From contig NZ_RAPR01000001.1 in NCBI RefSeq assembly GCF_003610235.1, positions 3,720,001 to 3,784,000 on the forward strand: a stretch of 64,000 nt of DNA. Reading direction: 5' to 3'. The notes below the pieces were generated by a model. The model ran no database searches. It was not told the DNA's origin and saw only the letters and a program-made list of their open reading frames with translations. Position 1 is the stretch's first letter, and every line of letters starts with the position of its first letter. The position numbers and the translations under genes were made by a program. This DNA is from Catellatospora citrea (GTDB lineage Bacteria; Actinomycetota; Actinomycetes; Mycobacteriales; Micromonosporaceae). This document shows, piece after piece, positions 1 to 64,000 of the stretch.

Positions 1-339
1 CACGGGCAGCCGATCACGTTCGGCAAGGACGGCTCGCACGTGGTGACCCACCCGGCGGGCAGCTTCGGGCTGGCCGTGAGCGAGGCCGACAAGGTCGAGG
101 CGGGCGAGGTGCTCACGCACGACGCGCACGCCGAGGACCCGGCGTACGCGTTCGCGCTGTCCCGGCTGGCCGGGCCGGACCTGCGGCACACCCCGGTGGG
201 CGTGTTCCGCTCGGTGCGCCGCCCGTCCTACGACGAGCTGGTGCGCAACCAGCTCGACGCGGCGAAGGCGAAGGCCGGCGAGCCCGAGGCCGACCTGGCC
301 GCGCTGCTCAACTCCGGCGACACCTGGACCATCCTGTAG
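1..339 (+). CDS. korB: 2-oxoacid:ferredoxin oxidoreductase, beta subunit (3' end only)
   Basis: The reading frame is open from the first base and ends with TAG. About 112 residues are visible. They match the C-terminus of the thiamine-diphosphate beta subunit of 2-oxoglutarate/2-oxoacid:ferredoxin oxidoreductase, with the family signatures HDAHAEDPAYAFALSRL and HTPVGVFRSVRRPSYDE. The enzyme oxidatively decarboxylates a 2-oxoacid to acyl-CoA and reduces ferredoxin. The TPP-binding core and the alpha subunit lie outside the window. The substrate cannot be decided from this fragment. The gene converges on the next one and is followed by a hairpin. Confidence 0.8.
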   Translation, partial: HGQPITFGKDGSHVVTHPAGSFGLAVSEADKVEAGEVLTHDAHAEDPAYAFALSRLAGPDLRHTPVGVFRSVRRPSYDELVRNQLDAAKAKAGEPEADLAALLNSGDTWTIL

Positions 340-357
340 CCGTCGCCTGGCATACGA

Positions 358-393
358 AGCGCCGCCCGTGACCTTCCGGTCGCGGGCGGCGCT
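358..393. terminator. bidirectional terminator hairpin
   Basis: A perfect 11-bp inverted repeat (AGCGCCGCCCG at 358-368 and its complement at 383-393) with a 14-base loop lies between two convergent genes. There is no U tract, as is common in high-G+C actinomycetes. Confidence 0.65.
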
Positions 394-408
394 CTCGTCT
401 GCCGGGGT

Positions 409-1767
409 TCAGGCCTTCGGCTCGGTCTTGGTCTCCAGCTGGCCGCGTTCTCCGGCGAACTTCGCCTGCACGTCGGCGACCTTCTTGTCGAAGTACATGA
501 TCGAGCCCAGGCTGCCGCTGTCGGACCACACGCAGATGGCGACCGGCCCGCTGTCCATCTTCAGCGCGGCGCACTTGGCGATGCCGCCCAGCGGGCCCGC
601 CTCGACGTCCGCCCACTGCTCGGTGACGGTCGAGCCCTCGGTCATCGACTTGGTGAACTCGTCCAGCGCCTCGGCCGGCTTCGGATTGAGCATCGCCATG
701 GCGAAGGCCATCGCCATGTTCTTGGTCTTCACGTCGCCGTAGAAGGCCGCGACGGAGGCGGTGGACCCGGGCATCTCCGTGGAGATCTGGGTCTTCAGCT
801 CGGCCGCCGCCTTCACCAGATCAGGCTCGGTGATCTTCTCCCGCCCGCCGAGCTGGGTCGGCTCCTTCACCGTGATCCTCGCGGCCTCGTCGGTCGTCGC
901 CTTGACGTCGCCGAGGAAGTCGCTGAGGAAGAAGTACACTCCGCCGCCACCGCCGCCGCAGAGCACCAGCAGCACCACCAGCGTGATCCACAGGCCCTTG
1001 CGGGACTTCCGGTACGGCGGGTCCGGCTCGTGGCGGCGCTTGCTGCGGGGCTCGTGCCCGGCGAACGGGTCGTCGTCGACGCTCACGTCGCCCAGGAAGC
1101 CGCCCTGCTGCGGGTAGCCGTCCTGGCCGGCCGGACGGCCGTAACCCGCGGGCTGGCCGTAGGGCTGCTGGGGCTGACCGCCCGGCGCCGGGTAGCCGCC
1201 CGGGGCGCCGTAACCACCCTGGGCGTAGCCGCCCTGGTTCCCGTAGCCGCCCTGACCAGCCTGTGCACCGTAGCCACCCTGCTGTGGATATCCACCCTGG
1301 CCGTACCCACCCTGCTGTGGATATCCGCTCTGGCCGTAGCCACCCTGCTGTGGGTAACCGTCACCATGCTGTGGGTAACCGTCGTCCTGGCGACCGTAAC
1401 CCTGCTGTGGATAACCGCCGCCGGCACCCTGCGCGTCCTGCTGCGGATAGCCCCCTGCCTGCGGATATCCACCCTGGGAGGGGTAGCCGGCGCGCCCCTG
1501 CTGGGGGTGCCCCCCGGCGTATCCACCGGGTCCGGCGTAGCCGCCGTCCTGTGGATAACCTCCGGCCGGTGGATAACCCGGTTGCTGTGGATAACCACTG
1601 TTCTGCTGGGGATAGCCGTATTGCTGGGGATATGTGCCATTGGTGCCAGAGGTCGGGGCCGACGACGGCTGCCGGCCGCGGCCGTCGTCCTCGCCCGGCC
1701 GCCGCCACGGGTCGGTCGGGTGGCCATCCGGCTCGTCGCCGCGCGAACCGTAGTCGGAGTAGGACAT
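409..1767 (-). CDS. single-pass membrane protein with a long Gly/Tyr/Pro/Gln repeat N-terminus
   Basis: The protein has 452 residues. The first ~45 are polar. Residues ~45-225 are tandem [12 protein letters not shown] repeats. A basic stretch ([18 protein letters not shown]) precedes one transmembrane segment ([21 protein letters not shown], near residue 290), and an exported domain of ~145 residues with two cysteines follows. Such Gly/Tyr/Pro/Gln-rich cytosolic tails on membrane proteins are common in Micromonosporaceae, but the function is unknown. I chose the ATG at 1767 because it begins the uninterrupted [10 protein letters not shown] start; in-frame sequence further upstream overlaps the divergent promoter region. 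The exported domain looks like DUF4878-type lipoprotein-like folds, but I cannot confirm this by eye. Confidence 0.8.
1095..1635 (-). repeat. intragenic tandem repeats encoding YPQQGGYG units
   Basis: The strand carries degenerate repeats of about 24-30 bases, visible on the plus strand as recurring tgctgtggata and ccaccctg. They encode roughly 25 copies of Tyr-Pro-Gln-Gln-Gly-Gly-Tyr. The repeat is coding and imperfect, so copy number could vary between strains. Confidence 0.85.
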
Positions 1768-1927
1768 CTCAACCCCCCACGTGTGGCGGGCGACACGCTG
1801 TCGCCGTCCGCCAGATGGTAGCGGCACTGGAGAATTCCTCGGGAACCATACCCATCGAGGCTCTTGCGTTCTTGGCTCGGGAATGAAAGTTTTCTTCGGA
1901 CTGCACATTGCTACTGGAGGAATTCTC

Positions 1928-3571
1928 ATGCGCATGAGACTGATCGCGGCCGCGGCCGCGACAGCGCTGCTCGGCGCGCTGCTGGTGCCCGGCGGCGCGC
2001 AGGCCGATCCCCTGTCCGCCGCGCCGGCGGGCACGCCGGACGCGACGGAGTGCACGCTCAACCCCGCACAGCCCAAGCGGCAGCTGCGGGCGATGTGGAT
2101 CGCCAGCGTGGTGAACATCGACTGGCCCAGCGCCCCCGGCAAGGCCGAGGAGGAGCTCAAGGCCGAGTACCGCGGCTGGCTCGACCTCGCCCAGCGGCTC
2201 AACCACAACGCCGTCGTGGTGCAGGTCCGGCCTACCGCGGACGCGTTCTGGCCCTCACCCTACGAGCCCTGGTCGGAGTGGCTGACCGGCAAGCGCGACA
2301 ACGTCGGGCCGGGCTGGGACCCGCTGGCCTTCCTGGTCGCCGAGTCGCACGCCCGCAACCTGGAGTTCCACGCCTGGTTCAACCCCTACCGGGTCTCCAT
2401 GCCGACCAGCGCCAGCGGCCTGGGCGCGGGCACCGACGTCAACAACCTCGCCCCCGGCCACCCGGCCCGCGAGCACCCGGAGTGGGCGCTCGCCTACCCG
2501 GTCAACGCGGCCGGCAGCCGGCTCTACTACAACCCGGGCATCCCGGCGGTACGCCAGTACGTGCAGGACGCGATGATGCACGCGGTCGAGAACTACGACA
2601 TCGACGGCGTGCACTTCGACGACTACTTCTACCCGTACCCGGCGGCCGGCCAGGACTTCCCCGACCAGGCCACCTTCGAGCAGTACGGCGCCGGCTTCGC
2701 CAGCAAGGCGGACTGGCGGCGCAACAACATCGACCTGCTGGTGCACGAGATGAGCCAGCGCATCAAGGCCGCCAAGCCGTGGGTGAAGTTCGGTGTCAGC
2801 CCGTTCGGCATCTGGCGCAACCAGGTCGCCGACCCGCTGGGCTCGGAGACCAACGGCACCCAGTCCTACGACGCCAACTTCGCCGACACCCGCAAGTGGG
2901 TGAAGGAGGGCTGGCTGGACTACATCGTGCCGCAGATCTACTGGAACATCGGGCTGGCCGTGGCCGACTACGCCAAGCTCGTCCCATGGTGGTCCGACGT
3001 GGTCGCCGGCACGAAGACGCAGCTCTACATCGGCCAGGCCGACTACAAGATCGCCACGGCGGGCCAGCCCGCGGCGTGGTTCGACCCGGCAGAGATGAGC
3101 AAGCACCTCACCTTCAACCGCGACTACCACGTCGCGGGCAACGTGCACTTCAGCGCGGTGCAGGTGCGGGCCAACCGGATCGGCGCCACCGATCTGTACG
3201 CGGCCGACCACTACAGCAAGCCGGCCCTAGTGCCGACCATGACCCACCTGCCCAGCAAGCCGCTGCTGTTCCCGGTCGTCACCAAGGCCGACCGGAGCGA
3301 CGCGGGGGTGGCGCTGAAGTGGCAGCCGCTGGCCGACGGGGCCGGCCCCTTCGGCACCGCGGCGTCCTACGCGGTCTACCGGCTCGACGGCCTGCGGCTG
3401 CTGCCCAGCGCCTGCGAGCTGGCCGACGCGTCGCACCTGGTCGCCACGACCCGGGGCACGTCGTTCACGGACACCACCGCGGTGCCCGGCAAGCGCTACA
3501 CCTACTTCGTCACCTCGCTGGACCGGCTCTACAACGAGAGCCTGCCCAGCCCGGCCCGCTTCGTCCCCTGA
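1928..3571 (+). CDS. secreted GHL10-family glycoside hydrolase-like protein
   Basis: The protein has 547 residues and a Sec signal peptide (basic MRMR start, hydrophobic [14 protein letters not shown], cleavage near GGAQA-DP). It belongs to the glycosyl-hydrolase-like 10 (DUF187/YddW) family. It has [17 protein letters not shown] at the start of the TIM barrel, [10 protein letters not shown], and the acidic motif [13 protein letters not shown] that should carry catalytic carboxylates. A C-terminal fibronectin-III-like segment (from about residue 440) ends the protein. The E. coli family member DigH cleaves peptide-free peptidoglycan glycans, so a cell-wall role is likely here but inferred. 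GGAGG sits 7 bases before the chosen ATG at 1928. The gene diverges from the repeat membrane protein and ends at two strong hairpins. Confidence 0.85.
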
Positions 3572-3580
3572 CCCAGGGGT

Positions 3581-3649
3581 GAGCACGCGCGACGCGTGCT
3601 CCTGAGAGGGAGGGGCGCCCGCCGATGACCCGGTGGGCGCCCCTCCCTC
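3581..3649 (+). terminator. two consecutive terminator hairpins
   Basis: A 9-bp stem (3581-3589/3593-3601, three-base loop) is followed by a perfect 15-bp G+C-rich stem (3606-3620/3635-3649). Together they isolate the GHL10 gene from the phospholipase gene downstream. Confidence 0.8.
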
Positions 3650-3828
3650 CTGCGTACGGCGGGACGTAAGCCGCGTGCAGCGGGGTTGCATGTCCTTGCA
3701 GCGCCGGAAAAATCAACACTTCCGAAACATCCGCGCAACGACTACATTCAGCTCCACCGATGCACACCCCGGCATCGGGCCACCGGCTCGTTGAACCCCA
3801 GACGAACCCTATTCGCCGAGGTGAAGCC

Positions 3829-4362
3829 ATGTCCCGCCTGCGCCTGCTGCTCGCCCCCGCAGCCGCGATGGTCGCCGTTCTCGCGATCGCATCGCCGGCC
3901 GCGGCGGTCACCCCCGCCGAGAAGCTGTCCGTCATGTCGAGCTGGTCGCAGACCAGCGTCAGCAGCTACAACGCGTGGAACAGCGCGCGGCAGAACCAGA
4001 GCGCGTGGGCGGCGTACGCGTTCGACTGGAGCACCGACTACTGCTCCAGCAGCCCGGACAACCCGCTCGGCTTCGACTTCAAGCTGTCGTGCTACCGGCA
4101 CGACTTCAACTACCGCAACTACAAGGCGATGGGCCAGTTCTCCGCGAACAAGTCCCGCCTGGACAGCGCGTTCTACGAGGACCTCAAGCGCAAGTGCGCG
4201 ACGTACAACGCGATCGTGCGGCCCGCCTGCACGAGCCTCGCCTGGACCTACTACCAGGCCGTCAAGGCCTTCGGCAGCGTCGGCGCCGTCAGCCAGGCCG
4301 ACATCGCCAAGGCGCAGAAGATGAAGGACGACGCGCTGCGCGCCGCAGCCCAGCACAACTGA
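3829..4362 (+). CDS. secreted prokaryotic phospholipase A2
   Basis: The protein has 177 residues and a signal peptide cleaved after about residue 26 (SPAAA-VT). The mature part matches the small Streptomyces-type phospholipase A2 family, which hydrolyses the sn-2 ester of phospholipids using Ca2+. The catalytic His-Asp pair is in CYRHDFNYRNY (His91, Asp92). The upstream calcium-loop region is DWSTDYCSSSPDNPLGFDF. Four cysteines (72, 88, 123, 134) can form the two usual disulfides. GAGGTG precedes the ATG at 3829. An in-frame ATG 69 bases upstream would break the signal peptide and was rejected. The gene stands alone between terminators. Confidence 0.9.
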   Translation: MSRLRLLLAPAAAMVAVLAIASPAAAVTPAEKLSVMSSWSQTSVSSYNAWNSARQNQSAWAAYAFDWSTDYCSSSPDNPLGFDFKLSCYRHDFNYRNYKAMGQFSANKSRLDSAFYEDLKRKCATYNAIVRPACTSLAWTYYQAVKAFGSVGAVSQADIAKAQKMKDDALRAAAQHN

Positions 4363-4378
4363 CGCCCGCCCCCGCGGT

Positions 4379-4423
4379 TCCTGCGCAGGCTTCCCGATCC
4401 GTCTCCGGGAAGGCTGCGCAGGA
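4379..4423. terminator. terminator hairpin between convergent genes
   Basis: An 18-bp stem with one mismatch (4379-4396/4406-4423) and a nine-base loop lies between the phospholipase gene and the convergent regulator gene. Confidence 0.75.
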
Positions 4424-4446
4424 CTGCGTCCGGGCCATGCCCGGGT

Positions 4447-7179
4447 TCAGGAGCCGCTGGGCAGCTCGGCGAAGCGGCTGGAGTCCAGCGCGAGATCCGG
4501 GTGCTCGACCGCCAGCGCCAGCGACGCCGTCTCGCCCAGCGACAGCGCGGCCCCGCGGGCGTACGCCTCGTCGAAGACCGCGTCGCCGAGCGCCGCCCGG
4601 GCGGCCTCCTGCTGCGCCGTCCAGAAGGGGGCGAAGATGCCGGGCCCGCAGTGCAGCCGCACGGTCGTCGACTCGGCCGCCCCGAACAGCGTCGCCGCCG
4701 TCATCGCGTCCCCGCCCTGCACGCACCGCGCCGCCATCGCCTTGACGGCCACGCAGGCCCGCCCGTGGAAGCCGTACGCCATGCGCGAGCGCAGCGCCAC
4801 GGTCAGGTGCTCGTGCGCGGCCACCAGGTCGCCGCGGCGCAGCGCCACCATGCCCAGCAGCAGGTCCAGGGTGCGCCGCCCACGCTCGGCGGGGCGCAGC
4901 TGCTCCAGCTGGCGGGAGGCGGCCAGCAGCGTGGCGGCCTCGTCCAGCGCGCCGCGCAGCCACAGCAGCTCGGCCAGATTGCACACCGCGAACAGCGCGT
5001 CCGGGGCGACCTCGTAGCGGGTCGCCCAGGCGAGCACCTCCCGGCAGGCCTGCTCGGCGTCGTCGGGCTTGCCCGCGTCGCGCAGCGCGCCCGAGCGACC
5101 GGCCAGCACCCGCGCCAGCAGGCCCGGATCGCCGGCCCGGCGGCCCGCGGACTCGGCACGGCGGCTGAACCGCAGCTCCTCGACGAACTCGCCGTCGACG
5201 GCGGCGTGACCCGAATGCGCGTGGTAGGCGCGGGCCAGCTCGGCGTCCGGCACCACCTCGCCGGTCTCCGACAGGCGCGCGTACAGCCGGAACAGCCACA
5301 GCCGGCCCTCCCGGGCCAGTCCCCGCTCGCGCCACCACTGGTCCAGGCCGCAGCTGATCTGCAGTCCGGAGCGGGCGCTGCCGCCCGTGCCGCACCAGCG
5401 CAGCGCGGCCCGCAGCTCGGCGGCGAGCGGGTCGATCGAGTACAGCGACAGGGTCACCGGCTGCTCGTCCGGCCCGCGCCCGACCGCCTGCAGCGCGCGC
5501 AGGGCCCAGGCCACGTGCCGGTCCCGGGCGGCCGCCTCCTCGTCGTGCGCGGCCAGCCGCCGGGCGGCGTACCCCCGGATCGGATCGAGCATCCGGTAGG
5601 TCGTGCCGTGCGCGCCTGGTTCGGCCTGCACCAGCGACTTGTCCACCAGCACGGTCAACGGGCCCAGCGGGTCGCCGTCCATCAGCCACTCCACCCCGGC
5701 CAGGCTGACCGGCCCGGCGAAGACCGACAGCCAGCGCAGCAGCCGCGCCGCGTCGTCCGGCAGGGTGCGGTAGGACCAGGTCACCGTGGCCTGCATGGTG
5801 GCGTGCCGGGCGTGCGCACCCGAATGCGGCCCACCGGCGTCCAGTGCCCGCAGCGGGTCGCTCTCCTCCGCGGTCAGCTCGGCGTGCAGCCGGGCTGCCA
5901 GTTCGCCGCCGGACAGCACCCGCAGCCGGGCCGCGGCCAGCTCGATGGCCAGCGGCAACCCGTCCAGCCGGGCCGCCACCCGGGCCAGGTCGGCGAGTTC
6001 GGCCGGTTCGACCGGGCGGCCGCCGCGCGCCGCCGAGGTGCGTTCGGCCAGCAGCGTCACCGCGTCGCTGACGCCGCCGCCCGCGCTGGGCGCCAGCGAC
6101 AGCGGGGGGATGCGCCAGACCAGCTCGCCCGCGATGCCCAGCGGTTCCCGGCTGGTCGCCAGCACGGTCACCTCGGGCGCCCCCGCCAGCAACCGGGCGA
6201 CCAGCGGCGCGACAGCGCCCACCTGCGCCTCGCAGGTGTCCAGCAGCAGCATCAGGCGGCGGGTCGAGGCGTGCTCGACCAGCGTCTCGACGACCGGGCG
6301 GCCCGGCTCGGGGCGCAGCCCGAGCATCGTGGCGACGGTGAAGGCCAGCAGGCCCGGATCGGTGACACCGGCGATGTCGAGGTTCCAGATACCGTCCGGA
6401 TAGGACTCGATGAGGTCGTGTGCGACGGCCACGGCCAGCCGCGACTTGCCCGCGCCGCCCGCGCCCACCACGGTCGTCAACCGGTGCGCCGACAGCAGTT
6501 CGGCCAGCTCGGCCCGTTCCGGATGGCGGCCCACGAACGAGGTCAGCGGGCTGGGCAGGTTGTGCGGCGCGGTGCGATCGGTGCGCGGCCGCGGGAAGTG
6601 CTGCTCCAGTTCGGGCGCCACCAGCTGGAACAGGCGCTCGCGGCCGTCGAAGCCGCGCAGCCGGTGCAGCCCGAGGTCCAGCAGCCAGGCCTGGTCCGGC
6701 AGCTGGGCGGCGGCTTCGGCGGTCGACGCGGAGAGCAGGATCTGCCCGCCGTGCGCGGCCGCGGCGACGCGGGCGGCGCGGTGCACCTCGGGGCTGGCGT
6801 ACTCACCGCCGTGCGGCTGCGCGAGTCCAGTGTGGAGGCCCATCCGGACCTTGGGCTGCGCCTGCGGATCCGGCCACGCGTGCGCCTCGAGTGCGCGCTG
6901 CGCGCTCGCGCACGCCCCGACCGCGGTCGTGGCGTCGGCGAAGGCGAAGAAGTAGGAGTCGCCCTCGGTGAACAGTTCCACGCCACCGGCCGCCGCCAGC
7001 ACGGCACGGAGCACCCGCCGGTGCTCGTGGAGCACCGGCCGGTAGCCGTCGCCGAGCATCTGGGCAAGTCGGGTCGAGCCCTCGATGTCGGTGAACAGGA
7101 ACGTCACCTGCCCACGCGGCAGGTGTATACGCTGCGGCACGCGCGGATAACCTCCGCCCCCCTGGAAGTCGCGGTTCAT
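4447..7179 (-). CDS. class III cyclase-like / NB-ARC ATPase regulator
   Basis: The protein has about 910 residues. Residues 26-150 form a class III nucleotidyl cyclase-like domain: FTDIEGST gives metal ligand Asp31 and LFTEGDSYFFAF gives Asp74. The usual VNxAAR signature reads VHRAAR, so the Asn that binds the substrate is replaced by His133, and the domain may be sensory rather than cyclising. Residues ~210-520 form an AfsR-type NTPase with Walker A GAGGAGKS (239-246), Walker B LMLLLDTCE and the sensor ATSREPLGIAGE. The rest is a TPR-like helical region. No DNA-binding HTH is visible at either end. The ATG at 7179 has a G-rich stretch upstream. A GTG at 7248 in frame is an alternative start. 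Confidence 0.8.
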   Translation of the reverse strand: MNRDFQGGGGYPRVPQRIHLPRGQVTFLFTDIEGSTRLAQMLGDGYRPVLHEHRRVLRAVLAAAGGVELFTEGDSYFFAFADATTAVGACASAQRALEAHAWPDPQAQPKVRMGLHTGLAQPHGGEYASPEVHRAARVAAAAHGGQILLSASTAEAAAQLPDQAWLLDLGLHRLRGFDGRERLFQLVAPELEQHFPRPRTDRTAPHNLPSPLTSFVGRHPERAELAELLSAHRLTTVVGAGGAGKSRLAVAVAHDLIESYPDGIWNLDIAGVTDPGLLAFTVATMLGLRPEPGRPVVETLVEHASTRRLMLLLDTCEAQVGAVAPLVARLLAGAPEVTVLATSREPLGIAGELVWRIPPLSLAPSAGGGVSDAVTLLAERTSAARGGRPVEPAELADLARVAARLDGLPLAIELAAARLRVLSGGELAARLHAELTAEESDPLRALDAGGPHSGAHARHATMQATVTWSYRTLPDDAARLLRWLSVFAGPVSLAGVEWLMDGDPLGPLTVLVDKSLVQAEPGAHGTTYRMLDPIRGYAARRLAAHDEEAAARDRHVAWALRALQAVGRGPDEQPVTLSLYSIDPLAAELRAALRWCGTGGSARSGLQISCGLDQWWRERGLAREGRLWLFRLYARLSETGEVVPDAELARAYHAHSGHAAVDGEFVEELRFSRRAESAGRRAGDPGLLARVLAGRSGALRDAGKPDDAEQACREVLAWATRYEVAPDALFAVCNLAELLWLRGALDEAATLLAASRQLEQLRPAERGRRTLDLLLGMVALRRGDLVAAHEHLTVALRSRMAYGFHGRACVAVKAMAARCVQGGDAMTAATLFGAAESTTVRLHCGPGIFAPFWTAQQEAARAALGDAVFDEAYARGAALSLGETASLALAVEHPDLALDSSRFAELPSGS

Positions 7180-7400
7180 GCTGCCGTACCCCCACTTGCC
7201 CAGGACATCGTAAGAACGGGTTGATCGAGCCAGCCGAGGTGTCACCACCCGCGGCGATGAAGGCGATCAGTGCCGTGTGGAGCTGCCAACCGTCGTAACG
7301 ACGACACCGCAGGGCGGATGTGGGCCGTCAGGTCACAACCGGATCATCCGAGCCGCCTCGACGGACAGCACGTGCGCACGACAATGCGGCGCGGGCGAGG

Positions 7401-7412
7401 CATACTCGACCC
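7401..7412 (+). promoter_or_regulatory. probable leaderless -10 element
   Basis: CATACT (7401-7406) lies exactly six bases before the GTG at 7413. This is the spacing expected if transcription starts at the start codon. No clear -35 is seen. Confidence 0.5.
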
Positions 7413-8474
7413 GTGCGGGACGGGGAAGACATCACGGAAGCGGCGGCGCGGGCGACGACGCCGGCCGCCGACGACGCTGCCGGTGCGCAGGACGCGGAAA
7501 CCGTTGCCGCGACAGCGGCCGACGCCGACGGCGACGCGACGGCAGCCTCGGGATACGGCGCCCTGCCGAAGACCGAGGTCCCGCCCGGCGAGGCCGCGGC
7601 CCCGGTCTCGGTCGGGGCGGCGATGGTGCGGCTGCGTTCGGCGGCCATGGACGCGGGCCGCGTGGTCTGGCGGCAGTCCCGCCGCCCGGTCGGCCGGCTC
7701 ACCACCACCGGCGTCACCATCGTCATACTGATCGCCGCGACCGGCGCATCCGGCGCGCTGCTGATCCCGGCGCTGGCCGGCGCGAAGCCCGCGCCCGCGC
7801 CGACGGCGTCGGTGTCGAGCCAGGCGTCCGCCAGCGCGGAGCCGAGCCCCACCTTCGCCCCCCCGACCTCCTCGCCCACCGCCGCCCCCACCCCCGTGGC
7901 GCGGCCCGCCGCGGCGTTCCACCGCTGGGCGGAGGCCACCTCGCCCAAGGTGAGCGTGCCGGTGACGGCCCTGGAGGCGTATGCGTACGCCGAATGGGTG
8001 GTGACCTCGACGCGCCCGTCGTGCAAGCTGCGGTGGACCACCCTCGCCGCGATCGGCAAGATCGAGTCCGATCACGGCCGTGCCAAGGGCGCGAAGCTCG
8101 GCGACGACGCCAAGGCGCTGCCGCCGATCCTCGGACCCGCCCTGGACGGCACCAAGAACACCAAGAAGATCACCGACACCGACGCCGGCACGCTCGACTT
8201 CGACAAGAAATGGGACCATGCGGTCGGCCCCATGCAGTTCATCCCGGCGACGTGGGTGACCTACGCGGTGGACGCCGACAACGACCAGCTCACCGACCCG
8301 CACGACCTCGACGACTCGGCCCTGACGGCGGCGTACTACCTGTGCGCGCCGGGCAAGGATCTGACCGTCGTGGCCAACTGGAAGTCGGTGGTGCTGTCGT
8401 ACAACAACGTAGGGGTGTACCTGCAGAAGGTGTACGACACCGCGCAGGCGTACGGTCGTAGCAGTCAGTCCTGA
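7413..8474 (+). CDS. membrane-anchored lytic transglycosylase (SLT/MltB-like)
   Basis: The protein has 353 residues. An Ala-rich cytosolic tail of ~85 residues is followed by one membrane segment (TTTGVTIVILIAATGASGALLI), a Pro/Ser-rich linker, and a C-terminal transglycosylase domain. The catalytic Glu lies in LAAIGKIESDHGR. GPMQFIPATWVTYAVDAD and LSYNNVGVYLQKVYDTAQAYG are the family motifs. The enzyme cleaves peptidoglycan glycan strands to 1,6-anhydro-muropeptides at the outer face of the membrane. The GTG at 7413 was chosen because a -10-like hexamer sits six bases upstream. An ATG at 7320 in frame would overlap this promoter. Confidence 0.85.
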   Translation: MRDGEDITEAAARATTPAADDAAGAQDAETVAATAADADGDATAASGYGALPKTEVPPGEAAAPVSVGAAMVRLRSAAMDAGRVVWRQSRRPVGRLTTTGVTIVILIAATGASGALLIPALAGAKPAPAPTASVSSQASASAEPSPTFAPPTSSPTAAPTPVARPAAAFHRWAEATSPKVSVPVTALEAYAYAEWVVTSTRPSCKLRWTTLAAIGKIESDHGRAKGAKLGDDAKALPPILGPALDGTKNTKKITDTDAGTLDFDKKWDHAVGPMQFIPATWVTYAVDADNDQLTDPHDLDDSALTAAYYLCAPGKDLTVVANWKSVVLSYNNVGVYLQKVYDTAQAYGRSSQS

Positions 8475-8626
8475 TCAACCGGACGTCTCGCCCACATCAG
8501 CGAAACGGCCCATAACACTACCGTCCGCCACTGCCTTCATCGTCGATCGCCACTCAGAGTAATGGTTTGCATACGATGACAGGTGGGACCCTTCCGTTTC
8601 GGGGGCGCAGTGTGCAAGCTGGACAA

Positions 8627-9652
8627 GTGAAGGTGCGCGAATGGGATCCCCGTACCGCCGCCGCCACTGAGATCACCTCTCTGGTCGCTCTCCTCAACGA
8701 GGTTTCCGCGGTCGACCTACCTGATGATCCGCTGTGGCAAGACGGCAGGATGCGCGACTACCTGGCGGTCACCATGCCCGGTGAACGCAAGATGATGTGG
8801 CTGGTCGAGGAGAACGAGGGGGACGCCGCGCGGGGGGTGGCGCCGCTGGGCGCCGGGAGCATCATCCTGCTCGGCGACATCGGCGTCGTCGAGATCCTGG
8901 TCCACCCCAAGGCGCGCCGCCAGAACATCGGCCGGGCGCTGCTCACCGAGCAGGTGCGGGTGGCCCTGCGCAAGGGCTTCAGCACGCTGGGCGTCGAGGT
9001 GGCCGGCGGCACCACCGCCGTCGACTTCTACCAGGCGTACGGCTTCACCCTGGCGTTCACCGAGATCCGCAGCGTGCTGCGGCTGGACACGGTCGACTGG
9101 TTCTCCCTCGGCGACCTGGCCGCGGGCATCGGCGCCGGCTACCAGATCGAGTTCTACGCCGACGGCCCCCCGGAGCACCTGATCACGCCGTACGCGGCCG
9201 CCAAGGCCGAGGTGCGCGACGACTACGACCTCGGTGATCTGGAGCTGCGCCCGAGCTCCTACGAGCCGGAGCGGCTGCTGGCCAGCCTGCACACGCTGGC
9301 CGCCCGGGGGCTGCAGCTCTACGTCGTGGTCGCCATCCAGGAGAAGACGGGCGAGGTCGCCGGCCTCACCGAGGTCGTCGTGCCGGCACAGCGACCCGGC
9401 CGCGCGGACCAGTACGACACCGTGGTCGTGCCCCGCCACCGCGGCTACGGCGTCGGCCGCGCGATCAAGGCCCGGATGCTGTTCGAGCTGCGCTCGGCGG
9501 AGCCGAACCTGACCGAGGTGCAGACCTGGAACGCCGCGGTCAACGAACCCCTCATCAAGGTCAACCAGGAGCTCGGCTTCGTCGCCGACCGCCAGTGGCT
9601 GGAATACGAGGGCGACGTCGTGGAACTGGCCGCCAACCTCGGCATAAGCTGA
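8627..9652 (+). CDS. two-domain GNAT acetyltransferase
   Basis: The protein has about 341 residues in two GNAT halves. The first half (residues ~1-165) has VVEILVHPKARRQNIGRALL, with the acetyl-CoA-binding Q/RxxGxG/A pattern. The second has VVVPRHRGYGVGRAIKARM and LIKVNQELGFVADRQWLEY. Similar duplicated GNAT proteins are widespread in actinomycetes, and the substrate is unknown. The start is uncertain. I chose the GTG at 8627 because AGCTGGA lies at Shine-Dalgarno distance and it directly precedes KVREWDPR. An ATG at 8576 is also in frame. The gene for the FmdB zinc ribbon follows four bases after the stop. Confidence 0.8.
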   Translation: MKVREWDPRTAAATEITSLVALLNEVSAVDLPDDPLWQDGRMRDYLAVTMPGERKMMWLVEENEGDAARGVAPLGAGSIILLGDIGVVEILVHPKARRQNIGRALLTEQVRVALRKGFSTLGVEVAGGTTAVDFYQAYGFTLAFTEIRSVLRLDTVDWFSLGDLAAGIGAGYQIEFYADGPPEHLITPYAAAKAEVRDDYDLGDLELRPSSYEPERLLASLHTLAARGLQLYVVVAIQEKTGEVAGLTEVVVPAQRPGRADQYDTVVVPRHRGYGVGRAIKARMLFELRSAEPNLTEVQTWNAAVNEPLIKVNQELGFVADRQWLEYEGDVVELAANLGIS

Positions 9653-9656
9653 CCCG

Positions 9657-9866
9657 ATGCCACGCTACGACTTCCGCTGCCGCGCCTGCGGCGACACGTT
9701 CGAGGTGAACCGGCCGATGGCGGCCGCGGGCGACCCCGCAGCCTGCCCGGCCGGTCACGACGACACCGTGAAGCTGCTGACCACCATCGGCCTGTCCGGC
9801 CGCGGCGACGCCATCCCCGCCCCATCCGGCGGTGGCGGCTGCTGCGGCGGCGGCTGCTGCAGCTGA
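9657..9866 (+). CDS. FmdB-family zinc-ribbon protein
   Basis: The protein has 69 residues. Its N-terminus PRYDFRCRACGDTFEVNRPM is typical of the FmdB/CxxC_CXXC_SSSS family, with a CxxC pair and one further Cys in ACPAGHDD, so the ribbon may bind metal with Cys and His. The C-terminus is a Gly/Cys-rich tail containing five cysteines. Homologues are called putative regulatory proteins, but no activity is established. It lies four bases behind the GNAT gene and is probably co-transcribed with it. Confidence 0.8.
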   Translation: MPRYDFRCRACGDTFEVNRPMAAAGDPAACPAGHDDTVKLLTTIGLSGRGDAIPAPSGGGGCCGGGCCS

Positions 9867-9883
9867 CCCGGCTCCCCTACGCG

Positions 9884-9948
9884 AAGATCGCTGTTTCGTG
9901 CCACCCAGTGCGGTCAGACCCCACCTTGTGACACGAAACAGCGATCTT
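9884..9948. terminator. long inverted repeat between convergent genes
   Basis: A perfect 17-bp inverted repeat (AAGATCGCTGTTTCGTG at 9884-9900, complement at 9932-9948) with a 31-base loop lies between the FmdB gene and hemB. Its composition is less G+C-rich than its surroundings. It is probably a two-way terminator. Confidence 0.6.
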
Positions 9949-9956
9949 GAAGAGGC

Positions 9957-10940
9957 TCAGAAGTCGGCGCGGAGGTGGCGGGCGGCGTCGACGGCCCAGT
10001 AGGTCAGGATCAGCTGGGCGCCGGCGCGGCGGATGGAGTGCAGGGTCTCCATCATGACGCGGTCGCGGTCGATCCAGCCGTTGGCGGCGGCCGCCTCGAC
10101 CATCGCGTACTCGCCGCTGACCTGGTAGGCCGCGACGGGCACGTCGACCATGTGGCGGACCGCGGAGATCACGTCGAGGTAGGCCAGGGCCGGCTTGACC
10201 ATGACGATGTCGGCGCCCTCGGCGACGTCGAGCGCCACCTCGCGCAGCGACTCCCGCAGGTTCGCCGGGTCCTGCTGGTAGGTGCGCCGGTCGCCGTCCA
10301 GCGAGGACTCGACCGCGTCGCGGAACGGGCCGTAGAAGGCGGAGGCGTACTTGGCCGCGTACGCCAGGATCGTGGTGTCGCGGTAGCCCGCCTCGTCCAG
10401 CGCCCGGCGGACCACGGCGACCTGGCCGTCCATCATCCCGGACGGGCCGACCACGTGCACGCCGGCCGCCGCCTGGGCCACCGCCATGCGGGCGTACGCC
10501 GCCAGGGTCGCGTCGTTGTCCACGGACCCGTCGGGGCGCACCAGGCCGCAGTGGCCGTGCGAGGTGAACTCGTCCAGGCACAGGTCGCTCATCACCACGA
10601 CGCTGTCGCCGACCTCGGCGACCACGTCACGGATCGCCACGTTGAGGATGCCGTTCGGGTCGATGCCGCCGGAGCCGACGGCGTCCTTCTCGGCCGGGAT
10701 GCCGAACAGCATGACCCCGCCGATGCCGGCCTGGGCCGCCTCGGCGACCGCCTTGCGCAGCGACTCGCGCGAGTGCTGGAGCACGCCGGGCATCGACTCC
10801 ACGGCGCGGGGCTCGGCGATGCCCTCCTTCACGAACAGCGGCAGGATCAGCTCGGCCGGGTGCAGCCGGGTCTCGCTGACCATCCGCCGCATCGCCGCGG
10901 TGGTGCGCAGCCGTCGCGGCCGCACGTTCGGGAAGGACAT
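9957..10940 (-). CDS. hemB: porphobilinogen synthase (delta-aminolevulinate dehydratase)
   Basis: The 327-residue HemB condenses two 5-aminolevulinate molecules to porphobilinogen in tetrapyrrole synthesis. Both active-site lysines are in place: one in [18 protein letters not shown] and the Schiff-base Lys in [13 protein letters not shown]. The metal-site segment reads [14 protein letters not shown], so the zinc triad Cys-Cys-Cys has become Cys-Asp-Cys. That is intermediate between zinc and magnesium types. The ATG at 10940 is preceded by GGGAG. It follows the hem operon on the same strand but is separated from it by a hairpin. Confidence 0.95.
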
Positions 10941-10962
10941 CACGCACTCCCTGGGTTGAATC

Positions 10963-11010
10963 GGCACGTCCTCGCAGATCAACGAGGCAACGCGTCCGTG
11001 AGGACGTGCC
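10963..11010 (-). terminator. hairpin between hemD and hemB
   Basis: A perfect 11-bp stem (10963-10973/11000-11010) with a 26-base loop lies in the 82-base gap downstream of hemD and upstream of hemB. It may be a partial terminator or processing site; it ends 22 bases before the hemB start. Confidence 0.45.
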
Positions 11011-11022
11011 GGATCAGTAGTC

Positions 11023-12603
11023 CTAGCGGAACCGCAGCGCGGTCGGGCCCTGGACCTTCGAGCCGCGGCGCTGCTTGGCGGGCATCGCGGCGAGCCGCTC
11101 GCGCAGCTCGACGGCGTACATGGCGAGCGCCTCGACCAGGTCGGGGACGGACGCGTGCTCGGGCTGCACGTCGACGCGCAGGCCGAACTCGAGCGCGGTC
11201 TCGGCCGTCTTCGGGCCGATCACCGACACGACGGTGCGCTGGTGCGGCTTGCCGGCGATGCCGACGAGGTTACGCACCGTGGAGCTCGACGTGAACAGGA
11301 CCGCGTCGAAACCACCCGACTTGATGGCGTTGCGGATCTCCTCCGGCGGCGGCGCGGCGCGCACGGTCCGGTAGGCGGTGACGTCGTCGACCTCCCAGCC
11401 GCGCTCGGTGAGCCCGGCGGCCAGCGTCTCGGTCGCGATGTCCGCGCGGGGCAGCAGCACCCGGCCCACCGGGTCGAAGATCTCGTCGTACGGCGCGAAC
11501 TCGGCCAGCAGGCCCTCGCTGGACTGGTCGCCCGCGGGCACCAGCTCCGGCTGGATGCCGAACGCGCGCACGGCCTCGGCGGTCGACTCGCCGATGCAGG
11601 CGATCTTGACGCCGCCGAAGTGGCGGGCGTCGAGGCCGTGCTCGGCGAACTTCTCCCACACCGCGCGCACGGCGTTGGCGCTGGTGAAGATGACCCACGC
11701 GTACCGGCCGTCGACCAGGCCCTTGATCGCCCGCTCCATCTGGGCCGGGGTCCGGGGCGGCTCGACCGCGATCGTCGGCACCTCGCACGGGATGGCGCCG
11801 TACGCCCGCAGCCGCGCGCTCATCACGCCCGCCTGCTCCTTGGTACGCGGCACCAGCACGCGCCAGCCGTACAGCGGCCGCCGCTCCCACCAGCCGAGCT
11901 TGTCCAGGTTCTGCACGCCGCCGCCGACGGTCACCACGACCCGGCCGGAGAAGCCCAGCGCGGCGGCGACGAAGCTGTCCACCGACGAGGTCGTCGTGTA
12001 CTGCGTGTCCCCGGTGCCGTCACCGGTGATCGCCACCGGCTGGGTGCCGTCGACGCCCGCGGCCAGCAGGCCGTCACGCACCGAGGCGAGGTCGCCGGCG
12101 TCCACGGCCAGCGCGACCGAGCCGTGCCGCACCGCGGCGGCCAGCCCGTCGAAGTCGAGCGTGGTCACGTCGTCGACGTCGGCAGCCGTGCGCACCCCGG
12201 TCAGCGGCACACCCGCGTAGGTCGCCACACCGGCGGCCTGGGGCACGCCGGGCACGACGGCGAAGCGCACGTTGGTCCGGGCGACCGCCTGGACCTCCTT
12301 GACCACCGCGTCGTGGCCGAACGGGTCACCGGTGACCAGGTGCACCGCGTTGCGGCCGGAGCGCGCCTCGGACAGCAGCACCTTGGCCACGTCCCCGGGC
12401 ACGCCCTCGGCGGGGCTGTATTCGGTCAGGTCGCCGGTCTCGGCCCGCAGCGTGTCGAGCAGCGCGTCGGGCACGCTGCGGTCGTACACGATGTGGTCGG
12501 CTTCGAGCAGCGTGTCGTACGCGCGGCGGGTGAGCAGTCCCGGGTCGCCGGGTCCAGCCCCGACGAACGCGACGTGCCCGGCGGGCTTACGGGTGCGGGT
12601 CAT
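11023..12603 (-). CDS. hemD: bifunctional uroporphyrinogen-III C-methyltransferase/uroporphyrinogen-III synthase
   Basis: The protein has 526 residues. Residues ~8-245 resemble a tetrapyrrole methyltransferase: [20 protein letters not shown] and [18 protein letters not shown] match SUMT motifs. The usual GDPFVFGRG loop is altered to [10 protein letters not shown]. Residues ~265-510 are uroporphyrinogen-III synthase ([51 protein letters not shown]), which closes hydroxymethylbilane to uroporphyrinogen III. Such fusions are normal in actinomycetes. The ATG overlaps the hemC stop by four bases (ATGA). Whether the methyltransferase half is active toward sirohaem or cobalamin is uncertain. Confidence 0.9.
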
Positions 12604-13520
12604 TCTGCACTCCCAAGTACATTCTCGGCACCGTCTTCGAGCAGGTCGGCAGCCAGCAGGCGGCCGACCTTCTCGGCGTCGGCGAGCGTTCCGGTGCGCG
12701 ACAGTCGGAGGGCGAACCGCCCGTCCACGCTGATCACCGCACCGCGCAGGTAGATCTCGTCGTCTTCGGTTGTCTCGGCCAGCGCGGCGACGGGTGCGCT
12801 GCACCCTGCCTCCAGCGCGGCCAGCAGCGCCCGTTCGGCGGTGACCGCCGCACGGGTCGCCCGGTGGTCGAGAGCCGCGAGGGCCTCCACCAGGTCGGTA
12901 TCTGCGGACCGGCACTCGACGGCCAGCGCGCCCTGGGCGGGCGCGGGCAGCATCAGCATCGGGTCCAGGATCTCGGTGACCTCACCGGCGCGGCCCAGCC
13001 GGGCCAGGCCGGCGCGGGCCAGCACGACCGCGTCGAGCTCGCCGTCGGCGACCTTGCGCAGCCGGGTGTCGACGTTGCCGCGGATCGGCACGGTGGTCAC
13101 GGGCAGGCCCAGCGCGTTGATCTGCGCGATGCGGCGCAGCGCGCCGGTGCCGATGACGGCCCCGGCGGGCAGCTCGGCCAGGGTCAGCCCGTCGCGGGCG
13201 ATCAGGGCGTCGCGCGGGTCGGCCCGCTCGGGCACGGCCGCGATGGACAGGCCGTCGGCGGGCGCGGTGGGCAGGTCCTTGTACGAGTGCACCGCGAAGT
13301 CGATCTCTTTCGCGGACAGCGCGTCCCGCAGCGCGGACACGAACACGCCGACGCCGAGCTGCTGGACCGGCGCGGACGAGCGGTCGCCCGCCGTCGCGAT
13401 CTCCACGAGCTCGACCCGCATACCGGTCGCCGCGGTCACCATGTCCGCCACGGTCTGCGACTGCGCCATGGCGAGGGCGCTGCCTCTCGTACCGAGGCGG
13501 AGCACGCCTGTGCTGGTCAT
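12600..13520 (-). CDS. hemC: hydroxymethylbilane synthase (porphobilinogen deaminase)
   Basis: The 306-residue enzyme polymerises four porphobilinogen molecules into hydroxymethylbilane. The N-terminus has LRLGTRGSALAMAQS. The core has HSYKDLPT and PIRGNVDTRLRKV. The dipyrromethane cofactor attaches to the Cys in ALEAGCSAPVAA. Length is normal. The start ATG overlaps the hemA stop by one base (TGATG) and its own stop overlaps hemD. This indicates translational coupling within rex-hemA-hemC-hemD. Confidence 0.97.
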   Translation of the reverse strand: MTSTGVLRLGTRGSALAMAQSQTVADMVTAATGMRVELVEIATAGDRSSAPVQQLGVGVFVSALRDALSAKEIDFAVHSYKDLPTAPADGLSIAAVPERADPRDALIARDGLTLAELPAGAVIGTGALRRIAQINALGLPVTTVPIRGNVDTRLRKVADGELDAVVLARAGLARLGRAGEVTEILDPMLMLPAPAQGALAVECRSADTDLVEALAALDHRATRAAVTAERALLAALEAGCSAPVAALAETTEDDEIYLRGAVISVDGRFALRLSRTGTLADAEKVGRLLAADLLEDGAENVLGSAE

Positions 13521-14854
13521 CAGGCACCCCCCTTCAAATCTGGCACATCGGCCACCGTGGTGTGGTCCGGTGATCCGGGGATCACCGACAGGTCGAACAG
13601 GTCGCGCAGCAGGCTGGCGTACGCCTCGCCGCCGGGCTCGGCGGCCAGCTGGCGCACCCGCACGGTGGGCTGGTGCAGCAGCCGCTGCACGATCCGGTGC
13701 ACGGTGTGCGCCACGTCGGCGCGCTGGTCGTCGGTCAGGTCGGCGCGGCGCTGGGCGAGCCGGCGCAGCTCGGCGCTGACCACGTCCTCGGCGCGCGCCC
13801 GCAGCGCGGCGACCGTCGGCGCCACCTCGGCGCCGCGCAGCCAGCTCGCGTACGTGTCGACCTCGCCCGCGACGATCTCCTCCACGGCCGCGACCTCGCG
13901 GTCCGCGGACGAGCGGGGGCAGACCGGGGCGCCGGACGTGGCGGGGTCCAGCACGGTGCCCAGGCGCGCGACGTCGACGAGCCGCACCCCGGGAAGCTCG
14001 GCGACAGCCGGCTCGACGTCGCGCGGCATCGCCAGATCGATGATAGTCAGGATCTTGTCGGACCCGGTGCGCGCCGCACCGACGTTCTCGGAAGTGAGCA
14101 CGTGGCCGGTCGACGCGGTCGCGGTGATCACGACATCGGCCTCGGCCAGCAGCTCGGGCAGGCGCTCGATCGGGGCGGCGGTGGCGCCGTACGCGTCGGC
14201 CAGCCGCTGCGCCCGCTCGATTCCGCGGTTGACCACGGTGACCGTGCCCGCGCCGCGGCGGGTCAGCTCGGCGACGGCCAGCGCGCCCATCGCTCCGGCC
14301 CCCACCACCAGCCAGCGGTGGCAGTCCGCGGAGTTGGCCACGGCGTGGTCCAGCGCGGCGCTGACCATGCTGCGCGGCGCGTGGTCGATGCCGGTCTCGG
14401 CGTGCGCCCGCTTGCCGACCCGCAGCGCCTGCTGCAGCAGCTCGTGCAGCACCTTGCCGGCCGCGTCCGCCTCGGTGGCCTGCTGGTACGCCTCGCGGAG
14501 CTGGCCGAGGATCTGCGCCTCACCGGCGACCATCGAGTCCAGCCCGGCGGCGACCCGGAAGACGTGGCGCACCGCGTCCTGCCCGTGGTGCACGTACAGG
14601 GTGCTCGCGAGCTGCTCGGCGGGCACGCCCGACAGCTCGGACAGCACCTCGCCGAGGTGGCTCAGCCCGGCGTGGAACGCGGGCACGGCCGCGTAGACCT
14701 CGACCCGGTTGCAGGTGGAGACGACGACCGCCTCGGTCAGCTCGCCGCCGGACAGCAGCCGGGGCAGCGCCTGGGGGCCTTCGACCAGGGAAAGCTTCTC
14801 CAGCAGCTCCACCGGCGCGGTCCGGTACGACGCGCCCACCACGATGAGGTTCAC
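13520..14854 (-). CDS. hemA: glutamyl-tRNA reductase
   Basis: The 444-residue enzyme reduces glutamyl-tRNA(Glu) with NADPH to glutamate-1-semialdehyde, the committed step of the C5 pathway. The catalytic Cys lies in VVVSTCNRVEVYA. The motif GLDSMVAGEAQILGQLREAY follows. The NADPH-binding domain starts at WLVVGAGAMGALA. A helical dimerisation domain ends the protein. The start codon is GTG, and it overlaps the rex stop by four bases (GTGA). Confidence 0.97.
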   Translation of the reverse strand: MNLIVVGASYRTAPVELLEKLSLVEGPQALPRLLSGGELTEAVVVSTCNRVEVYAAVPAFHAGLSHLGEVLSELSGVPAEQLASTLYVHHGQDAVRHVFRVAAGLDSMVAGEAQILGQLREAYQQATEADAAGKVLHELLQQALRVGKRAHAETGIDHAPRSMVSAALDHAVANSADCHRWLVVGAGAMGALAVAELTRRGAGTVTVVNRGIERAQRLADAYGATAAPIERLPELLAEADVVITATASTGHVLTSENVGAARTGSDKILTIIDLAMPRDVEPAVAELPGVRLVDVARLGTVLDPATSGAPVCPRSSADREVAAVEEIVAGEVDTYASWLRGAEVAPTVAALRARAEDVVSAELRRLAQRRADLTDDQRADVAHTVHRIVQRLLHQPTVRVRQLAAEPGGEAYASLLRDLFDLSVIPGSPDHTTVADVPDLKGGA

Positions 14855-15666
14855 GCGGCCACCTCTCCCAGCGTGGCGACGGGGCTGCCGTTCACGGCCC
14901 CGCGGGCCACCGCCTTGGCCAGTTCGGCCCCGCGGGCCACTGCTTTTGCCTGCTCGGCCCCGCGGGCCGATTTGCGATGCTCGTGGAACGAGAGGATCTG
15001 CAGCTCGACGGCGAGATCCACCTTGCGGACGTCGACCTGCTCCGGGAGGTTGAGCACCACCGGGGCGAAGTTCAGGATGCTGGTGACCCCGGCGGCGACC
15101 AGCTGGTCGGCGACGGCCTGGGCGGCTCCGGCGGGGGTGGCCAGCACGGCGATGGAGATCGCCTCGGACTTGACCACCTCGGGGATGTCGCCGATGTGCC
15201 GCACGGCGATGCCGTTGATCAGCTCGCCGACCCGGGTGAGGTCCGCGTCGAACAGCGCGGCGATGCGGAAGCCGCGGCTGGCGAACCCGGCGTAGCCGGC
15301 CAGCGCGTGGCCGAGGTTACCGACGCCGACCAGGGCGACCGCGCGGCGCTTGTTCAGGCCGAGGATGTACTCGATCTGGCCGACCAGGGGCTCGATGTCG
15401 TAGCCGACGCCGCGGGTGCCGTACGAGCCGAGGTGGGACAGATCCTTGCGGAGCTTGGCGGAGTTGACGCCCGCGGCGAGGGCCAGGCCCTCGCTGGAGA
15501 CCGTGTCGTGGCCGGTCTCTGCGAGGTGATGCAGGGCACGCAGATACTCGGGCAGGCGGGCCACCGTCGCCTCGGGCAGATCCGGGAAATCCGGGACCGT
15601 AGAGGGCGTGACCGCGCCGACACGGCCGGTGATCCCGGCTTCGTGACCGGTGCGCTGCTGACTCAT
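14851..15666 (-). CDS. rex: redox-sensing transcriptional repressor Rex
   Basis: Rex (271 residues) senses the NADH/NAD+ ratio and represses respiratory and haem genes when NADH is high. The winged-helix N-terminus has SSEGLALAAGVNSAKLRKDLSHLG, then GTRGVGYD. The Rossmann domain has VALVGVGNLGHAL, and the C-terminal domain-swap helix ends in LSFHEHRK. After this the protein carries an unusual extra tail of 10-residue repeats. A typical 'rex-hemACD' operon head is known from Streptomyces coelicolor, and a Rex operator lies upstream here, so autoregulation is likely. CGGAG precedes the ATG at 15666. Confidence 0.95.
   Translation of the reverse strand: MSQQRTGHEAGITGRVGAVTPSTVPDFPDLPEATVARLPEYLRALHHLAETGHDTVSSEGLALAAGVNSAKLRKDLSHLGSYGTRGVGYDIEPLVGQIEYILGLNKRRAVALVGVGNLGHALAGYAGFASRGFRIAALFDADLTRVGELINGIAVRHIGDIPEVVKSEAISIAVLATPAGAAQAVADQLVAAGVTSILNFAPVVLNLPEQVDVRKVDLAVELQILSFHEHRKSARGAEQAKAVARGAELAKAVARGAVNGSPVATLGEVAA
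14896..14970 (-). repeat. 30-bp tandem repeat in the 3' end of rex
   Basis: The 13-mer GGCCCCGCGGGCC recurs at 14896, 14926 and 14956, a period of exactly 30 bases. It encodes ARGAEQAKAV-like units in the extra Rex C-terminal tail. Confidence 0.8.
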
Positions 15667-16061
15667 GAGACTCCGTGCCGAACAAGGCTTAGACCCCAGA
15701 TCACATGGCCGAACGGCTCTGTGCTAGCGGGGAACGTCGAGGTAACAGACTAAGCGCTTGTGAACAGGTGCACAAATCGCGATCTTGAAAGCGCGCCCAT
15801 CCGGGATCGCGAATCGGCCAGAATGCCCCCGCGGCATGTGTGCCCCCACTCTGGCCGAACCCCATGCCACCCGTCACGGAGAGTCGCCGGAAAGGCGGTT
15901 CGCGACGGGCGTCCGGATGGGCGCTGCTCCGCGATTATGTCGCAACCATGACAACCGCTCCCAAAACACGCCCACTTGATTCGGCGTAAACCAGAGCAAA
16001 AGCCACTATTAGCCCAAACCGCGTACGGGTGCCGACGGCTCCCGAGTTCCAGAGACGAACG
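15667..16061. other. non-coding gap holding the rex promoter
   Basis: The half nearest rex contains the Rex operator and promoter and a leader of about 80 bases. The remainder (about 15790-16061) is moderately A+T-richer and lies behind the end of the HAD gene. I see no supported gene, hairpin or second promoter in it. Confidence 0.6.
15747..15775 (-). promoter_or_regulatory. Rex operator overlapping the rex-hemACD promoter
   Basis: TTGTGAACAGGTGCACAA at 15758-15775 fits the Rex operator pattern TGTGAACNNNTTCACA with one deviation. On the minus strand TTGTGC (15775-15770) and TAGTCT (15752-15747) form -35 and -10 hexamers with a 17-base spacer. The operator therefore covers the -35 and most of the spacer. 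This supports repression by steric block at low oxygen or high NADH relief. Confidence 0.75.
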
Positions 16062-16718
16062 TCACGCCGCGAGCGCGACGGCCTCCAGCAACGTGTCCGC
16101 GACCGGCACGCCGTACGCGCGCAGCTTGGCCGGGTCGGTGAAACCGCCGGTGTAGAGCACGCAACGCGCGCCCACGGAGGCGGCCGCGTCGGCGTCGTCG
16201 ATCGAGTCGCCGATCAGCACCACGTCGGCGCCCTCCAGGCGCAGCTCGGCCAGGTGCCGCTTCAGGTGGCCGGCCTTGTGCGCCTGCTCCCCGCCCAGCC
16301 GCTCGCGCAGCCCGTCCACCCGGATGAAGTGCGACGTCAGCTGGTAGCGGGTGACGGTCGGCACCAGCTCGTCGTGGAACCACATGGACAGCAGCGACTG
16401 CGTCCCGGTCCAGCCGCGCAGCGCGTCCAGCGCGCCCGCGGCCAGCGCCAGTTCGGCCAGGCCGGTGCGGTACGCGTCGTGGAAGACCCGGTCCAGCTCG
16501 ACGAACTCCGCCTCGGTGATCGGGCGGCCCAGCACGGAGCCGTAGTACTCGCTGATCGGGCGGCGGAAGTCGCGGCGGTGCTCGTCGGCGGTCACCTTGA
16601 TCGACAAGCCGGGCGCGGCCACCTCGAACGCGACATTGGTCGCGTTCACGACCAGGTGCAGGTCGTCGACGAGGGTGCCGTTCCAGTCCCAGACGATGTG
16701 CTTCGCGCCGCGCTTCAT
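16062..16718 (-). CDS. HAD-superfamily phosphatase (phosphoglycolate-phosphatase-like)
   Basis: The protein has 218 residues. The HAD nucleophile motif is VWDWNGTLVDD, where the second Asp of the usual DxDGT is Asn, as in a known HAD subgroup. Motif III/IV is VLIGDSIDDADAAASVGARC. The cap domain is helical. It should be a cytosolic phosphohydrolase acting on a small phosphorylated metabolite, but the substrate cannot be predicted. The ATG at 16718 sits six bases after TAATCT, indicating a leaderless transcript. The next gene downstream converges on a non-coding gap. Confidence 0.85.
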   Translation of the reverse strand: MKRGAKHIVWDWNGTLVDDLHLVVNATNVAFEVAAPGLSIKVTADEHRRDFRRPISEYYGSVLGRPITEAEFVELDRVFHDAYRTGLAELALAAGALDALRGWTGTQSLLSMWFHDELVPTVTRYQLTSHFIRVDGLRERLGGEQAHKAGHLKRHLAELRLEGADVVLIGDSIDDADAAASVGARCVLYTGGFTDPAKLRAYGVPVADTLLEAVALAA

Positions 16719-16724
16719 CGCGCC

Positions 16725-16730
16725 AGATTA
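16725..16730 (-). promoter_or_regulatory. leaderless -10 element TAATCT
   Basis: TAATCT on the minus strand, six bases (GGCGCG) before the ATG of the HAD gene. Confidence 0.65.
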
Positions 16731-16778
16731 CCCGTGCCGCCCCTGCTCAGGGTGCCCGGTCCGGTCGTGGCGCGAGCC

Positions 16779-17009
16779 TCAGGAGGCCTTGGCGAGGTCA
16801 CGGCGCAGCCGCTGCTCCTCGACCCGCCAGTAGCCGTGCTCCCGGCCGTCCAGCATGATCACCGGGATGCGGTCGCCGTACTCGGCCTCCAGCTCCCGGT
16901 CCCCGGAGATGTCGATCTCCTCGAACGGCTCGCCGATGCGCGCCAGCACCGCCACCGCGTCCTCGCACAGGTGGCAGCCGGGCCGGGTGTAGAGAGTCAG
17001 TCGGGTCAC
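16779..17009 (-). CDS. glutaredoxin-like protein (DUF836/GrxC type)
   Basis: The protein has 76 residues with the thioredoxin-fold start LTLYTRPGCHLCEDAV. The CxxC redox pair is Cys-His-Leu-Cys, and the cis-Pro is in GDRIPVIMLDG. It probably acts as a small cytosolic thiol-disulfide oxidoreductase, likely with mycothiol or thioredoxin since actinomycetes of this type lack glutathione. It starts at GTG 17009, with GGGGAG about 11 bases upstream. In Streptomyces a similar gene sits near bldN, so the neighbourhood is conserved. Confidence 0.85.
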   Translation of the reverse strand: MTRLTLYTRPGCHLCEDAVAVLARIGEPFEEIDISGDRELEAEYGDRIPVIMLDGREHGYWRVEEQRLRRDLAKAS

Positions 17010-17119
17010 GGCCCCATTCTCCCCAAGGAGTCCGTCGAAGCGGCCGCCCGGTGTGCATCCGGAGCGCAGCGGAGGATGACGACCGGTCAAGGCCGCGGAG
17101 CGGACTCCGCATGTCGCTG

Positions 17120-18628
17120 TCACAGCAGGCCTTTGCGCACCTTGCCGATGACGGAGTAGGGCAGCGCGTCGGCGAACTCGATCTCGCTCGGGCACTTGAA
17201 CCGGGCCAGGTTGCGCGCGCAGTGCGCGGCCAGCTCGGCGGCGGTGACCTCGGCCCGCGGCGCGGGCACCACCACCGCGCGCACCTGCTGGCCGGTCATC
17301 GGGTGCGGCGCGCCCAGCACGGCCGCCTGGGCCACGCCCGGGTGCGCCAGCAGCACCTGCTCCACCTCGGCCGGATACACGTTGAAGCCGCTCACCAGGA
17401 TCAGCTCGCCGAGCCGGTCGACCAGGAACAGGTCGCCGTCGCCGTCGGCGTACGCCACGTCGCGGGTGGGCCACCAGCCCGCGGCGTCCGGGCCGCCCCG
17501 GCCGTCGGGCCAGTATCCGGCGAACACGTTCTCCCCGCGGACCACGATCTCGCCCGGGTCGGTGCCCGGCGAGTCCGGCACGTCGAGGTCGAGATCGTCC
17601 TCGTCGTCCGCGCCGAGCGGCTCGCCGCCCCGCCACACGTCCTCCCCGGCCCGGTTGACCAGGCGCAGCTCGACCCCGGGCAGCGGGCGGCCGATGGCGC
17701 CCGGCTTGGCCGACGGGGCGGCGACGGTGGACGCCAGCACCGGCGCGGTCTCGGTGAGCCCGTAGCCGACCTGCACGGTGTGCCCGGTCAGCGCGGTGAA
17801 CCGGGCCGCCGCGGCCGGCTCCAGCGCCGCCGCGCCGCACACCGCCAGCCGCACCGAGCGCAGCCGCTCGCCGATGTCCGGCACCGCGCTCCAGGCCAGG
17901 AACATCGGCGGCACGCCGACCAGCACGCTCACCCGGTGCTCGGCGATCAGCGCGGCGGAGCCGGCGGGGTCGAAGTCGGCCAGCAGCACGCCCGCCGCGC
18001 CGTGGAACAGCACCGAGCCGAGGCCGGTGTTGAGGCCGTACGCATGAAACAGCGGCAGCGCCAGCAGCACCGTGTCGTCCGGGCCGACCAGCGGCGGCTC
18101 GACGGCGGCCAGCTGCCGGTGGTTGGCCAGCAGCGCCGCGTGCGGCAGCATCGCGCCCTTGGGCACGCCCTCGGTGCCCGAGGTGTAGAGCAGCAGTGCG
18201 AGCCCGTCACCGGCGTCCTCGGCGGGCGCGGCGCCCTCGGCGGCCGGCAGCGCGGTCAGCGGGTGCGGCACCGCGTCGGCGACCCCGGCCAGCAGCTCCG
18301 GCGAGGCGACCAGCACCTGTGCCCCGCTGTCGGCCAGCACGTGGCGCAGCTCGCGGGGGGTGAACCCGGGGTTGCAGGGCACCGCGACCAGGCCCGCGCG
18401 CAGCACGGCCAGCAGGGTGACGGTGAAGTCGAGGTCGTTGCGCAGGGCGATCGCGACACGCGCGGGAAAACCGGCCGTGTCGGGCAGTGCCAGCGACTGC
18501 AGGCCGCGCGCCGCGGCGTCGACCCGCGCGTCCCAATCGGCCCAGGTCAGGGTGTCCTCGTCCGCGCGCAGCGCGATCCGGTCCGGTGTCGCGGCGGCGT
18601 GCTGGCGCAGCAGTGTGGCGAGGTTCAC
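17120..18628 (-). CDS. AMP-forming acyl-CoA synthetase/ligase
   Basis: The protein has about 502 residues and belongs to the ANL superfamily. The ATP-binding P-loop is LLLYTSGTEGVPKGA. The adenylate motifs VGYGLTETAP and LFLVDRLGELILVSGFNVYPAEVE follow, and the catalytic Lys is in YSVIGKVRKGLL at the C-terminus. It activates a carboxylic acid through acyl-AMP to acyl-CoA, and a fatty acid is the likely substrate. An acidic insertion (GADDEDDLDLDVPD) interrupts the region before the hinge. I prefer GTG 18628 (VNLATLLRQHA) because that is where family similarity begins. A GTG at 18679 is also in frame. Confidence 0.85.
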   Translation of the reverse strand: MNLATLLRQHAAATPDRIALRADEDTLTWADWDARVDAAARGLQSLALPDTAGFPARVAIALRNDLDFTVTLLAVLRAGLVAVPCNPGFTPRELRHVLADSGAQVLVASPELLAGVADAVPHPLTALPAAEGAAPAEDAGDGLALLLYTSGTEGVPKGAMLPHAALLANHRQLAAVEPPLVGPDDTVLLALPLFHAYGLNTGLGSVLFHGAAGVLLADFDPAGSAALIAEHRVSVLVGVPPMFLAWSAVPDIGERLRSVRLAVCGAAALEPAAAARFTALTGHTVQVGYGLTETAPVLASTVAAPSAKPGAIGRPLPGVELRLVNRAGEDVWRGGEPLGADDEDDLDLDVPDSPGTDPGEIVVRGENVFAGYWPDGRGGPDAAGWWPTRDVAYADGDGDLFLVDRLGELILVSGFNVYPAEVEQVLLAHPGVAQAAVLGAPHPMTGQQVRAVVVPAPRAEVTAAELAAHCARNLARFKCPSEIEFADALPYSVIGKVRKGLL

Positions 18629-18943
18629 GGTGGCTGAGTTTTCCACAGCCCGGCCCGCGAGCCCACCCCCCGCGTTCACCGTCCTGACACGACGCCGACA
18701 CGGGAGCCGGCTGTCACGGCACTACACGGGCATCACCCGCCCGGGTGAGCCACCCCGAAACTTTCGGTCAGTACGCGGACCAGCGCACAAAGTGTGCGAC
18801 GACACCTACGGGTGCCGGTGCAACATTTCGGTCCGGCGTGTAACTGACTCCACACCGCTGGGTGAGTTGGGGCCTTTATAGTCCTCAGGGTCGGCTCACC
18901 CTTTTTGCCATGAGTCGACACCCCTCAGCCTGAGGAGGCCTTT
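18629..18943 (+). promoter_or_regulatory. bldN upstream region with a probable promoter
   Basis: This 315-base gap separates the acyl-CoA ligase from the bldN cluster. TATAGT at 18877-18882 is the best -10 candidate and gives a leader of about 55 bases. Just before the ribosome-binding site, CCTCA-GCC-TGAGG (18923-18935) can form a small hairpin that covers part of the GGAGG. In Streptomyces bldN is a BldD target, but I could not identify a convincing BldD box. Confidence 0.45.
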
Positions 18944-19084
18944 GTGCCGTTTATCGCACTGAACGAGTACCTCATGGGTGTTCAGCGGCTTATGGTGGAG
19001 ATTGCCCGGTATGCCGGGGGACGCGTGCGTCCTCCGCAGCACCGGGACGGATCGGTCTGGGGGCACGCGGAGGTGGCGGGATGA
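18944..19084 (+). CDS. 46-residue ORF translationally coupled to bldN
   Basis: A GTG at 18944 is preceded by TGAGGAGG at good distance and opens 47 codons. The stop TGA overlaps the bldN ATG (ATGA at 19081-19084). The peptide begins MPFIALNEYLMGVQRLMVEI, an amphipathic helix, and ends basic and Gly-rich. I recognise no family. It is either a small protein or a leader ORF controlling bldN translation. The clear Shine-Dalgarno and the exact overlap argue that it is translated. Confidence 0.6.
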   Translation: MPFIALNEYLMGVQRLMVEIARYAGGRVRPPQHRDGSVWGHAEVAG

Positions 19085-19995
19085 GTTCTCTGTTGTTCGG
19101 CGATGAGCTGGTCACCAGCGAAGTGGCGGCGGCCCGCCGGGCCCTGGTCGACGGCCTGACGCTGCTCCGTACTTCGCTCAACGAAATGCTGGCCACGGCG
19201 GTACGAGGCGACGGCGGGACGCAGCGGATCCGCACCCGGCAGACCAACGACGCCACGGCCCGGCACCAGCCGCCCGGCACCAAGCCGGTGGGCGGGCGGG
19301 TCAACGGGCGCAGCGCCCCGACCCAGGCCAGCGGCTCCGCCGTGGAGGCCGGCGAGACCCAGGTCCTGCCCACCGTCGAGGAGGGCGGCACCGGCGGCAC
19401 CGGCTATCCCGACCGGCCCGATCCCAGCGACGCCGCACACGAGGTGTGGACGCTGGTCGAGCGGGCCCAGCAGGGCGACTCCGAGGCGTTCGGGCTCATC
19501 TACGACCGGTACGTCGACACGGTGTTTCGGTTCATCTACTTCCGGGTCGGCAACCGGCCGCTGGCCGAGGACCTGACCTCGGACACGTTCCTGCGCGCGC
19601 TCAAGCGCATCAGCAGCTTCACCTGGCAGGGCCGCGACCTGGGCGCGTGGCTGGTCACCATCGCCCGCAACCTGGTCGCCGACCACTTCAAGTCCGGCCG
19701 GTACCGGCTGGAGGTCACCACGGGCGACGTCCTGGACGCCGACCGGGAGGACCGGGGCCCCGAGGGCAGCCCCGAGACGGCGGTGGTGGACCACATCACG
19801 AACGTGGCGCTGCTGACCGCGGTCAAGCAGCTCAACCCCGAGCAGCAGGAGTGCATCGTGCTGCGGTTCCTCCAGGGCTTCTCGGTGGCGGAGACCGCGC
19901 AGGCGATGGGCAAGAACGAGGGCGCCATCAAGGCCCTCCAGTACCGCGCCGTCCGCGCGCTCGCCCGCTTGTTGCCCGAGGGGTTCCAACCGTGA
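19081..19995 (+). CDS. bldN: ECF sigma factor of the BldN family
   Basis: The protein has 304 residues. Sigma region 2 starts near residue 122 (WTLVERAQQGDSEAFGLIYDRY, then AEDLTSDTFLRALKRI). Region 4 has QQECIVLRFLQGFSVAETA and NEGAIKALQYRAVRALARLLP. The motifs FTWQGRDLGAWLVTIARNLV and DHFKSGRYRLEVTTGDVLDA are characteristic of Streptomyces BldN, which drives aerial-mycelium and chaplin genes. As in BldN, a long N-terminal extension (~120 residues, polar) precedes region 2. In Streptomyces that extension is a removed pro-sequence. The next gene encodes the RsbN-like anti-sigma factor. No own Shine-Dalgarno stands out, so translation is likely coupled to the small ORF. Confidence 0.9.
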   Translation: MSSLLFGDELVTSEVAAARRALVDGLTLLRTSLNEMLATAVRGDGGTQRIRTRQTNDATARHQPPGTKPVGGRVNGRSAPTQASGSAVEAGETQVLPTVEEGGTGGTGYPDRPDPSDAAHEVWTLVERAQQGDSEAFGLIYDRYVDTVFRFIYFRVGNRPLAEDLTSDTFLRALKRISSFTWQGRDLGAWLVTIARNLVADHFKSGRYRLEVTTGDVLDADREDRGPEGSPETAVVDHITNVALLTAVKQLNPEQQECIVLRFLQGFSVAETAQAMGKNEGAIKALQYRAVRALARLLPEGFQP

Positions 19996-20137
19996 ATGTG
20001 ACTCACATCACCATGGGTGCCCCGTCACCCTTGGCGGCCGTAACTGATCGTGCCCTGATCCAGTTTGACCGGGTGCGAGCGGCATTCTCTGCGTTCGCCG
20101 TAACCATCACCGCGATCAGCGAAGGGGGGTGCCCGCG

Positions 20138-21205
20138 GTGAACAACATTTCCCTGTTCGATCGTGGGCGTGCCGAGCGCTTCGCCCAGTTGCTCGACGAG
20201 GCCAACGGCGGCCGCCGTCACCACACCCGGTCCCGCCTCGACGGCCAGCTCACCGAGCTGGTCACCGTCGGTCAGCAGCTGCGCACCGTGGCCCTGCCCG
20301 GCGTACCCGAGGCGACGTTCAAACGAGACCTGCGCGCTCAGCTGATCGCCACCGCGGAACGCGAGGGCATCGGCGTCACCGCTCGGCCCGAGGTCGAGGA
20401 CCAGCGCACGACTGCTCCGTGGTCGGCCCGCAGGCCGGGCCGGGTCCGCGCCCGTGGGGCGATCGTCATCGGCATCGCCGCGGGCACGCTGGCACTGTCC
20501 GGCGTGTCGGTGGCCAGCGGTGAGGCGATCCCGGGCGACGCCCTCTACGGCGTCAAGCGGCAGACCGAGAAGGCCCAGCTCGCGCTGGCCGGCTCGGACC
20601 TGTCCCGCGGCCGGCTCTACCTGGAGTTCGCCCGCACCCGCCTGTCGGAGGCGCACGCCGTGCGCACCGACGCCACCGGGTTCGGGGCCGCGCTCACTGA
20701 CATGGACAGCGACACCACGCAGGGCATCCGGATGCTGATCACGTCCGCGATGGCGCGGCGTGACACGTCCGCCCTGGACGCGGTGGACCGCTTCGTCGCC
20801 GACCAGCGCATGCTCGTCGGGCAGTTGCTCGACGGCAGCACCGACCGGGAGAAGGTCACCGGTTCGCTGTCGCTGCTGGACCGGATCGAGAAGCGCTCCG
20901 CGGCGGTCCGTACGGCGCTGGCCTGCGGCGCGGGTTCGACCGGCAGCGACCGGTTCGGCTCCGTGCCCGGCGCCTGCGCCAACGCGGCCAGCCAGCCGTC
21001 GCGGCCGGAGCAGCAGCAGACGCAGCCGGCGCAGACCAAGGAGAACGCCAAGCCCGGCAGCGAGACAAGCCCCGCCGCCCCGCAGGCGTCGGTCGCGCCG
21101 AGCGCCTCGGCGTCGCCCGCGGCCACCGAGGGCGAGCCGGAGCAGACGCAGGACACCGGCCTGCTCGACGAGCTGGGCCGGATCCTGGGCGGCCTGCTCG
21201 GCTAG
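20138..21205 (+). CDS. rsbN: RsbN-like membrane anti-sigma factor (DUF5667)
   Basis: The protein has 355 residues. A cytosolic N-terminus (~100 residues, [21 protein letters not shown]) should bind the sigma factor. One membrane segment follows (residues ~107-127, [21 protein letters not shown]). Then comes an exported DUF5667 helical domain ([20 protein letters not shown]) and a Ser/Pro/Ala/Gln-rich tail. In Streptomyces rsbN lies directly downstream of bldN and encodes the BldN-specific anti-sigma factor. The same order and topology here support the same role. AAGGGGGG lies 8 bases before GTG 20138, which decides the start over a GTG nine bases upstream. Confidence 0.85.
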
Positions 21206-21223
21206 CTCGCACAGACGGATCAC

Positions 21224-21258
21224 AGGGGCGCGGCGGCCGGCAACGGCGTCGCGCCCCT
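21224..21258 (+). terminator. terminator after rsbN
   Basis: A 9-bp stem AGGGGCGCG (21224-21232/21250-21258) with flanking CACAG/CTGTG pairing. A TACGCT -10 candidate for the next gene follows at 21284-21289. Confidence 0.55.
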
Positions 21259-21357
21259 ACTGTGTGCGGCGGCCTGCGACGCATACGCTCTAGCCGTCCG
21301 GAACGCGGACTCACCGGCACCCCGGCGCACCGCGTTCCCCGCAGAAGGAGGGCCCCG

Positions 21358-22248
21358 ATGGCACGTCGTCGCAGTCCGGCGCAGCCGATCGCCGCCGTCG
21401 GCGCGGCCCTGCCGCCGATGCCCCCGGCCGTCATGCCGATGCCGCTGGCCGAGCCGGCCGCACCGGTCGCCGACCGCACCGGAGCCGCGTTCTTCGACGT
21501 CGACAACACGATGATGCAGGGCGCCTCGCTCTACTACTTCGCCCGCGGCCTCGCCTCACGGCGCTACTTCACCACCATCGACCTGGCCAAGTTCGCCATC
21601 AGCCAGGCCCGGTTCCGGCTGCTGGCCGCCGAGCACTCGGGCGACATCGCGCAGGCCCGCGAGGCGGCGCTCGCCTTCATCGAGGGCTGGAAGGTCGACG
21701 ACGTGCAGCGGCTCAGCGAGGAGATCTTCGACGAGCTGATGGCCGACCGGATCTGGTCCGGCACCCGCGCGCTCGCCGACCAGCACCTCGCCGCGGGCCA
21801 GCGGGTGTGGCTGGTCACCGCCGCGCCCGTGGAACTGGGCCGGGTCATCGCCGCGCGGCTGGGCCTCACCGGCGCGCTGGGCACGGTCGCCGAGATCCGC
21901 GACGGGGCGTACACGGGCCGCCTGGTCGGCGAGATGATGCACGGGCCGGCCAAGGCGCACGCCATCGAGGCGCTGGCCGCCGCGGAGGGCCTGGACCTGA
22001 CCCGGTGCACCGCGTACAGCGACTCGATCAACGACGTGCCGATGCTGACCAGCGTCGGCCGCGCGGTCGCCGTCAACCCCGACAGCGCGCTGCGCCGGAT
22101 GGCCCGTGCCCAGGGCTGGGACATCCGCGACTTCCGCTCCGGGCGCAAGGCCGCCAAGGTCGCGGTGCCCGTCGCGCTGGGCGCGGGCGTGCTGGCCGGC
22201 GCGGTCGCGGGCGGCATGGCGCTGAGCCGCCGCCGGAAGAAGACGTGA
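21358..22248 (+). CDS. HAD-IB family hydrolase with C-terminal membrane anchor
   Basis: The protein has 296 residues. After a Pro-rich N-terminus, the HAD motif I is [13 protein letters not shown]. Motif II is [16 protein letters not shown] and motif IV is [14 protein letters not shown], placing it in subfamily IB with SerB. The C-terminus has one membrane segment ([22 protein letters not shown]) and an RRRKK tail. Homologues next to acyltransferases may dephosphorylate phospholipid precursors, but the substrate is not known. AGAAGGAGG precedes the ATG. The stop overlaps the next GTG by four bases. Confidence 0.8.
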
Positions 22249-23396
22249 CCCTGTCCGCACCACGCGGCACCGCGCCGCCAACCGAAGACCCGGTGCCGCC
22301 CGGACGGCACCGGCATCCGGGCACCCTGCCGGTGACCCGTGCCGTGGCGCTGCTCCTGGCGCTGGGCGCGGCGGGCTTCATGCTCGCGCTGAGCCCGCAG
22401 CGGCCCGCCCCGCCGCGTTCGGCCGAACCCGCGCTCACCGAGGCGTACGCGGGCGCCACCGTGCGGGACACCCCCGGCACGCTGACCGACGGGTCGGTGT
22501 ACAGCCCGCTCTACTTCGTCGGCGCGACCGCGTCCGTCGGCACCGCGCTGTCCCCCGGCGGCGACGACCTGCGCCTGCTGCTGCGCGACGGGGGCGAGGA
22601 GCGCGAGCTGCGCCGGATGCCCAAGGACCGCGCGGCCGAGTTCGCCGGCTTCACCAGCGACGGCACGATCCTGGCCTGGGTGGAGCTGAGCGGCGACGCG
22701 GGCGGCGCGGGCCGCGCCGGCATCTGGGCCGCCCGGCTGGACGGCGGCGCACCGCGGCTGGTCACCGCCGACACCGGCGCCGTGCTGCTCTTCGACAAGC
22801 AGGGCGACCTGGCCCTGCACGACGGGCAGCTGAGCTGGATGGCCGACGCCGGCAAGCCCGGCTACTCCGCGATCCGCACGGTGCCGCTGGCGGGCGGCAG
22901 GCCCGTCGTGCGTGAGCTGGCCGGCGGGTACGCCATCAGCGCCTGGCCGTGGCTGGTCAGCGAGGCGGTGGCGGACGCGGGCGCGATCGAGCTGAACAAC
23001 CCGCAGACGGAAGAACGGATCGTGGTCGGCGTGCAGCCCGGCGAGCTGATGACCTGCTCGGCCACCTGGTGCCGGTCACTGATCATCGGCAGCACGGAGG
23101 CGTCCACGGTCATCGAGCTGGTGCGCCCCGACGGCTCCGAGCGCCTGCGCACGGCGACCGGCGCGGTCTCGTCGGCGATCACGGACGTCGCGGTGCTGGA
23201 CCGGTTCGAGGTGTACACCCGGACCACCCAGGGCCTGACCACCACCCGCGTCCAGCTCTACGACCTGAAGACCCGCAGCCCCGCCCTGGTCACCGCGAAC
23301 GCGGGCCGGGTCGCCTGCCGCGGCGGCGTGCTCTGGTGGTCCACCGGCGACAACGAGACCCTGCGCTGGCACGCCCTCGACCTGCGTACGTTGTAG
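22245..23396 (+). CDS. membrane-anchored beta-propeller-like protein of unknown function
   Basis: The protein has 383 residues. A short polar N-terminus precedes one membrane segment ([18 protein letters not shown]). The exported part has repeated beta-strand blocks ([34 protein letters not shown]), resembling TolB/WD40-like propeller blades. Two cysteines in [10 protein letters not shown] may pair. No catalytic motif is seen. It starts at GTG 22245, overlapping the HAD-IB stop (GTGA), so the two are an operon. Confidence 0.75.
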
Positions 23397-23405
23397 CGGG
23401 GCGGG

Positions 23406-24266
23406 TCAGGCGGCGAACGGGTCCGGGCGCAGTTCCAGGGTCTCGTGGAGCATCGTCTGGATGGTCTCGCGGACCTGGTCGGCGAGGTTGAAGACGACCG
23501 CGGGGTCGTCGGCGCCGTCGGCGTACGGCGTGGTGTCGATGGGCTCGCCGAAGCGGATCAGCCACTTGCTCGGCAGCGGCACCAGGCCCAGCGGGCCCAG
23601 CCACGGGAACGTCGGGGTGACCGGGAAGTACGGCACGCCGATCAGCCGGGCCAGCGGCTTGATGTTGCCGAGCAGCGGGTAGATCTCCTCCGCGCCGACG
23701 ATGGCCACCGGCACGATGGGCTTGCCGGTGCGCAGCGCCGCCGACACGAAACCCCCGCGGCCGAAGCGCTGCAGCTTGTACCGGTCGACGAAGCGCTTGC
23801 CGACGCCCTTGAACCCCTCCGGGAAGACGCCGACGAGCTCCTCGGCGTGCAGCAGCCGCTCCACGTCCGGGTTGCAGGCCAGCGTGGCGCCCGACTTGCG
23901 GGCCAGTTCCGACACGAACGGCATGCGGAACACGAAGTCCGCGCCGAGCAGCCGCAGGTGCCGGTGGGCCGGGTGCTCGTCGTGGCAGGCGACCGACAGC
24001 ATCAGCGCGTCCAGCGCGACGGTGCCGGAGTGGTTGCCGACGACCAGCGCGCCGCCCTCGGCGGGCAGGTTCTTGACGTCGATCACCTCGGTGCGGAACC
24101 AGCGGCGGTAGAGCTGGCGCAGCACCGGCTGGAAGACCTGCTCGGTCAGCTCGGGATCGAACCCGAACTCGTCGATCTGGTACTGCCCGGACAGCCTGCG
24201 GCGCAGGAATGCCAGGCCCTCGGCGACCCGCTCGTCGAACTCGTCGTCGACCTCCGGGACCGTCAC
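23406..24266 (-). CDS. lysophospholipid/glycerol-phosphate acyltransferase family protein
   Basis: The protein has 286 residues. The PlsC-type first block is VVGNHSGTVALDALML, where the spacing from His to Asp is longer than in the canonical HX4D. The second block is LVGVFPEGFKGVGKRF and the third is PIVPVAIVGAEEIYPLL. It should transfer an acyl group at the membrane, in phospholipid or glycolipid synthesis. GGGAGGGCAGG precedes GTG 24266, which overlaps the stop of the upstream epimerase gene (GTGA). This epimerase-acyltransferase pair is recurrent in actinomycetes. Confidence 0.85.
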   Translation of the reverse strand: MTVPEVDDEFDERVAEGLAFLRRRLSGQYQIDEFGFDPELTEQVFQPVLRQLYRRWFRTEVIDVKNLPAEGGALVVGNHSGTVALDALMLSVACHDEHPAHRHLRLLGADFVFRMPFVSELARKSGATLACNPDVERLLHAEELVGVFPEGFKGVGKRFVDRYKLQRFGRGGFVSAALRTGKPIVPVAIVGAEEIYPLLGNIKPLARLIGVPYFPVTPTFPWLGPLGLVPLPSKWLIRFGEPIDTTPYADGADDPAVVFNLADQVRETIQTMLHETLELRPDPFAA

Positions 24267-25351
24267 CTGCCTGCCCTCCCCTGCTTCTCGCGCACCGACC
24301 TGATCATGTCGAGCATCCGCTGCTCGGCCGCTGCCACCAGTGCGGGCGTGATGACCGCGCCCGGCTTCTGCGCCTGCACGAAGTCGTCGAAGGCGTCGGC
24401 CGTGGAACGTGGCGTGAAGCCATACTCCCGGACGAGCTTGGCGGTGTCGACCACCCGGCCGTGCACGAACAGATCGACCTGGTCCAGGCTGAGCCCGGCC
24501 ACCCCGCGGCCGAACGAGGCGGCGGCGTGCATGGCCGGCTCCAGCACCGGCAGCGCGATGCGTCCCGAGCGGCGCACCGCCTGGGACAGCGTCAGCGTGC
24601 CGGGCCCGGCCACGTTGAAGGTGCCCTGGTGGTCCTCCAGCACCGAGCGGCGCAGGATCTCCAGCGCGTCGTCGACGTGGATGAACTGCAGCCGCGGGTC
24701 CCGCCCGAGCACGGTCGGCACCGCCGGGCGGGCCAGGAACTTCAGCAGCGCGGTGTCGGCCTGCGGGCCGATGAACGGGGCGAAGCGCAGCACCGTGGTG
24801 GTGACGTCGGGCCGCCGGCGGCGGAAGCCGCGCACGTAGGACTCGATGTCGAGGATGTCGCGCCCGTAGCCGCCGCGCGGGGCGTCCCGGGGTTCGGTGT
24901 CCTCGGTGAACACGGCCGGGTCGCGGAACGAGACGCCGTACGCCGCCGTCGACGAGCGCACCACGAGCCGGCGCAGCGACGGCATCTGCTGGCACGCGGC
25001 CAGCAGTTGGAGCGTGCCGATGACGTTCTGGTCCTTCATCGCGGCCCGCCCGCCGGCGTCCGGGTCGGGCGAGGAGACCACGGCGAGGTGCACGAGCGCC
25101 TCGGCGCCCAGCTTGACCAGGGAGGACGCGCCGCCGGTCAGGTCGACCCGGCGCACCGCGACGTCACGCAGCAGCGGCGCGAGCTCGCCGGGCGGGTCCA
25201 CCCGGTCCACCCCGACCACCTTGTGGACCCGGGGGTCCGCGGCGATCCGGGCGGCGATGGTCGCACCGAGGAACCGGCTGACGCCGGTGACGATGACGAC
25301 CCGGGGTGCGCGTGCGCGATCGGCGGCGGAGCCGTTGGCGACCGCGGTCAT
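24263..25351 (-). CDS. NAD-dependent epimerase/dehydratase (extended SDR)
   Basis: The protein has 362 residues. The N-terminal dinucleotide motif is VVIVTGVSRFLGATIA. The catalytic region has VVRSSTAAYG and the YxxxK-like position reads YGRDILD, in which the usual Lys is absent, so classical dehydrogenase activity is doubtful. FNVAGPGTLTLSQAVRR is typical of nucleotide-sugar epimerase relatives. A C-terminal helix faces the acyltransferase gene. GGGGAGG precedes ATG 25351; longer in-frame starts upstream overlap non-coding sequence. Confidence 0.8.
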   Translation of the reverse strand: MTAVANGSAADRARAPRVVIVTGVSRFLGATIAARIAADPRVHKVVGVDRVDPPGELAPLLRDVAVRRVDLTGGASSLVKLGAEALVHLAVVSSPDPDAGGRAAMKDQNVIGTLQLLAACQQMPSLRRLVVRSSTAAYGVSFRDPAVFTEDTEPRDAPRGGYGRDILDIESYVRGFRRRRPDVTTTVLRFAPFIGPQADTALLKFLARPAVPTVLGRDPRLQFIHVDDALEILRRSVLEDHQGTFNVAGPGTLTLSQAVRRSGRIALPVLEPAMHAAASFGRGVAGLSLDQVDLFVHGRVVDTAKLVREYGFTPRSTADAFDDFVQAQKPGAVITPALVAAAEQRMLDMIRSVREKQGRAGR

Positions 25352-25531
25352 GACGCGCCTCCCCGGGGCGGCGAAGAATGAAGAGGAGCACCGCGAACCC
25401 CGCGAGCCGTCGGGCCCGCAGCGGGGTTTCGCGGGACTACGCCCGGGCCTGAGACCGTCGCAACGAATTCGCCAGTGGAGCGCGGTCACGCGCCGCGAAT
25501 CGGCCGGTCAGCTCAGCGCCGGGCGCGGGCC

Positions 25532-25633
25532 TCACTTGCCGAGACGACGACGCTGGACGCGGGTCTTGCGCAGCAGCTTGCGGTGCTTCTTCTTCGCCAT
25601 GCGCTTGCGGCGCTTCTTGACCACGGAGCCCAT
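25532..25633 (-). CDS. small ribosomal protein bS22 (AURKAIP1/COX24 domain)
   Basis: The product has only 33 residues, almost all basic, of the form [19 protein letters not shown] followed by [14 protein letters not shown]. This matches the 30S protein bS22 described in mycobacterial ribosomes and conserved across actinomycetes. GAGGGG lies 8 bases before the ATG. It stands alone between the epimerase gene and the small regulator gene. Confidence 0.92.
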
Positions 25634-25733
25634 ATGGCATCCCCTCGAAGTTGACGGTGGTGGAACCCGTTCAGGGTAGCCGAGCAGCCGCGAGCCCACT
25701 GCCAGGGGTCACCGTCAGAGTGAGTCGGGATAC

Positions 25734-25943
25734 CTATTGCTCCGAGAACGCACCCCGCAGGTACTCCTGAACCGCCTGCTCAGGGACCCGGAAAGAGCGG
25801 CCGACCCGGACGGCGGACAGCTCCCCCGAGTGGACCAGGCGGTAGACGGTCATCTTCGACACCCGCATCAGGGTCGCCACCTCGGCGACGGTGAGGAATC
25901 TGACCTCCGCCAGTCGTGCGTCCTGTCGTGTCGATCCGATCAT
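25734..25943 (-). CDS. small excisionase/MerR-type DNA-binding protein (BldC-like, BdtA-like)
   Basis: The protein has 69 residues and is essentially one winged-helix domain. LTVAEVATLMRVSKMTVYRLVHSG is the helix-turn-helix and VRVGRSFRVPEQAVQEYL the wing. It resembles the small Streptomyces regulator encoded next to the bldN region and known there as a BldD target. A developmental role is inferred from that. GGAGGAGG lies 11 bases before ATG 25943, so this ATG was chosen over a GTG directly abutting the Shine-Dalgarno. Confidence 0.85.
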   Translation of the reverse strand: MIGSTRQDARLAEVRFLTVAEVATLMRVSKMTVYRLVHSGELSAVRVGRSFRVPEQAVQEYLRGAFSEQ

Positions 25944-26099
25944 GAGCAGGCCCACCTCCTCCGGTACAGGCCGCGCCGCGGGGGCGCGACGTGATCGCGG
26001 TCGGTCTCGCGAGCACGGATTCCTGTGTAATGAGTACGGTACCGGGACGGTTGTGACCGATGCGAGCCTTTCGTCAAGATCGGGCTGATCGCGGCATGT

Positions 26100-27884
26100 T
26101 CAGGCGACGCTGTGACGGATGAAGTCGGCGCATTCGCGCTCCAGGTCGGCCCACTCCACACCCAGCGTCTCCCGGGCCGCCACCGGCACCGTCACGCCGT
26201 CGTGGACCACCTTGTGGAAGAACTCGACCAGCCGCGCCTCGCCGAACCGGTCGGCCAGGTGCCGCACGGCCAGCGCGCTCATGCCGTACCGGGCCGAGAC
26301 GATCCAGCCCTTGGTGCCCTTGGGCGGGTTCGCGAACTCCACGTCGCCGTTCCAGCCGTCCTCGACCAGCTGCCGGATGGCGGGCAGCCGCAGGTAGTCG
26401 CGCACCCGGCCGCCGTCCATCAGGGCGTACTCGGCCAGGCCCTCGTGCAGCCACCACATGGTGTCGCCGTCCTTGAACGGCCCGGCCAGCGACGCCGCGT
26501 GGGTCAGCTCGTGGCGCAGCACCCCACCCAGCACCTCCGGCGTGATGTTGTCGTCGTAGAGCATCAGCTCCCAGCGGTCCACGCTCACCCGCAGCGCGAC
26601 GCCGGAGACGGTGTCCCCGGGGCTCCAGGTGAACCAGCGCCGCCACTCGTCCGGGCCGGCGTAGTAGACGACGTACCGCGCCGGGACCGCGTCCGCGCGG
26701 GCGAACCGGTCGGCGACCTTCGCCGCCTTCTCCGCCTCGGCCAGCAGGGTCGGCAGCTCGCCCGCGAACTCGGGCGTGGTCGCCACCACGGTGCGCTCAC
26801 CCGCGTCGGCGACCAGTTCCGCGACCTGCCACGGGTGCGGCGACGGCTGCTCGGCGACCGGCTTCCACTCGATCAGCCAGGCCCGGCCGTCGCGGATACG
26901 CCACCGGGTCTGGGCCCGCGCGCCGGCCTTGGCGCAGGTCGGCGTCACGAAACAGGGTGTGCCGCGCAGCTCGGTCGCCCACTGCTCGCCGCCCTCGGCC
27001 GACACCGGGGTCGGATTGCTCGGCTCCTCGGTCCAACCCGCCACCCGCATCGCGCGCAGCGACCGGAACTGCGTGCGCATCCCGTCCAGCACCTGCGGCG
27101 CGGCCGTGTCGACCACGGACAGGTAGCCCGCCTCGTCACCGGCCAGCAGCGCCCGGCCCTGCGTGGTCAGGGCCGTCCCGATCCGGTCCTTGATCCACGT
27201 CTGGCGGGTGGCGAACGGGGCGTTCGGGCCGGGGCTCGGCGCGCCGGTCGGTCGGGCACCGTCGATCCGGTTCTTCAGCCACGGGAACGCCAGCACGGCG
27301 AGGCCGCCCACGATGAGGCAGACCACCACCAGCATGAAGGCGAGGATCGCGAGCAGCCGCCCCCAGCGCCGCCGCGGCCGCAGCGGCGGTAGCGGTGGCG
27401 GTGGTGGCCAGCCCGCCGGATAGCCGCCCGGCGCACCGGAAGCGGGAAACGCCGGATGCCCGGCGGGTGTCCCGGACACCGGATAACCGGCCGGCGTAGC
27501 CGACACCGGGTAACCGGAGGGCGCGGAGACGGGCGGCGCCGGGTGACCGGCCGGCGCGGCGGAGACCGGTGGCGTCGGCGCGGGCGGGGGCACGAAGGTG
27601 GGCTCCGCCGGCGGGGCGTGCCCGGCCAGCGGGAGGGTCGGCGGCTCGACGTGGGACGGCGCGTACCCGGCCAGCGGCGCGGTGGGCTGCTCGTCGTCGG
27701 GTGGCGCGGCGGAGTGGGCCGCCGCGATCACCGCGGCGGGAGTGGGGTCCTCGTCGTCGAGCGGCAGGAGTTCGGGGGCGCTGCGCGCCCAGGGGTCAAC
27801 GGCCCCCGTGCCGGTCTCGTCGGGCGAGCGTCGATCGGCGGGCGGGGGCCAACCGGCGGAGTGGGTCTCGTCCTCGGGGGGCAC
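26100..27884 (-). CDS. membrane-anchored zinc metallopeptidase, paralogue 1
   Basis: The protein has about 594 residues. A Pro/Ala-rich cytosolic region of ~190 residues contains GYPVSATPAGYPVSG-like repeats. One membrane segment follows (LLAILAFMLVVVCLIVGGLAVL), then an exported region. The peptidase motif is LRHELTHAASLAG, with HExxH zinc ligands and catalytic Glu. A probable third ligand is the Glu in LHEGLAEYA. The substrate is unknown. GTG 27884 is chosen because the paralogue next door starts at the matching GTG, with the same upstream block. It is a tandem duplicate of the following gene. Confidence 0.75.
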   Translation of the reverse strand: MPPEDETHSAGWPPPADRRSPDETGTGAVDPWARSAPELLPLDDEDPTPAAVIAAAHSAAPPDDEQPTAPLAGYAPSHVEPPTLPLAGHAPPAEPTFVPPPAPTPPVSAAPAGHPAPPVSAPSGYPVSATPAGYPVSGTPAGHPAFPASGAPGGYPAGWPPPPPLPPLRPRRRWGRLLAILAFMLVVVCLIVGGLAVLAFPWLKNRIDGARPTGAPSPGPNAPFATRQTWIKDRIGTALTTQGRALLAGDEAGYLSVVDTAAPQVLDGMRTQFRSLRAMRVAGWTEEPSNPTPVSAEGGEQWATELRGTPCFVTPTCAKAGARAQTRWRIRDGRAWLIEWKPVAEQPSPHPWQVAELVADAGERTVVATTPEFAGELPTLLAEAEKAAKVADRFARADAVPARYVVYYAGPDEWRRWFTWSPGDTVSGVALRVSVDRWELMLYDDNITPEVLGGVLRHELTHAASLAGPFKDGDTMWWLHEGLAEYALMDGGRVRDYLRLPAIRQLVEDGWNGDVEFANPPKGTKGWIVSARYGMSALAVRHLADRFGEARLVEFFHKVVHDGVTVPVAARETLGVEWADLERECADFIRHSVA

Positions 27885-27892
27885 GGACGTGG

Positions 27893-27898
27893 AGGCTA
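27893..27898 (-). promoter_or_regulatory. -10 element of peptidase paralogue 1
   Basis: TAGCCT on the minus strand, eight bases before GTG 27884. The same arrangement occurs before the paralogue. Confidence 0.5.
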
Positions 27899-28011
27899 CC
27901 AACGGGTTGCGGCAACGGGTAGGGCTCACGGCCGTCGAATCCGGTATGAGCGGCATGGGTGATCCAGACGGTGCGCCCGATTCGCCCATCTCCCGCGACG
28001 CGCGCGCCGGA

Positions 28012-29385
28012 TCAGCCCGCGGTACGCCGCACGTAGTCGACCAGGTCGCGCTGCATCGCGGCCCAGCTCACGCCGAGCGTCTCCGTGGCCGCCAGGGCCG
28101 GCTCCCGGCGCTGGTGCAGCACGTTCCTGAAGAACGCCATCGCCTTCGCGAACCCGAACCGGGCGATCAGCCGGTGCACCGCGAGATACGCCACCCCGTA
28201 GCGGGCGGCCACCTCGTCGTCCGGGGTCTGCTCGCCCGGCGCGATCAGCGCGAGGTCGCGTTTCCAGGACTTCACGTACGTGCGCACCTCGGCCAGCGCC
28301 TCGTACCTCGTCGGCTGCGCCCCGTTCATCGCGGCCTCCTCGGCCAGGCCCTCGACCAGCCACCAGGCGCCGTAGCCACCGGACGAGCCGGCCAGCGACG
28401 CGGCGTGCGTCAGCTCGTGCCGCATCAGGTCGCCCAGGCCCGCCTGCAGGAGGTAGTCGCCGTTGAGGACGAGTTCGTAGCGGTCGGCGGTCACCGGCAG
28501 GGCGTAGCCGCCGGCCCAGTCCGGCAGCTTGCCGCCGTACCAGCGCTCCCACTCGCGGCTGTCGGCGTAGTACACCGGGTAGCGGGCGGGGACGGCTCCG
28601 ACGGTGTACCGGTCGGCGACCTTCGCGGCGTTCTCCGCCTCCCGGAGCAGGGTGGGCAGGTGCCGGGCGTAGACGGGGGTGGTCGCGACCACGGTGCGCG
28701 AGCCGGCCAGCGCGACGAGCTCGTCGGTCTGCCAGGGTGCGCCGCCGTCCTTCTCGCCCGGTTCCCAGTGGACCAGCACCGCCCGGTCGTCCTCGACGCG
28801 CCAGCGCATGACCGCGGGTGTCCGCGACTCGGCGCACGTCGGGACGACGAAGCACGGGGTGCTGCTCAACCGGACCGTCCACTCGTCGCCGGTGGGACTC
28901 GGCTGGTATCCGCGGTTGCTCCACGCCGCGACCTGCATCGCCCGCAGCGAGTGGAACTGGATGCGCAGCCCGTCCAGGGCGCCGGTCGCGGTCGGCTCGA
29001 CCACCGAGAGGTAGCCGCGCTCGTCCCCGCCGAGCAGGGCCTTGTGCTGCACGGCGAGTGCCGCGTCGATGCGCTCCTTCGCCCAGGCCTGGCGCACCGA
29101 CAGCGGGTCGCCCGGCCGGGGGCTGGGCGCACCGCCGGGCTTGCCGCCGGCCGCGGCGAGCTGCTCCAGCACCGGCGGGACCAGCACCACCGCGAGGCCG
29201 CCCGCGGCGGCGCAGGCCAGCGTCAAGCCGGTGGCCACCAGCGCGACCACCCAGCCCCAGCGGCGGCGCGGCCGGTGCCGCAGCGCCGGGTCCGGCCACA
29301 GCGTGGGGTACGGGTAGGGCACGCGCGCGGGAACGGGCGGAAGTGAGGAGCCGTCAGCGGGGGGAGCGGCGTCCTCGGCATTCAC
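28012..29385 (-). CDS. membrane-anchored zinc metallopeptidase, paralogue 2
   Basis: The protein has 457 residues. It has the same plan as its neighbour but a shorter N-terminus: ~45 polar residues, a membrane segment (VVALVATGLTLACAAAGGLAVVLV), then the exported domain. The zinc motif is MRHELTHAASLAG and the third-ligand segment is LVEGLAEEA. A shared CFVVPTCA disulfide-like pair (CFVTPTCA in paralogue 1) supports duplication. It starts at GTG 29385 behind TAGCGT. Function is unknown; the two copies may have different substrates. Confidence 0.75.
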   Translation of the reverse strand: MNAEDAAPPADGSSLPPVPARVPYPYPTLWPDPALRHRPRRRWGWVVALVATGLTLACAAAGGLAVVLVPPVLEQLAAAGGKPGGAPSPRPGDPLSVRQAWAKERIDAALAVQHKALLGGDERGYLSVVEPTATGALDGLRIQFHSLRAMQVAAWSNRGYQPSPTGDEWTVRLSSTPCFVVPTCAESRTPAVMRWRVEDDRAVLVHWEPGEKDGGAPWQTDELVALAGSRTVVATTPVYARHLPTLLREAENAAKVADRYTVGAVPARYPVYYADSREWERWYGGKLPDWAGGYALPVTADRYELVLNGDYLLQAGLGDLMRHELTHAASLAGSSGGYGAWWLVEGLAEEAAMNGAQPTRYEALAEVRTYVKSWKRDLALIAPGEQTPDDEVAARYGVAYLAVHRLIARFGFAKAMAFFRNVLHQRREPALAATETLGVSWAAMQRDLVDYVRRTAG

Positions 29386-29393
29386 GGACGAGG

Positions 29394-29399
29394 ACGCTA
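29394..29399 (-). promoter_or_regulatory. -10 element of peptidase paralogue 2
   Basis: TAGCGT on the minus strand, eight bases before GTG 29385. Confidence 0.5.
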
Positions 29400-29433
29400 C
29401 CCACCGACGCGGCCTTGTTGATCAGCCGGACGG

Positions 29434-30390
29434 TCACTTCTTCGAGATCAGCGCCCGGCCGAAGAAGGCGAGGTTGGCGGGGCGCTCGGCGAGGCGGCGC
29501 ATCAGGTAGCCGTACCACTCGGTGCCGTAGGGCACGTAGACGCGCACCGTGTGCCCGGCCCGGGCCAGGCGGGTCTGCTCGTCGGGGCGGATGCCGTAGA
29601 GCATCTGGAACTCGAACTCGTCCGGCGAGCGGTCGAACCAGCGGGCCCGGTCCTGCGCGATGGCGATCAGGCGCGGGTCGTGGGTGGCCAGCATCGGGTA
29701 GCCCTCGCCCGCCATCAGGATGTTCATGCACCGCACGTACGACTTGTCGACCTCGAGCGGGGCCTGGTAGGCCACGTGCTCGGGCTCCTTGTAGGCGCCC
29801 TTGCACAGCCGCACCCGGGACCCGGCGGTGGCCAGCTCCCGGCAGTCGCCCTCGGTCCGCCGCAGGTACGCCTGCAGCACCGCGCCCGTGCCCGGGTGTT
29901 CGCGGCGCAGCCGGGACAGGATGTCCAAAGTCGAGTCGGTGGTGGTGTGGTCCTCCATGTCCAGGGTGACCGTGGTGCCCAGCGCCGCGGCGGCCTCGCA
30001 GATCTCGCGGGCGTTCTTCTCCGCGAGCTGCTCGTCGAAGGCCTGCCCGAGCGCGGACAGCTTCAGGCTGACCTCGGCGGTCGCCACCGTGACGGCCTCG
30101 CCCCCGCCGCTCTTCGGCGCGGTGAGCCCGGCCTGGCCGAGGGCGGCCAGCAGCTCCAGGTACGCCTCCTTGGTGGCGTTGGCCTGGTCGGCGGTGAGGG
30201 TGTCCTCGCCCAGGTTGTCCAGGGTGATGCAGAGTCCGGCATCCGCGAGCTGCCTGGTGGTGGCGAGCGCCTCGCCGGTTCCGGAGCCGGCGACGAAGCG
30301 CTTGACGACGTCGCGGCTGATCGGGGCGGTCTCTACGAGCCGTTCCACCTTCTGGGATCGGGCGGCGGCGAGGATCACGGAGCGAAGCAT
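29434..30390 (-). CDS. putA: proline dehydrogenase
   Basis: The 318-residue FAD enzyme oxidises proline to pyrroline-5-carboxylate. It is the monofunctional short type. Motifs include VSLKLSALGQAFD, LDMEDHTTTDSTLDI, RLCKGAYKEP and MLATHDPRLI. The C-terminal helix has VYVPYGTEWYGYLMRRLAERPAN, with the conserved Arg pair that binds proline carboxylate. ATG 30390 is six bases after TACGCT, and no Shine-Dalgarno is present, consistent with a leaderless mRNA. The second enzyme of the pathway (P5C dehydrogenase) is not in the window. Confidence 0.93.
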   Translation of the reverse strand: MLRSVILAAARSQKVERLVETAPISRDVVKRFVAGSGTGEALATTRQLADAGLCITLDNLGEDTLTADQANATKEAYLELLAALGQAGLTAPKSGGGEAVTVATAEVSLKLSALGQAFDEQLAEKNAREICEAAAALGTTVTLDMEDHTTTDSTLDILSRLRREHPGTGAVLQAYLRRTEGDCRELATAGSRVRLCKGAYKEPEHVAYQAPLEVDKSYVRCMNILMAGEGYPMLATHDPRLIAIAQDRARWFDRSPDEFEFQMLYGIRPDEQTRLARAGHTVRVYVPYGTEWYGYLMRRLAERPANLAFFGRALISKK

Positions 30391-30396
30391 GAGGGC

Positions 30397-30402
30397 AGCG
30401 TA
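30397..30402 (-). promoter_or_regulatory. leaderless -10 element TACGCT
   Basis: TACGCT on the minus strand, six bases (GCCCTC) before the proline dehydrogenase ATG. Confidence 0.65.
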
Positions 30403-30486
30403 ACCCGCCTGTGCCGGGCGACTCACGGGACTCCTGCCCCATGTATACAAGAACACGCCTCGATATCTCGGTGAAGGAGGGGTTGT

Positions 30487-30750
30487 GTGCGTCGGCTACA
30501 AACTTCAGCTGTGAACTCCAACCCGCTCCGCTCCCCCGCCGTGATCATCGGTGGGGTCGTGCTGCTCGTCGCCGGCCTGGCCTGTGCGCTGGACGACGAT
30601 GACGACGACTGCTGGGGTCAGCCCGACCCGCAGCAGACGGTGTTCGCCGCCGGCAGCTCCGGCATCCGGCTGGCCGAACCCCCCGCCCCGACCGAGGCCC
30701 TGCCCGATTCGGGCGGCTTCGGCACCCACCTCGCCTCCTGCGGCGGCTGA
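30487..30750 (+). CDS. small membrane protein upstream of a glutathionylspermidine synthase-like gene
   Basis: The protein has 87 residues. A hydrophobic segment (VIIGGVVLLVAGLACAL) is followed by a run of aspartates and an exported tail ending in Cys-Gly-Gly. GGAGGGG precedes GTG 30487. The stop lies six bases before the ligase gene, so they are an operon. I recognise no family. It may anchor or assist the ligase. Confidence 0.6.
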   Translation: MRRLQTSAVNSNPLRSPAVIIGGVVLLVAGLACALDDDDDDCWGQPDPQQTVFAAGSSGIRLAEPPAPTEALPDSGGFGTHLASCGG

Positions 30751-30756
30751 TCGCCC

Positions 30757-31923
30757 GTGCAGCGGCACCAGGTCGAACCGCGCCCGGACTGGCGGGAGAA
30801 GGTCCGGGCGCAGGGCATGCTCTACGCCGACACCAAGCTCGACGACGGCGCGACCACCCCGTACTGGGACGAGTCGGCCTGCTACGCGTTCACCCTGGAC
30901 GAGGTGCTGCGGCTGGAGGAGGCGACCGAGGAACTGCACCGGATGTCGCTGGCGGCCGCCCGGCACGTGGTCGAGCAGGACCGGTGGGCCGACTTCGGCA
31001 TCCCGGCCTGGGCCGTGCCCGAGGTGCGCCGGGTGTGGCGGGAGCAGCCGCCGACCCTGTACGGCCGGTTCGACCTCTGGTACGACGGCAGCGGCCCGCC
31101 GAAGATGCTGGAGTACAACGCGGACACGCCGACCTCGCTGCTGGAGGCGTCGATCATCCAGTGGTTCTGGCTCACCGACACCCGGCCGGACCTGGACCAG
31201 TGGAACAGCCTGCACGAGCGCCTCATCGCCGCCTGGCGCAGGCTCGGACCCCAGTTCGCCGCGGGTCCGGTGCACTTCGCGTGGTCGAACCTGGAAGAGA
31301 CGTTCGAGGACCTGATGACCGTCGGCTACCTGGCCGACACCGCGCACCAGGCGGGCCTGGACGTGCGCGTCACCCCGATGCTCGACATCGCCTGGGACGG
31401 TCGGCGCTTCCGGGACAGCGGCGGCGACCCGATCAGCACGATCTTCAAGCTGTACCCCTGGGAGTGGATGGTCGCCGAGCCGTACGGGCGGCTCGCGCTG
31501 GACCCGGGCACGCCCACCACCTGGATCGAGCCGGCCTGGAAGCTGCTGCTGTCGAACAAGGCGCTGCTGGCCGTGCTCTGGGAGCTCTACCCCGATCACG
31601 AACTGCTGCTGCCCGCATACCTGGACGGGCCGCGGGACATGGCCGAGTACGTGGCCAAGCCGCTGCTCGGCCGCGAGGGGGCCAATGTGCGGATCGTCAC
31701 TGCGGCAGGTGAGCAGGTCACGGACGGTATCTACGACACCGGCGGGCACTGCTTCCAGGAGTTCCGTGCGCTGCCGTCGTTTGCGGGCAACCACGTGGTG
31801 CTGGGTTCGTGGATCATCGATGGCGAGTCGGCGGGACTGGGGCTACGCGAGAGCACCAGCCTGATCACCGACGGTCACGCCCGGTTCATACCCCACTATG
31901 TTGACACCCCACGCACGCCGTAG
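30757..31923 (+). CDS. glutathionylspermidine synthase-like ATP-grasp amide ligase
   Basis: The protein has 388 residues, as in the E. coli YgiC/YjfC subgroup that lacks the amidase domain. FDLWYDGSGPPKMLEYNADTPTSL matches the family nucleotide/Mg site, and KLYPWEWM, WIEPAWKLLLSNKALL and FVAKPLLGREGANV-like VAKPLLGREGANV are further hallmarks. It should ligate a peptide or acid to a polyamine or amine with ATP. Actinomycetes of this kind do not make glutathione, so the true substrate is unknown. It starts at GTG 30757 directly behind the small membrane protein. Confidence 0.85.
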   Translation: MQRHQVEPRPDWREKVRAQGMLYADTKLDDGATTPYWDESACYAFTLDEVLRLEEATEELHRMSLAAARHVVEQDRWADFGIPAWAVPEVRRVWREQPPTLYGRFDLWYDGSGPPKMLEYNADTPTSLLEASIIQWFWLTDTRPDLDQWNSLHERLIAAWRRLGPQFAAGPVHFAWSNLEETFEDLMTVGYLADTAHQAGLDVRVTPMLDIAWDGRRFRDSGGDPISTIFKLYPWEWMVAEPYGRLALDPGTPTTWIEPAWKLLLSNKALLAVLWELYPDHELLLPAYLDGPRDMAEYVAKPLLGREGANVRIVTAAGEQVTDGIYDTGGHCFQEFRALPSFAGNHVVLGSWIIDGESAGLGLRESTSLITDGHARFIPHYVDTPRTP

Positions 31924-31929
31924 GTGCAC

Positions 31930-31941
31930 TACCTTTGTCGG
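31930..31941 (+). promoter_or_regulatory. leaderless -10 element TACCTT
   Basis: TACCTT (31930-31935) lies six bases before GTG 31942 of the CGNR gene. Confidence 0.6.
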
Positions 31942-32538
31942 GTGAACTTCGATGCGTACGCCCGAACGGCCGTTGATCTTGTCAACGCGCCGCTGGACGA
32001 CCTGAGCCAGCTCCGCGCGGTCCTGCCGGGGCCGGACTGGATGTGCGAGGACGCCACCGAACGCGACCTGCAGGTGTTCCGCAAGGCACAGCGGCGCCTG
32101 CGCGAGGTCTTCGAGCACGGTGCCCACGGCCGCGAACGCGAGGCCGTCGAAGAGCTCAACTCGCTGCTCGAAGCCCATCCGGTGCATCCCCGCATCTCCG
32201 GCCACGAGTCGGGGAACTGGCACATCCACGTCACCAGCCGCGGCTCCGCGGTCAGCGCCGAGTACCTGGCCGGCGCCGTCTGGGGCCTGTCCGTGTGGCT
32301 CTGCGAGTACGGCAGCGCGCGCTTCGGCGTCTGCGCCGACGACCGCTGCGGCAACGTCTACCTCGACACCTCGTCCAACAACTGCCGCCGCTTCTGCTCC
32401 GAGCGCTGCGCCACCCGCTCGCACGTGGCGGCCCACCGCGCCCGCAAGAAGGCCGCGGTCACCGAGCTCGCCGCCCACTCCAAGGCCCAGCTCAAGCCGA
32501 CCGTCCCCCAACAGCCCACCCTCACCCCGGTCGGCTGA
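31942..32538 (+). CDS. CGNR zinc-finger regulator
   Basis: The protein has 198 residues. The N-terminal helical ABATE-type region starts VNFDAYARTAVDLVN. The C-terminal CGNR zinc finger reads CADDRCGNVYLDTSSNNCRR and then FCSERCATRSHVAAHRARK. Four cysteines bind zinc and the basic helix is likely to contact DNA. Family members are putative stress-related transcription regulators. The transcript appears leaderless (TACCTT six bases before GTG). An earlier in-frame GTG at 31924 would lie within the promoter. The gene ends at a strong hairpin. Confidence 0.85.
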   Translation: MNFDAYARTAVDLVNAPLDDLSQLRAVLPGPDWMCEDATERDLQVFRKAQRRLREVFEHGAHGREREAVEELNSLLEAHPVHPRISGHESGNWHIHVTSRGSAVSAEYLAGAVWGLSVWLCEYGSARFGVCADDRCGNVYLDTSSNNCRRFCSERCATRSHVAAHRARKKAAVTELAAHSKAQLKPTVPQQPTLTPVG

Positions 32539-32554
32539 CACCCCCCAACCACCA

Positions 32555-32582
32555 CGGGCCGCTCCCTTCAGGGAGCGGCCCG
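32555..32582 (+). terminator. strong terminator hairpin
   Basis: A perfect 13-bp stem (32555-32567/32570-32582) with a two-base nominal loop follows the CGNR gene. It also lies behind the convergent isomerase gene. Confidence 0.8.
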
Positions 32583-32628
32583 CGCTTGTTGAAGGAAGAG
32601 CGCCTTCCCCACCACCGGAGGCGGGCGG

Positions 32629-33456
32629 CTAGGAGCGGGTGGGGGCGACGCCCGCGCCCAGGTGGGTACGTGCGAACGCCAGCGCCTCGGCCAGGTCGGC
32701 CTCGCGCGCGGCGCGGCTGCCCGCCTTGCGGGTGGCCACCTCCATCGCCACCGAGCCGGTGAACCCGCGCTGCTCCAGCCCCGCCAGCAGGCGGGCGCAC
32801 GGCTGGGTGCCGCGGCCGGGCACCAGGTGCTCGTCCCGGCCCTCGCCGGTGCCGTCGCCCAGGTGCACGTGGGCCAGCCCGGCGCCCATCGTGTCGGCCA
32901 TCTCCAGGGCGTCGGAGCGCGACGCCGCGCAGTGCGACAGGTCCAGGGTGTAGGAGTCGTAGCCGGCCTCCGTCGGGTCCCAGCCCGGGTGGTACGGCAC
33001 GACCTGGCGGCGGCCCATGCGCACCGGGTACATGTTCTCCACCGCGATGCGCACCCCGGTGTGCCGGTGCGCCAGCTTGCCCACCGTGTCGGCGAACCCG
33101 CGCGCGTAGTCGCGCTGCCAGGTGAACGGCGGATGCACCACGACCGTGGGCGCGCTCAGGGTGTCGGCCAGGATCACCGCGCGCCGCAGCCGCTCCTTCG
33201 GGTCGCTGCTCCAGACCCGCTGGGTGACCAGCAGGCAGGGCGCGTGGATCGACAGCACCGGCACGCCGTAGTGCTGGGACAGCCCGCGCAGCGCGCCGGC
33301 GTCCTGGCTCACCGCGTCGGTCCACACCATGACCTCGACCCCGTCGTAGCCCAGGGACGCCGCGAGCTCGAACGCGGCGGCGGTGGGCTCGGGAAAGACG
33401 GACGAGCTGGACAGGAGCACGGGAACGGACACGTTGTCCAGAGTAGCCCCGCTCAC
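32629..33456 (-). CDS. sugar phosphate isomerase/epimerase-like TIM barrel
   Basis: The protein has 275 residues of the xylose-isomerase-like (AP endonuclease 2) fold. Visible barrel motifs are [47 protein letters not shown] and [22 protein letters not shown]. The metal-binding Glu/His/Asp set is plausible (VEVM, ENMY, HVHLGDG). The substrate is unknown. GTG 33456 overlaps the Ppx/GppA stop by four bases. The two are therefore co-transcribed, an arrangement common in actinomycetes. Confidence 0.85.
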
Positions 33457-34379
33457 CCCGCCGAGAGCTGATCCAGGCGCGTCAGGATGACTCCCTCGCG
33501 CAGCGCCCAGGGGCAGATGCGCAGCTCATCGATGCCGAGCCGGCGCATTGCGGCCTCCGCCACAACCGCCCCGGCGAGCAACTGGTGGGCGCGGCTGGCA
33601 CTCACTCCGTCCAGTTCGGCCAGACCCGCCGACGGGATCCGCTGGATGAAGTTGCGCACCTGGTGCAGGCCCTGCAGGGTGAGGACCCGGGGCGCCCACA
33701 GCCCGTCCCCGCTGGGCGCGGCGCCGGCCAGTCGGGCCAGCGAGCGGAACGTCTTCGAGGTCGCCGCGGCGATCTCCCAGCCCCGCAGGCCGTCCAGCTC
33801 CCGGTGCATGAGCTGCTCGTCCACGTAGGACTGCAGCGGGATCAGCTCGGCCGCCCCCGGCGGGTCTGCCTTGAGCCAGCGCCGGCTCAGCCGGCCCGCG
33901 CCCAGCGGCAGCGACACCGCCACGGTGGGCTCCTCGTCGATGCCGGCCGCGATCTCCAGGGAGCCGCCGCCGATGTCGAGCACCAGCAGCCGGCCCGCCG
34001 ACCAGCCGAACCAGCGGCGTACCGCGAGGAAGGTCATCCGGGCCTCGTCCTCGCCCGAGAGCACCCGCAGCTCGACGCCGGTCTCCTCGTGCACCCGGCG
34101 CAGCACCTGGGCCGAGTTGGTGGCGTCGCGGACCGCCGAGGTCGCGAACGCCATCAGCTCTTCCGCGCCCTGCTGCTCGGCCGCGGTCTTGGCCTGCTCG
34201 CACGCCTTCACCAGCGCGTCCGCCCCGGCGATGGTCAGCTCCCCGGCCTCGCCGAGCTGCTCGGCCAGGCGCAACCGCTCCTTCTGGGAGTGCGCGGGCC
34301 ACGGATGGGCACCGCGGTGCGCATCGACCACCAGGAGATGAACTGTATTGGATCCGACATCGAGGACACCAAGCCGCAT
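33453..34379 (-). CDS. ppx: Ppx/GppA exopolyphosphatase-family phosphatase
   Basis: The protein has 308 residues and the ASKHA fold. The phosphate-1 loop is [19 protein letters not shown]. The central motif is [14 protein letters not shown] and phosphate-2 is [16 protein letters not shown]. It lacks the C-terminal HD-like extension of E. coli Ppx, as in the short actinomycete type. It likely hydrolyses polyphosphate or pppGpp. Mycobacterial short homologues next to senX3-regX3-like loci are exopolyphosphatases. The ATG is leaderless-type behind TAACGT. Confidence 0.88.
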
Positions 34380-34385
34380 GCGCCT

Positions 34386-34391
34386 ACGTTA
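34386..34391 (-). promoter_or_regulatory. leaderless -10 element TAACGT (ppx side)
   Basis: TAACGT on the minus strand, six bases (AGGCGC) before the ppx ATG. It faces the next promoter across 19 bases. Confidence 0.65.
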
Positions 34392-34410
34392 TCGGTGCCC
34401 GCCGCCGCCG

Positions 34411-34416
34411 TAGGCT
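34411..34416 (+). promoter_or_regulatory. leaderless -10 element TAGGCT (plus side)
   Basis: TAGGCT lies six bases (GGGATC) before GTG 34423. Confidence 0.65.
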
Positions 34417-34422
34417 GGGATC

Positions 34423-35253
34423 GTGGACCATGAGGGCGAGACTTCGCTGGACTTCCCGCGGGAGTGGATCGAGTTCGCCGACCCGGCGGACCCGGCCCAC
34501 CTGATCCGCGCCGACCTGACCTGGCTGCTGTCGCGCTGGACCTGCGTGTTCGGCAGCGCCTGCCGGGGCATCATCGCCGGCCGGGAGGACGAGGGCTGCT
34601 GCTCGCACGGCGCCTTCTTCACCGACGCCGACGACGTCAAACGGGTCAAGGCCGCGGTCAAGCGCCTGGACAAGACCACCTGGCAGCACCACGTACGCGG
34701 CTTCGAGAAGTGGACCGAGCTGGACGAGCTGCACGACGAGAAACCGGCCCGGCGCACCGCGATCCAGCACGGCCCCGACGGCGAGGAGGGCCCCTGCGTC
34801 TTCCTCAACGACGCCGACTTCCCGGGCGGGGGCGGCTGCGCGCTGCACGCCCAGGCGCTGCGCGACGGGGTGCACCCGCTGACCTACAAGCCCGACGTGT
34901 GCTGGCAGCTGCCGATCCGCCGGGACCAGCAGTGGGTCAAGCGCCCCGACGACACCAAGATCCTGGTATCGGTCATCGGCGAGTTCGACCGGCGCGGCTG
35001 GGGCGCGGGCGGGCACGAGCTGCACTGGTGGTGCACCTCCTCGCCGGACGCGCACGTCGGCGCCGAGCCGATGTACGTCAGCTACGGCCCCGAACTCACC
35101 GCGCTGGTCGGCGAGCAGGCGTACGCCCGGCTGGCCGAGCTGTGCGCCGACCGGGACAAGCGCGGCCTGGTCGCCGAGCACCCCGCCACGGTCGAGGCGC
35201 GCCGCCGCACCCCGCTCAAACTCATTGCCCGCCCGGCTAACCTCGATTCATAG
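34423..35253 (+). CDS. cysteine-rich protein of unknown function
   Basis: The protein has 276 residues. Seven or more cysteines lie in a fixed pattern: Cys41, Cys47, Cys59-Cys60, Cys125, Cys139, Cys160 and a later CTSS. This resembles YkgJ/DUF3109-like zinc- or iron-chelating proteins ([31 protein letters not shown]), but I cannot assign a function. It has no signal peptide or membrane segment. It diverges from ppx with a 43-base gap. It is followed after 13 bases by the antitoxin gene. Confidence 0.75.
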
Positions 35254-35266
35254 CGAAGGAGAAGGC

Positions 35267-35446
35267 ATGAGCGAGGAGCAGCTCCGCGGGCGGCAGGCCC
35301 CCGGCCAGCCCGCGGTCGACGACGAGGAGCGCCTGGCCGCGCTCGACGACCTCGACGAGATCGAGCCCGGCCCGGAGGGCTTCGCCGCCGCCGTGCAAGA
35401 GATCACGAACGCGCACACCGAGCTGCTCGCCCGGCTCGCCCAGTGA
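35267..35446 (+). CDS. putative antitoxin of the Doc pair
   Basis: The product has 59 acidic residues (DDEERLAALDDLDEIEPGPE), is predicted helical, and ends in ITNAHTELLARLAQ. It has no obvious DNA-binding fold. GGAGAAGG precedes ATG 35267, and its stop overlaps the toxin GTG by four bases. The order antitoxin-toxin with overlap and the acidic charge support an antitoxin role by position. Confidence 0.65.
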   Translation: MSEEQLRGRQAPGQPAVDDEERLAALDDLDEIEPGPEGFAAAVQEITNAHTELLARLAQ

Positions 35447-35826
35447 GCGAGGTCTACGTCCCGACGTACGCCGACGTGCTGGCGATCGCGGACCGGCTCG
35501 GGGTGGCCGTACGCGATCCGGGGCTGGTCGAGTCGGCGGTGGCCCGCCCGCGCAGCACCGCGTTCGGCGCGGACGCCTACCCCGACCTGTGGACCAAGGC
35601 GGCGGCGCTGCTGCAGTCACTGACCCGCAACCACGCCTTCGTCGACGGCAACAAGCGCATCGGCTGGATCACCGCGACGGCCTTCCTGACCGTGAACGGC
35701 GCGGTGAGCCGTCGCCGGCTCGCGGCGCTCGACCAGGACGCCGCATACAACCTGGTCATCGCGGTGTGCACGGGCGAGCTGCGGGACATCGAGCAGATCG
35801 CGCAGGCGCTGCGGGCCCTCTACTGA
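35443..35826 (+). CDS. doc: Doc-type Fic-fold toxin
   Basis: The protein has 127 residues. The Doc active-site motif NHAFVDGNKRIGW (His64, Asp68, Asn70, Lys71, Arg72) is intact in its HxFx(D/N)GNKR form. P1 Doc inactivates EF-Tu by phosphorylation using ATP, and this homologue keeps all key residues. The last helix (IEQIAQALRALY) is family-typical. GTG 35443 overlaps the upstream acidic ORF, forming a type II toxin-antitoxin cassette. Confidence 0.88.
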   Translation: MSEVYVPTYADVLAIADRLGVAVRDPGLVESAVARPRSTAFGADAYPDLWTKAAALLQSLTRNHAFVDGNKRIGWITATAFLTVNGAVSRRRLAALDQDAAYNLVIAVCTGELRDIEQIAQALRALY

Positions 35827-35850
35827 GCACCCGCAGCGCCTGAACCGGGC

Positions 35851-36708
35851 CTACACCGGGCCGTCGATCGGCGGCAGCTCCCGCTGCGTGTACCCGTCGG
35901 GAACCTTGACCGCCAGCGGCTTGAGCGACTCGGCGTCGCGCGCCTGCCACGTGAAGTCCATGCGGTTGCGCGAGTCGCCGTCGGGCGTGTGCTTGACCGT
36001 CTCCCGGCGTACGGCCCGGTACGTCTGCGCGTCGACCCACAGCTCGTCCGTGCCGTCCTCGAAGTCGTAGCGCAGGTGCAGCACCGCCCGGCCGTCCAGG
36101 TCCTCGGGGCCGACCAGGGTGTACCCCTCGCCCCGCCGCAGCGCCGCGCGCAGTTCGTCGGGGGTGCTGCCGGCCGGGCCGACCGGGTGCTGCCCGTCGA
36201 GCGGCCGCTCGTGGACGACATAGCTCCGGTCGCCGTGGAAGACCTGCGTCATGGTCAGCTTGTCGTCGCGTACCAGCTGCCAGAGGTCCATCTGCACCGC
36301 CCCGCCGGGGGCCTGCAGGTGGGTGATGTGCGAGTCGCCGGTCACCTGGTCGAACCACCACTCGCCATGATCGGTGGTGCCGCGGTAGGTGACCGTCTGG
36401 ACGATGTGCTGCACGTCGTCGGCGGCCAGCGCCGCGACGGCCCGCTCCTGCACCATCGCCACAGTCAGCAGCTCCGGTGCGGGCGGCGCGCCCGGCTCGA
36501 CCGGCGGCGCGGCGGGCGTGCCGCCCAGCGCCGTCATCGCCACCGCCACCACCGCCGCCAGGGCGAACACGCCGGTGCCCGACGCCATGGCCGCGGTGCG
36601 CCTGCGGTTGCGGCGGGCCGCCCGGTCCAGCAGGTCCGCGCTCGGCTTCAGGTCGGCGGTGTGCTCCCGCATCCCCGTCGCCAGCTCGTCTTCCAGGTCG
36701 ATGTTCAT
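35851..36708 (-). CDS. membrane protein co-encoded with a SigE-type sigma factor
   Basis: The protein has 285 residues. A cytosolic stretch of ~45 residues ends in RRNRRRTAAM and is followed by one membrane segment (GVFALAAVVAVAMTAL). The exported domain (MVQERAVAALAADDVQHIV onward) has MucB/LolA-like beta-strand character (WWFDQVTGDSHITH, LHLRYDFEDGTDELW). It probably modulates the sigma factor or acts as an envelope sensor. Its ATG overlaps the sigma stop (ATGA). This topology and order are typical of sigE-family pairs in Micromonosporaceae. Confidence 0.75.
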   Translation of the reverse strand: MNIDLEDELATGMREHTADLKPSADLLDRAARRNRRRTAAMASGTGVFALAAVVAVAMTALGGTPAAPPVEPGAPPAPELLTVAMVQERAVAALAADDVQHIVQTVTYRGTTDHGEWWFDQVTGDSHITHLQAPGGAVQMDLWQLVRDDKLTMTQVFHGDRSYVVHERPLDGQHPVGPAGSTPDELRAALRRGEGYTLVGPEDLDGRAVLHLRYDFEDGTDELWVDAQTYRAVRRETVKHTPDGDSRNRMDFTWQARDAESLKPLAVKVPDGYTQRELPPIDGPV

Positions 36709-37229
36709 GATGCTGCTCCGATCCGCAGTGGGGATTCGTCGAGAGCCCAGGCAGCCGTGATCTCGCGCAGCCGGGCCAGGCCGCGCGAAGCGCTGGATTT
36801 CACCGTGCCCACCGAGCAGCCGAGCACCGCGGCGGCCTCGGCCTCGCTGAGCTGCTCCCAGTAGCGCAGCACCAGCACCGCCCGCTGCCGCCGCGGCAGC
36901 TGCGCCAGGGCCTGCACCAGCGCTTGGCGCAGGGCGAACCGGTCGGCGCCGTCCGGGTGGGCCGGCGGCTCGACCGTCGCGACGACCTCGCGGCGCCGCA
37001 GCCGTCGCCGCCAGCTGTCCACGGCCAGGTGGTACATGGTGCGGCGCAGGTAACCCTCGGGGTCGCCGTCGACCCGGCGCCAGGCCCGCATCAGGCGTTC
37101 CAGGGCTGCCTGGAGCAGGTCCTCCCCCGCGGCGCGCCCGCCGCTGAGCAGTGTCGCCGTGGCCAGCAGGGCCGGGCCGCGCTCCGCGACCAGGTCCGCC
37201 AGTCCGGCGTACGCGTCTGGTGACCGCAC
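36705..37229 (-). CDS. SigE-family ECF RNA polymerase sigma factor
   Basis: The protein has 174 residues. Region 2 spans LADLVAERGPALLATATLLSG to DLLQAALERLMRAWRRVDGDPEGYLRRTMYHLAVD. Region 4 has LPRRQRAVLVLRYWEQLSEAEAAAVLGCSVGTVKSSASRGLARL. It lacks additional domains. Partner regulation is probably by the membrane protein encoded directly downstream. GAGGAGAG lies five bases before GTG 37229; longer in-frame starts lack a ribosome-binding site. Confidence 0.88.
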   Translation of the reverse strand: MRSPDAYAGLADLVAERGPALLATATLLSGGRAAGEDLLQAALERLMRAWRRVDGDPEGYLRRTMYHLAVDSWRRRLRRREVVATVEPPAHPDGADRFALRQALVQALAQLPRRQRAVLVLRYWEQLSEAEAAAVLGCSVGTVKSSASRGLARLREITAAWALDESPLRIGAAS

Positions 37230-37300
37230 AGGCTCTCCTCTCGTCGCCCACCAAGGACGACGCGGCCCACCTGAAGGTTGACTCCCCGCACAAAGAAAGA

Positions 37301-37328
37301 AGCTCCGCCCGTGGCACCGGGCGGAGCT
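37301..37328 (-). terminator. regX3 terminator with T-rich tail
   Basis: A perfect 11-bp stem (37301-37311/37318-37328, six-base loop) is followed on the minus strand by CTTCTTTCTTTG. It ends transcription of the regX3-senX3 unit. Confidence 0.8.
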
Positions 37329-37351
37329 GCTCAGGGTCGGCGGATGCCGGT

Positions 37352-38035
37352 CTACGGCTCGAACTTGTAACCCAGGCCGCGGACGGTGACGAGGTAACGG
37401 GGCGTGGACGGCTCCGGCTCGATCTTCGAGCGCAGCCGCTTCACGTGCACGTCCAGGGTCTTGGTGTCGCCGACGTAGTCGGCGCCCCACACCCGGTCGA
37501 TCAGCTGGCCGCGGGTCAGCACCCGGCCCGCGTTGCGAAGCAGCAGCTCCAGCAGCTCGAACTCCTTGAGCGGCAGCTGCACCGGCGCGCCGTCGACGGT
37601 GACCACGTGCCGCTCCACATCCATGCGCACCGGCCCGGCGGCCAGCGTGCCGCCCGCCACCTCGACCACGTCGGTCGTCTGCCGGCGCAGCACCGCCCGG
37701 ATCCGGGCGACCAGCTCGCGCGGGGAGTACGGCTTGGTCACGTAGTCGTCGGCCCCGATCTCCAGGCCGACCACCTTGTCGATCTCACTGTCCCGCGCGG
37801 TGACCATGATGATCGGCACGTGCGAGCGCTGGCGCAGCTGGCGGCACACCTCGGTGCCGGACATCTCCGGCAGCATGAGGTCCAGCAGCACGATGTCCGC
37901 GCCGGTGCGGTCGAACTCGGTGAGCGCGGCGGTGCCGGTGGCCGCGACGGACACCTCGAAACCTTCCTTGCGCAGCATGTACGACAGCGCGTCCGAGAAC
38001 GACTCCTCGTCCTCGACGACCAGTACGCGGGACAT
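37352..38035 (-). CDS. regX3: OmpR-family response regulator RegX3/PhoP
   Basis: The protein has 227 residues. The receiver domain has acidic pocket VVEDEES, phospho-acceptor Asp52 (LLDLMLPEMSG) and Lys in DDYVTKPYS. The C-terminal winged helix has PLKEFELLELLLRNAGRVLTRGQL and TKTLDVHVKRLRSKIE. It closely matches the regulator of phosphate starvation (RegX3 in mycobacteria, PhoP in Streptomyces). The sensor kinase gene follows 25 bases upstream on the same strand and phoU lies divergently. ATG 38035 has AGGTGG upstream. Confidence 0.93.
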   Translation of the reverse strand: MSRVLVVEDEESFSDALSYMLRKEGFEVSVAATGTAALTEFDRTGADIVLLDLMLPEMSGTEVCRQLRQRSHVPIIMVTARDSEIDKVVGLEIGADDYVTKPYSPRELVARIRAVLRRQTTDVVEVAGGTLAAGPVRMDVERHVVTVDGAPVQLPLKEFELLELLLRNAGRVLTRGQLIDRVWGADYVGDTKTLDVHVKRLRSKIEPEPSTPRYLVTVRGLGYKFEP

Positions 38036-38060
38036 CACGCCCACCTTTCGCAGTTGCCAG

Positions 38061-39506
38061 TCAGCCGGTCTGTGCCGGTCGTGCGGGGTTCGCAGCCGCC
38101 GCGGGGGTCGCGTCCTCGGCTGCGAGATTCACGGCGTCGGCCGCTTGGTTCAAGTCTGCCGGGGCGGAGCCGCCGGCCGGGTGCGACGGCTTCTCGGCAC
38201 CGGGAACCGGTGCCGCATCGATCTCAAAGGAGGCGGGTAGCGGAAGCATCGCCTCCGGGGGTCGGGCAGGTAACCGGAGGGTGAACGTCGAGCCTCCACC
38301 CAGGCGGCTGCGCACGTCGACCCGGCCCCCGTGGTTGGTCGCGATGTGCTTGACGATGGCCAGGCCGAGACCCGTGCCGCCGGTCGCGCGCGACCGCGCC
38401 TGGTCTGCCCGGTAGAAGCGCTCGAACACCCGGTCCAGGTCTCCCGGCCCGATGCCGATGCCCTGGTCCGACACGCTGATGTCGACCCGGTCGCCCTCCG
38501 CCAGCGCGCTGACCACGACCGCCGAGTGCTCGTGCGAGTACGCCACCGCGTTCTCGACCAGGTTGCCCAGCGCCGTGGCGAACTGGTTGTCGTTGCCGTA
38601 CACGGTCAGCCCGCGGGTGCCCACGACGACCAGCTCGATGTGCTTGGCGGCGGCGTTGGTGCGGGCGCGGTCCAGCGCCTCGGCCACCACCCCGTCCACC
38701 ATGACCGGCTCCGGGTCGGGCAGCCGCTCGGCGCCCTGCAGCCGGGACAGCTCCAGCAGCTCCGACACCAGCCGGCCGAGCCGTGTGCTCTCCCGCTGGA
38801 TGCGCTCGGCGAAGCGGCGGCTCGCCGCCACGTCCTCGGCCGCCTGGGCCGCCGCGGCCTCCGGGTCGGCCGGTTGCTCGTCCGGCGGCTCGGTGGCGTC
38901 CAGTAGCGCCTCGGCCAGCAGCTGCAGCGCGCCGATCGGGGTCTTCAGCTCATGGCTCACGTTCGCCACGAAGTCACGGCGCACCCGCTCCACCCGGTGC
39001 GCGTCGGTGACGTCGGCCGCCTCCACGCACACCAGGCCGCCGCCCACCGCCACCGCGCGCAGGTGCACGCCGAGCGGCTGCGACTCGGCCAGCTCGCGGC
39101 CGCGCGGCAGGTCCAGCTCGACCTCACGCGGCACGCCGGTGTGGCGCACCTGCCCGGCGAGCGTACGCAGGATCGGGTGCGCGGCGATCGCGCCCGGCAC
39201 GGCGCTGGCCCGCAGCATGCCCATGGCCCGTGCCGCCCGGTTGGCCAGCACGACCTGGTCAGAGCCGTCGAGCAGCACCACCCCCACCCGCAGCGCGTCC
39301 AGGCTCCTGCGGCCCAGCCCCGCCAGCGGGTCGCCGACCGGCGGCGCGCCCAGCCCCGAGGGGCCCAGCGTGTTCACGGCGTTCGTCGCGCGCCGGTGCA
39401 CCAGGTAGCGCGCCAGCAGCAGCCCCGCCGTCAGACCCAGCACGATGCCGACGGCGATGGCCAGCGTCAACGTGCCGCCGTCGAGGGGCGCTGCCAGTAC
39501 CTTCAC
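38061..39506 (-). CDS. senX3: phosphate-sensing histidine kinase SenX3/PhoR
   Basis: The protein has 481 residues. One membrane segment (residues ~12-34) is followed by a PAS-like domain (~65-170), a dimerisation/phosphoacceptor helix with His185 in FVANVSHELKTPIGALQ, and an ATPase domain (NLVENAVAYS, VSDQGIGIGPGDLDRVFERF, GTGLGLAIVKHIATNHGG). A Pro/Ala tail ends it. It should phosphorylate RegX3 under phosphate limitation. GTG 39506 is preferred because TACGAT lies six bases upstream. A TTG at 39533 would lie inside that promoter. Confidence 0.92.
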   Translation of the reverse strand: MKVLAAPLDGGTLTLAIAVGIVLGLTAGLLLARYLVHRRATNAVNTLGPSGLGAPPVGDPLAGLGRRSLDALRVGVVLLDGSDQVVLANRAARAMGMLRASAVPGAIAAHPILRTLAGQVRHTGVPREVELDLPRGRELAESQPLGVHLRAVAVGGGLVCVEAADVTDAHRVERVRRDFVANVSHELKTPIGALQLLAEALLDATEPPDEQPADPEAAAAQAAEDVAASRRFAERIQRESTRLGRLVSELLELSRLQGAERLPDPEPVMVDGVVAEALDRARTNAAAKHIELVVVGTRGLTVYGNDNQFATALGNLVENAVAYSHEHSAVVVSALAEGDRVDISVSDQGIGIGPGDLDRVFERFYRADQARSRATGGTGLGLAIVKHIATNHGGRVDVRSRLGGGSTFTLRLPARPPEAMLPLPASFEIDAAPVPGAEKPSHPAGGSAPADLNQAADAVNLAAEDATPAAAANPARPAQTG

Positions 39507-39512
39507 GTTGCG

Positions 39513-39518
39513 ATCGTA
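39513..39518 (-). promoter_or_regulatory. leaderless -10 element of senX3
   Basis: TACGAT on the minus strand, six bases (CGCAAC) before GTG 39506. Confidence 0.6.
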
Positions 39519-39592
39519 GGTCAGATCTTTCAACCAACGTTCTTGTACAAATCATCTGTAAACTAGCTAAATACGGCATTGGTTGCACAGTG

Positions 39593-39657
39593 TTCACCGT
39601 CGCGCCCATTCCCGTTCACCGGCGTTCACCTTCCGGCCTCGCGGGCACCCTACCGTG
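39593..39657 (+). promoter_or_regulatory. PHO boxes and -10 of phoU
   Basis: GTTCACC occurs at 39593, 39615 and 39625, spaced 22 and 10 bases. This matches the ~11-base direct repeats bound by PhoP in Streptomyces. TACCGT (39652-39657) lies 20 bases after the last box, so the boxes occupy the -35 position of phoU. The same boxes face senX3-regX3, suggesting control of both units. Confidence 0.8.
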
Positions 39658-39694
39658 AGGCAGACCCGACCCCCATCGTTACTGGAAGTGATCA

Positions 39695-40333
39695 ATGCGC
39701 GAGGAGTTCCGTGCCGACCTGCTCGAGGTCGGCCGCCTGCTGGTCTCCATGGCCGAGGCGGTCCGCACCGCGATGAGCGCGGCGACAACCGCCCTGCTCA
39801 GCGCCGACAAGGAGGGCGCCGAGCGCGTCATCGCCCGTGACGAGGAGATCAACGCCCTGTTCCGCGCGGTCGAGGAGAAGGTGCTCCGGCTGCTCGCCCA
39901 GCAGGCTCCCGTCGCCTCCGACCTGCGCATGGTGATCACGTCGCTGCACATCGGCACCGACCTGGAGCGCATGGGCGACCTGGCCGAGCACGTCGCCAAG
40001 TCCGCACTGCGCCGCCACCCGGCGGTCTGCGTGCCCACCGAGCTCACCGGGGTCTTCGGCCAGATGGCCAACATCGCGGACCGCATCGCCGGCAAGATCA
40101 CGCTGGTGCTCGCGTCCCGCGACATCGAACGCGCCGCCGAGCTGGAGCGCGACGACGACGCCATGGACGAGCTGGAGAAGGCGCTGTTCGAGAAGCTGCT
40201 CAACACCGAGTGGACCCACGGCGTCGAAGCCGCCGTCGACGCCGCCCTGCTGGCCCGCTTCTACGAGCGCTACGCCGACCACGCCGTCAACGCCGGCCGC
40301 CACGTCATCTACCTGGTAACCGGCGAAGCCTGA
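39695..40333 (+). CDS. phoU: phosphate signalling regulator PhoU
   Basis: The protein has 212 residues built from two PhoU three-helix repeats. The metal-binding E/DxxxD motifs are present (RDEEINALFRAVEEK, ERMGDLAEHVAKSA, ERDDDAMDELEKALF, ERYADHAVNAGRHV). PhoU links the phosphate transporter to the sensor kinase and keeps it inactive when phosphate is ample. GGAAG precedes ATG 39695. PHO boxes upstream predict induction at low phosphate. A strong T-tailed terminator follows. Confidence 0.95.
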   Translation: MREEFRADLLEVGRLLVSMAEAVRTAMSAATTALLSADKEGAERVIARDEEINALFRAVEEKVLRLLAQQAPVASDLRMVITSLHIGTDLERMGDLAEHVAKSALRRHPAVCVPTELTGVFGQMANIADRIAGKITLVLASRDIERAAELERDDDAMDELEKALFEKLLNTEWTHGVEAAVDAALLARFYERYADHAVNAGRHVIYLVTGEA

Positions 40334-40377
40334 CCGACCCGGGGTCACCGCGACCACCGGAGCCCCACTTGTCATAG

Positions 40378-40438
40378 ACGTCGGCCTATCCAGATGACTT
40401 CGATCGCAAGAAAGTCATCTGGATAGGCCGACGTTTTT
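40378..40438 (+). terminator. long perfect T-tailed terminator after phoU
   Basis: A perfect 23-bp stem (40378-40400/40412-40434, 11-base loop) is followed by TTTTT. It is unusually long and A+T-rich for this chromosome. Confidence 0.9.
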
Positions 40439-40462
40439 GCAAGGCGGGGCGTGGGACGGCGG

Positions 40463-40489
40463 GCGCCGCCCCGCTCGGCGGGGCGGCGC
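40463..40489 (-). terminator. terminator of the sugar ABC operon
   Basis: An 11-bp G+C stem (40463-40473/40479-40489, five-base loop) lies nine bases behind the last ABC permease gene. Confidence 0.7.
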
Positions 40490-40497
40490 GAGGGCCG

Positions 40498-41442
40498 TTA
40501 CTTGAGGGTCGCGCCGGTCAGGCCGCTTTGGACCTGGCGGTGGAAGATGAGGTAGACGGCGAGGATGGGCAGCATGGCCAGCGTCATACCGGCGAACAGC
40601 CGCGCGAAGTCCGTCTCGTACCGCGCGTTCGTGGCCAGTTCCAGCAGCCCCTGCGTCAGCAGCCGCTTGTCCTCATCCTTCATGATCACCGTGGGCAGGA
40701 TGAACTGGTTCCACTGCCCGATCACGTTGAAGATGCCGATCCCGATCAACCCGGGCTTCGCCATCGGCATCATCACCTGGAAGAACAACCGCACATGCCC
40801 CGCCCCGTCCACGGACGCCGCCTCCGCGATGCTCGACGGCAGCGTACGGAAGAACGCGTGCAGGAAGAACACCGTGAACGGCAGCGAGTAGGCGACGTAC
40901 ACCAGGATCAGCCCGAGGTGCGTGCTCAACCCGATGACCTCACCGAGCCCCAAAGCATTCGCCACGTTGTCCACGGTCAGGTACAGCGGCAGGATGCCCA
41001 GGTAGATCGGCATCGTCAGCCCGGCGACGAACATCCAGAACACGGCCCGGTTCCCCCGGAACGGATACCGCGCGAGCACGTACGCCGCCATCGACCCGAG
41101 CAGCATGGTCAGCCCGACGCCGCCGATGAGCACGAGCACGGTGTTGAAGAAGAACTCGCCGATGTGCCCCTTGGTCCAGGCGCGGCCGAAGGCTCCCCAG
41201 AGCCACTGGTCGGGCAGCCCCAGCGGGTCGTTGATGATCTCGGTGTCGGTCTTGAACGACTGGATGACGGCCCAGAGCAGCGGGATGGTGACCAGGGCGC
41301 CCCAGATGAACAGGAAGCCGTGCGAGAAGACGTTGAAGACGCGGCCGGTGTCGGCGGTCGTCTTCGGCGCGGACTTGGCGGGCGCCGGGGCCGGGGTGGG
41401 CTCGGGCGTCGCGGGCGCGTCGGTGGTCGCGAGGTGAGACAT
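40498..41442 (-). CDS. ngcG: carbohydrate ABC transporter permease (MalG/NgcG-like)
   Basis: The protein has 314 residues. A Pro/Ala-rich N-terminus (~40 residues) precedes six membrane segments. The EAA loop that contacts the ATPase is IAEAASVDGAGHVRLFFQVMMPMAKPGL. It pairs with the upstream permease gene (11-base gap). No ATPase gene is in the operon, so the transporter probably uses the shared MsiK-type ATPase, as known for the Ngc chitin-sugar system. Assignment to N-acetylglucosamine/chitobiose rests on the binding protein. Confidence 0.85.
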   Translation of the reverse strand: MSHLATTDAPATPEPTPAPAPAKSAPKTTADTGRVFNVFSHGFLFIWGALVTIPLLWAVIQSFKTDTEIINDPLGLPDQWLWGAFGRAWTKGHIGEFFFNTVLVLIGGVGLTMLLGSMAAYVLARYPFRGNRAVFWMFVAGLTMPIYLGILPLYLTVDNVANALGLGEVIGLSTHLGLILVYVAYSLPFTVFFLHAFFRTLPSSIAEAASVDGAGHVRLFFQVMMPMAKPGLIGIGIFNVIGQWNQFILPTVIMKDEDKRLLTQGLLELATNARYETDFARLFAGMTLAMLPILAVYLIFHRQVQSGLTGATLK

Positions 41443-41453
41443 GGTGTTGCCCC

Positions 41454-42443
41454 TCAGAACTCGAGCTTGTCGCGGCTGCGGGTGAGCCGCATCTGCGCGG
41501 CGGCGAAGAGCAGCGTCAGGATGGCGATGGAGACGCCCATGGCGCAGGCGAACGCGAAGGAGTCGAACCGGGAGGGCCGGAACGCGTTCGACATCATGTA
41601 GGAGCTCATCACCTGGCTGGCGTCGTTCGGTCCGCCGCCGCCGGGGCCGGGCGTCATGCCGACGACCAGGGCGTAGAAGTCGAGCGCGGCGATGCCGAGG
41701 TAGACCCAGGCGACGGAGACGTGCTCGCGCAGCAGCGGCAGGGTGACCCGGAAGAACGTCTGCACGCGGGTGGCGCCGTCGAGCGTCGCCGCCTCGAAGA
41801 TGTCCTTGGGGATGGACTGCATCGCGGCCGAGAAGAGGATGAGGTAGAAGCCGACGCCGCCCCAGATCGCGATGAGGATCAGGCAGACCAGGACGACGGG
41901 CGCCTCGAAGGTGAAGTCGCCGAGGTGGATCGGCGGGAAGACGGAGTCGGACTCGGCGAGGAACAGCAGCGGCTTGTCCTTCTCGACCAGGCCGAGCTTC
42001 ATCAGCAGCGAGTTGATCATGCCGCCGTCGTTGCTCTGGAACACCCGGCGCCAGATGACGGCGACGATGGCGATGGAGAGCACCTGCGGGAAGAAAAAGA
42101 TGAACTTGTACACCGACGAGCCGCGCACGCCGCGCACACCGGCCTTGTCACCGCGCCCGCCCACGTTGAGCATGAACGCGAAGAACAGTGCGAGCAGGAT
42201 GGTGACGACCGGGTAGACCGTCAGCACCACGACGTTGTGGCCGAGCGCCCGCAGGAACACGTCGTCCTGAAACAGCTCCACATAGTTGCCGAATCCGACG
42301 TACGCGTAGTCCGGGCTGAAGCCGGAGAAGTCGGTGACGGAGTAGTACGCCGTCTGCGCGTACGGGTAGAGGACGTACACCGCGTACAGCAGGATCGGGG
42401 CGAAGAGGAACCCAAAGATGAAGCGGGCTCTGCCGAACGACAT
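41454..42443 (-). CDS. ngcF: carbohydrate ABC transporter permease (MalF/NgcF-like)
   Basis: The protein has 329 residues with six or seven membrane segments and a charged loop. Its EAA motif is IFEAATLDGATRVQTFFRVTLPLLREHV. It forms the inner-membrane channel with the neighbouring permease. I chose ATG 42443, with AAAGGA upstream; a GTG 24 bases earlier has no Shine-Dalgarno. A strong hairpin separates it from the binding-protein gene, probably to lower permease expression relative to the binding protein. Confidence 0.85.
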   Translation of the reverse strand: MSFGRARFIFGFLFAPILLYAVYVLYPYAQTAYYSVTDFSGFSPDYAYVGFGNYVELFQDDVFLRALGHNVVVLTVYPVVTILLALFFAFMLNVGGRGDKAGVRGVRGSSVYKFIFFFPQVLSIAIVAVIWRRVFQSNDGGMINSLLMKLGLVEKDKPLLFLAESDSVFPPIHLGDFTFEAPVVLVCLILIAIWGGVGFYLILFSAAMQSIPKDIFEAATLDGATRVQTFFRVTLPLLREHVSVAWVYLGIAALDFYALVVGMTPGPGGGGPNDASQVMSSYMMSNAFRPSRFDSFAFACAMGVSIAILTLLFAAAQMRLTRSRDKLEF

Positions 42444-42478
42444 GGTCGGAAGTCCTTTGCTGGCCACAACGAGAGGGT

Positions 42479-42508
42479 CGGGCGGGGCCGGTGAACCGGC
42501 CCCGCCCG
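42479..42508 (-). terminator. intra-operon hairpin between ngcE and ngcF
   Basis: A perfect 14-bp stem (42479-42492/42495-42508) with a two-base nominal loop starts eight bases after the ngcE stop. It likely attenuates transcription or stabilises the upstream mRNA. Confidence 0.65.
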
Positions 42509-42515
42509 TGCGCGA

Positions 42516-43937
42516 TCAGGAAGCCTTCTGCTTCACGATCTTGTCGTCCTTCGCCACCTCGTCGGCGGCCTTCTGCACGGCGGCCTGGAACGCGGCCGGG
42601 GTGCTCTTGCCGGCGGCCAGGTCGGTCGCGGCCGCGAAGACCGCGTTCTGCAGCGGGACGTACCAGCCGGCGTAGCGCCAGTTGATGACCTCCGGAGCCG
42701 CGGCGGCGACCTTGGAGGCCGACGACAGGGCGCTGGAGATGGTGAGGCCGTCGGCCGCACCCTTCACCACGGGCAGCGACTTGGTGAGCTCGGCGAACTT
42801 GCGAGCCTGCTCCTTGCCCAGCATCATGCGCAGGAACTCCTGGCCACCGGCCGGGTTCTTGGCCTTGGTGGGGACGACGAAGCCCTCACCGGGAGCGGCG
42901 TGCACGGTGCCGTACTTGGCCTTGTCCGAGGAGGACAGGTCCCACGGCGGCGCGACGGCCAGCTTGACCGTCGCCGGCAGGGTCTTGGCCATCTCGCCCT
43001 CGAGCCAGGAACCGCACCAGATGAACAGCGCCTTGCCGTCGATGACGGCCTGCTGGGTGGTGGTGTGGTCCAGGCCGGACGCGCCCGCCTGGATCCAGCC
43101 CTTGCTGGCCATCTCGGCGATGCGCTCGGCGGCGACCTTGACCGCGTCCTGCTTCCACGCGTCGGGCTCGAGGTTGTCGATCTTGAGGATCGCCTCCTTG
43201 CCACCGACCTTGTAGATCCACTCCGTGATCACGTTGTGGATGTACCAGGGGTGGATGCCCTGGAAGGTGTAGGCGGCGATGCCCTTCTTCTTGGCGGCCT
43301 CGGCCAGGGTGGAGAACTCCTCCCAGGTCTTCGGGACGGTCCACCCCTCCTTCTGGAACAGCGCCTCGTCGTACCAGTGGCCGTAGATCGAGTAGGCGTA
43401 GTTCAGCGTGTACATCTTGCCGTTGAACGTGCCCTCCTCCACGACGCCGGCGACCAGGGTGTCGCGCACCTTGACCTTCGGGTCGTCGTAGCTCGGCGCG
43501 TCCAGCAGCGCGGTCAGGTCGACCAGCTGGCCGCCCTGCACGACCGGGCCCACCGGGATGGTCTCCGGCGACGAGTTGTTCAGCACGTCCGGCGGGTTGC
43601 CGCCGTAGAAGCGCGGCTGGTAGTCGGTGAGGATGGTCTTCGAGAACTTCAGGTCGACCTTGCTGCCCGGCCACTTCGCCTCGTAGGCCGCCACGTCGAA
43701 CTTGGCGTAGTCCTCGCCGAAGCCGCCGTTGAAGAACACCGTCTCCAGCGGCTGCTTGTCACCGACGCCGAACGGGTTGGCCTCGGTCTTCTCGCCGGTG
43801 GTGCCACCCTCGCCGTCCTCGCTGGCGCACGCGGCCAGGGCGCTGATGGCGGGGGCGGCGAGCAGACCGACGGCAGCGGCCCGGCGCAACACGGTGCGGC
43901 GGTTCAGCTCCGACGGGCTGTCGGGGGTTACGGTCAT
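42516..43937 (-). CDS. ngcE: sugar ABC transporter binding lipoprotein (NgcE-like)
   Basis: The protein has 473 residues. The twin-arginine-type start (LNRRTVLRRAAAVG) leads to a lipobox SALAAC with Cys37. The mature part is a family 1 solute-binding protein (VFFNGGFGEDYAKFDVAAYEAKW, FYGGNPPDVLNNSSPE, GKMYTLNYAYSIYGHWYDEALF). It matches the N-acetylglucosamine/diacetylchitobiose-binding group. Substrate assignment is by resemblance and not proven. GAGGAG precedes the ATG. An upstream small ORF ends on this ATG. Confidence 0.82.
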   Translation of the reverse strand: MTVTPDSPSELNRRTVLRRAAAVGLLAAPAISALAACASEDGEGGTTGEKTEANPFGVGDKQPLETVFFNGGFGEDYAKFDVAAYEAKWPGSKVDLKFSKTILTDYQPRFYGGNPPDVLNNSSPETIPVGPVVQGGQLVDLTALLDAPSYDDPKVKVRDTLVAGVVEEGTFNGKMYTLNYAYSIYGHWYDEALFQKEGWTVPKTWEEFSTLAEAAKKKGIAAYTFQGIHPWYIHNVITEWIYKVGGKEAILKIDNLEPDAWKQDAVKVAAERIAEMASKGWIQAGASGLDHTTTQQAVIDGKALFIWCGSWLEGEMAKTLPATVKLAVAPPWDLSSSDKAKYGTVHAAPGEGFVVPTKAKNPAGGQEFLRMMLGKEQARKFAELTKSLPVVKGAADGLTISSALSSASKVAAAAPEVINWRYAGWYVPLQNAVFAAATDLAAGKSTPAAFQAAVQKAADEVAKDDKIVKQKAS

Positions 43938-44158
43938 GACAATCTCCTCGTACGAGATATCGCGGCGCGTCGGGCCCATCCGGCGCGTCGCTGCACTTCG
44001 ATCTGGTGTTGCGCTTCCCCGGGGGTGCAGGGATTCGTCACGCCGCGGGGCGTGACCAGATGCCGCAGCGGTGCGTCGCTTGACGTCGCCGCGTCTACCG
44101 GCACAGATGCGCCGGAGTCGGTGGCACGGCCCGAAGCCGTGCGAGTGAGGGTGGACAT
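43934..44158 (-). CDS. possible 74-residue linker ORF between rpiR and ngcE
   Basis: An ATG at 44158 lies just behind GGGAGGTGG, and its stop TGA overlaps the ngcE ATG (ATGA). It fills the 224-base gap exactly. The peptide is basic and low in hydrophobics, with no recognised family. ngcE has its own Shine-Dalgarno, so this may be a leader ORF or chance in G+C-rich DNA. Confidence 0.35.
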   Translation of the reverse strand: MSTLTRTASGRATDSGASVPVDAATSSDAPLRHLVTPRGVTNPCTPGEAQHQIEVQRRAGWARRAAISRTRRLS

Positions 44159-44161
44159 CGC

Positions 44162-45064
44162 TCACACCACCTCCCGGAGGCGGTGGCCCGCGACCGCCTG
44201 GGCGGTGCGCTGGAAGGCCGCGTGCGCACGCTCGTGGGTGCGCTGCGCGACGGCGATGTACAGCAGGTCGAGCACGACCAGCTGCGGGTGGCGGGCCGAA
44301 AGCGAGTCCGGCCGGAACGTGGTGGCCTGCGTCGCCGTGGTCAGCACGACGTCGGCGACGTCGGCCAGCGGCGAGCGCGGGAAGCTGGTGAGCGCGACCG
44401 TGATCGCGCCGCGGCTGCCGGCCTCGGCGACCATCTCGATGGTCTCCCGGGTCTGGCCGGAGTGCGAGATGCCCAGCGCGACGTCACCGGCGCTGAGCAG
44501 CGCGGCGCTGGCCAGTCCGTTGTGCACGTCGGGCCAGGACCAGGCGGCGATCCCGATGCGGTGCAGGGAGAACTGCATCTCCGCGCCGACCAGGGCGGAG
44601 CCGGAGGCGCCGTAGATGTCGACGCGCTCGGCCGCGGCGATGGCGTCGGCGGCGCGCTCGACCTCGACCAGGTCGGTCATCGCGGCGGTGTCCTGCATGG
44701 CCCGGGTGTCGGCGGCCATGATCTGGCCGAGCACGCGCTCCAGCGGGTCGCCGGGCTCGATCTCGCGGCCGATGTCGACGAGCCAGCCCGCGGAGCGGGC
44801 CGCGCGGCCGGTCTCACCCGCGATCGCCAACCGCAGGTCGGCGTATCCCTCGAAGCCGACCGCCCGGCAGAACCGGGTGATGGTGGCGGGCGAGGTGTGC
44901 GAGCGCACGGCGAGTTCCACGATGGTCGCCCGCGCGGCGCCGGAGGGGTCGGTCAGCACCTGCTCGGCGACGCGCCGCAGGGCGCCCGTGAACTCCGGGA
45001 GCTTGGCACGCAAACGGGCGAGCACGCTGTCCGTGCCTGCCGTCGAGTACGCGCCTCGTTCCAC
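44162..45064 (-). CDS. RpiR/MurR-family transcriptional regulator
   Basis: The protein has 300 residues. The N-terminal HTH_6 domain has ATIVELAVRSHTSPATITRFCRAVGFEGYADLRLAI. The C-terminal SIS sugar-phosphate-binding domain has VDIYGASGSALVGAEMQF, LGISHSGQTRETIEMVAEA and GAITVALTSFPRSPLADVADVVL. It likely controls the adjacent sugar transporter and responds to a phospho-sugar. GTG 45064 has AGAGG nine bases upstream; a TTG nine bases earlier abuts that site and was rejected. Confidence 0.88.
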   Translation of the reverse strand: MERGAYSTAGTDSVLARLRAKLPEFTGALRRVAEQVLTDPSGAARATIVELAVRSHTSPATITRFCRAVGFEGYADLRLAIAGETGRAARSAGWLVDIGREIEPGDPLERVLGQIMAADTRAMQDTAAMTDLVEVERAADAIAAAERVDIYGASGSALVGAEMQFSLHRIGIAAWSWPDVHNGLASAALLSAGDVALGISHSGQTRETIEMVAEAGSRGAITVALTSFPRSPLADVADVVLTTATQATTFRPDSLSARHPQLVVLDLLYIAVAQRTHERAHAAFQRTAQAVAGHRLREVV

Positions 45065-45107
45065 GTTCGTCAACCTCTTTTAGGAAGGAGTGTTAACTGT
45101 ATGTGGA

Positions 45108-45139
45108 AAGAATTCTTACTTAATTTGGCGCTGTGTCAA
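45108..45139 (-). promoter_or_regulatory. promoter and palindromic operator of the rpiR-ngc operon
   Basis: On the minus strand TTGACA (45139-45134) and TAAGAA (45118-45113) form a promoter with a 15-base spacer. The palindrome AAGAATTCTT (45108-45117) overlaps the -10 and is a plausible RpiR operator. The surrounding 220-base gap is clearly A+T-rich and otherwise holds nothing I can identify. Confidence 0.55.
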
Positions 45140-45284
45140 CAGTCACGTCGGCCGTTTTCAAACCGTTACTTTGCGACATCCTTCGATGAGCTGAGGACCT
45201 CATCGGCCATTCGGTGGAGTCGATGTCACCCGGTTATCACAGCACAGCGGCTCATCCCAGTGATGCGCCGCGATCACTTGCGGA

Positions 45285-46532
45285 TCAGGCGAAAGCGGGC
45301 TCGACCGTCGCTTGTGGGGTGATTTCCGCGTCGCGGATCGATGCCGCCCGCGCCTCGCGCCGGCGGGCCGTCCACAGGTGACCCGCCGCGCCGAGCAGAC
45401 CCAGCGCACCGCACGCGAGCCAGTGCCACGCGCCCAGGTGCTGCAGGCTCCAGCCGCCCACCGACGGCGCGACGAAACCCGCCGCCGGGAACACCAGGAA
45501 GAAGACACCCTGGTAGCGGCCGCGCAGCGCGGTCGGGGCGAGCTCGGCGATGATCGAGGCGTTCGGCGGCGCGGCCAGCATCTGGCCGACCGTCCACACC
45601 GACGCCGCGGCCACGTACACCCAGAGCCGGTCGGCCAGGAACACCGTGCTGTAACCGAGCGCGAGCAGCGTGAACGCCGCCGCCAGCACGACCGCGTGGC
45701 CGCGCGCGCCGATCAGCCGGGGCACGAACAGCTGCCCCACCACGATCATCGCCCCGCCCAGCGAGACGACCAGGCCGTACGCCGACGGCCGCAGCCCGTC
45801 GCCCTCCATCGCCAGCTGCAGGATCGACTGCCCCTGCACGGTCAGCAGGGCCAGCACGAAGGTCAGCCCGACGAAGGTCAGGAACACCCGGTCCCGCAGC
45901 ACGACGGGCAGCCCGCCCCGCTCGCCGGGCGCCGCCGCCGCTGCGGGCCTGCGGCGCTGCAGGGTCTCCGGCACGAGCCGCCAGACCAGCACCGCGGTCA
46001 CCGCCGTCATGCCCGCGTCGATGAGGAACAGGGCAAGGAAGCTGAACTCCGCGATCACGCCCGCCAGCGCGGCGGCGATCGCGCTGCCCATGTTGAACGC
46101 CCAGAACTGCAGGTTGAAGGCGCGCGAGCGGTCGGCTTCGGGCAGCACGTCGACGATCGCGGCGACGGTGGCCGGGCCGGGCAGCGAGTGCGCCAGTCCG
46201 ACGGCGGCGGCCAGCACCGCGATCAGCCAGATCGGCCGGGCCAGGCCGAGCCCGACCATCAGCGCCGCCGCCGTGGTGGTGCCCGCCAGGTACGTCGCCT
46301 TGCGCCCCCAGCGATCGGCCAGCACGCCGCCGAGCAGCGTGCCGCCCGCGCCACCGGCCCCGTACGCGCCGACCACGAGGCCGGCGACGGCGACCGACGC
46401 GCCGCGCGCGGTGGTCAGATAGATCGGCAGCAGCAGCATGCCGAACGCGCCGACCCGGTTCACCAGCATCGCCGAGAAGAGCATCCAGAAGGTACGCGGC
46501 AGCCCGGCCACCGACTCCCGAACGAACCGCAT
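45285..46532 (-). CDS. MFS transporter (third of three)
   Basis: The protein has 415 residues and twelve predicted membrane segments. The MFS motif A is GGVLADRWGRKATYLAG. It lies eight bases behind the second MFS gene. All three share the start pattern (RxxGGLPxxFWxLxxGxLINRxGAFxxLYLxIYLT) and a conserved ALRGRYQGVxxxxxxxAxFxAP segment, so they are tandem paralogues. Probably an exporter of small molecules, but the substrate is unknown. Confidence 0.85.
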   Translation of the reverse strand: MRFVRESVAGLPRTFWMLFSAMLVNRVGAFGMLLLPIYLTTARGASVAVAGLVVGAYGAGGAGGTLLGGVLADRWGRKATYLAGTTTAAALMVGLGLARPIWLIAVLAAAVGLAHSLPGPATVAAIVDVLPEADRSRAFNLQFWAFNMGSAIAAALAGVIAEFSFLALFLIDAGMTAVTAVLVWRLVPETLQRRRPAAAAAPGERGGLPVVLRDRVFLTFVGLTFVLALLTVQGQSILQLAMEGDGLRPSAYGLVVSLGGAMIVVGQLFVPRLIGARGHAVVLAAAFTLLALGYSTVFLADRLWVYVAAASVWTVGQMLAAPPNASIIAELAPTALRGRYQGVFFLVFPAAGFVAPSVGGWSLQHLGAWHWLACGALGLLGAAGHLWTARRREARAASIRDAEITPQATVEPAFA

Positions 46533-46540
46533 ACCTGTCC

Positions 46541-47860
46541 TCACGCAGCCTGTAGTGCTTCGGCCCGGCGCTCGCGGGCCGGGCCCGACCAGAGCTGACC
46601 GGCCGCCGCGACGATAGCGATCACGCCGCAGCCCAGCCACAGCGCCTCGTCCCCGAGATGCTGCTGAACGTATCCGCCCAGCACCGGCGCGGCGAACCCG
46701 GCCACCGACCAGGACAGCGACATCACCCCCTGGTAACGACCGCGCAGCGCGGCCGGGGACAGCGCCGCGGTCAGCGTCGAGTTGGACGGCGAGTTCAGCA
46801 TCTCGCCGACCGTCCAGATCAGCACGGTCAGCGCGTAGAACGCGACCGAGTCGGCGAACGCGGTCAGCCCGAAGCCGAGCCCGACGATCAGCGCCGCCAC
46901 GGCGAGCACGCGCGAGCGGTCGTACGACTTGATCAGTTTGGGGATGAACAGCTGCCCGGCCACGATGAGCACCCCGTTGAGCGCGATGACCAGGCCGTAC
47001 TGCTGCGCCGGGATGCCGTCGCCGGTCATCGCGATGGGCAGCGTGGACAGGTGCTGCATGAAGACGAACGAGATCAGCAGGTTCACCGCGACGAAGCCGA
47101 GGAAGACCCGGTCGCGCAGCACCGTGCCGATGCCCGCCCGCTCGACCGGCGCATGCGGCGCGGCGGCGGGCCGCTCCCGGTGCGGCTCGCGCACCTTGAG
47201 CAGGATGAACAGGAACGGCGCGAGCGCCGTGCCCGCGTTCACCAGGAAGATCAGCTTCGGGTCGGCCGCGGCGGCCAGCCCGGCCAGCGTCGCGGCCACG
47301 GCGAAGCCCACGTTGACGGCCCAGTAGTTGAGCGTGAACGCGCGCAGCCGGTCCTTGGCGGGCACCACGTCGACCATCAGCGCCTGGAACGCGGGGCGCG
47401 ACGCCTCGCCGACCAGGCCGAACAGGAAGGTCAGCGGTGCGATCACCCAGAAGCCCTGGGCGAAGGCCAGCGCCACCAGCAGCAGCACGCCGCCCAGGTG
47501 CGCGACGAGCAGGGTGATCCGGCGTCCGATCCGGTCGGCGGCCACCCCGCCGGCCAGGGTGCCGATCGCGCCGCCCGCCGCCCACAGGCCGAGCACCAGG
47601 CCGGACCGCGACGGCGAGAAGCCCTGCACGGTGGTCAGGTAGATGGTCAGGTAGACGATGACGAAGCCGCCGGCCCGGTTGATCAGCGAACCGGTCCACA
47701 GGTACCAGTACGTCGCGGACAGCCCGCCGACCGTCTCCGCGAACCAGCGCCGCGCACCGCCCCGGTCGCCCGGCCCGGCTCCGGCCGAGCCGGTCGCGTC
47801 CAGGACCGATTCGGGCGAGCCGGTGACCGGGCGGGAAGTCTCAAGCCGCGACGGGGGCAA
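46541..47860 (-). CDS. MFS transporter (second of three)
   Basis: The protein has 439 residues. A polar N-terminus of ~35 residues precedes twelve membrane segments. Motif A is GGVAADRIGRRITLLVA. The start codon is TTG 47860, with GGAGC six bases upstream. It overlaps the preceding MFS gene by 20 bases. It may work with its paralogues as separate exporters; no heterodimer evidence exists in the sequence. Confidence 0.83.
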   Translation of the reverse strand: MPPSRLETSRPVTGSPESVLDATGSAGAGPGDRGGARRWFAETVGGLSATYWYLWTGSLINRAGGFVIVYLTIYLTTVQGFSPSRSGLVLGLWAAGGAIGTLAGGVAADRIGRRITLLVAHLGGVLLLVALAFAQGFWVIAPLTFLFGLVGEASRPAFQALMVDVVPAKDRLRAFTLNYWAVNVGFAVAATLAGLAAAADPKLIFLVNAGTALAPFLFILLKVREPHRERPAAAPHAPVERAGIGTVLRDRVFLGFVAVNLLISFVFMQHLSTLPIAMTGDGIPAQQYGLVIALNGVLIVAGQLFIPKLIKSYDRSRVLAVAALIVGLGFGLTAFADSVAFYALTVLIWTVGEMLNSPSNSTLTAALSPAALRGRYQGVMSLSWSVAGFAAPVLGGYVQQHLGDEALWLGCGVIAIVAAAGQLWSGPARERRAEALQAA

Positions 47861-49127
47861 GGTCCGCTCCTTCCACGACGGGCTTGGGCTCGGTCAGCGC
47901 ACGGGCGCGGCGCTCGCGCGCCGGGCCGCTGAGCAGTTGGCCGACCGCGACGACGACGCCGAGCGCGGCCAGCACCAGCCACAGCGTGGCGGGCGGGGCG
48001 TACTGGAGCAGCGCGCCGCCCGCCACCGGGGCGACGAAGTTGGCGGCGGTGAAGCCCATCGAGGCGACACCCTGGTAGCGCCCCCGCATCGCGGGCTGGG
48101 ACAGGTCGGCGATCAGCGTGCCGTTGACCGGCGCGTTCAGCATCTCGCCCGCGGTCCACACCACGACGGTCAGCATCAGCAGGGGCACCGTGCCGGCGAT
48201 CGCGGTCGCGCCCATGCCGACGCCGACGAGCAGCGCCGCCAGCGCCAGCACCCGGCTGCGGTTGCGTCCCGCCAGCAGCTTGGGCACGAACAGCTGGAAA
48301 GCGACGATCATGATGCCGTTGACGGCGATGACCGTGCCGTAGTCGGCCGCGTCCATGCCCCGCTGGTGCATCGCGATCGGGATCAGCTTGCAGGACTCGA
48401 TGATGATCCACAGACCGAGGTTGAGCAGCACGAACATCATGAAGACCCGGTCGCGCAGCACCGTGACGATGCTGCCCTCGACCGGCACCCGGACGGCCGC
48501 GGACCGCGCCGGAGCGGAGCCCGCCGGGCCGGGCCGGGCGGCCCTCGGCTGGGTCTCCGGCACCCGCCAGAACACGATCGCCGCCATGACCAGTTGCGCC
48601 GCCGCGTTGAGCAGGAACACGGTCAGGTGCGGTGTGCGCGCCAGCACGCCGGCCAGCACCGCGGCGCACGAGAAGCCCAGGTTGATGGCCCAGTAGTTGA
48701 GGTTCATGCCGCGCATGCGCAGGCTCGGGCCGAGCACGTCGACCATGGTCGCGGAGAAGGCGGGGCGGCCCAGTCCGTTCCAGAAGCCGTACACCGCGGC
48801 CAGCAGCGCGACCGCGACCGGCTGGAACACGAAGCCGAGCACCACGGCCGTCGCCGCGAGCGCGACGTTGGACAGCAGCAGTGAGGAACGGCGGCCCCAG
48901 CGGTCGGCCAGCACTCCGCCGGCCAGCGAACCCAGCGCCATGCCGCCACCGAACAGGCCGAGCACGAGTCCGGCGAAGGTCGGCGAGAAGCCGTACTCGA
49001 CCACCATGTGGATCTCGAGGTAGAGCATCACGAACGCGCCGGTCCGGTTGATCAAGGTGCCGGTCCACAGATACCAGAAGATCTTCGGCAATCCGCCTGC
49101 CGTCTGCGCCAACCAGCCCCGCAACAC
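47841..49127 (-). CDS. MFS transporter (first of three)
   Basis: The protein has 428 residues and twelve membrane segments. Motif A is GGVLADRWGRRSSLLLS, nearly the same as in the third copy. GTG 49127 follows AGGGG. It heads the three-gene exporter operon and diverges from gpm across 198 bases. The gap contains no obvious regulator site. Confidence 0.84.
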   Translation of the reverse strand: MLRGWLAQTAGGLPKIFWYLWTGTLINRTGAFVMLYLEIHMVVEYGFSPTFAGLVLGLFGGGMALGSLAGGVLADRWGRRSSLLLSNVALAATAVVLGFVFQPVAVALLAAVYGFWNGLGRPAFSATMVDVLGPSLRMRGMNLNYWAINLGFSCAAVLAGVLARTPHLTVFLLNAAAQLVMAAIVFWRVPETQPRAARPGPAGSAPARSAAVRVPVEGSIVTVLRDRVFMMFVLLNLGLWIIIESCKLIPIAMHQRGMDAADYGTVIAVNGIMIVAFQLFVPKLLAGRNRSRVLALAALLVGVGMGATAIAGTVPLLMLTVVVWTAGEMLNAPVNGTLIADLSQPAMRGRYQGVASMGFTAANFVAPVAGGALLQYAPPATLWLVLAALGVVVAVGQLLSGPARERRARALTEPKPVVEGADLAPVAA

Positions 49128-49325
49128 GCACCCCTGTAATGCTCGTAATCCATCTGGTGCCTTACAACCTAGGCCGCTGCTACGACGAAAGTCACCCGGG
49201 ATTTCACGTGGTGGTCGTCACTGTGCTGCACAGACGGCTCGGCGGCCGCTCCGCTTCGCTGCGCAGCCGTTCGCCGTCAGGGGCTGCTCACAGGCCCTTG
49301 ACGGCGATCAGAGAGGATGTCAGTC

Positions 49326-50072
49326 ATGGTTGGAACACTGGTGCTGCTGCGGCACGGCTACAGCGAATGGAACGCCAAGAACCTCTTCACCGGCTGGGTC
49401 GACGTGGACCTGAACGCCCAGGGCGAGGCCGAGGCGCGCCGCGGCGGCGAGCTGCTCAAGGAACACGGACTGCTGCCCGACGTGGTGCACACCAGCGTGC
49501 TGCGGCGCGCCATCCGTACGTCCGAGATCGCGCTCAACACGGCGGACCGGTCCTGGATCCCGGTGTCGCGCAGCTGGCGGCTCAACGAGCGCCACTACGG
49601 CGCGCTGCAGGGCAAGGACAAGAAGCAGACCCTCGACACGTACGGCGAGGAGCAGTTCATGCTCTGGCGCCGCTCGTACGACACCCCGCCCCCGCCGATC
49701 GCCGACGACGACGAGTTCTCGCAGGTGGGCGACGCCCGCTACGCGCTGCTGCCGGACGAGCTGAAGCCCCGCACGGAGTGCCTCAAGGACGTCGTGGGCC
49801 GGATGCTGCCGTACTGGTACGACGCGATCATCCCGGACCTGCGCGCGGGCCGCACGGTGCTCGTGGTCGCCCACGGCAACTCGCTGCGCGCCTTGGTCAA
49901 GCACCTGGACGGCATCTCCGACGAGGCGATCGCCGCCCTCAACATCCCGACCGGCATCCCCCTGCGCTACGACCTGGACGAGAACCTGCGCCCCACCGTC
50001 AAGGGCGGCACCTACCTCGACCCCGCCGCGGCCGCCGAAGCCGCCGCCGCCGTCGCCAACCAGGGCCGCTGA
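49326..50072 (+). CDS. gpmA: 2,3-bisphosphoglycerate-dependent phosphoglycerate mutase
   Basis: The protein has 248 residues. It interconverts 3- and 2-phosphoglycerate in glycolysis. The phospho-His loop is [21 protein letters not shown] (His10), with Tyr where Gln is usual. [14 protein letters not shown] and [15 protein letters not shown] complete the site. ATG 49326 lies nine bases after AGAGAGG and is preferred over an ATG nine bases upstream. In other actinomycetes gpm sits close to senX3-regX3-phoU. Here about 9 kb of transporter genes separate them. Confidence 0.93.
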
Positions 50073-50101
50073 CCCGCCCCACCCAGCCCCACCACCCTGC
50101 G

Positions 50102-50162
50102 GCAACTCTTAAAGACTCGCGCTCTCGGAACACGCTTGAAGGCGCAAGTCTTTAAGAGTTGC
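50102..50162. terminator. 16-bp inverted repeat behind gpm
   Basis: GCAACTCTTAAAGACT and its perfect complement flank a 29-base loop. The A+T-rich arms stand out from the surroundings. Confidence 0.65.
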
Positions 50163-50211
50163 GCCAGGTGGTGGGGGCGGTGGTGGTGGGGGTGGATATG
50201 CCGGTGGCCGG

Positions 50212-50241
50212 CGGCGACGCTCACCCCCGTTAGCGTCGCCG
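50212..50241. terminator. G+C-rich hairpin
   Basis: CGGCGACGCT (50212-50221) pairs with 50232-50241 across a ten-base loop. It is probably a terminator for one of the convergent genes. Confidence 0.55.
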
Positions 50242-50456
50242 GCCGGCCGACCGGTCTCAGGTGGCGGCCGTCCCCCAACGGCGTGGTGCCACCCATCCCC
50301 CGGCGCATCCGCTCGGCGCCACAACCGATAAATGATCGGCTGGGCCATCCCCCGGGTTTCATCGAGCGATGCGCTTGAGAGAGACGCTACGCCGCTGGTC
50401 AAGGGGCCGTCCAGTCATTTGCGAATCTCATTCGTAACACTTCGTAACGGCTTCCT

Positions 50457-52100
50457 CTACGATGAGCTACCGTCTCCCAGCTTTCTGATCAACTCGAGCC
50501 GGGTCCGCACCCCGAGCTTGCGGTAGATGCTCGCCAGGTGGGTCTCCACGGTCCGCTCGCCGAGGACCAGGGCGCTCGCGATCTCCTTCGCGGGTGCTCC
50601 GCGCAACGCCCACGCCAGCACCTCCCGCTCCCGCGCGGTCAGCCCGCCCGGCCCGGCTTCCGGGCCCGACCAGCTACGCAGCGCCCGATCGGCGACCTCC
50701 GCCGCGGCCGGATCGACGAGCTGCCCGGCGGCCAGTGCCCGGTCGGCTGCCGCCGGATCGGGGCGGCCGCGCAGGGCGGACAGCTCGGCCGCGGCCCGCA
50801 GCGCGTACCAGCGCACCAGCGCCGTGGGACGCCCCTCGCCGAGCGCCGCCGTCTGGGCCAGCAGCGCCATGGCCCGGCTCTTCTCGCCCCGCCGCACCGC
50901 GTCGGCCGCCGCCAGGTCGTACGCCCGGGCCTGCAGCTCGACGTCGCCCAGCGCGGCGGCCTCGCGTACCACCTGATCCAGCCGACCGCCCGCAGCCAGC
51001 AGCGCCTCCGCCACGGCCCGCGGGTCGCCACCGGCGCGGGCCAGCGCCAGCGCCCGCTCGGCCAGTTCGGCCTGCCCCAGCTCGTCGGCCAGCCGCGCCA
51101 TGAGCCGCGCCGCGGCCGAGTGCTGCTCCGGCGGCAATCCCGTGGCGGGCAGAGCGGCGCAGGCGTCCCGCAGCGCGGCCACCCGCACCGGATCCGCCGG
51201 CACGAGACCCGCTCCGGCCAAGGCACCGGCGCTCGGGCGCGGGCTCAGCCCCAGCGCCGCCGCGGCGATCAAGCCGAGATCTCCCGCGCGCAGGCCCAGC
51301 CGCAGCGCGCCGGTCAGCGACGCGCGGCCCGCCTCGCGGGCCGCCGCGCTGCCCGCGCCGCGCAGCCGGGCCGTGCCGGAGGCCGCGAGCAGCCGCCCGG
51401 CCTGCGCCGGCGTCCACCCGGCCCGCCCGGCGAACAGCGCGGCCTGCGCGAAGTAGCCCGCGGCCAGCTCGTAGACACCCTCCTCGTCGGCGGCGGCGGC
51501 CGCGGTGGCCGACGCGGCGACCGCGGCGTCCAGGCGCGCCGCCCCGCCCAGCGCCGCCGCCTCGGCGGTGTGGTGCGCCAGCTCCGGCAGGGTCGCCGCG
51601 CGCGTCCCGCCGAGCGCGCCGAGCCGGGCCAGCACCCCGGCGACCCGCTCGTGCAGCGCCGCGCGGGAACGCGCGCCGAGCGTGTCGTAGCAGACCTCGC
51701 GGTCCAGCGCGCGCACGAAGCCGTACACCTGGGGGCCCTGCTCGCGGACCAGCCCGGCCGCGGCGGCGTCGTCCAGGCCGCTCAGCACGTCCAGGTCGGG
51801 GCAGACGCCCTCCAGGATGGACAGGTCGAACTCGCGCCCGATCACGGCGGCCGCGGTCACCGTCTCGCGCGCGTCCGGCTCCAGCGACCGCAGCGCCGCG
51901 CGCACCGGCTCGGCCAGTTCCTCGGGCCAGCGCAGCGGCACCCGGTACAGCCCGTCGCCGTCGCCGTCGACCTGGTCGGCGATCGCCGCCAGCACTGTCG
52001 GGTCGGCGTCCGTACGCCGCAGCAGCTGCTCCACGAGACGGGGCGACGGCGCTCGGCCGAGGCGTTCCCGCAGCAGCTCAGCAGCCTGACGACGATCCAC
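50457..52100 (-). CDS. LuxR-type regulator lacking the NTPase domain of the LAL family
   Basis: The protein has 547 residues. The N-terminus (RPAPSPRLVEQLL-like GRAPSPRLVEQLLRRTDADP) and the winged segment (SLEPDARETVTAAAVIGREFDLSILE) match the region directly after the P-loop NTPase of large LAL regulators. A long helical repeat region follows. The C-terminal LuxR HTH is LTAREREVLAWALRGAPAKEIASALVLGERTVETHLASIYRKLGV. No Walker A motif exists, so the ATPase core is missing. GGGGAGG lies six bases before GTG 52100. It diverges from the Pro-rich protein gene and may regulate it. Confidence 0.8.
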   Translation of the reverse strand: MDRRQAAELLRERLGRAPSPRLVEQLLRRTDADPTVLAAIADQVDGDGDGLYRVPLRWPEELAEPVRAALRSLEPDARETVTAAAVIGREFDLSILEGVCPDLDVLSGLDDAAAAGLVREQGPQVYGFVRALDREVCYDTLGARSRAALHERVAGVLARLGALGGTRAATLPELAHHTAEAAALGGAARLDAAVAASATAAAAADEEGVYELAAGYFAQAALFAGRAGWTPAQAGRLLAASGTARLRGAGSAAAREAGRASLTGALRLGLRAGDLGLIAAAALGLSPRPSAGALAGAGLVPADPVRVAALRDACAALPATGLPPEQHSAAARLMARLADELGQAELAERALALARAGGDPRAVAEALLAAGGRLDQVVREAAALGDVELQARAYDLAAADAVRRGEKSRAMALLAQTAALGEGRPTALVRWYALRAAAELSALRGRPDPAAADRALAAGQLVDPAAAEVADRALRSWSGPEAGPGGLTAREREVLAWALRGAPAKEIASALVLGERTVETHLASIYRKLGVRTRLELIRKLGDGSSS

Positions 52101-52262
52101 GACGCCTCCCCTCTCCGGGTCGGTACGCAGCACCCCCGATGCAGAAGTTACGTACTCGCCGCGATGTGCGCAGTCCCCTAGCGGACCTAGCGTGAAGTCA
52201 CCTCGCAACGCCCCCACCGAACGCCCCCGCACGAACGTCCTCCCATGGAAAGGGAGTCTCCG

Positions 52263-53480
52263 ATGTCCCAGTTCCGCGATCTCATCGCCAGGATGGCGGT
52301 GGACCCGGAGTTCGCCCGGCACGCACGGGCCAATCCGGACGCCGTCGCCGCCCAGTACGGCCTCACCCCCGACGAGACCGACCAGCTGCGCGGCCTCGCC
52401 GACGCCTCGGCCGGCGCCGGGCCCACCGCCCTGGGCGTACGCCTGTCCAAGTCCGGCATCGGCACCGGCGGCCTCGGCAGCCTGATCTCCCCCGCCGACC
52501 TGGCCCCGGACCTGCCGGACGTGCCGGACGACGAGCCGACGGCGCCACTGCCGCCCGCCGACCTGACCCCGGTCGAGCTGGCGCCGATCCACCTCACGCC
52601 CGCCGACCTCACGCCGGACGCCGAAGAGGAGCCGCCGCCTCCGCCGCCGCTCCCGCTGCCGGACGCCATCCACCTGCCACCGGACCTCGAACTCGTCCCG
52701 CTGGACCCGGACCCCGAGCCGGACCCGATCATCCCGCCGATCATCCAGCTCCCGCCGGACTTCAACTTCCCGGAGCTCGACCCCGACCCCGAGCCGGACC
52801 CGATCGTCCCGCCGATCATCCACCTGCCGCCGGACCTCGACCTCTCGGACTTCCCCGAGCTCGAGCCCATCCCGGACCCGCCCGGCCCGTGGATCCCGCC
52901 GATCCACCTGCCCCCGGACCTCGACCTCTCGGACTTCCCGGAGCTCGAGCCCATCCCGGACCCGCCCGGCCCGTGGATCCCGCCGATCCACCTGCCCCCG
53001 GACCTAGGCCTGGACCCGGACCTGGAGCCCGCCGAACCGGCCGAGCCCGCGGAGCCCGCGGAACCGGCCGAGCCCGCCGAGCCCGCACCGCCGCCGCCGG
53101 CTCCTGAGCCCGCACCCGAACCCGCTCCGGCTCCCGACCCGGCTCCGGCGCCGCCCGCACCGGCCCCCGCGCCGGCCGCGGACCCTGTGGTCGCGCCCGC
53201 TGAGGAATCCGGTCCGGTCGTCGTGGTCGTGCAGTCCGGCGACCCGGCCGCGCCCGCTCCCGGCACGGACCCGGCCCAGGCCGGCGCCGCCCAGGCGGAT
53301 GCCGTCCAGGCCGACCTGGCCGCCGCGAGCGAGAGCTCGGACGGCATCGGCGCCGAGGAGCTGATCATCGGCGGAGCCGGCCTGGCCGCGGGTGCGGTCG
53401 CGGGCGGCGTCGCCGGTGCGGTGGCAGGCAAGGCCTTCAAGTCCGACGAGGACGGGACCGAGGCCACCGCGACGGCCTGA
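52263..53480 (+). CDS. leader-like N-terminus fused to Pro/Asp/Glu repeats and a C-terminal membrane segment
   Basis: The protein has 405 residues. Residues 1-48 (SQFRDLIARMAVDPEFARHA, then AVAAQYGLTPDETDQLRGLA) form a small helical domain resembling LigA/NHLP-like RiPP leader peptides. A Pro/Asp/Glu tract follows, with 28-residue repeats beginning HLPPDLDLSDFPELEP, then PAEPAEP and Pro-Ala runs. Near the C-terminus a Gly/Ala hydrophobic segment (ELIIGGAGLAAGAVAGG) precedes a short charged tail. No catalytic motif and no Sec signal are seen. AAGGGAG precedes ATG 52263. Its role is unknown; it could be a surface protein or a substrate of the downstream protease. Confidence 0.7.
   Translation: MSQFRDLIARMAVDPEFARHARANPDAVAAQYGLTPDETDQLRGLADASAGAGPTALGVRLSKSGIGTGGLGSLISPADLAPDLPDVPDDEPTAPLPPADLTPVELAPIHLTPADLTPDAEEEPPPPPPLPLPDAIHLPPDLELVPLDPDPEPDPIIPPIIQLPPDFNFPELDPDPEPDPIVPPIIHLPPDLDLSDFPELEPIPDPPGPWIPPIHLPPDLDLSDFPELEPIPDPPGPWIPPIHLPPDLGLDPDLEPAEPAEPAEPAEPAEPAEPAPPPPAPEPAPEPAPAPDPAPAPPAPAPAPAADPVVAPAEESGPVVVVVQSGDPAAPAPGTDPAQAGAAQADAVQADLAAASESSDGIGAEELIIGGAGLAAGAVAGGVAGAVAGKAFKSDEDGTEATATA
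52821..53090 (+). repeat. 84-bp tandem repeats and PAEP tract in the Pro-rich gene
   Basis: Near-identical 84-base units start at 52821 and 52905, and a partial third starts at 52989. Each encodes 28 residues (HLPPDLDLSDFPELEP and on). From about 53030 short CCNGCNGAG-type repeats encode PAEPAEP. Confidence 0.9.
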
Positions 53481-53496
53481 CCGTCCGCACCAGACA

Positions 53497-53541
53497 CCGG
53501 GCAGCAGGGGTGTGCGCCCCCGTCGCACCTCTGCTGCCCGG
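53497..53541 (+). terminator. terminator after the Pro-rich gene
   Basis: A 16-bp stem with one mismatch (53497-53512/53526-53541) and a 13-base loop ends the transcript before the protease-kinase operon. Confidence 0.75.
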
Positions 53542-53630
53542 GCACATCGGCCGCGCACCCATCGATGAACCGCCTGAACGGATCACCGTCGTAAAGCAGT
53601 CAGCCGAGAGCGTGCAGCCGTTCGGCCGCC

Positions 53631-53636
53631 TATGAT
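53631..53636 (+). promoter_or_regulatory. -10 element of the protease-kinase operon
   Basis: TATGAT is a good -10 hexamer and gives a leader of roughly 35 bases before ATG 53679. The -35 is not obvious. Confidence 0.5.
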
Positions 53637-53678
53637 TCGGCTCGCCGCACGGCTCCATACCCCTTGAAAGGCCGACCG

Positions 53679-55409
53679 ATGTTGTGCCACGCCTGCCATG
53701 TGCACCTGCGGCGGGACTACCCGTACTGCCTGCACTGCGGCACGCTGCGCAAGGGCGCCGTCGTGGACTCGTACGCGGCGCCGGAGCTGCGGTGGGCCGA
53801 CGCCGCGGGTGAGCGGGTCCACCCGCTCGTCAAGCCCACCACCACGATCGGCCGCAGCCCCGACAACGACATCGTGCTCGACGACGCCAGCGTCTCGCGC
53901 CACCACGCCCGGGTCGTGCGCAACGCCGAGGGCTTCCACCTGGAGGACCTCAACTCGTTCAACGGCACCACGATCGGCAAGCGCACCTTCCACGGCGACT
54001 GGGCCCCGCTGCCCGACGAGTCCAAACTGCACATCGGCGACATACCGCTGCGATTCGCGCAGCCGCGCTCGGCGGCGATCGGCTCCAAGACGATGGTGCG
54101 CGGCGTCGAGCACAGCATCCTGCTGCCCGCCCCGGAAACCGAGGAGGCGCCGACGGCCACCGGCCCGCTCACGGCACGCCCGCGGCGGCGCAGCGGCTGG
54201 GCCCTCAAGCAGGTGCCGGACATGCGCGGCGACCAGCAGTGGGTGCTGCGCAACACCCGCACCGGCCAGTACCTGCAGCTCGACGAGCGCGACGTGTTCC
54301 TGTGGCACCAGCTCGACGGTGAGAACACCGTGCGCGACCTGCTCTTCGCGTACGCCCAGCGCTACGGCGAGCTGGCGCTGCCCCGCATCGAGCGCACCCT
54401 GCGCACCTTCGCGGCACTGGAGCTGGTGCGCGGCCTGCACGGCCAGCGCGAGGCCGAGAAGCCGCCGCTGCTCAAGCGCTTCGGACAGGCGGTGGTGAAG
54501 ACGCTGCTGCGCATGGAGGTGTCGGTCAAGGGCCTCGACAGCGTGTTCGGCCGGATGTACCGGTCGTTCGGCTGGCGCTTCTTCACGCGTACCGGCGTGG
54601 TGGGGCTCTGGTTGTGCATCCTCGGCGGCATCTACGCCATGGCCGTGGCCAGCGCCCACCAGAACCTGTTCGACATCAACGGCGCGGGCGTCTGGGGCGC
54701 GATCGTCATCGCCGCCGGCTACCTGGTCGCGCTGATCGTGCACGAGTCGGCGCACGCGCTGGCCGTCAAGTCCTACGGCCGCACCGTCACCCGCGGCGGG
54801 TTCATGCTGATGATGGGCATGCCGTTCGCCTTCGTGGACACCTCGGACATGTGGTTCGGCAGCCGCTGGTCGCGCATCGTGGTGACACTGTCCGGGCCGC
54901 TGTCGACCGCGGCCATCGCCGGGATGCTCGCCGCGGTCGCCGCCTGGGTGCCCGCGCCGCAGGTGTCCGGCATCGCCTACCAGCTGGCCTTCGGCCTCTA
55001 CCTGAACACGCTGTACAACCTGAACCCGCTGATGCCGCTCGACGGATACCAGGCGCTCGCGGACGCGCTGCGGCTGCCGCGCATGCGCGAAGAGGCGTCG
55101 GCGTACTTCACCAAGGGCATCTGGTCCGACATCAAGGCCGGTCGCAAGCCCGGCATCAAGCAGATAGGCATGGCGGCGTACGGCTTCACCGCCGTCGTCG
55201 GCACCGGCCTGTTCGTGCTGCTGGGCTTCCTCGCCTGGCGCGACCGGCTCGGCGGGCTCGTCGACGAGTACCTGCCGCCCGGCATCGACGTGCTGGTCAT
55301 CGTGCTCGGCATCGGCCTGATCATGTTCCCGATCTGGTACCGGCTGTTCCGCAAGCTGACCGGCTTCATCAAGTCCCGTAAGGCCGCAACGGCGGAGGTG
55401 GCGGCATGA
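53679..55409 (+). CDS. zinc-ribbon/FHA/PqqD-like/M50 membrane metalloprotease
   Basis: The protein has 576 residues. The N-terminus has a CxxC...CxxC zinc ribbon (Cys3, 6, 17, 20). Residues ~45-130 are an FHA domain (TTIGRSPDNDIVLDDASVSRHHARV, LNSFNGTTI) that should bind phospho-Thr. Residues ~172-255 are a PqqD-like winged helix (QVPDMRGDQQWVLRNTRTGQ, LDERDVFLWHQLDGENTVRD). From ~305 a multi-pass M50/site-2-protease domain has HESAH (355-359) and NPLMPLDGY with Asp455 as third zinc ligand. All catalytic residues are present. GAAAGG precedes ATG 53679. The stop overlaps the kinase ATG (ATGA). Confidence 0.85.
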   Translation: MLCHACHVHLRRDYPYCLHCGTLRKGAVVDSYAAPELRWADAAGERVHPLVKPTTTIGRSPDNDIVLDDASVSRHHARVVRNAEGFHLEDLNSFNGTTIGKRTFHGDWAPLPDESKLHIGDIPLRFAQPRSAAIGSKTMVRGVEHSILLPAPETEEAPTATGPLTARPRRRSGWALKQVPDMRGDQQWVLRNTRTGQYLQLDERDVFLWHQLDGENTVRDLLFAYAQRYGELALPRIERTLRTFAALELVRGLHGQREAEKPPLLKRFGQAVVKTLLRMEVSVKGLDSVFGRMYRSFGWRFFTRTGVVGLWLCILGGIYAMAVASAHQNLFDINGAGVWGAIVIAAGYLVALIVHESAHALAVKSYGRTVTRGGFMLMMGMPFAFVDTSDMWFGSRWSRIVVTLSGPLSTAAIAGMLAAVAAWVPAPQVSGIAYQLAFGLYLNTLYNLNPLMPLDGYQALADALRLPRMREEASAYFTKGIWSDIKAGRKPGIKQIGMAAYGFTAVVGTGLFVLLGFLAWRDRLGGLVDEYLPPGIDVLVIVLGIGLIMFPIWYRLFRKLTGFIKSRKAATAEVAA

Positions 55410-56995
55410 GCCAGCCCATGTGGACCGTTCCTGGATACATCGAGATCCGCGAGCTGGGGCGCGGTGCGTCCGGGCTGGTGGTGCTCGCCGAGCACGAGGC
55501 GACCCAGGTCAAGGTCGCCATCAAGTACCTGGCCGAGCAACTGCGCGACGACGAGACCTTCATCCGGGCGTTCCGGGCCGAGGCCCGGGTCATGGCCGAG
55601 GTGGAGTCGCCGCAGGTCGCGCGGCTGTACGAGTACATCGAAGCGCCCGGCGGCGCGGCGATCGTGATGGAGCTGGTCGACGGCGTCGCGCTGCGCGCGA
55701 TCCTGCGCGAACAGGGCCCCACCGAGCCCGAAGCGGCCCTGGTGGTGCTGAAGGGCTCGCTGCTCGGCCTGGCCGCCGCCCACGACCGCGGCGTCGTGCA
55801 CCGCGACTACAAGCCCGAGAACGTGCTCGTCAACGGCGAGGGCCAGAGCAAGCTGGCCGACTTCGGCATCTCCGCGCGCAGCGGCCGCCAGGGCCCGCTC
55901 GCCGGCACGCCGTCGTACATGGCGCCCGAGCAGTGGGCCGGCGCTCCCGCCAGCCCGTCGACCGACATCTACGCCGCGACCGCCACGTTCTTCGAGTGCC
56001 TGGCCGGTCAGCCGCCGTTCCGCGCCCCCGGCGACATCCAGGGCCTGCGCCGCCAGCACGAGCAGGCGCCGGTCCCGGTGGAGCTGGTGCCCGAAGCCGT
56101 ACGCGGGCTGGTGCGCCGTGGCCTGGCCAAGGACGCCAAGCAGCGCCCCAAGGACGCCGCGACGTTCCTGCGCGAGCTGGAGGCCGTCGCCGGGGCCGGT
56201 TACGGGGCCGAATGGGAGGAGGAGGGCCGCAGCAAACTGGCCCGCCGCGCGCTGCTGCTGGCGCTGCTGTTCCCGCTGGCCGCGGTGCAGGCCAACGCCA
56301 CCGCCATCGGCACCACGATCCTCGGCATGTCCCGCAAGGCGTTCACCCTGGCGGCCAGCATCACGGCGCTGGTGCTGATCCTGGGCGGCGCCGGGGCCGC
56401 GGCGCTGTGGCCGACGAGCACCAGCCCGACGCCACTGCCCAGCGTGAGCGCAGCCGCGGACGTATCGCCGTCGCCGTCGCCGAGCGAGTCGCCGTCACCC
56501 TCCCCGTCACCGAGCGAGTCGCCGTCGGAGAGCCCTTCCCCGTCGCCCTCCCCGTCAGACGAGCCGGAGCCGAGCCCCAGCAAGAAGCCGTCCCCCAAAC
56601 CCTCTCCGTCCCCGTCGCCGTCGCCGTCGCCCACACCCACCATCGGGGTCTTCGTGTTGAACATCGACCGCGGCAACGTGTGCATCCTCAAGGCCTGCAC
56701 GGAGAGCATCATCGCCAACACGACGTTCCGGCCGACGGGTTCCGGCAACGCCCGGGTCTACATCGAGTTCATCCAGTCCGGTGACGGCAAGAACCCTGCC
56801 GCATCTGCCGCCGCTCCGACGTACAAGGACTTCACCGTCCCCAGTAGTGATCCGTACACCTACGGTAAGTCGATGGCGCTCGGACAGGCCTGTGGCAACT
56901 ACAGCTACTCGATCGTCAAGGCATGGATCGTTGTCGGAGGGAAGACCGTGATGAGTGACACGAAGTCGATCTACTGCGGGCCGATCATCAGATGA
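55406..56995 (+). CDS. membrane Ser/Thr protein kinase with Ser-Pro linker and exported domain
   Basis: The protein has 529 residues. The kinase domain (11-262) is complete: Gly loop ELGRGASGLV, ATP-binding Lys40 (VKVAIKYL), catalytic loop VVHRDYKPENVLV (Asp134), DFG at 152, and APE at 173-175. Two hydrophobic stretches (~281-300 and ~312-334) suggest a membrane hairpin or one segment plus a juxtamembrane helix. A (Ser-Pro)n linker of ~60 residues leads to an exported domain with four cysteines (NVCILKACTES, GQACGNYS, IYCGPII). It can phosphorylate FHA ligands for the neighbouring protease. The stop overlaps the next ATG (ATGA). Confidence 0.9.
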   Translation: MSQPMWTVPGYIEIRELGRGASGLVVLAEHEATQVKVAIKYLAEQLRDDETFIRAFRAEARVMAEVESPQVARLYEYIEAPGGAAIVMELVDGVALRAILREQGPTEPEAALVVLKGSLLGLAAAHDRGVVHRDYKPENVLVNGEGQSKLADFGISARSGRQGPLAGTPSYMAPEQWAGAPASPSTDIYAATATFFECLAGQPPFRAPGDIQGLRRQHEQAPVPVELVPEAVRGLVRRGLAKDAKQRPKDAATFLRELEAVAGAGYGAEWEEEGRSKLARRALLLALLFPLAAVQANATAIGTTILGMSRKAFTLAASITALVLILGGAGAAALWPTSTSPTPLPSVSAAADVSPSPSPSESPSPSPSPSESPSESPSPSPSPSDEPEPSPSKKPSPKPSPSPSPSPSPTPTIGVFVLNIDRGNVCILKACTESIIANTTFRPTGSGNARVYIEFIQSGDGKNPAASAAAPTYKDFTVPSSDPYTYGKSMALGQACGNYSYSIVKAWIVVGGKTVMSDTKSIYCGPIIR

Positions 56996-58578
56996 GCACT
57001 GTGATCGGGGGCAAATACACCCTGCTGGACGCGGGGCGGGCCGGGCGGCTCGGCACGTGGCACACGGTGTCCACAGCGGAGGGCAAGCAGCGCGGTGCGC
57101 TGCGCCTGGAGGACCGGGGTCTGACCGACCCGGCGGCGGCACAGCGGCTCGCCGACGCGGTCAGCGCCCAGGCCCGCCTGCGCGTGCCCGGCCTGCTCAA
57201 CGTCATCGACCAGGTGACCGAGGGCAGGCACAGCTGGCTGATCACCAATGCGGCACCGTCGCCGACGGTGGCCCAGGCGCTGGCGGCCGGGGTGACCCTG
57301 CCCGCCGCCGTGGCCGCGCTGATCGCCACCGACACCGCCCAGACGCTGCTCCGGCTGCACCAGGCCCAGCTCGCGCACGGCGAGCTGAACACCCACGGCG
57401 TCGTGGTCAGCGCCGGAGGCGCGGCCCTGCTGTCCGAGGCCGGTTACGGGCACGCGGTGCTCGGCACGACCCCCGGCCCCGGCCATGACGCGGCCGGCTG
57501 GTCCCGGTTGCTGGCCGAGCTCGCCGACGCCTGTCACGACGCCGAGACCCGGCAACTGCTGCGCCATGCCGGGCAGCAGGCCGAGGCGGTCGGCGGCAGT
57601 GCCGGTCTGACCGCTGCGTTGAACACGCTGAGCGCAGCCGCGCAGCGGATCCCCGGCTTCGGTGACCGCGCCGCGCTGAAGGCGCTCGCCGCGCAGATGC
57701 ACCCGATGTCCGCCGCGCCCGTCTCCGCACCGCCTGTCTCCGCACCGCCTTTCTCCGCACGACCCGTTTCAGCTCCTCCTGTTTCTGCGCCGCCGGTGTC
57801 CGCGCCGCCCGCGGCTCCCGTGGCCGGGATGCCCGGTGGCGTCCCGGCGGCCGAGGAGACGGTGCAGTTGCCCGGCGGCTCCCACTCCGCACCGCCGGTG
57901 CCGCAGCAGACGCCGCGGGCCACCCCGCCGACCGCGGTGATGCCGGTCGTGCCGCCGGACGGGGCGACCCGGCTCGGCAACCGCGCCGCCGAGGAGCAGC
58001 GCCAGTCCGGGGCGTACCAAGTCGGCCGGGCCGCCCCGCCCCCGGCGCACCAGCCGCAGCAGGACGTGAACCTGCGGTTCGGGCAGGGTGTGCCGCCCGC
58101 GCCGCCCGCCTGGCAGGTGGCCGCCGCGCAGGCCGCCCCGCCGCCCCGGCGCAAGAAGTCGGTCGGCAAGCGCATCGCCGCGTTCTTCAGCGCGCTGACC
58201 ACGGTCGCGCTGCTGGTCATCGCAGGCTATGTTGCCTGGACCTGGTGGCAGGAGAACAACAACGCCGTACAGGTCACCAAGGTCACCGTCACGCCGGTCA
58301 TTCCGCCGACCACCGCCGAGTGCGACGTGAACATCGACGTGGTGGGCCTCATCGAGACCGACGGCCAGGCCGGGAAGATCACGTACCAGTGGCTGCGCAA
58401 CGACGGCGAGACGTCCGGCTTGCTGGAGCAGGCGGTCAAGAAGGGCCAGCGCAGCGTCCAGGTGCACCTGTTCTGGCGCTTCCAGGGCAAGGGCACCCGC
58501 GACGCCGAAGCCACCCTGCGCATCCTGAAGCCCACTGTCGTCCAGGGCGCGTCGAAGTTCACGTACTCCTGCAAGTGA
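56992..58578 (+). CDS. membrane pseudokinase paired with the Ser/Thr kinase
   Basis: The protein has 528 residues. Residues 7-225 keep the outline of a Ser/Thr kinase, but the VAIK Lys is Arg38 (GALRLED), the HRD motif reads HGELNTHG (129-136) and the DFG position reads SEAGYG. All three catalytic motifs are lost. A Pro/Ala/Ser linker with repeated PPVSAPPV follows, then one membrane segment (~397-419, TTVALLVIAGYVAWTWW). An exported ~105-residue Ig-like domain with two cysteines ends it (ECDVNIDVV, KFTYSCK). ATG 56992 overlaps the kinase stop. A regulatory or scaffolding role for the kinase is inferred. Confidence 0.85.
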   Translation: MSTVIGGKYTLLDAGRAGRLGTWHTVSTAEGKQRGALRLEDRGLTDPAAAQRLADAVSAQARLRVPGLLNVIDQVTEGRHSWLITNAAPSPTVAQALAAGVTLPAAVAALIATDTAQTLLRLHQAQLAHGELNTHGVVVSAGGAALLSEAGYGHAVLGTTPGPGHDAAGWSRLLAELADACHDAETRQLLRHAGQQAEAVGGSAGLTAALNTLSAAAQRIPGFGDRAALKALAAQMHPMSAAPVSAPPVSAPPFSARPVSAPPVSAPPVSAPPAAPVAGMPGGVPAAEETVQLPGGSHSAPPVPQQTPRATPPTAVMPVVPPDGATRLGNRAAEEQRQSGAYQVGRAAPPPAHQPQQDVNLRFGQGVPPAPPAWQVAAAQAAPPPRRKKSVGKRIAAFFSALTTVALLVIAGYVAWTWWQENNNAVQVTKVTVTPVIPPTTAECDVNIDVVGLIETDGQAGKITYQWLRNDGETSGLLEQAVKKGQRSVQVHLFWRFQGKGTRDAEATLRILKPTVVQGASKFTYSCK

Positions 58579-58590
58579 CGCACGGACACT

Positions 58591-58620
58591 GAGCCCACCC
58601 GCCGTCCAGCGGGTGGGCTC
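58591..58620. terminator. terminator of the protease-kinase operon
   Basis: A perfect 12-bp stem (58591-58602/58609-58620) with a six-base loop lies between the operon and the convergent small genes. Confidence 0.8.
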
Positions 58621-58633
58621 AGTCGTGCGGAGA

Positions 58634-58825
58634 TCAGGTATCGCTGTCCAACAGATCGGCCAGGATCAGCTGCTCCACGGCGTACGCCCATTCGGGGCAG
58701 CGATGCCGTCGGCAGTGCACGCACATGTCGGTGGCCGGGTCGTCGCCGTGGACGGCAATGGCCTGCCAGTACCGTCGCGCCAGCTCATCCGGGATCGGGG
58801 CGTGACCCTGCGGAGTGGCGCTCAC
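58634..58825 (-). CDS. small His/Cys protein, second of a pair
   Basis: The protein has 63 residues. It contains CVHCRRHRCPEW, a possible Cys/His metal site, and a helical C-terminus (YAVEQLILADLL). The start is GTG 58825, overlapping the upstream stop (GTGA). Small proteins of this pattern occur next to XRE/DUF397 genes in actinomycetes. Function is unknown. Confidence 0.7.
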   Translation of the reverse strand: MSATPQGHAPIPDELARRYWQAIAVHGDDPATDMCVHCRRHRCPEWAYAVEQLILADLLDSDT

Positions 58826-59049
58826 GCGGACACCGCCTCGACGTCCGCCCGATGCCGGACGAGCCGGGGCGACTGGGTACGCATGACCTGCTCACGCGTC
58901 ACGCGATGGGTGCACGCGCCGCAGACCGCACCGACCGCGCCGCCGCATGACGCACACCAGCTCGCCGCATGTCCGCGCAGGAACCATCCGGCGAGCATGG
59001 CCAGCAGTACGACCATGCCGAGTCCGGCGATGGCCAGATAGACTGCCAT
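58822..59049 (-). CDS. small membrane protein with zinc-ribbon-like cysteines
   Basis: The protein has 75 residues. An N-terminal membrane segment (AVYLAIAGLGMVVLLAMLAGWFL) is followed by WCASCGG and VCGACTH, two CxxC pairs that form a zinc ribbon. A basic tail ends it. GGAGGTGG precedes ATG 59049. It heads a two-gene unit divergent from the DUF5753 remnant. Its role is unknown; anchoring of a regulator is one possibility. Confidence 0.72.
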   Translation of the reverse strand: MAVYLAIAGLGMVVLLAMLAGWFLRGHAASWCASCGGAVGAVCGACTHRVTREQVMRTQSPRLVRHRADVEAVSA

Positions 59050-59209
59050 GAACCACCTCCAGTGGAGTTGTGGTGGAGGCGGGGCGCCGGGGCCAACCAG
59101 TCAGCCCCGCCTCCGACCTGGCCGCCCGTTCGCCAGACAGCCTTTCGAGGGATCAATCGATCGACATTCTGCCCGATGCAATCTGCGCGTTCGCCTCGCC
59201 GGAGAGTCC

Positions 59210-59806
59210 GGCCGACGCGGCTGGTGGCAGGACTACGACCTGCCGGAGTGGTTCAACGTGTACGTGGGCCTTGAAAGTGCGGCCTCCACCGTCGCCAACT
59301 TCGAGACGCACCTGATCCCCGGCCTGCTCCAAACCCCGGCATACGCGCGGGCACTTATCCGTCACGCCCAGCCGACTATGGCCGCCGAACGAGTAGATCT
59401 TTTGGTCAGGGCTCGACTGGTAAGGCAGACAAGGCTCACCAACGACGATCCTTTGCGTTTGCGAGCCTTGATCGGCGAAGCTGCCCTACACTGCGTCGTC
59501 GGCACCCCCAACGAGATGCAGGAGCAGTTCACGCACCTCGCGACCATGAGCCGGGCTGCCAACGTCGAGATTCGTGTCGTGCCGTTTACCTCGCCCGCCT
59601 ACGCCGTGCATGGTCGCTCGGTGGTCATCCTCGACTTCCCTGGAACCGGAGATCCCGGGCTGGCTTACTTTGACCACCTCGGCAAGGGATCATATGTTGA
59701 GGACGACGCCCAAGTCGCCGCACACCGCATGGCCTTCGAACTGCTTGTCGGAGCTGCACTGAGCGTCGAAGAATCCACCAAGCTGTTCTTGGAGCGGGGG
59801 AAGTGA
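59210..59806 (+). pseudogene. XRE-family regulator remnant, DUF5753 only
   Basis: About 195 residues match the C-terminal DUF5753 domain of XRE regulators, from WWQDYDLPEWFNVYVGLESAA through LIPGLLQTPAYARALIRHAQP to the end. The N-terminal HTH that should precede it is absent. The in-frame sequence before 59210 is Arg/Pro/Gly-rich without HTH features. No Shine-Dalgarno start fits. The 5' part seems to have been deleted or replaced near the divergent zinc-ribbon gene. The stop overlaps the DUF397 GTG as in intact loci. Confidence 0.65.
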
Positions 59807-60003
59807 CCGTGTTCGACAACGCCGTCTGGGTGAAGAGCAGCCGCAGTGACAGTCAGGGCGGCCAGTGCGTCGAGGTCGCTGTCACCCCCGCCGCTGTCGG
59901 CGTCCGTGACAGCAAGGATCAGGACGGCGCTGTTCTTGCCTTCACCACCGACGGCTGGGCTGCGTTCCTTTCCGGGGTCAAAGCCGGCGAGTTCGACCGT
60001 TGA
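59803..60003 (+). CDS. DUF397 protein, copy 1
   Basis: The protein has 66 residues: WVKSSRSDSQGGQCVEVAV and VRDSKDQDG, with the end FTTDGWAAFLSGVKAGEF. DUF397 proteins (such as BldB-associated or antitoxin-like partners) are encoded next to XRE/DUF5753 regulators. GTG 59803 overlaps the remnant's stop (GTGA). Confidence 0.85.
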   Translation: MTVFDNAVWVKSSRSDSQGGQCVEVAVTPAAVGVRDSKDQDGAVLAFTTDGWAAFLSGVKAGEFDR

Positions 60004-60050
60004 ACGAACGTTGCAGCCTGCCGTGCCAGCGATGATGGAGACGGGTCGAC

Positions 60051-60257
60051 ATGGCGAATTCGACTGACGATCATGAGACTTGGCGCAAGAGTTCCCGCAG
60101 TGACAACAACGGTGGACAGTGCGTCGAGGTGGCCTTGTCGGACACCTTCGTCGGCTTACGCGACAGCAAGGACCAGAACGGCGCGGTGCTCACCTTCACC
60201 ACCGACGACTGGGCCGCGTTCCTCACCGGGGTCAAAGCCGGCGAGTTCGACCGCTGA
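60051..60257 (+). CDS. DUF397 protein, copy 2
   Basis: The protein has 68 residues and is nearly the same as copy 1 from WRKSSRSDNNGGQCVEVAL to the identical end GVKAGEFDR. It is a recent tandem duplicate. A GGAG about 15 bases before the ATG is a weak ribosome-binding site. Confidence 0.85.
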   Translation: MANSTDDHETWRKSSRSDNNGGQCVEVALSDTFVGLRDSKDQNGAVLTFTTDDWAAFLTGVKAGEFDR

Positions 60258-60272
60258 CCGCTGGAGCAGACC

Positions 60273-60788
60273 ATGCAGGTGAACCTCGTACAGGGCGACA
60301 TCACGCGTCAGGAAGTGGACGCGATCGTCAACGCGGCCAACTCGTCGCTGCTCGGCGGCGGTGGCGTGGACGGCGCGATCCACCGCAAGGGCGGCCCGGA
60401 GATCCTCGCCGAGTGCCGGGCGCTGCGCGCCTCCCACTACGGCCGAGGGCTGCCCACCGGACAGGCCGTCGCCACCACCGCAGGCAAGCTGCCCGCGCGC
60501 TGGGTGGTACACACCGTCGGACCCGTGTACAGCGCCACCGAGGACCGCGCCGAGCTGCTGCGCGACTGCTACCGCAACGCGCTGCGGGTGGCGGGCGAGC
60601 TGGGCGCGCGTACCGTCGCCTTCCCGCTGATCTCGTCGGGCATCTACGGCTGGCCGATCGACGACGCCGTCCGCCGGGCCCTGGACGTGCTGGAGAACGC
60701 CGACACCACGGTCGAGGAAGCCACGCTGGTCCTTTTCGACGAGCCCACCTACCGGACCGCTTCGGGCATCCAGGCCGGTCGGAGCTAG
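60273..60788 (+). CDS. macrodomain O-acetyl-ADP-ribose deacetylase-like protein
   Basis: The protein has 171 residues and is a single MacroD-type macrodomain. The ADP-ribose site has GDITRQEVDAIVNAANSSLL, the Gly loop GGGGVDGAIH, and FPLISSGIYGWPIDDA. The Asn and Asp residues used for hydrolysis are present. It removes ADP-ribose from proteins or deacetylates O-acetyl-ADP-ribose. It follows the second DUF397 gene after 15 bases and may belong to the same transcript. Confidence 0.9.
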   Translation: MQVNLVQGDITRQEVDAIVNAANSSLLGGGGVDGAIHRKGGPEILAECRALRASHYGRGLPTGQAVATTAGKLPARWVVHTVGPVYSATEDRAELLRDCYRNALRVAGELGARTVAFPLISSGIYGWPIDDAVRRALDVLENADTTVEEATLVLFDEPTYRTASGIQAGRS

Positions 60789-60856
60789 GGTTTCGCGTTG
60801 CGAGTCGTGGTGCGACCTGGCAGGGTCGCCCGATCGGCTCCCCTGCAAGGGCCCGC

Positions 60857-60868
60857 TAGCATCGCGTC
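60857..60868 (+). promoter_or_regulatory. leaderless -10 element TAGCAT
   Basis: TAGCAT (60857-60862) lies six bases before GTG 60869. Confidence 0.6.
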
Positions 60869-61321
60869 GTGGAGGCGACTGCGGCAGGGAAGTATCGGCG
60901 GACACCGCTCGAACGTGCCGATCAGCAAGTCTCCTGGGAACGATCAGACCAGGCATTCTTCGCTGCTGGAGCCTGCCACATCCTGGCCTGGGCCTGCCGA
61001 GAGTCACACCCTGAAAAGTCGATCGGGATCACCGGGCTACGCCTCGCCACCGAGCCGCAGGTCTTCCACGTCTACGCAACCTGGAACGATTGGGCGTTCG
61101 ACCACTCCGGGTGGAACCCCGAGTCGCAGCTGTTCATGGTCAATCAAGACTTCGAGGCCCGCCCGCTTGAGCGAGTCGAGATCACGGCCGATCTCGCCGC
61201 CTTCTGCGCGGAGCACTACTCCCGCATGCCCCACCAGTACTGGCAAGACCCGCTTCCGCGCGCACACGGGTATCTGCGCCGGTGTTCACCGCCCTGGGAA
61301 TCCGGCCACAGAAAAACCTGA
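60869..61321 (+). CDS. protein of unknown function
   Basis: The protein has 150 residues. I recognise the start region RTPLERADQQVSWERSDQAFFAAGACHILAWAC only as a recurrent actinomycete unknown. It contains FHVYATWNDWAFDHSGW, several aromatic residues and two cysteines (GACHILAWAC). No signal peptide or membrane segment is seen. The leaderless promoter supports it being a real gene. It follows the macrodomain gene on the same strand, but with its own promoter. Confidence 0.65.
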   Translation: MEATAAGKYRRTPLERADQQVSWERSDQAFFAAGACHILAWACRESHPEKSIGITGLRLATEPQVFHVYATWNDWAFDHSGWNPESQLFMVNQDFEARPLERVEITADLAAFCAEHYSRMPHQYWQDPLPRAHGYLRRCSPPWESGHRKT

Positions 61322-61398
61322 GCGGCACAGATCCGCTTCGGGACGATGCGAGACGAACGAAGGTCGGTGCGCACTTCTGCCGACGTGCGCACGCCCGA

Positions 61399-62079
61399 TC
61401 AGGTGAGGGCCGGCTCCGGTTCGGGCACGTGGGCGGCGGCGATGGGGGTCCGCACCGTCCAGCCGAGGACGCTGTACAGCTTGCGTCCGTCGTCGGTGGC
61501 GACCAAGGCGCCGGTATGCATGCCGAGTTGCACAGCATGGTGTCCGAGCAGGCGCATCACTACCTTGCCGAGCCCACGTCTCCGGTGCGCGGGTGCGGTC
61601 TCGACCTGATCGATCACTCCGACCGCCCCGGCCGGTGCGAGCCTGCCGGACGCCACGGGTGCGCCCGCGGCGTCGAGGACCGTGGCGACGACGACGTCGG
61701 TGATCGTGGTTCGGGTCGTGTACGGCATGGGTGGCAGGTCGGCGTCGTCGGTGAACGTCGTGGTCATGAGGTAGCCGGTGTCGGCCATCGTCCACGGGGA
61801 CGGGAGGGCCGCGCGCAGATGCGCCGGGTCGGCGGCGACCTTGATCCACGTTCCGGGTTTGCTCTGCCGCTCGCCCATCTGCGACAACCACTGGTCATCG
61901 GGGGTATGGAGGACGTAGCGCAGACGGTGTCCAGGAACTCCGACGTTGATGCGCCATCCCTGTGGCACCGCCACCGGCATAGGTGCCGCACGCGAGACAG
62001 CCCAGCCGTGAACCCAGTCGCTGATGATTTCCGGCAGGTCGCCACGCCCGGCGGCAACTGTCTTGTCTACCTGCTGCAC
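61399..62079 (-). CDS. GNAT-family N-acetyltransferase
   Basis: The protein has about 226 residues. An N-terminal domain (DLPEIISDWVHGWAVSRAAP, GWRINVGVPGHRLRYVLH) precedes the GNAT core. The acetyl-CoA motif is VETAPAHRRRGLGKVVMRLL, and GMHTGALVATDDGRKLYSVLGW ends the fold. The substrate is unknown. I chose GTG 62079, preceded by GGGGG at seven bases. An ATG at 62169 in frame would add a hydrophobic stretch, which is unusual for this family. Confidence 0.78.
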   Translation of the reverse strand: MQQVDKTVAAGRGDLPEIISDWVHGWAVSRAAPMPVAVPQGWRINVGVPGHRLRYVLHTPDDQWLSQMGERQSKPGTWIKVAADPAHLRAALPSPWTMADTGYLMTTTFTDDADLPPMPYTTRTTITDVVVATVLDAAGAPVASGRLAPAGAVGVIDQVETAPAHRRRGLGKVVMRLLGHHAVQLGMHTGALVATDDGRKLYSVLGWTVRTPIAAAHVPEPEPALT

Positions 62080-62213
62080 CCTTCGACCCCCACGTCTCCG
62101 CCTCCATGATCCGCCTTGTTGCAACTTTATGGCAATAAGAATTCCCGCCGCAGCGAACAGCACCAGCATTGGCTGGTGTCACAGTAGGGCCGCCGTGTCG
62201 GAGCCCTGGACGG

Positions 62214-63251
62214 TCAGGAAATCACCGCAGTCAACGCCGAGACGAAGGCGTCGGTGGTGCGTTCGTCTCGCACGGCCACGCGCAGCCAGTCCGGGCCGAG
62301 GCCGGGGAAGGTGTCGGCGCGGCGCACGGCGTAGCCCGCGTCGCGCAGGCGGCCGCGTACGCCCAGACCGTCGGCGACCTTGAGGAGCACGAACGAGCTG
62401 GCCGGCGTGCCCGCGATGCCCACCTCGGGCAGCTGCCGCAGGGCCGCGAGCAGGTGCTCGCGGCGCGCGGTCAGCTCGTGGGCGATCAGCTCCTCGGCCG
62501 CGACGGCCGCGGGTGTGGCGCAGGCTGCCGCGGCCGCGAGCGCGGGCGTCGACACGGGCCACAGCGGCTGTACGGCGGCCAGCCGGCGCACCAGGTCCGG
62601 CGCGCCCAGCAGGTAGCCGACGCGCAGCCCGGCCAGCGCCCAGGTCTTGGTGAGACTGCGCACGACCACGAGGCCGGGCAGGTCGCGCCGCGCGGCGAGC
62701 GAGTGCGGTTCGCCGGGGACGGTGTCGGCGAACGCCTCGTCGACCACCAGCACCCGACCCGGCCGGGCCAGGCTCGCGACCGCTTGCGCGGGGTGGGCGA
62801 CCGAGGTCGGGTTGGTCGGGTTGCCGAGCAGCACCAGGTCGGCGTCGTCCGGCACGGCAGCCGGGTCCAGCGTGAACGGCTCGGGCAGCAGCACCCGGCC
62901 CACCCGGTGCCCGGCGGCCAGCAGCGCCGCCTCCGGCTCGGTGAACTGCGGGTGCACGACCACGGGCCGCCGCGCGTCGCGCAGGCCCTGGGCCAGCAGC
63001 GTGAACGCCTGGGCCGCACCGGCGGTGAGCAGCACCTCGTCCGGGTCCCGGCCGTGCCGGGCGGCGATCGCGGCGCGGGCCGCGGTGCCGTCGGGATAGG
63101 CGTCCAGGCGGCTCAGTGACGCCAGGATCGGCTCGGCGAGCCAGTCCGGCAGCGGGGCCTGCCGCACGTTCACCGCGAGGTCGACCAGACCGGCCCCGAC
63201 CTCCACGTCACCGTGATGCCCGAGGTCGTAGCCGTCCCCCACGCCGCTCAC
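62214..63251 (-). CDS. cobC: CobC-like PLP-dependent aminotransferase (Rv2231c type)
   Basis: The protein has 345 residues of the fold type I PLP family. LAVNVRQAPLPDWL begins the substrate site, LLGNPTNPTSVAHP binds the cofactor phosphate region, VLVVDEAFAD carries the conserved Asp, and the PLP Lys is in VRSLTKTWALAGLRVGYLLG. It is placed with cobD and is expected to act as an L-threonine-phosphate decarboxylase or related enzyme in the cobalamin nucleotide loop. GTG 63251 overlaps the cobD stop by four bases (GTGA). Confidence 0.88.
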   Translation of the reverse strand: MSGVGDGYDLGHHGDVEVGAGLVDLAVNVRQAPLPDWLAEPILASLSRLDAYPDGTAARAAIAARHGRDPDEVLLTAGAAQAFTLLAQGLRDARRPVVVHPQFTEPEAALLAAGHRVGRVLLPEPFTLDPAAVPDDADLVLLGNPTNPTSVAHPAQAVASLARPGRVLVVDEAFADTVPGEPHSLAARRDLPGLVVVRSLTKTWALAGLRVGYLLGAPDLVRRLAAVQPLWPVSTPALAAAAACATPAAVAAEELIAHELTARREHLLAALRQLPEVGIAGTPASSFVLLKVADGLGVRGRLRDAGYAVRRADTFPGLGPDWLRVAVRDERTTDAFVSALTAVIS

Positions 63252-64000
63252 CCGCGCTGCCCGTTAACAAGGGCACCTTCCTCTACGGAATCCGTTAAGA
63301 AGGTGCCCTTCCTTCGCCCTAGGCGGGCGAGGACGGTGAGGGTGGCGGTGAGCAGGCCGACGGCGGCGGAGAGGGTGGCGGCGCGGCGGATGTCGGGGGT
63401 GCGGGGGCCGGGGCCGTCGCCGAGGGTGGGGCGGGTCTCGGCGCGGCCGAAGTAGACGTTGGTGCCGCCGAGGCGTACGCCGAGGGCGCCGGCGAAGGCC
63501 GACTCGCACTGGCCGGAGTTGGGGCTGGGATGGGCGTCGCCGTCCCGGCGCCAGATCTGCGCGGTGCGGGCGGGCGAGCCGGACACCAGCGGCGCGGAGA
63601 CCGTCGCCAGGGCAGCGGTGAGGCGGGACGGGAGCAGGTTGGCGGCGTCGTCGAGGCGGGCCGAGGCCGTGCCGAACCGGGCGTAGCGCGGCGAGCGGTG
63701 CCCGACCATCGCGTCGAGGGTGTTCACGGCGCGGTAGCCGACGATGCCGGGCAGCCCGGCCAGCGCGCCCCAGACCAGCGGCGCGACCTCGGCGTCGGCG
63801 GAGTTCTCCGCGATCGACTCGACCGTCGCGCGGGCCAGGCCGGGCTCGTCCAGTGCGGACGGGTCGCGGCCGCACAGGTGCGACAGCCGGGCGCGGGCCG
63901 CGGCCAGGTCGCCGCGTTCCAGCGCCCCGGCCATCAGGCCGCCCTCGCGGCGCAGGCTGCGCCCGCCGAGCGCGGCCCAGGTCCCGGCCGCCACCAGCAC
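63248..64000 (-). CDS. cobD: adenosylcobinamide-phosphate synthase CobD/CbiB (5' end outside window)
   Basis: About 250 residues of the C-terminal part are visible. The family segment ESIAENSADAEVAPLVWGALAGLPG and the later GYRAVNTLDAMVGHR, ARLDDAANLLPSRLTA and HPSPNSGQCESAFAGALGV are diagnostic. CobD couples aminopropanol phosphate to adenosylcobyric acid at the membrane. The last ~20 residues (RRKGTFLTDSVEEGALVN) are not family sequence. They are encoded by a palindromic repeat element. The reading frame continues past the window edge. Confidence 0.92.
   Translation of the reverse strand: MLVAAGTWAALGGRSLRREGGLMAGALERGDLAAARARLSHLCGRDPSALDEPGLARATVESIAENSADAEVAPLVWGALAGLPGIVGYRAVNTLDAMVGHRSPRYARFGTASARLDDAANLLPSRLTAALATVSAPLVSGSPARTAQIWRRDGDAHPSPNSGQCESAFAGALGVRLGGTNVYFGRAETRPTLGDGPGPRTPDIRRAATLSAAVGLLTATLTVLARLGRRKGTFLTDSVEEGALVNGQRG
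63263..63310. repeat. palindromic repeat element in the 3' end of cobD
   Basis: AAGGGCACCTTC (63269-63280) is inverted at 63299-63310. Both arms are preceded by CCGTTAA. This composite matches my memory of a dispersed GTTAACAAGGG-type intergenic repeat in Micromonosporaceae; copies elsewhere could not be checked. Here it is in frame with cobD. Confidence 0.6.

Follow-up and report, generated by a model that had tools for sequence, protein, structure and literature searches.

An N-terminal NHLP-like tag paired with an FHA-containing PqqD-M50 protease at a kinase locus of Catellatospora citrea

In the GlyGly-CTERM/rhombosortase (PMC3237569) and MYXO-CTERM/myxosortase (PMC11980579) systems, one homologous tag is carried by unrelated proteins and is paired with one intramembrane protease. 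These tags are C-terminal and consist of a motif, a TM helix and a basic cluster, and the proteases are of the rhomboid or CPBP type. The rhombosortase gene is adjacent to that of its target when there is a single target; otherwise, the genes lie apart (PMC3237569). In RiPPs with NHLP leaders, a helical leader with a post-helix strand motif is read by an RRE-type winged helix, which the leader binds via helix 1 and the post-helix strand, and a YcaO enzyme modifies a short core (PMC12455567). Membrane M50 proteases act on ribosomal precursor peptides in the maturation of epipeptides (EpeP) and pearlins (TglG and TmoG); EpeP is thought to both cleave and export, the products are small peptides, and the available portion of the source describes no FHA domain, kinase pair or large tagged proteins (PMC10885120). 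Os1348 of Pseudomonas sp. Os17 is an 85-aa protein from a putative bacteriocin cluster (PDB 6LK7), whose predicted peptidase is described as gluzincin-like (PMC7726476).

We analyzed a stretch of 64,000 nucleotides of C. citrea (hereafter, the window), which corresponds to positions 3720001-3784000 of contig G000:C1 in a genome of 9.33 Mb. The initial annotation had delimited four open reading frames in this window, all of which are present at the coordinates that it gave, and the two ATGA overlaps that it reported, protease/kinase and kinase/pseudokinase, are both real. The tag gene is separated from the protease gene by 198 bp. The genes are the following:

50457..52100, minus strand: LuxR-family regulator gene, divergent from and adjoining the tag gene (PF00196, 2.1e-16; GTG start inferred from orthologues)
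52263..53480, plus strand: tag gene (405 aa), with an NHLP-like tag, a Pro-rich repeat body and a C-terminal hydrophobic segment
53679..55409, plus strand: zinc-ribbon/FHA/PqqD/M50 protease gene (576 aa)
55406..56995, plus strand: Ser/Thr kinase gene (529 aa), with a hydrophobic segment at residues 315-333 and a variable C-terminal ectodomain
56992..58578, plus strand: pseudokinase gene (528 aa), with a hydrophobic segment at residues 395-413 and a C-terminal domain

We propose, with a probability of roughly 0.55, that large, mostly repeat-rich proteins are marked by an N-terminal tag resembling NHLP/RiPP leaders for a dedicated PqqD-M50 protease, which in the FHA type would be gated by the kinase and the FHA domain. 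As in the GlyGly-CTERM and MYXO-CTERM systems, a single homologous tag occurs on unrelated proteins; unlike in those systems, the tag is N-terminal and NHLP-like, and the protease is a PqqD-M50 protein with an FHA domain. Since it shares with GlyGly-CTERM/rhombosortase the many-to-one pairing of tags and protease, but neither the C-terminal tag nor the rhomboid protease, the system resembles it in its working without being a member. The recognition logic resembles that of NHLP-leader RiPPs, but the bodies behind the tag are long and unconserved, and no maturation enzyme was recognized nearby. Thus, the locus joins two known logics, a rhombosortase-like many-to-one pattern and an NHLP-RRE-like recognition, from which it departs in the end and type of the tag, in the protease class and in lacking a recognized maturation enzyme or conserved core. 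In the literature searched, outside of which most subscription journals lie, we encountered no account of a pairing between a PqqD-M50 protein and large proteins with NHLP tags.

The features of the tag protein are as follows:

52263..52412, plus strand: helical tag, residues 1-50 (helices predicted at 3-13, 15-23, 25-32 and 36-50 in a structure model; profile match to 6lk7)
52413..52490, plus strand: conserved flexible post-helix segment, residues 51-76
52440..52454, plus strand: R60-L-S-K-S motif (R60 invariant in 31 aligned tags)
53361..53417, plus strand: Gly/Ala-rich hydrophobic segment, residues 367-385 (hydropathy)

The leader-like character proposed for the N-terminus of this protein was retained, while its extent was revised: the 405-aa protein matches NF038399, the Os1348 family of the NHLP clan, at 2e-7 and 31 bits, under the cut-off of 40, and conservation reaches approximately residue 76 instead of residue 48. 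Since homologous tags of genome G576 score 40.1 to 44.2 bits with the same model (cut-off 40), the wider tag family touches the NHLP clan. The best solved relative of the tag profile is the Os1348 structure 6LK7 (2.1e-6), and the predicted succession of helices and a post-helix segment is the layout of NHLP leaders (PMC12455567). The tag is related to Os1348, SonA and NHLP leaders. The 38 listed homologues of the window's tag are nameless or are called just "hypothetical" or "uncharacterized". The Pro-rich protein had also been described as a membrane protein; hydropathy does indicate a segment at residues 367-385, but it is C-terminal, and with only 13/34 tag proteins at FHA-class loci sharing the trait, membrane anchoring was rejected as a general property of tag proteins. 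By hydropathy, the only method applied here, no signal peptide was observed in the tag proteins of FHA-class loci.

In the protease, the following elements were localized:

53841..54038, plus strand: FHA domain, residues 55-120 (PF00498, 7.6e-16; fold matches to EmbR and other FHA domains)
54198..54416, plus strand: PqqD-like domain, residues 174-246 (Pfam, profile and secondary structure in the model)
54741..54755, plus strand: M50 HExxH motif, residues 355-359 (H355, E356 and H359 invariant in 49 sequences)
55041..55043, plus strand: Asp455 of the M50 N447/P450/D455/G456 motif (invariant in 49 sequences)

The zinc-ribbon/FHA/PqqD/M50 composition was borne out, with certainty for the FHA domain, on which sequence and fold agree; for M50 and the putative PqqD domain, a 49-sequence profile adds support. 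With the single sequence, Pfam gives PqqD at 1.6e-4 (22.3 vs 23.4 bits) and M50 at 2.4e-4, both below their gathering scores; the profile matches the solved PqqD 3g2b (E 0.0098) and the archaeal M50 protease 3b4r (1e-4). The zinc ribbon consists of two CxxC pairs, as judged by eye. The HExxH and distal Asp motifs, together with five hydrophobic segments (hydropathy), assign the protein to the M50/site-2 proteases; N447 and P450 are also invariant across the 49 sequences, and the intact catalytic motifs suggest a competent enzyme. Its best NCBIfam match is the daptide HExxH protease model NF041824, which covers PqqD and M50 (residues 179-525; 3.7e-41) at 141.5 bits, below the membership cut-off of 300, and with respect to which the FHA domain and zinc ribbon are extra. 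The initial annotation had staked its scheme on a winged helix in the PqqD region. In an AlphaFold2 model of the protease, residues 174-246 present the order strand-strand-strand-helix-helix-helix (pLDDT 69-72 in the strands and 81-85 in the helices), as would be expected of a winged helix; when the complete model was compared with known folds, FHA domains filled the lists and masked the PqqD and M50 regions, and support for a winged helix comes from the secondary structure, next to the profile match to 3g2b, and not from a fold match. The window protease and its Catellatospora paridis counterpart share 98% identity.

Sequence motifs uphold both the kinase and the pseudokinase assignment. Of 35 kinase-like sequences, 33 retain Lys, HRD and DFG, and the Ser/Thr kinase looks active from its sequence; in 27 aligned pseudokinases, HG replaces HR and a Glu-containing stretch replaces DFG, the position of the catalytic Lys being assessed by eye. 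Between the window and C. paridis, residues 1-265 of the kinase are 99% identical and the last 120 residues 18%, a divergence as expected of a fast-changing sensor. Kinase matches were found at 31/38 loci with a full-length protease, as were pseudokinase tails (31/38).

According to the mechanism that we propose, the helical tag and the post-helix segment with R60-L-S-K-S would dock on the PqqD domain, which we take to be an RRE-type domain, probably by extending its sheet with one more strand, in the manner of NHLPs bound to RRE domains. Docking would position the boundary between tag and body at the M50 active site, and removal of the tag would release the body, anchor it or help its export. 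In the FHA type, the kinase, through its variable ectodomain, and its pseudokinase partner may sense the outside, and binding of phospho-Thr by the FHA domain may gate the protease and couple it to the kinase. Such control would be expected in most FHA-type loci; since the kinase is present in only 31/38 loci and the FHA domain is missing from a second architecture described below, the phospho-gating looks like an add-on.

The same parts would also serve an ordinary RiPP pathway, in which the tag is a leader, the body or core is modified and the M50 enzyme removes the leader. The NHLP-like tag and the known occurrence of PqqD and M50 in RiPP pathways favor this explanation. Nevertheless, no radical SAM, YcaO, lanthionine or other maturation enzyme was found in eleven scanned neighboring proteins, nor was any RiPP maturation enzyme found among the four locus proteins by Pfam and NCBIfam scans, and the bodies are long and unconserved; a RiPP precursor is thus disfavored, and we consider it improbable.

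The initial annotation would have been contradicted by a leader protein missing from most genomes with the protease-kinase operon. The opposite was observed. Of 200 Micromonosporaceae genomes drawn, 103 contain PqqD-M50 relatives (E 1e-30) and 82 contain tags (E 1e-4); 79 genomes have both, 24 the M50 relative alone, 3 the tag alone and 94 neither (Fisher 1.4e-29, without correction for ancestry). A tag is present in every genome that carries the full-length FHA form (21/21) and in 58/82 of those with the second architecture alone. The remaining 24/82 lack it, 23 of which belong to one genus group (g29); repeating the tag search at E 1 in eight of these 24 gave partial matches only (best 0.0026).

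Among the best 80 of 222 relatives, taken as loci from named genomes, 38 carry a full-length protease, and a tag protein is encoded in the same genome in 38/38. The tag lies inside the fetched locus in 28 of these; in 27/28 it precedes the protease gene on the same strand, with 9 to 298 bp between the end of its frame and the protease start, and in L107 it lies about 7 kb downstream. In the ten others (L079, L082, L086, L090, L099, L106, L108, L109, L111 and L114), the tag is elsewhere in the genome; those of L090, L099, L106, L108, L109 and L111 were found by direct search, and the match of L106 lies within an open frame of 3,126 aa, the position of which agrees with that of a long frame abutting the protease. 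The tags of the other four were located in the Micromonosporaceae draw, on contigs equated by their length (L079 with G087, L082 with G129, L086 with G094 and L114 with G040). The rows of L079, L082, L086, L090 and L099 are weak, their contigs stopping less than 600 bp before the protease. G087 was counted via an unlinked tag gene, its linked tag being cut by the contig end, where the C-terminal part is visible. The rows of L075 (no M50 gene called) and L113 (assembly with interrupted protease and kinase frames, used as found) are weak as well. Genes in the fetched loci were called with a simple codon-usage script, which placed Streptomyces tag genes on the opposite strand; therefore, the counts use six-frame ORFs.

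In a draw of 396 genomes across the phylum, the M50 relative is present in 26, the tag (1e-6) in 10 and both in 4, and the 6 tag-only matches are all weak (4.9e-9 or worse). Weaker tags adjoin or lie near the protease in G299, G277 and G224. A search of 16 distant M50 genomes with NF038399 left 10 without a match, recovered the same tag places in G299, G277, G348, G224 and G576, and placed the G380 match on another contig. Given the 24 tag-less genomes and the sparse overlap across the phylum, dependence on the tag is a property of the FHA class and of some other PqqD-M50 proteins, but not of all of them; within these bounds, the tag-protease pairing is well supported.

The second architecture, found in Micromonosporaceae, places PqqD-M50 within proteins of 1,010-1,163 aa with no FHA part, which we read as containing cyclic-nucleotide-like and FecR-like parts; on one such protein, Pfam recognized M50 alone. 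Twenty loci were fetched, one of them without a called M50, and with tag proteins selected by eye, a tag protein of 233-354 aa is nearby in 14/19, often along with a 71-aa zinc-ribbon protein. The tags of both architectures are homologous, based on profile comparison in both directions (hhalign 97.6%). Among more distant relatives, PF00027 was detected in that of Chloroflexaceae (L117, 8.1e-23), and in a distant Actinomycetota locus (L185) a short tag protein gene, a gene that by eye looks cyclic-nucleotide-binding and the M50 gene stand in a row. Co-inheritance of tag protein and protease as co-expressed envelope genes with no direct contact could yield such pairing, as neighboring genes are often inherited together and our statistic is not ancestry-corrected; however, the pairing is kept in two architectures, in distant classes, in a Chloroflexi MAG and where the genes are unlinked, which makes this explanation very unlikely.

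In two other distant Actinomycetota loci, L182 and L183, contractile-injection genes are followed by an FHA-PqqD-M50 gene and directly by a tag protein gene, an order that would suit a tag through which cargo is loaded into contractile injection systems. Nevertheless, CIS_tube (PF19266) is missing from the window's genome and from 9/11 Catellatospora genomes, all of which bear tags; a cargo signal of this kind was rejected for the window's genome, and we give it almost no credence in general.

What the tag proteins share is limited to the tag, behind which lie mostly repeat-rich, unrelated bodies. The median pairwise identity of 16 tag proteins is 62% in residues 1-48, 54% in residues 49-76 and 30% in the last 50 residues; their bodies reach 36%, versus 33% with one partner shuffled. 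The bodies are Pro-rich, Gly-rich or Ser/Thr-rich, or contain DxDxDG-type motifs or other repeats, among them PF02412, presumably thrombospondin type 3 repeats, in two homologues, and the proteins range from 92 aa (L107) to 2,216 aa (L105). Six tag matches occur in the Chloroflexi MAG (G600).

These numbers also bear on a regulatory reading, in which the tag protein binds PqqD and switches the M50 enzyme, which then cuts another substrate, such as an anti-sigma factor, by regulated intramembrane proteolysis. The kinase, pseudokinase and FHA domain resemble signaling parts, and in Micromonosporaceae loci a LuxR-type gene is the divergent neighbor wherever visible, as in the window. On the other hand, the occurrence of several unrelated tag proteins in a single genome (as many as six, in G600) and large, divergent bodies fit substrates better than a single regulator, and no anti-sigma factor was recognized beside the genes; we regard this reading as unlikely.

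The proposal of a tag that marks substrates can be extended, tentatively, to a new sorting system, in which very large repeat proteins carry the N-terminal tag in place of a Sec signal and a sensor-gated PqqD-M50 protease admits and matures them. If this extension holds, its scope would extend over Actinomycetota and into one or more Chloroflexi lineages, its sensing parts would be the FHA domain with a kinase of fast-changing ectodomain or, in relatives, cyclic-nucleotide-binding domains, and RiPP leaders would represent a single branch of a broader tag-reader-protease logic that applies to whole proteins. More generally, the coexistence in one genome of tag proteins and a tag-reading protease points to an undescribed, possibly signal-controlled, processing or sorting of large proteins. 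Leader recognition, known from peptide natural products, would then act on entire proteins, thousands of residues long, and might be controlled by an outside signal. A widespread M50 class, with relatives in 103/200 Micromonosporaceae genomes, would gain a testable substrate, and a readable tag would provide a list of candidate substrates per genome.

The recurrence of the tag on unrelated, also unlinked, proteins had no place in the initial annotation. An additional tag match in an open frame of 105-192 aa is present in 11/11 genomes of the window's genus. The second tag protein of the window's genome (104 aa; G000:C1:6649653-6649967) carries the same tag, RLSKSGIGSGGLAGLL and an unrelated tail, and the 19-kb surroundings of its gene contain no M50 match. 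In G062 and G040, the tag and kinase genes are adjacent and located ~19 and ~30 kb, respectively, from the protease and pseudokinase genes, an arrangement that we read as a set that was split yet retained.

The Ser/Thr kinase of the operon (window 55406-56995) was compared in sequence with its counterparts at five loci of relatives. Its kinase domain is 95-99% identical to those of L079, L080, L081 and L083, and the last 120 residues share 18-24% identity with the same four proteins. Unlike these, the L082 kinase has last 120 residues 92% identical to those of the window. The ectodomain is thus exchanged among the kinases of close relatives, in a manner resembling allelic sensor diversification.

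Downstream of the operon, a gene pair lies between it and a macro-domain gene, the latter being present at this side in most Catellatospora loci viewed:

Window 59048-60003, + strand, DUF5753 and DUF397 gene pair
Window 60273-60788, + strand, macro-domain protein (PF01661, 2.3e-43)

Tag proteins, headed by the leader-like domain, were also located away from the protease gene; a tag match with a short open frame occurred in all 11 genomes examined in the window's genus. Two unlinked tag proteins and one repeat protein are listed here.

G000:C1:6649653-6649967 (window's genome; L161:9653-9967, - strand in L161), second tag protein, 104 aa, unlinked
L165:9434-10210, + strand, unlinked tag protein, body a CDGHS/CNGH-like repeat array
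L162:6261-6791, + strand, 176-aa protein, nearly all DxDxDG-type repeats

The last resembles by eye the C-terminal part of tag proteins of the second architecture (PqqD-M50 without FHA); a tag gene and a kinase gene, paired and unlinked to the protease, lie about 6 kb away from it.

Two further loci of relatives have a contractile-injection neighbourhood:

L182:417-11250, FHA-PqqD-M50 and tag protein
L183:630-14115, FHA-PqqD-M50 and tag protein

In both, the FHA-PqqD-M50 and tag proteins come immediately after a stretch with tube and baseplate genes of the contractile-injection type and with genes for PASTA-domain proteins; the L183 tag protein contains a Peptidase_M23 domain.

At another locus (L166:2689-9390), an NHLP peptide scores 48.6 bits, over the NF038399 cut-off of 40 bits; this is probably an ordinary RiPP cluster, distinct from the tag/PqqD-M50 system. 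Genes resembling those of radical SAM enzymes, by eye, surround the peptide.
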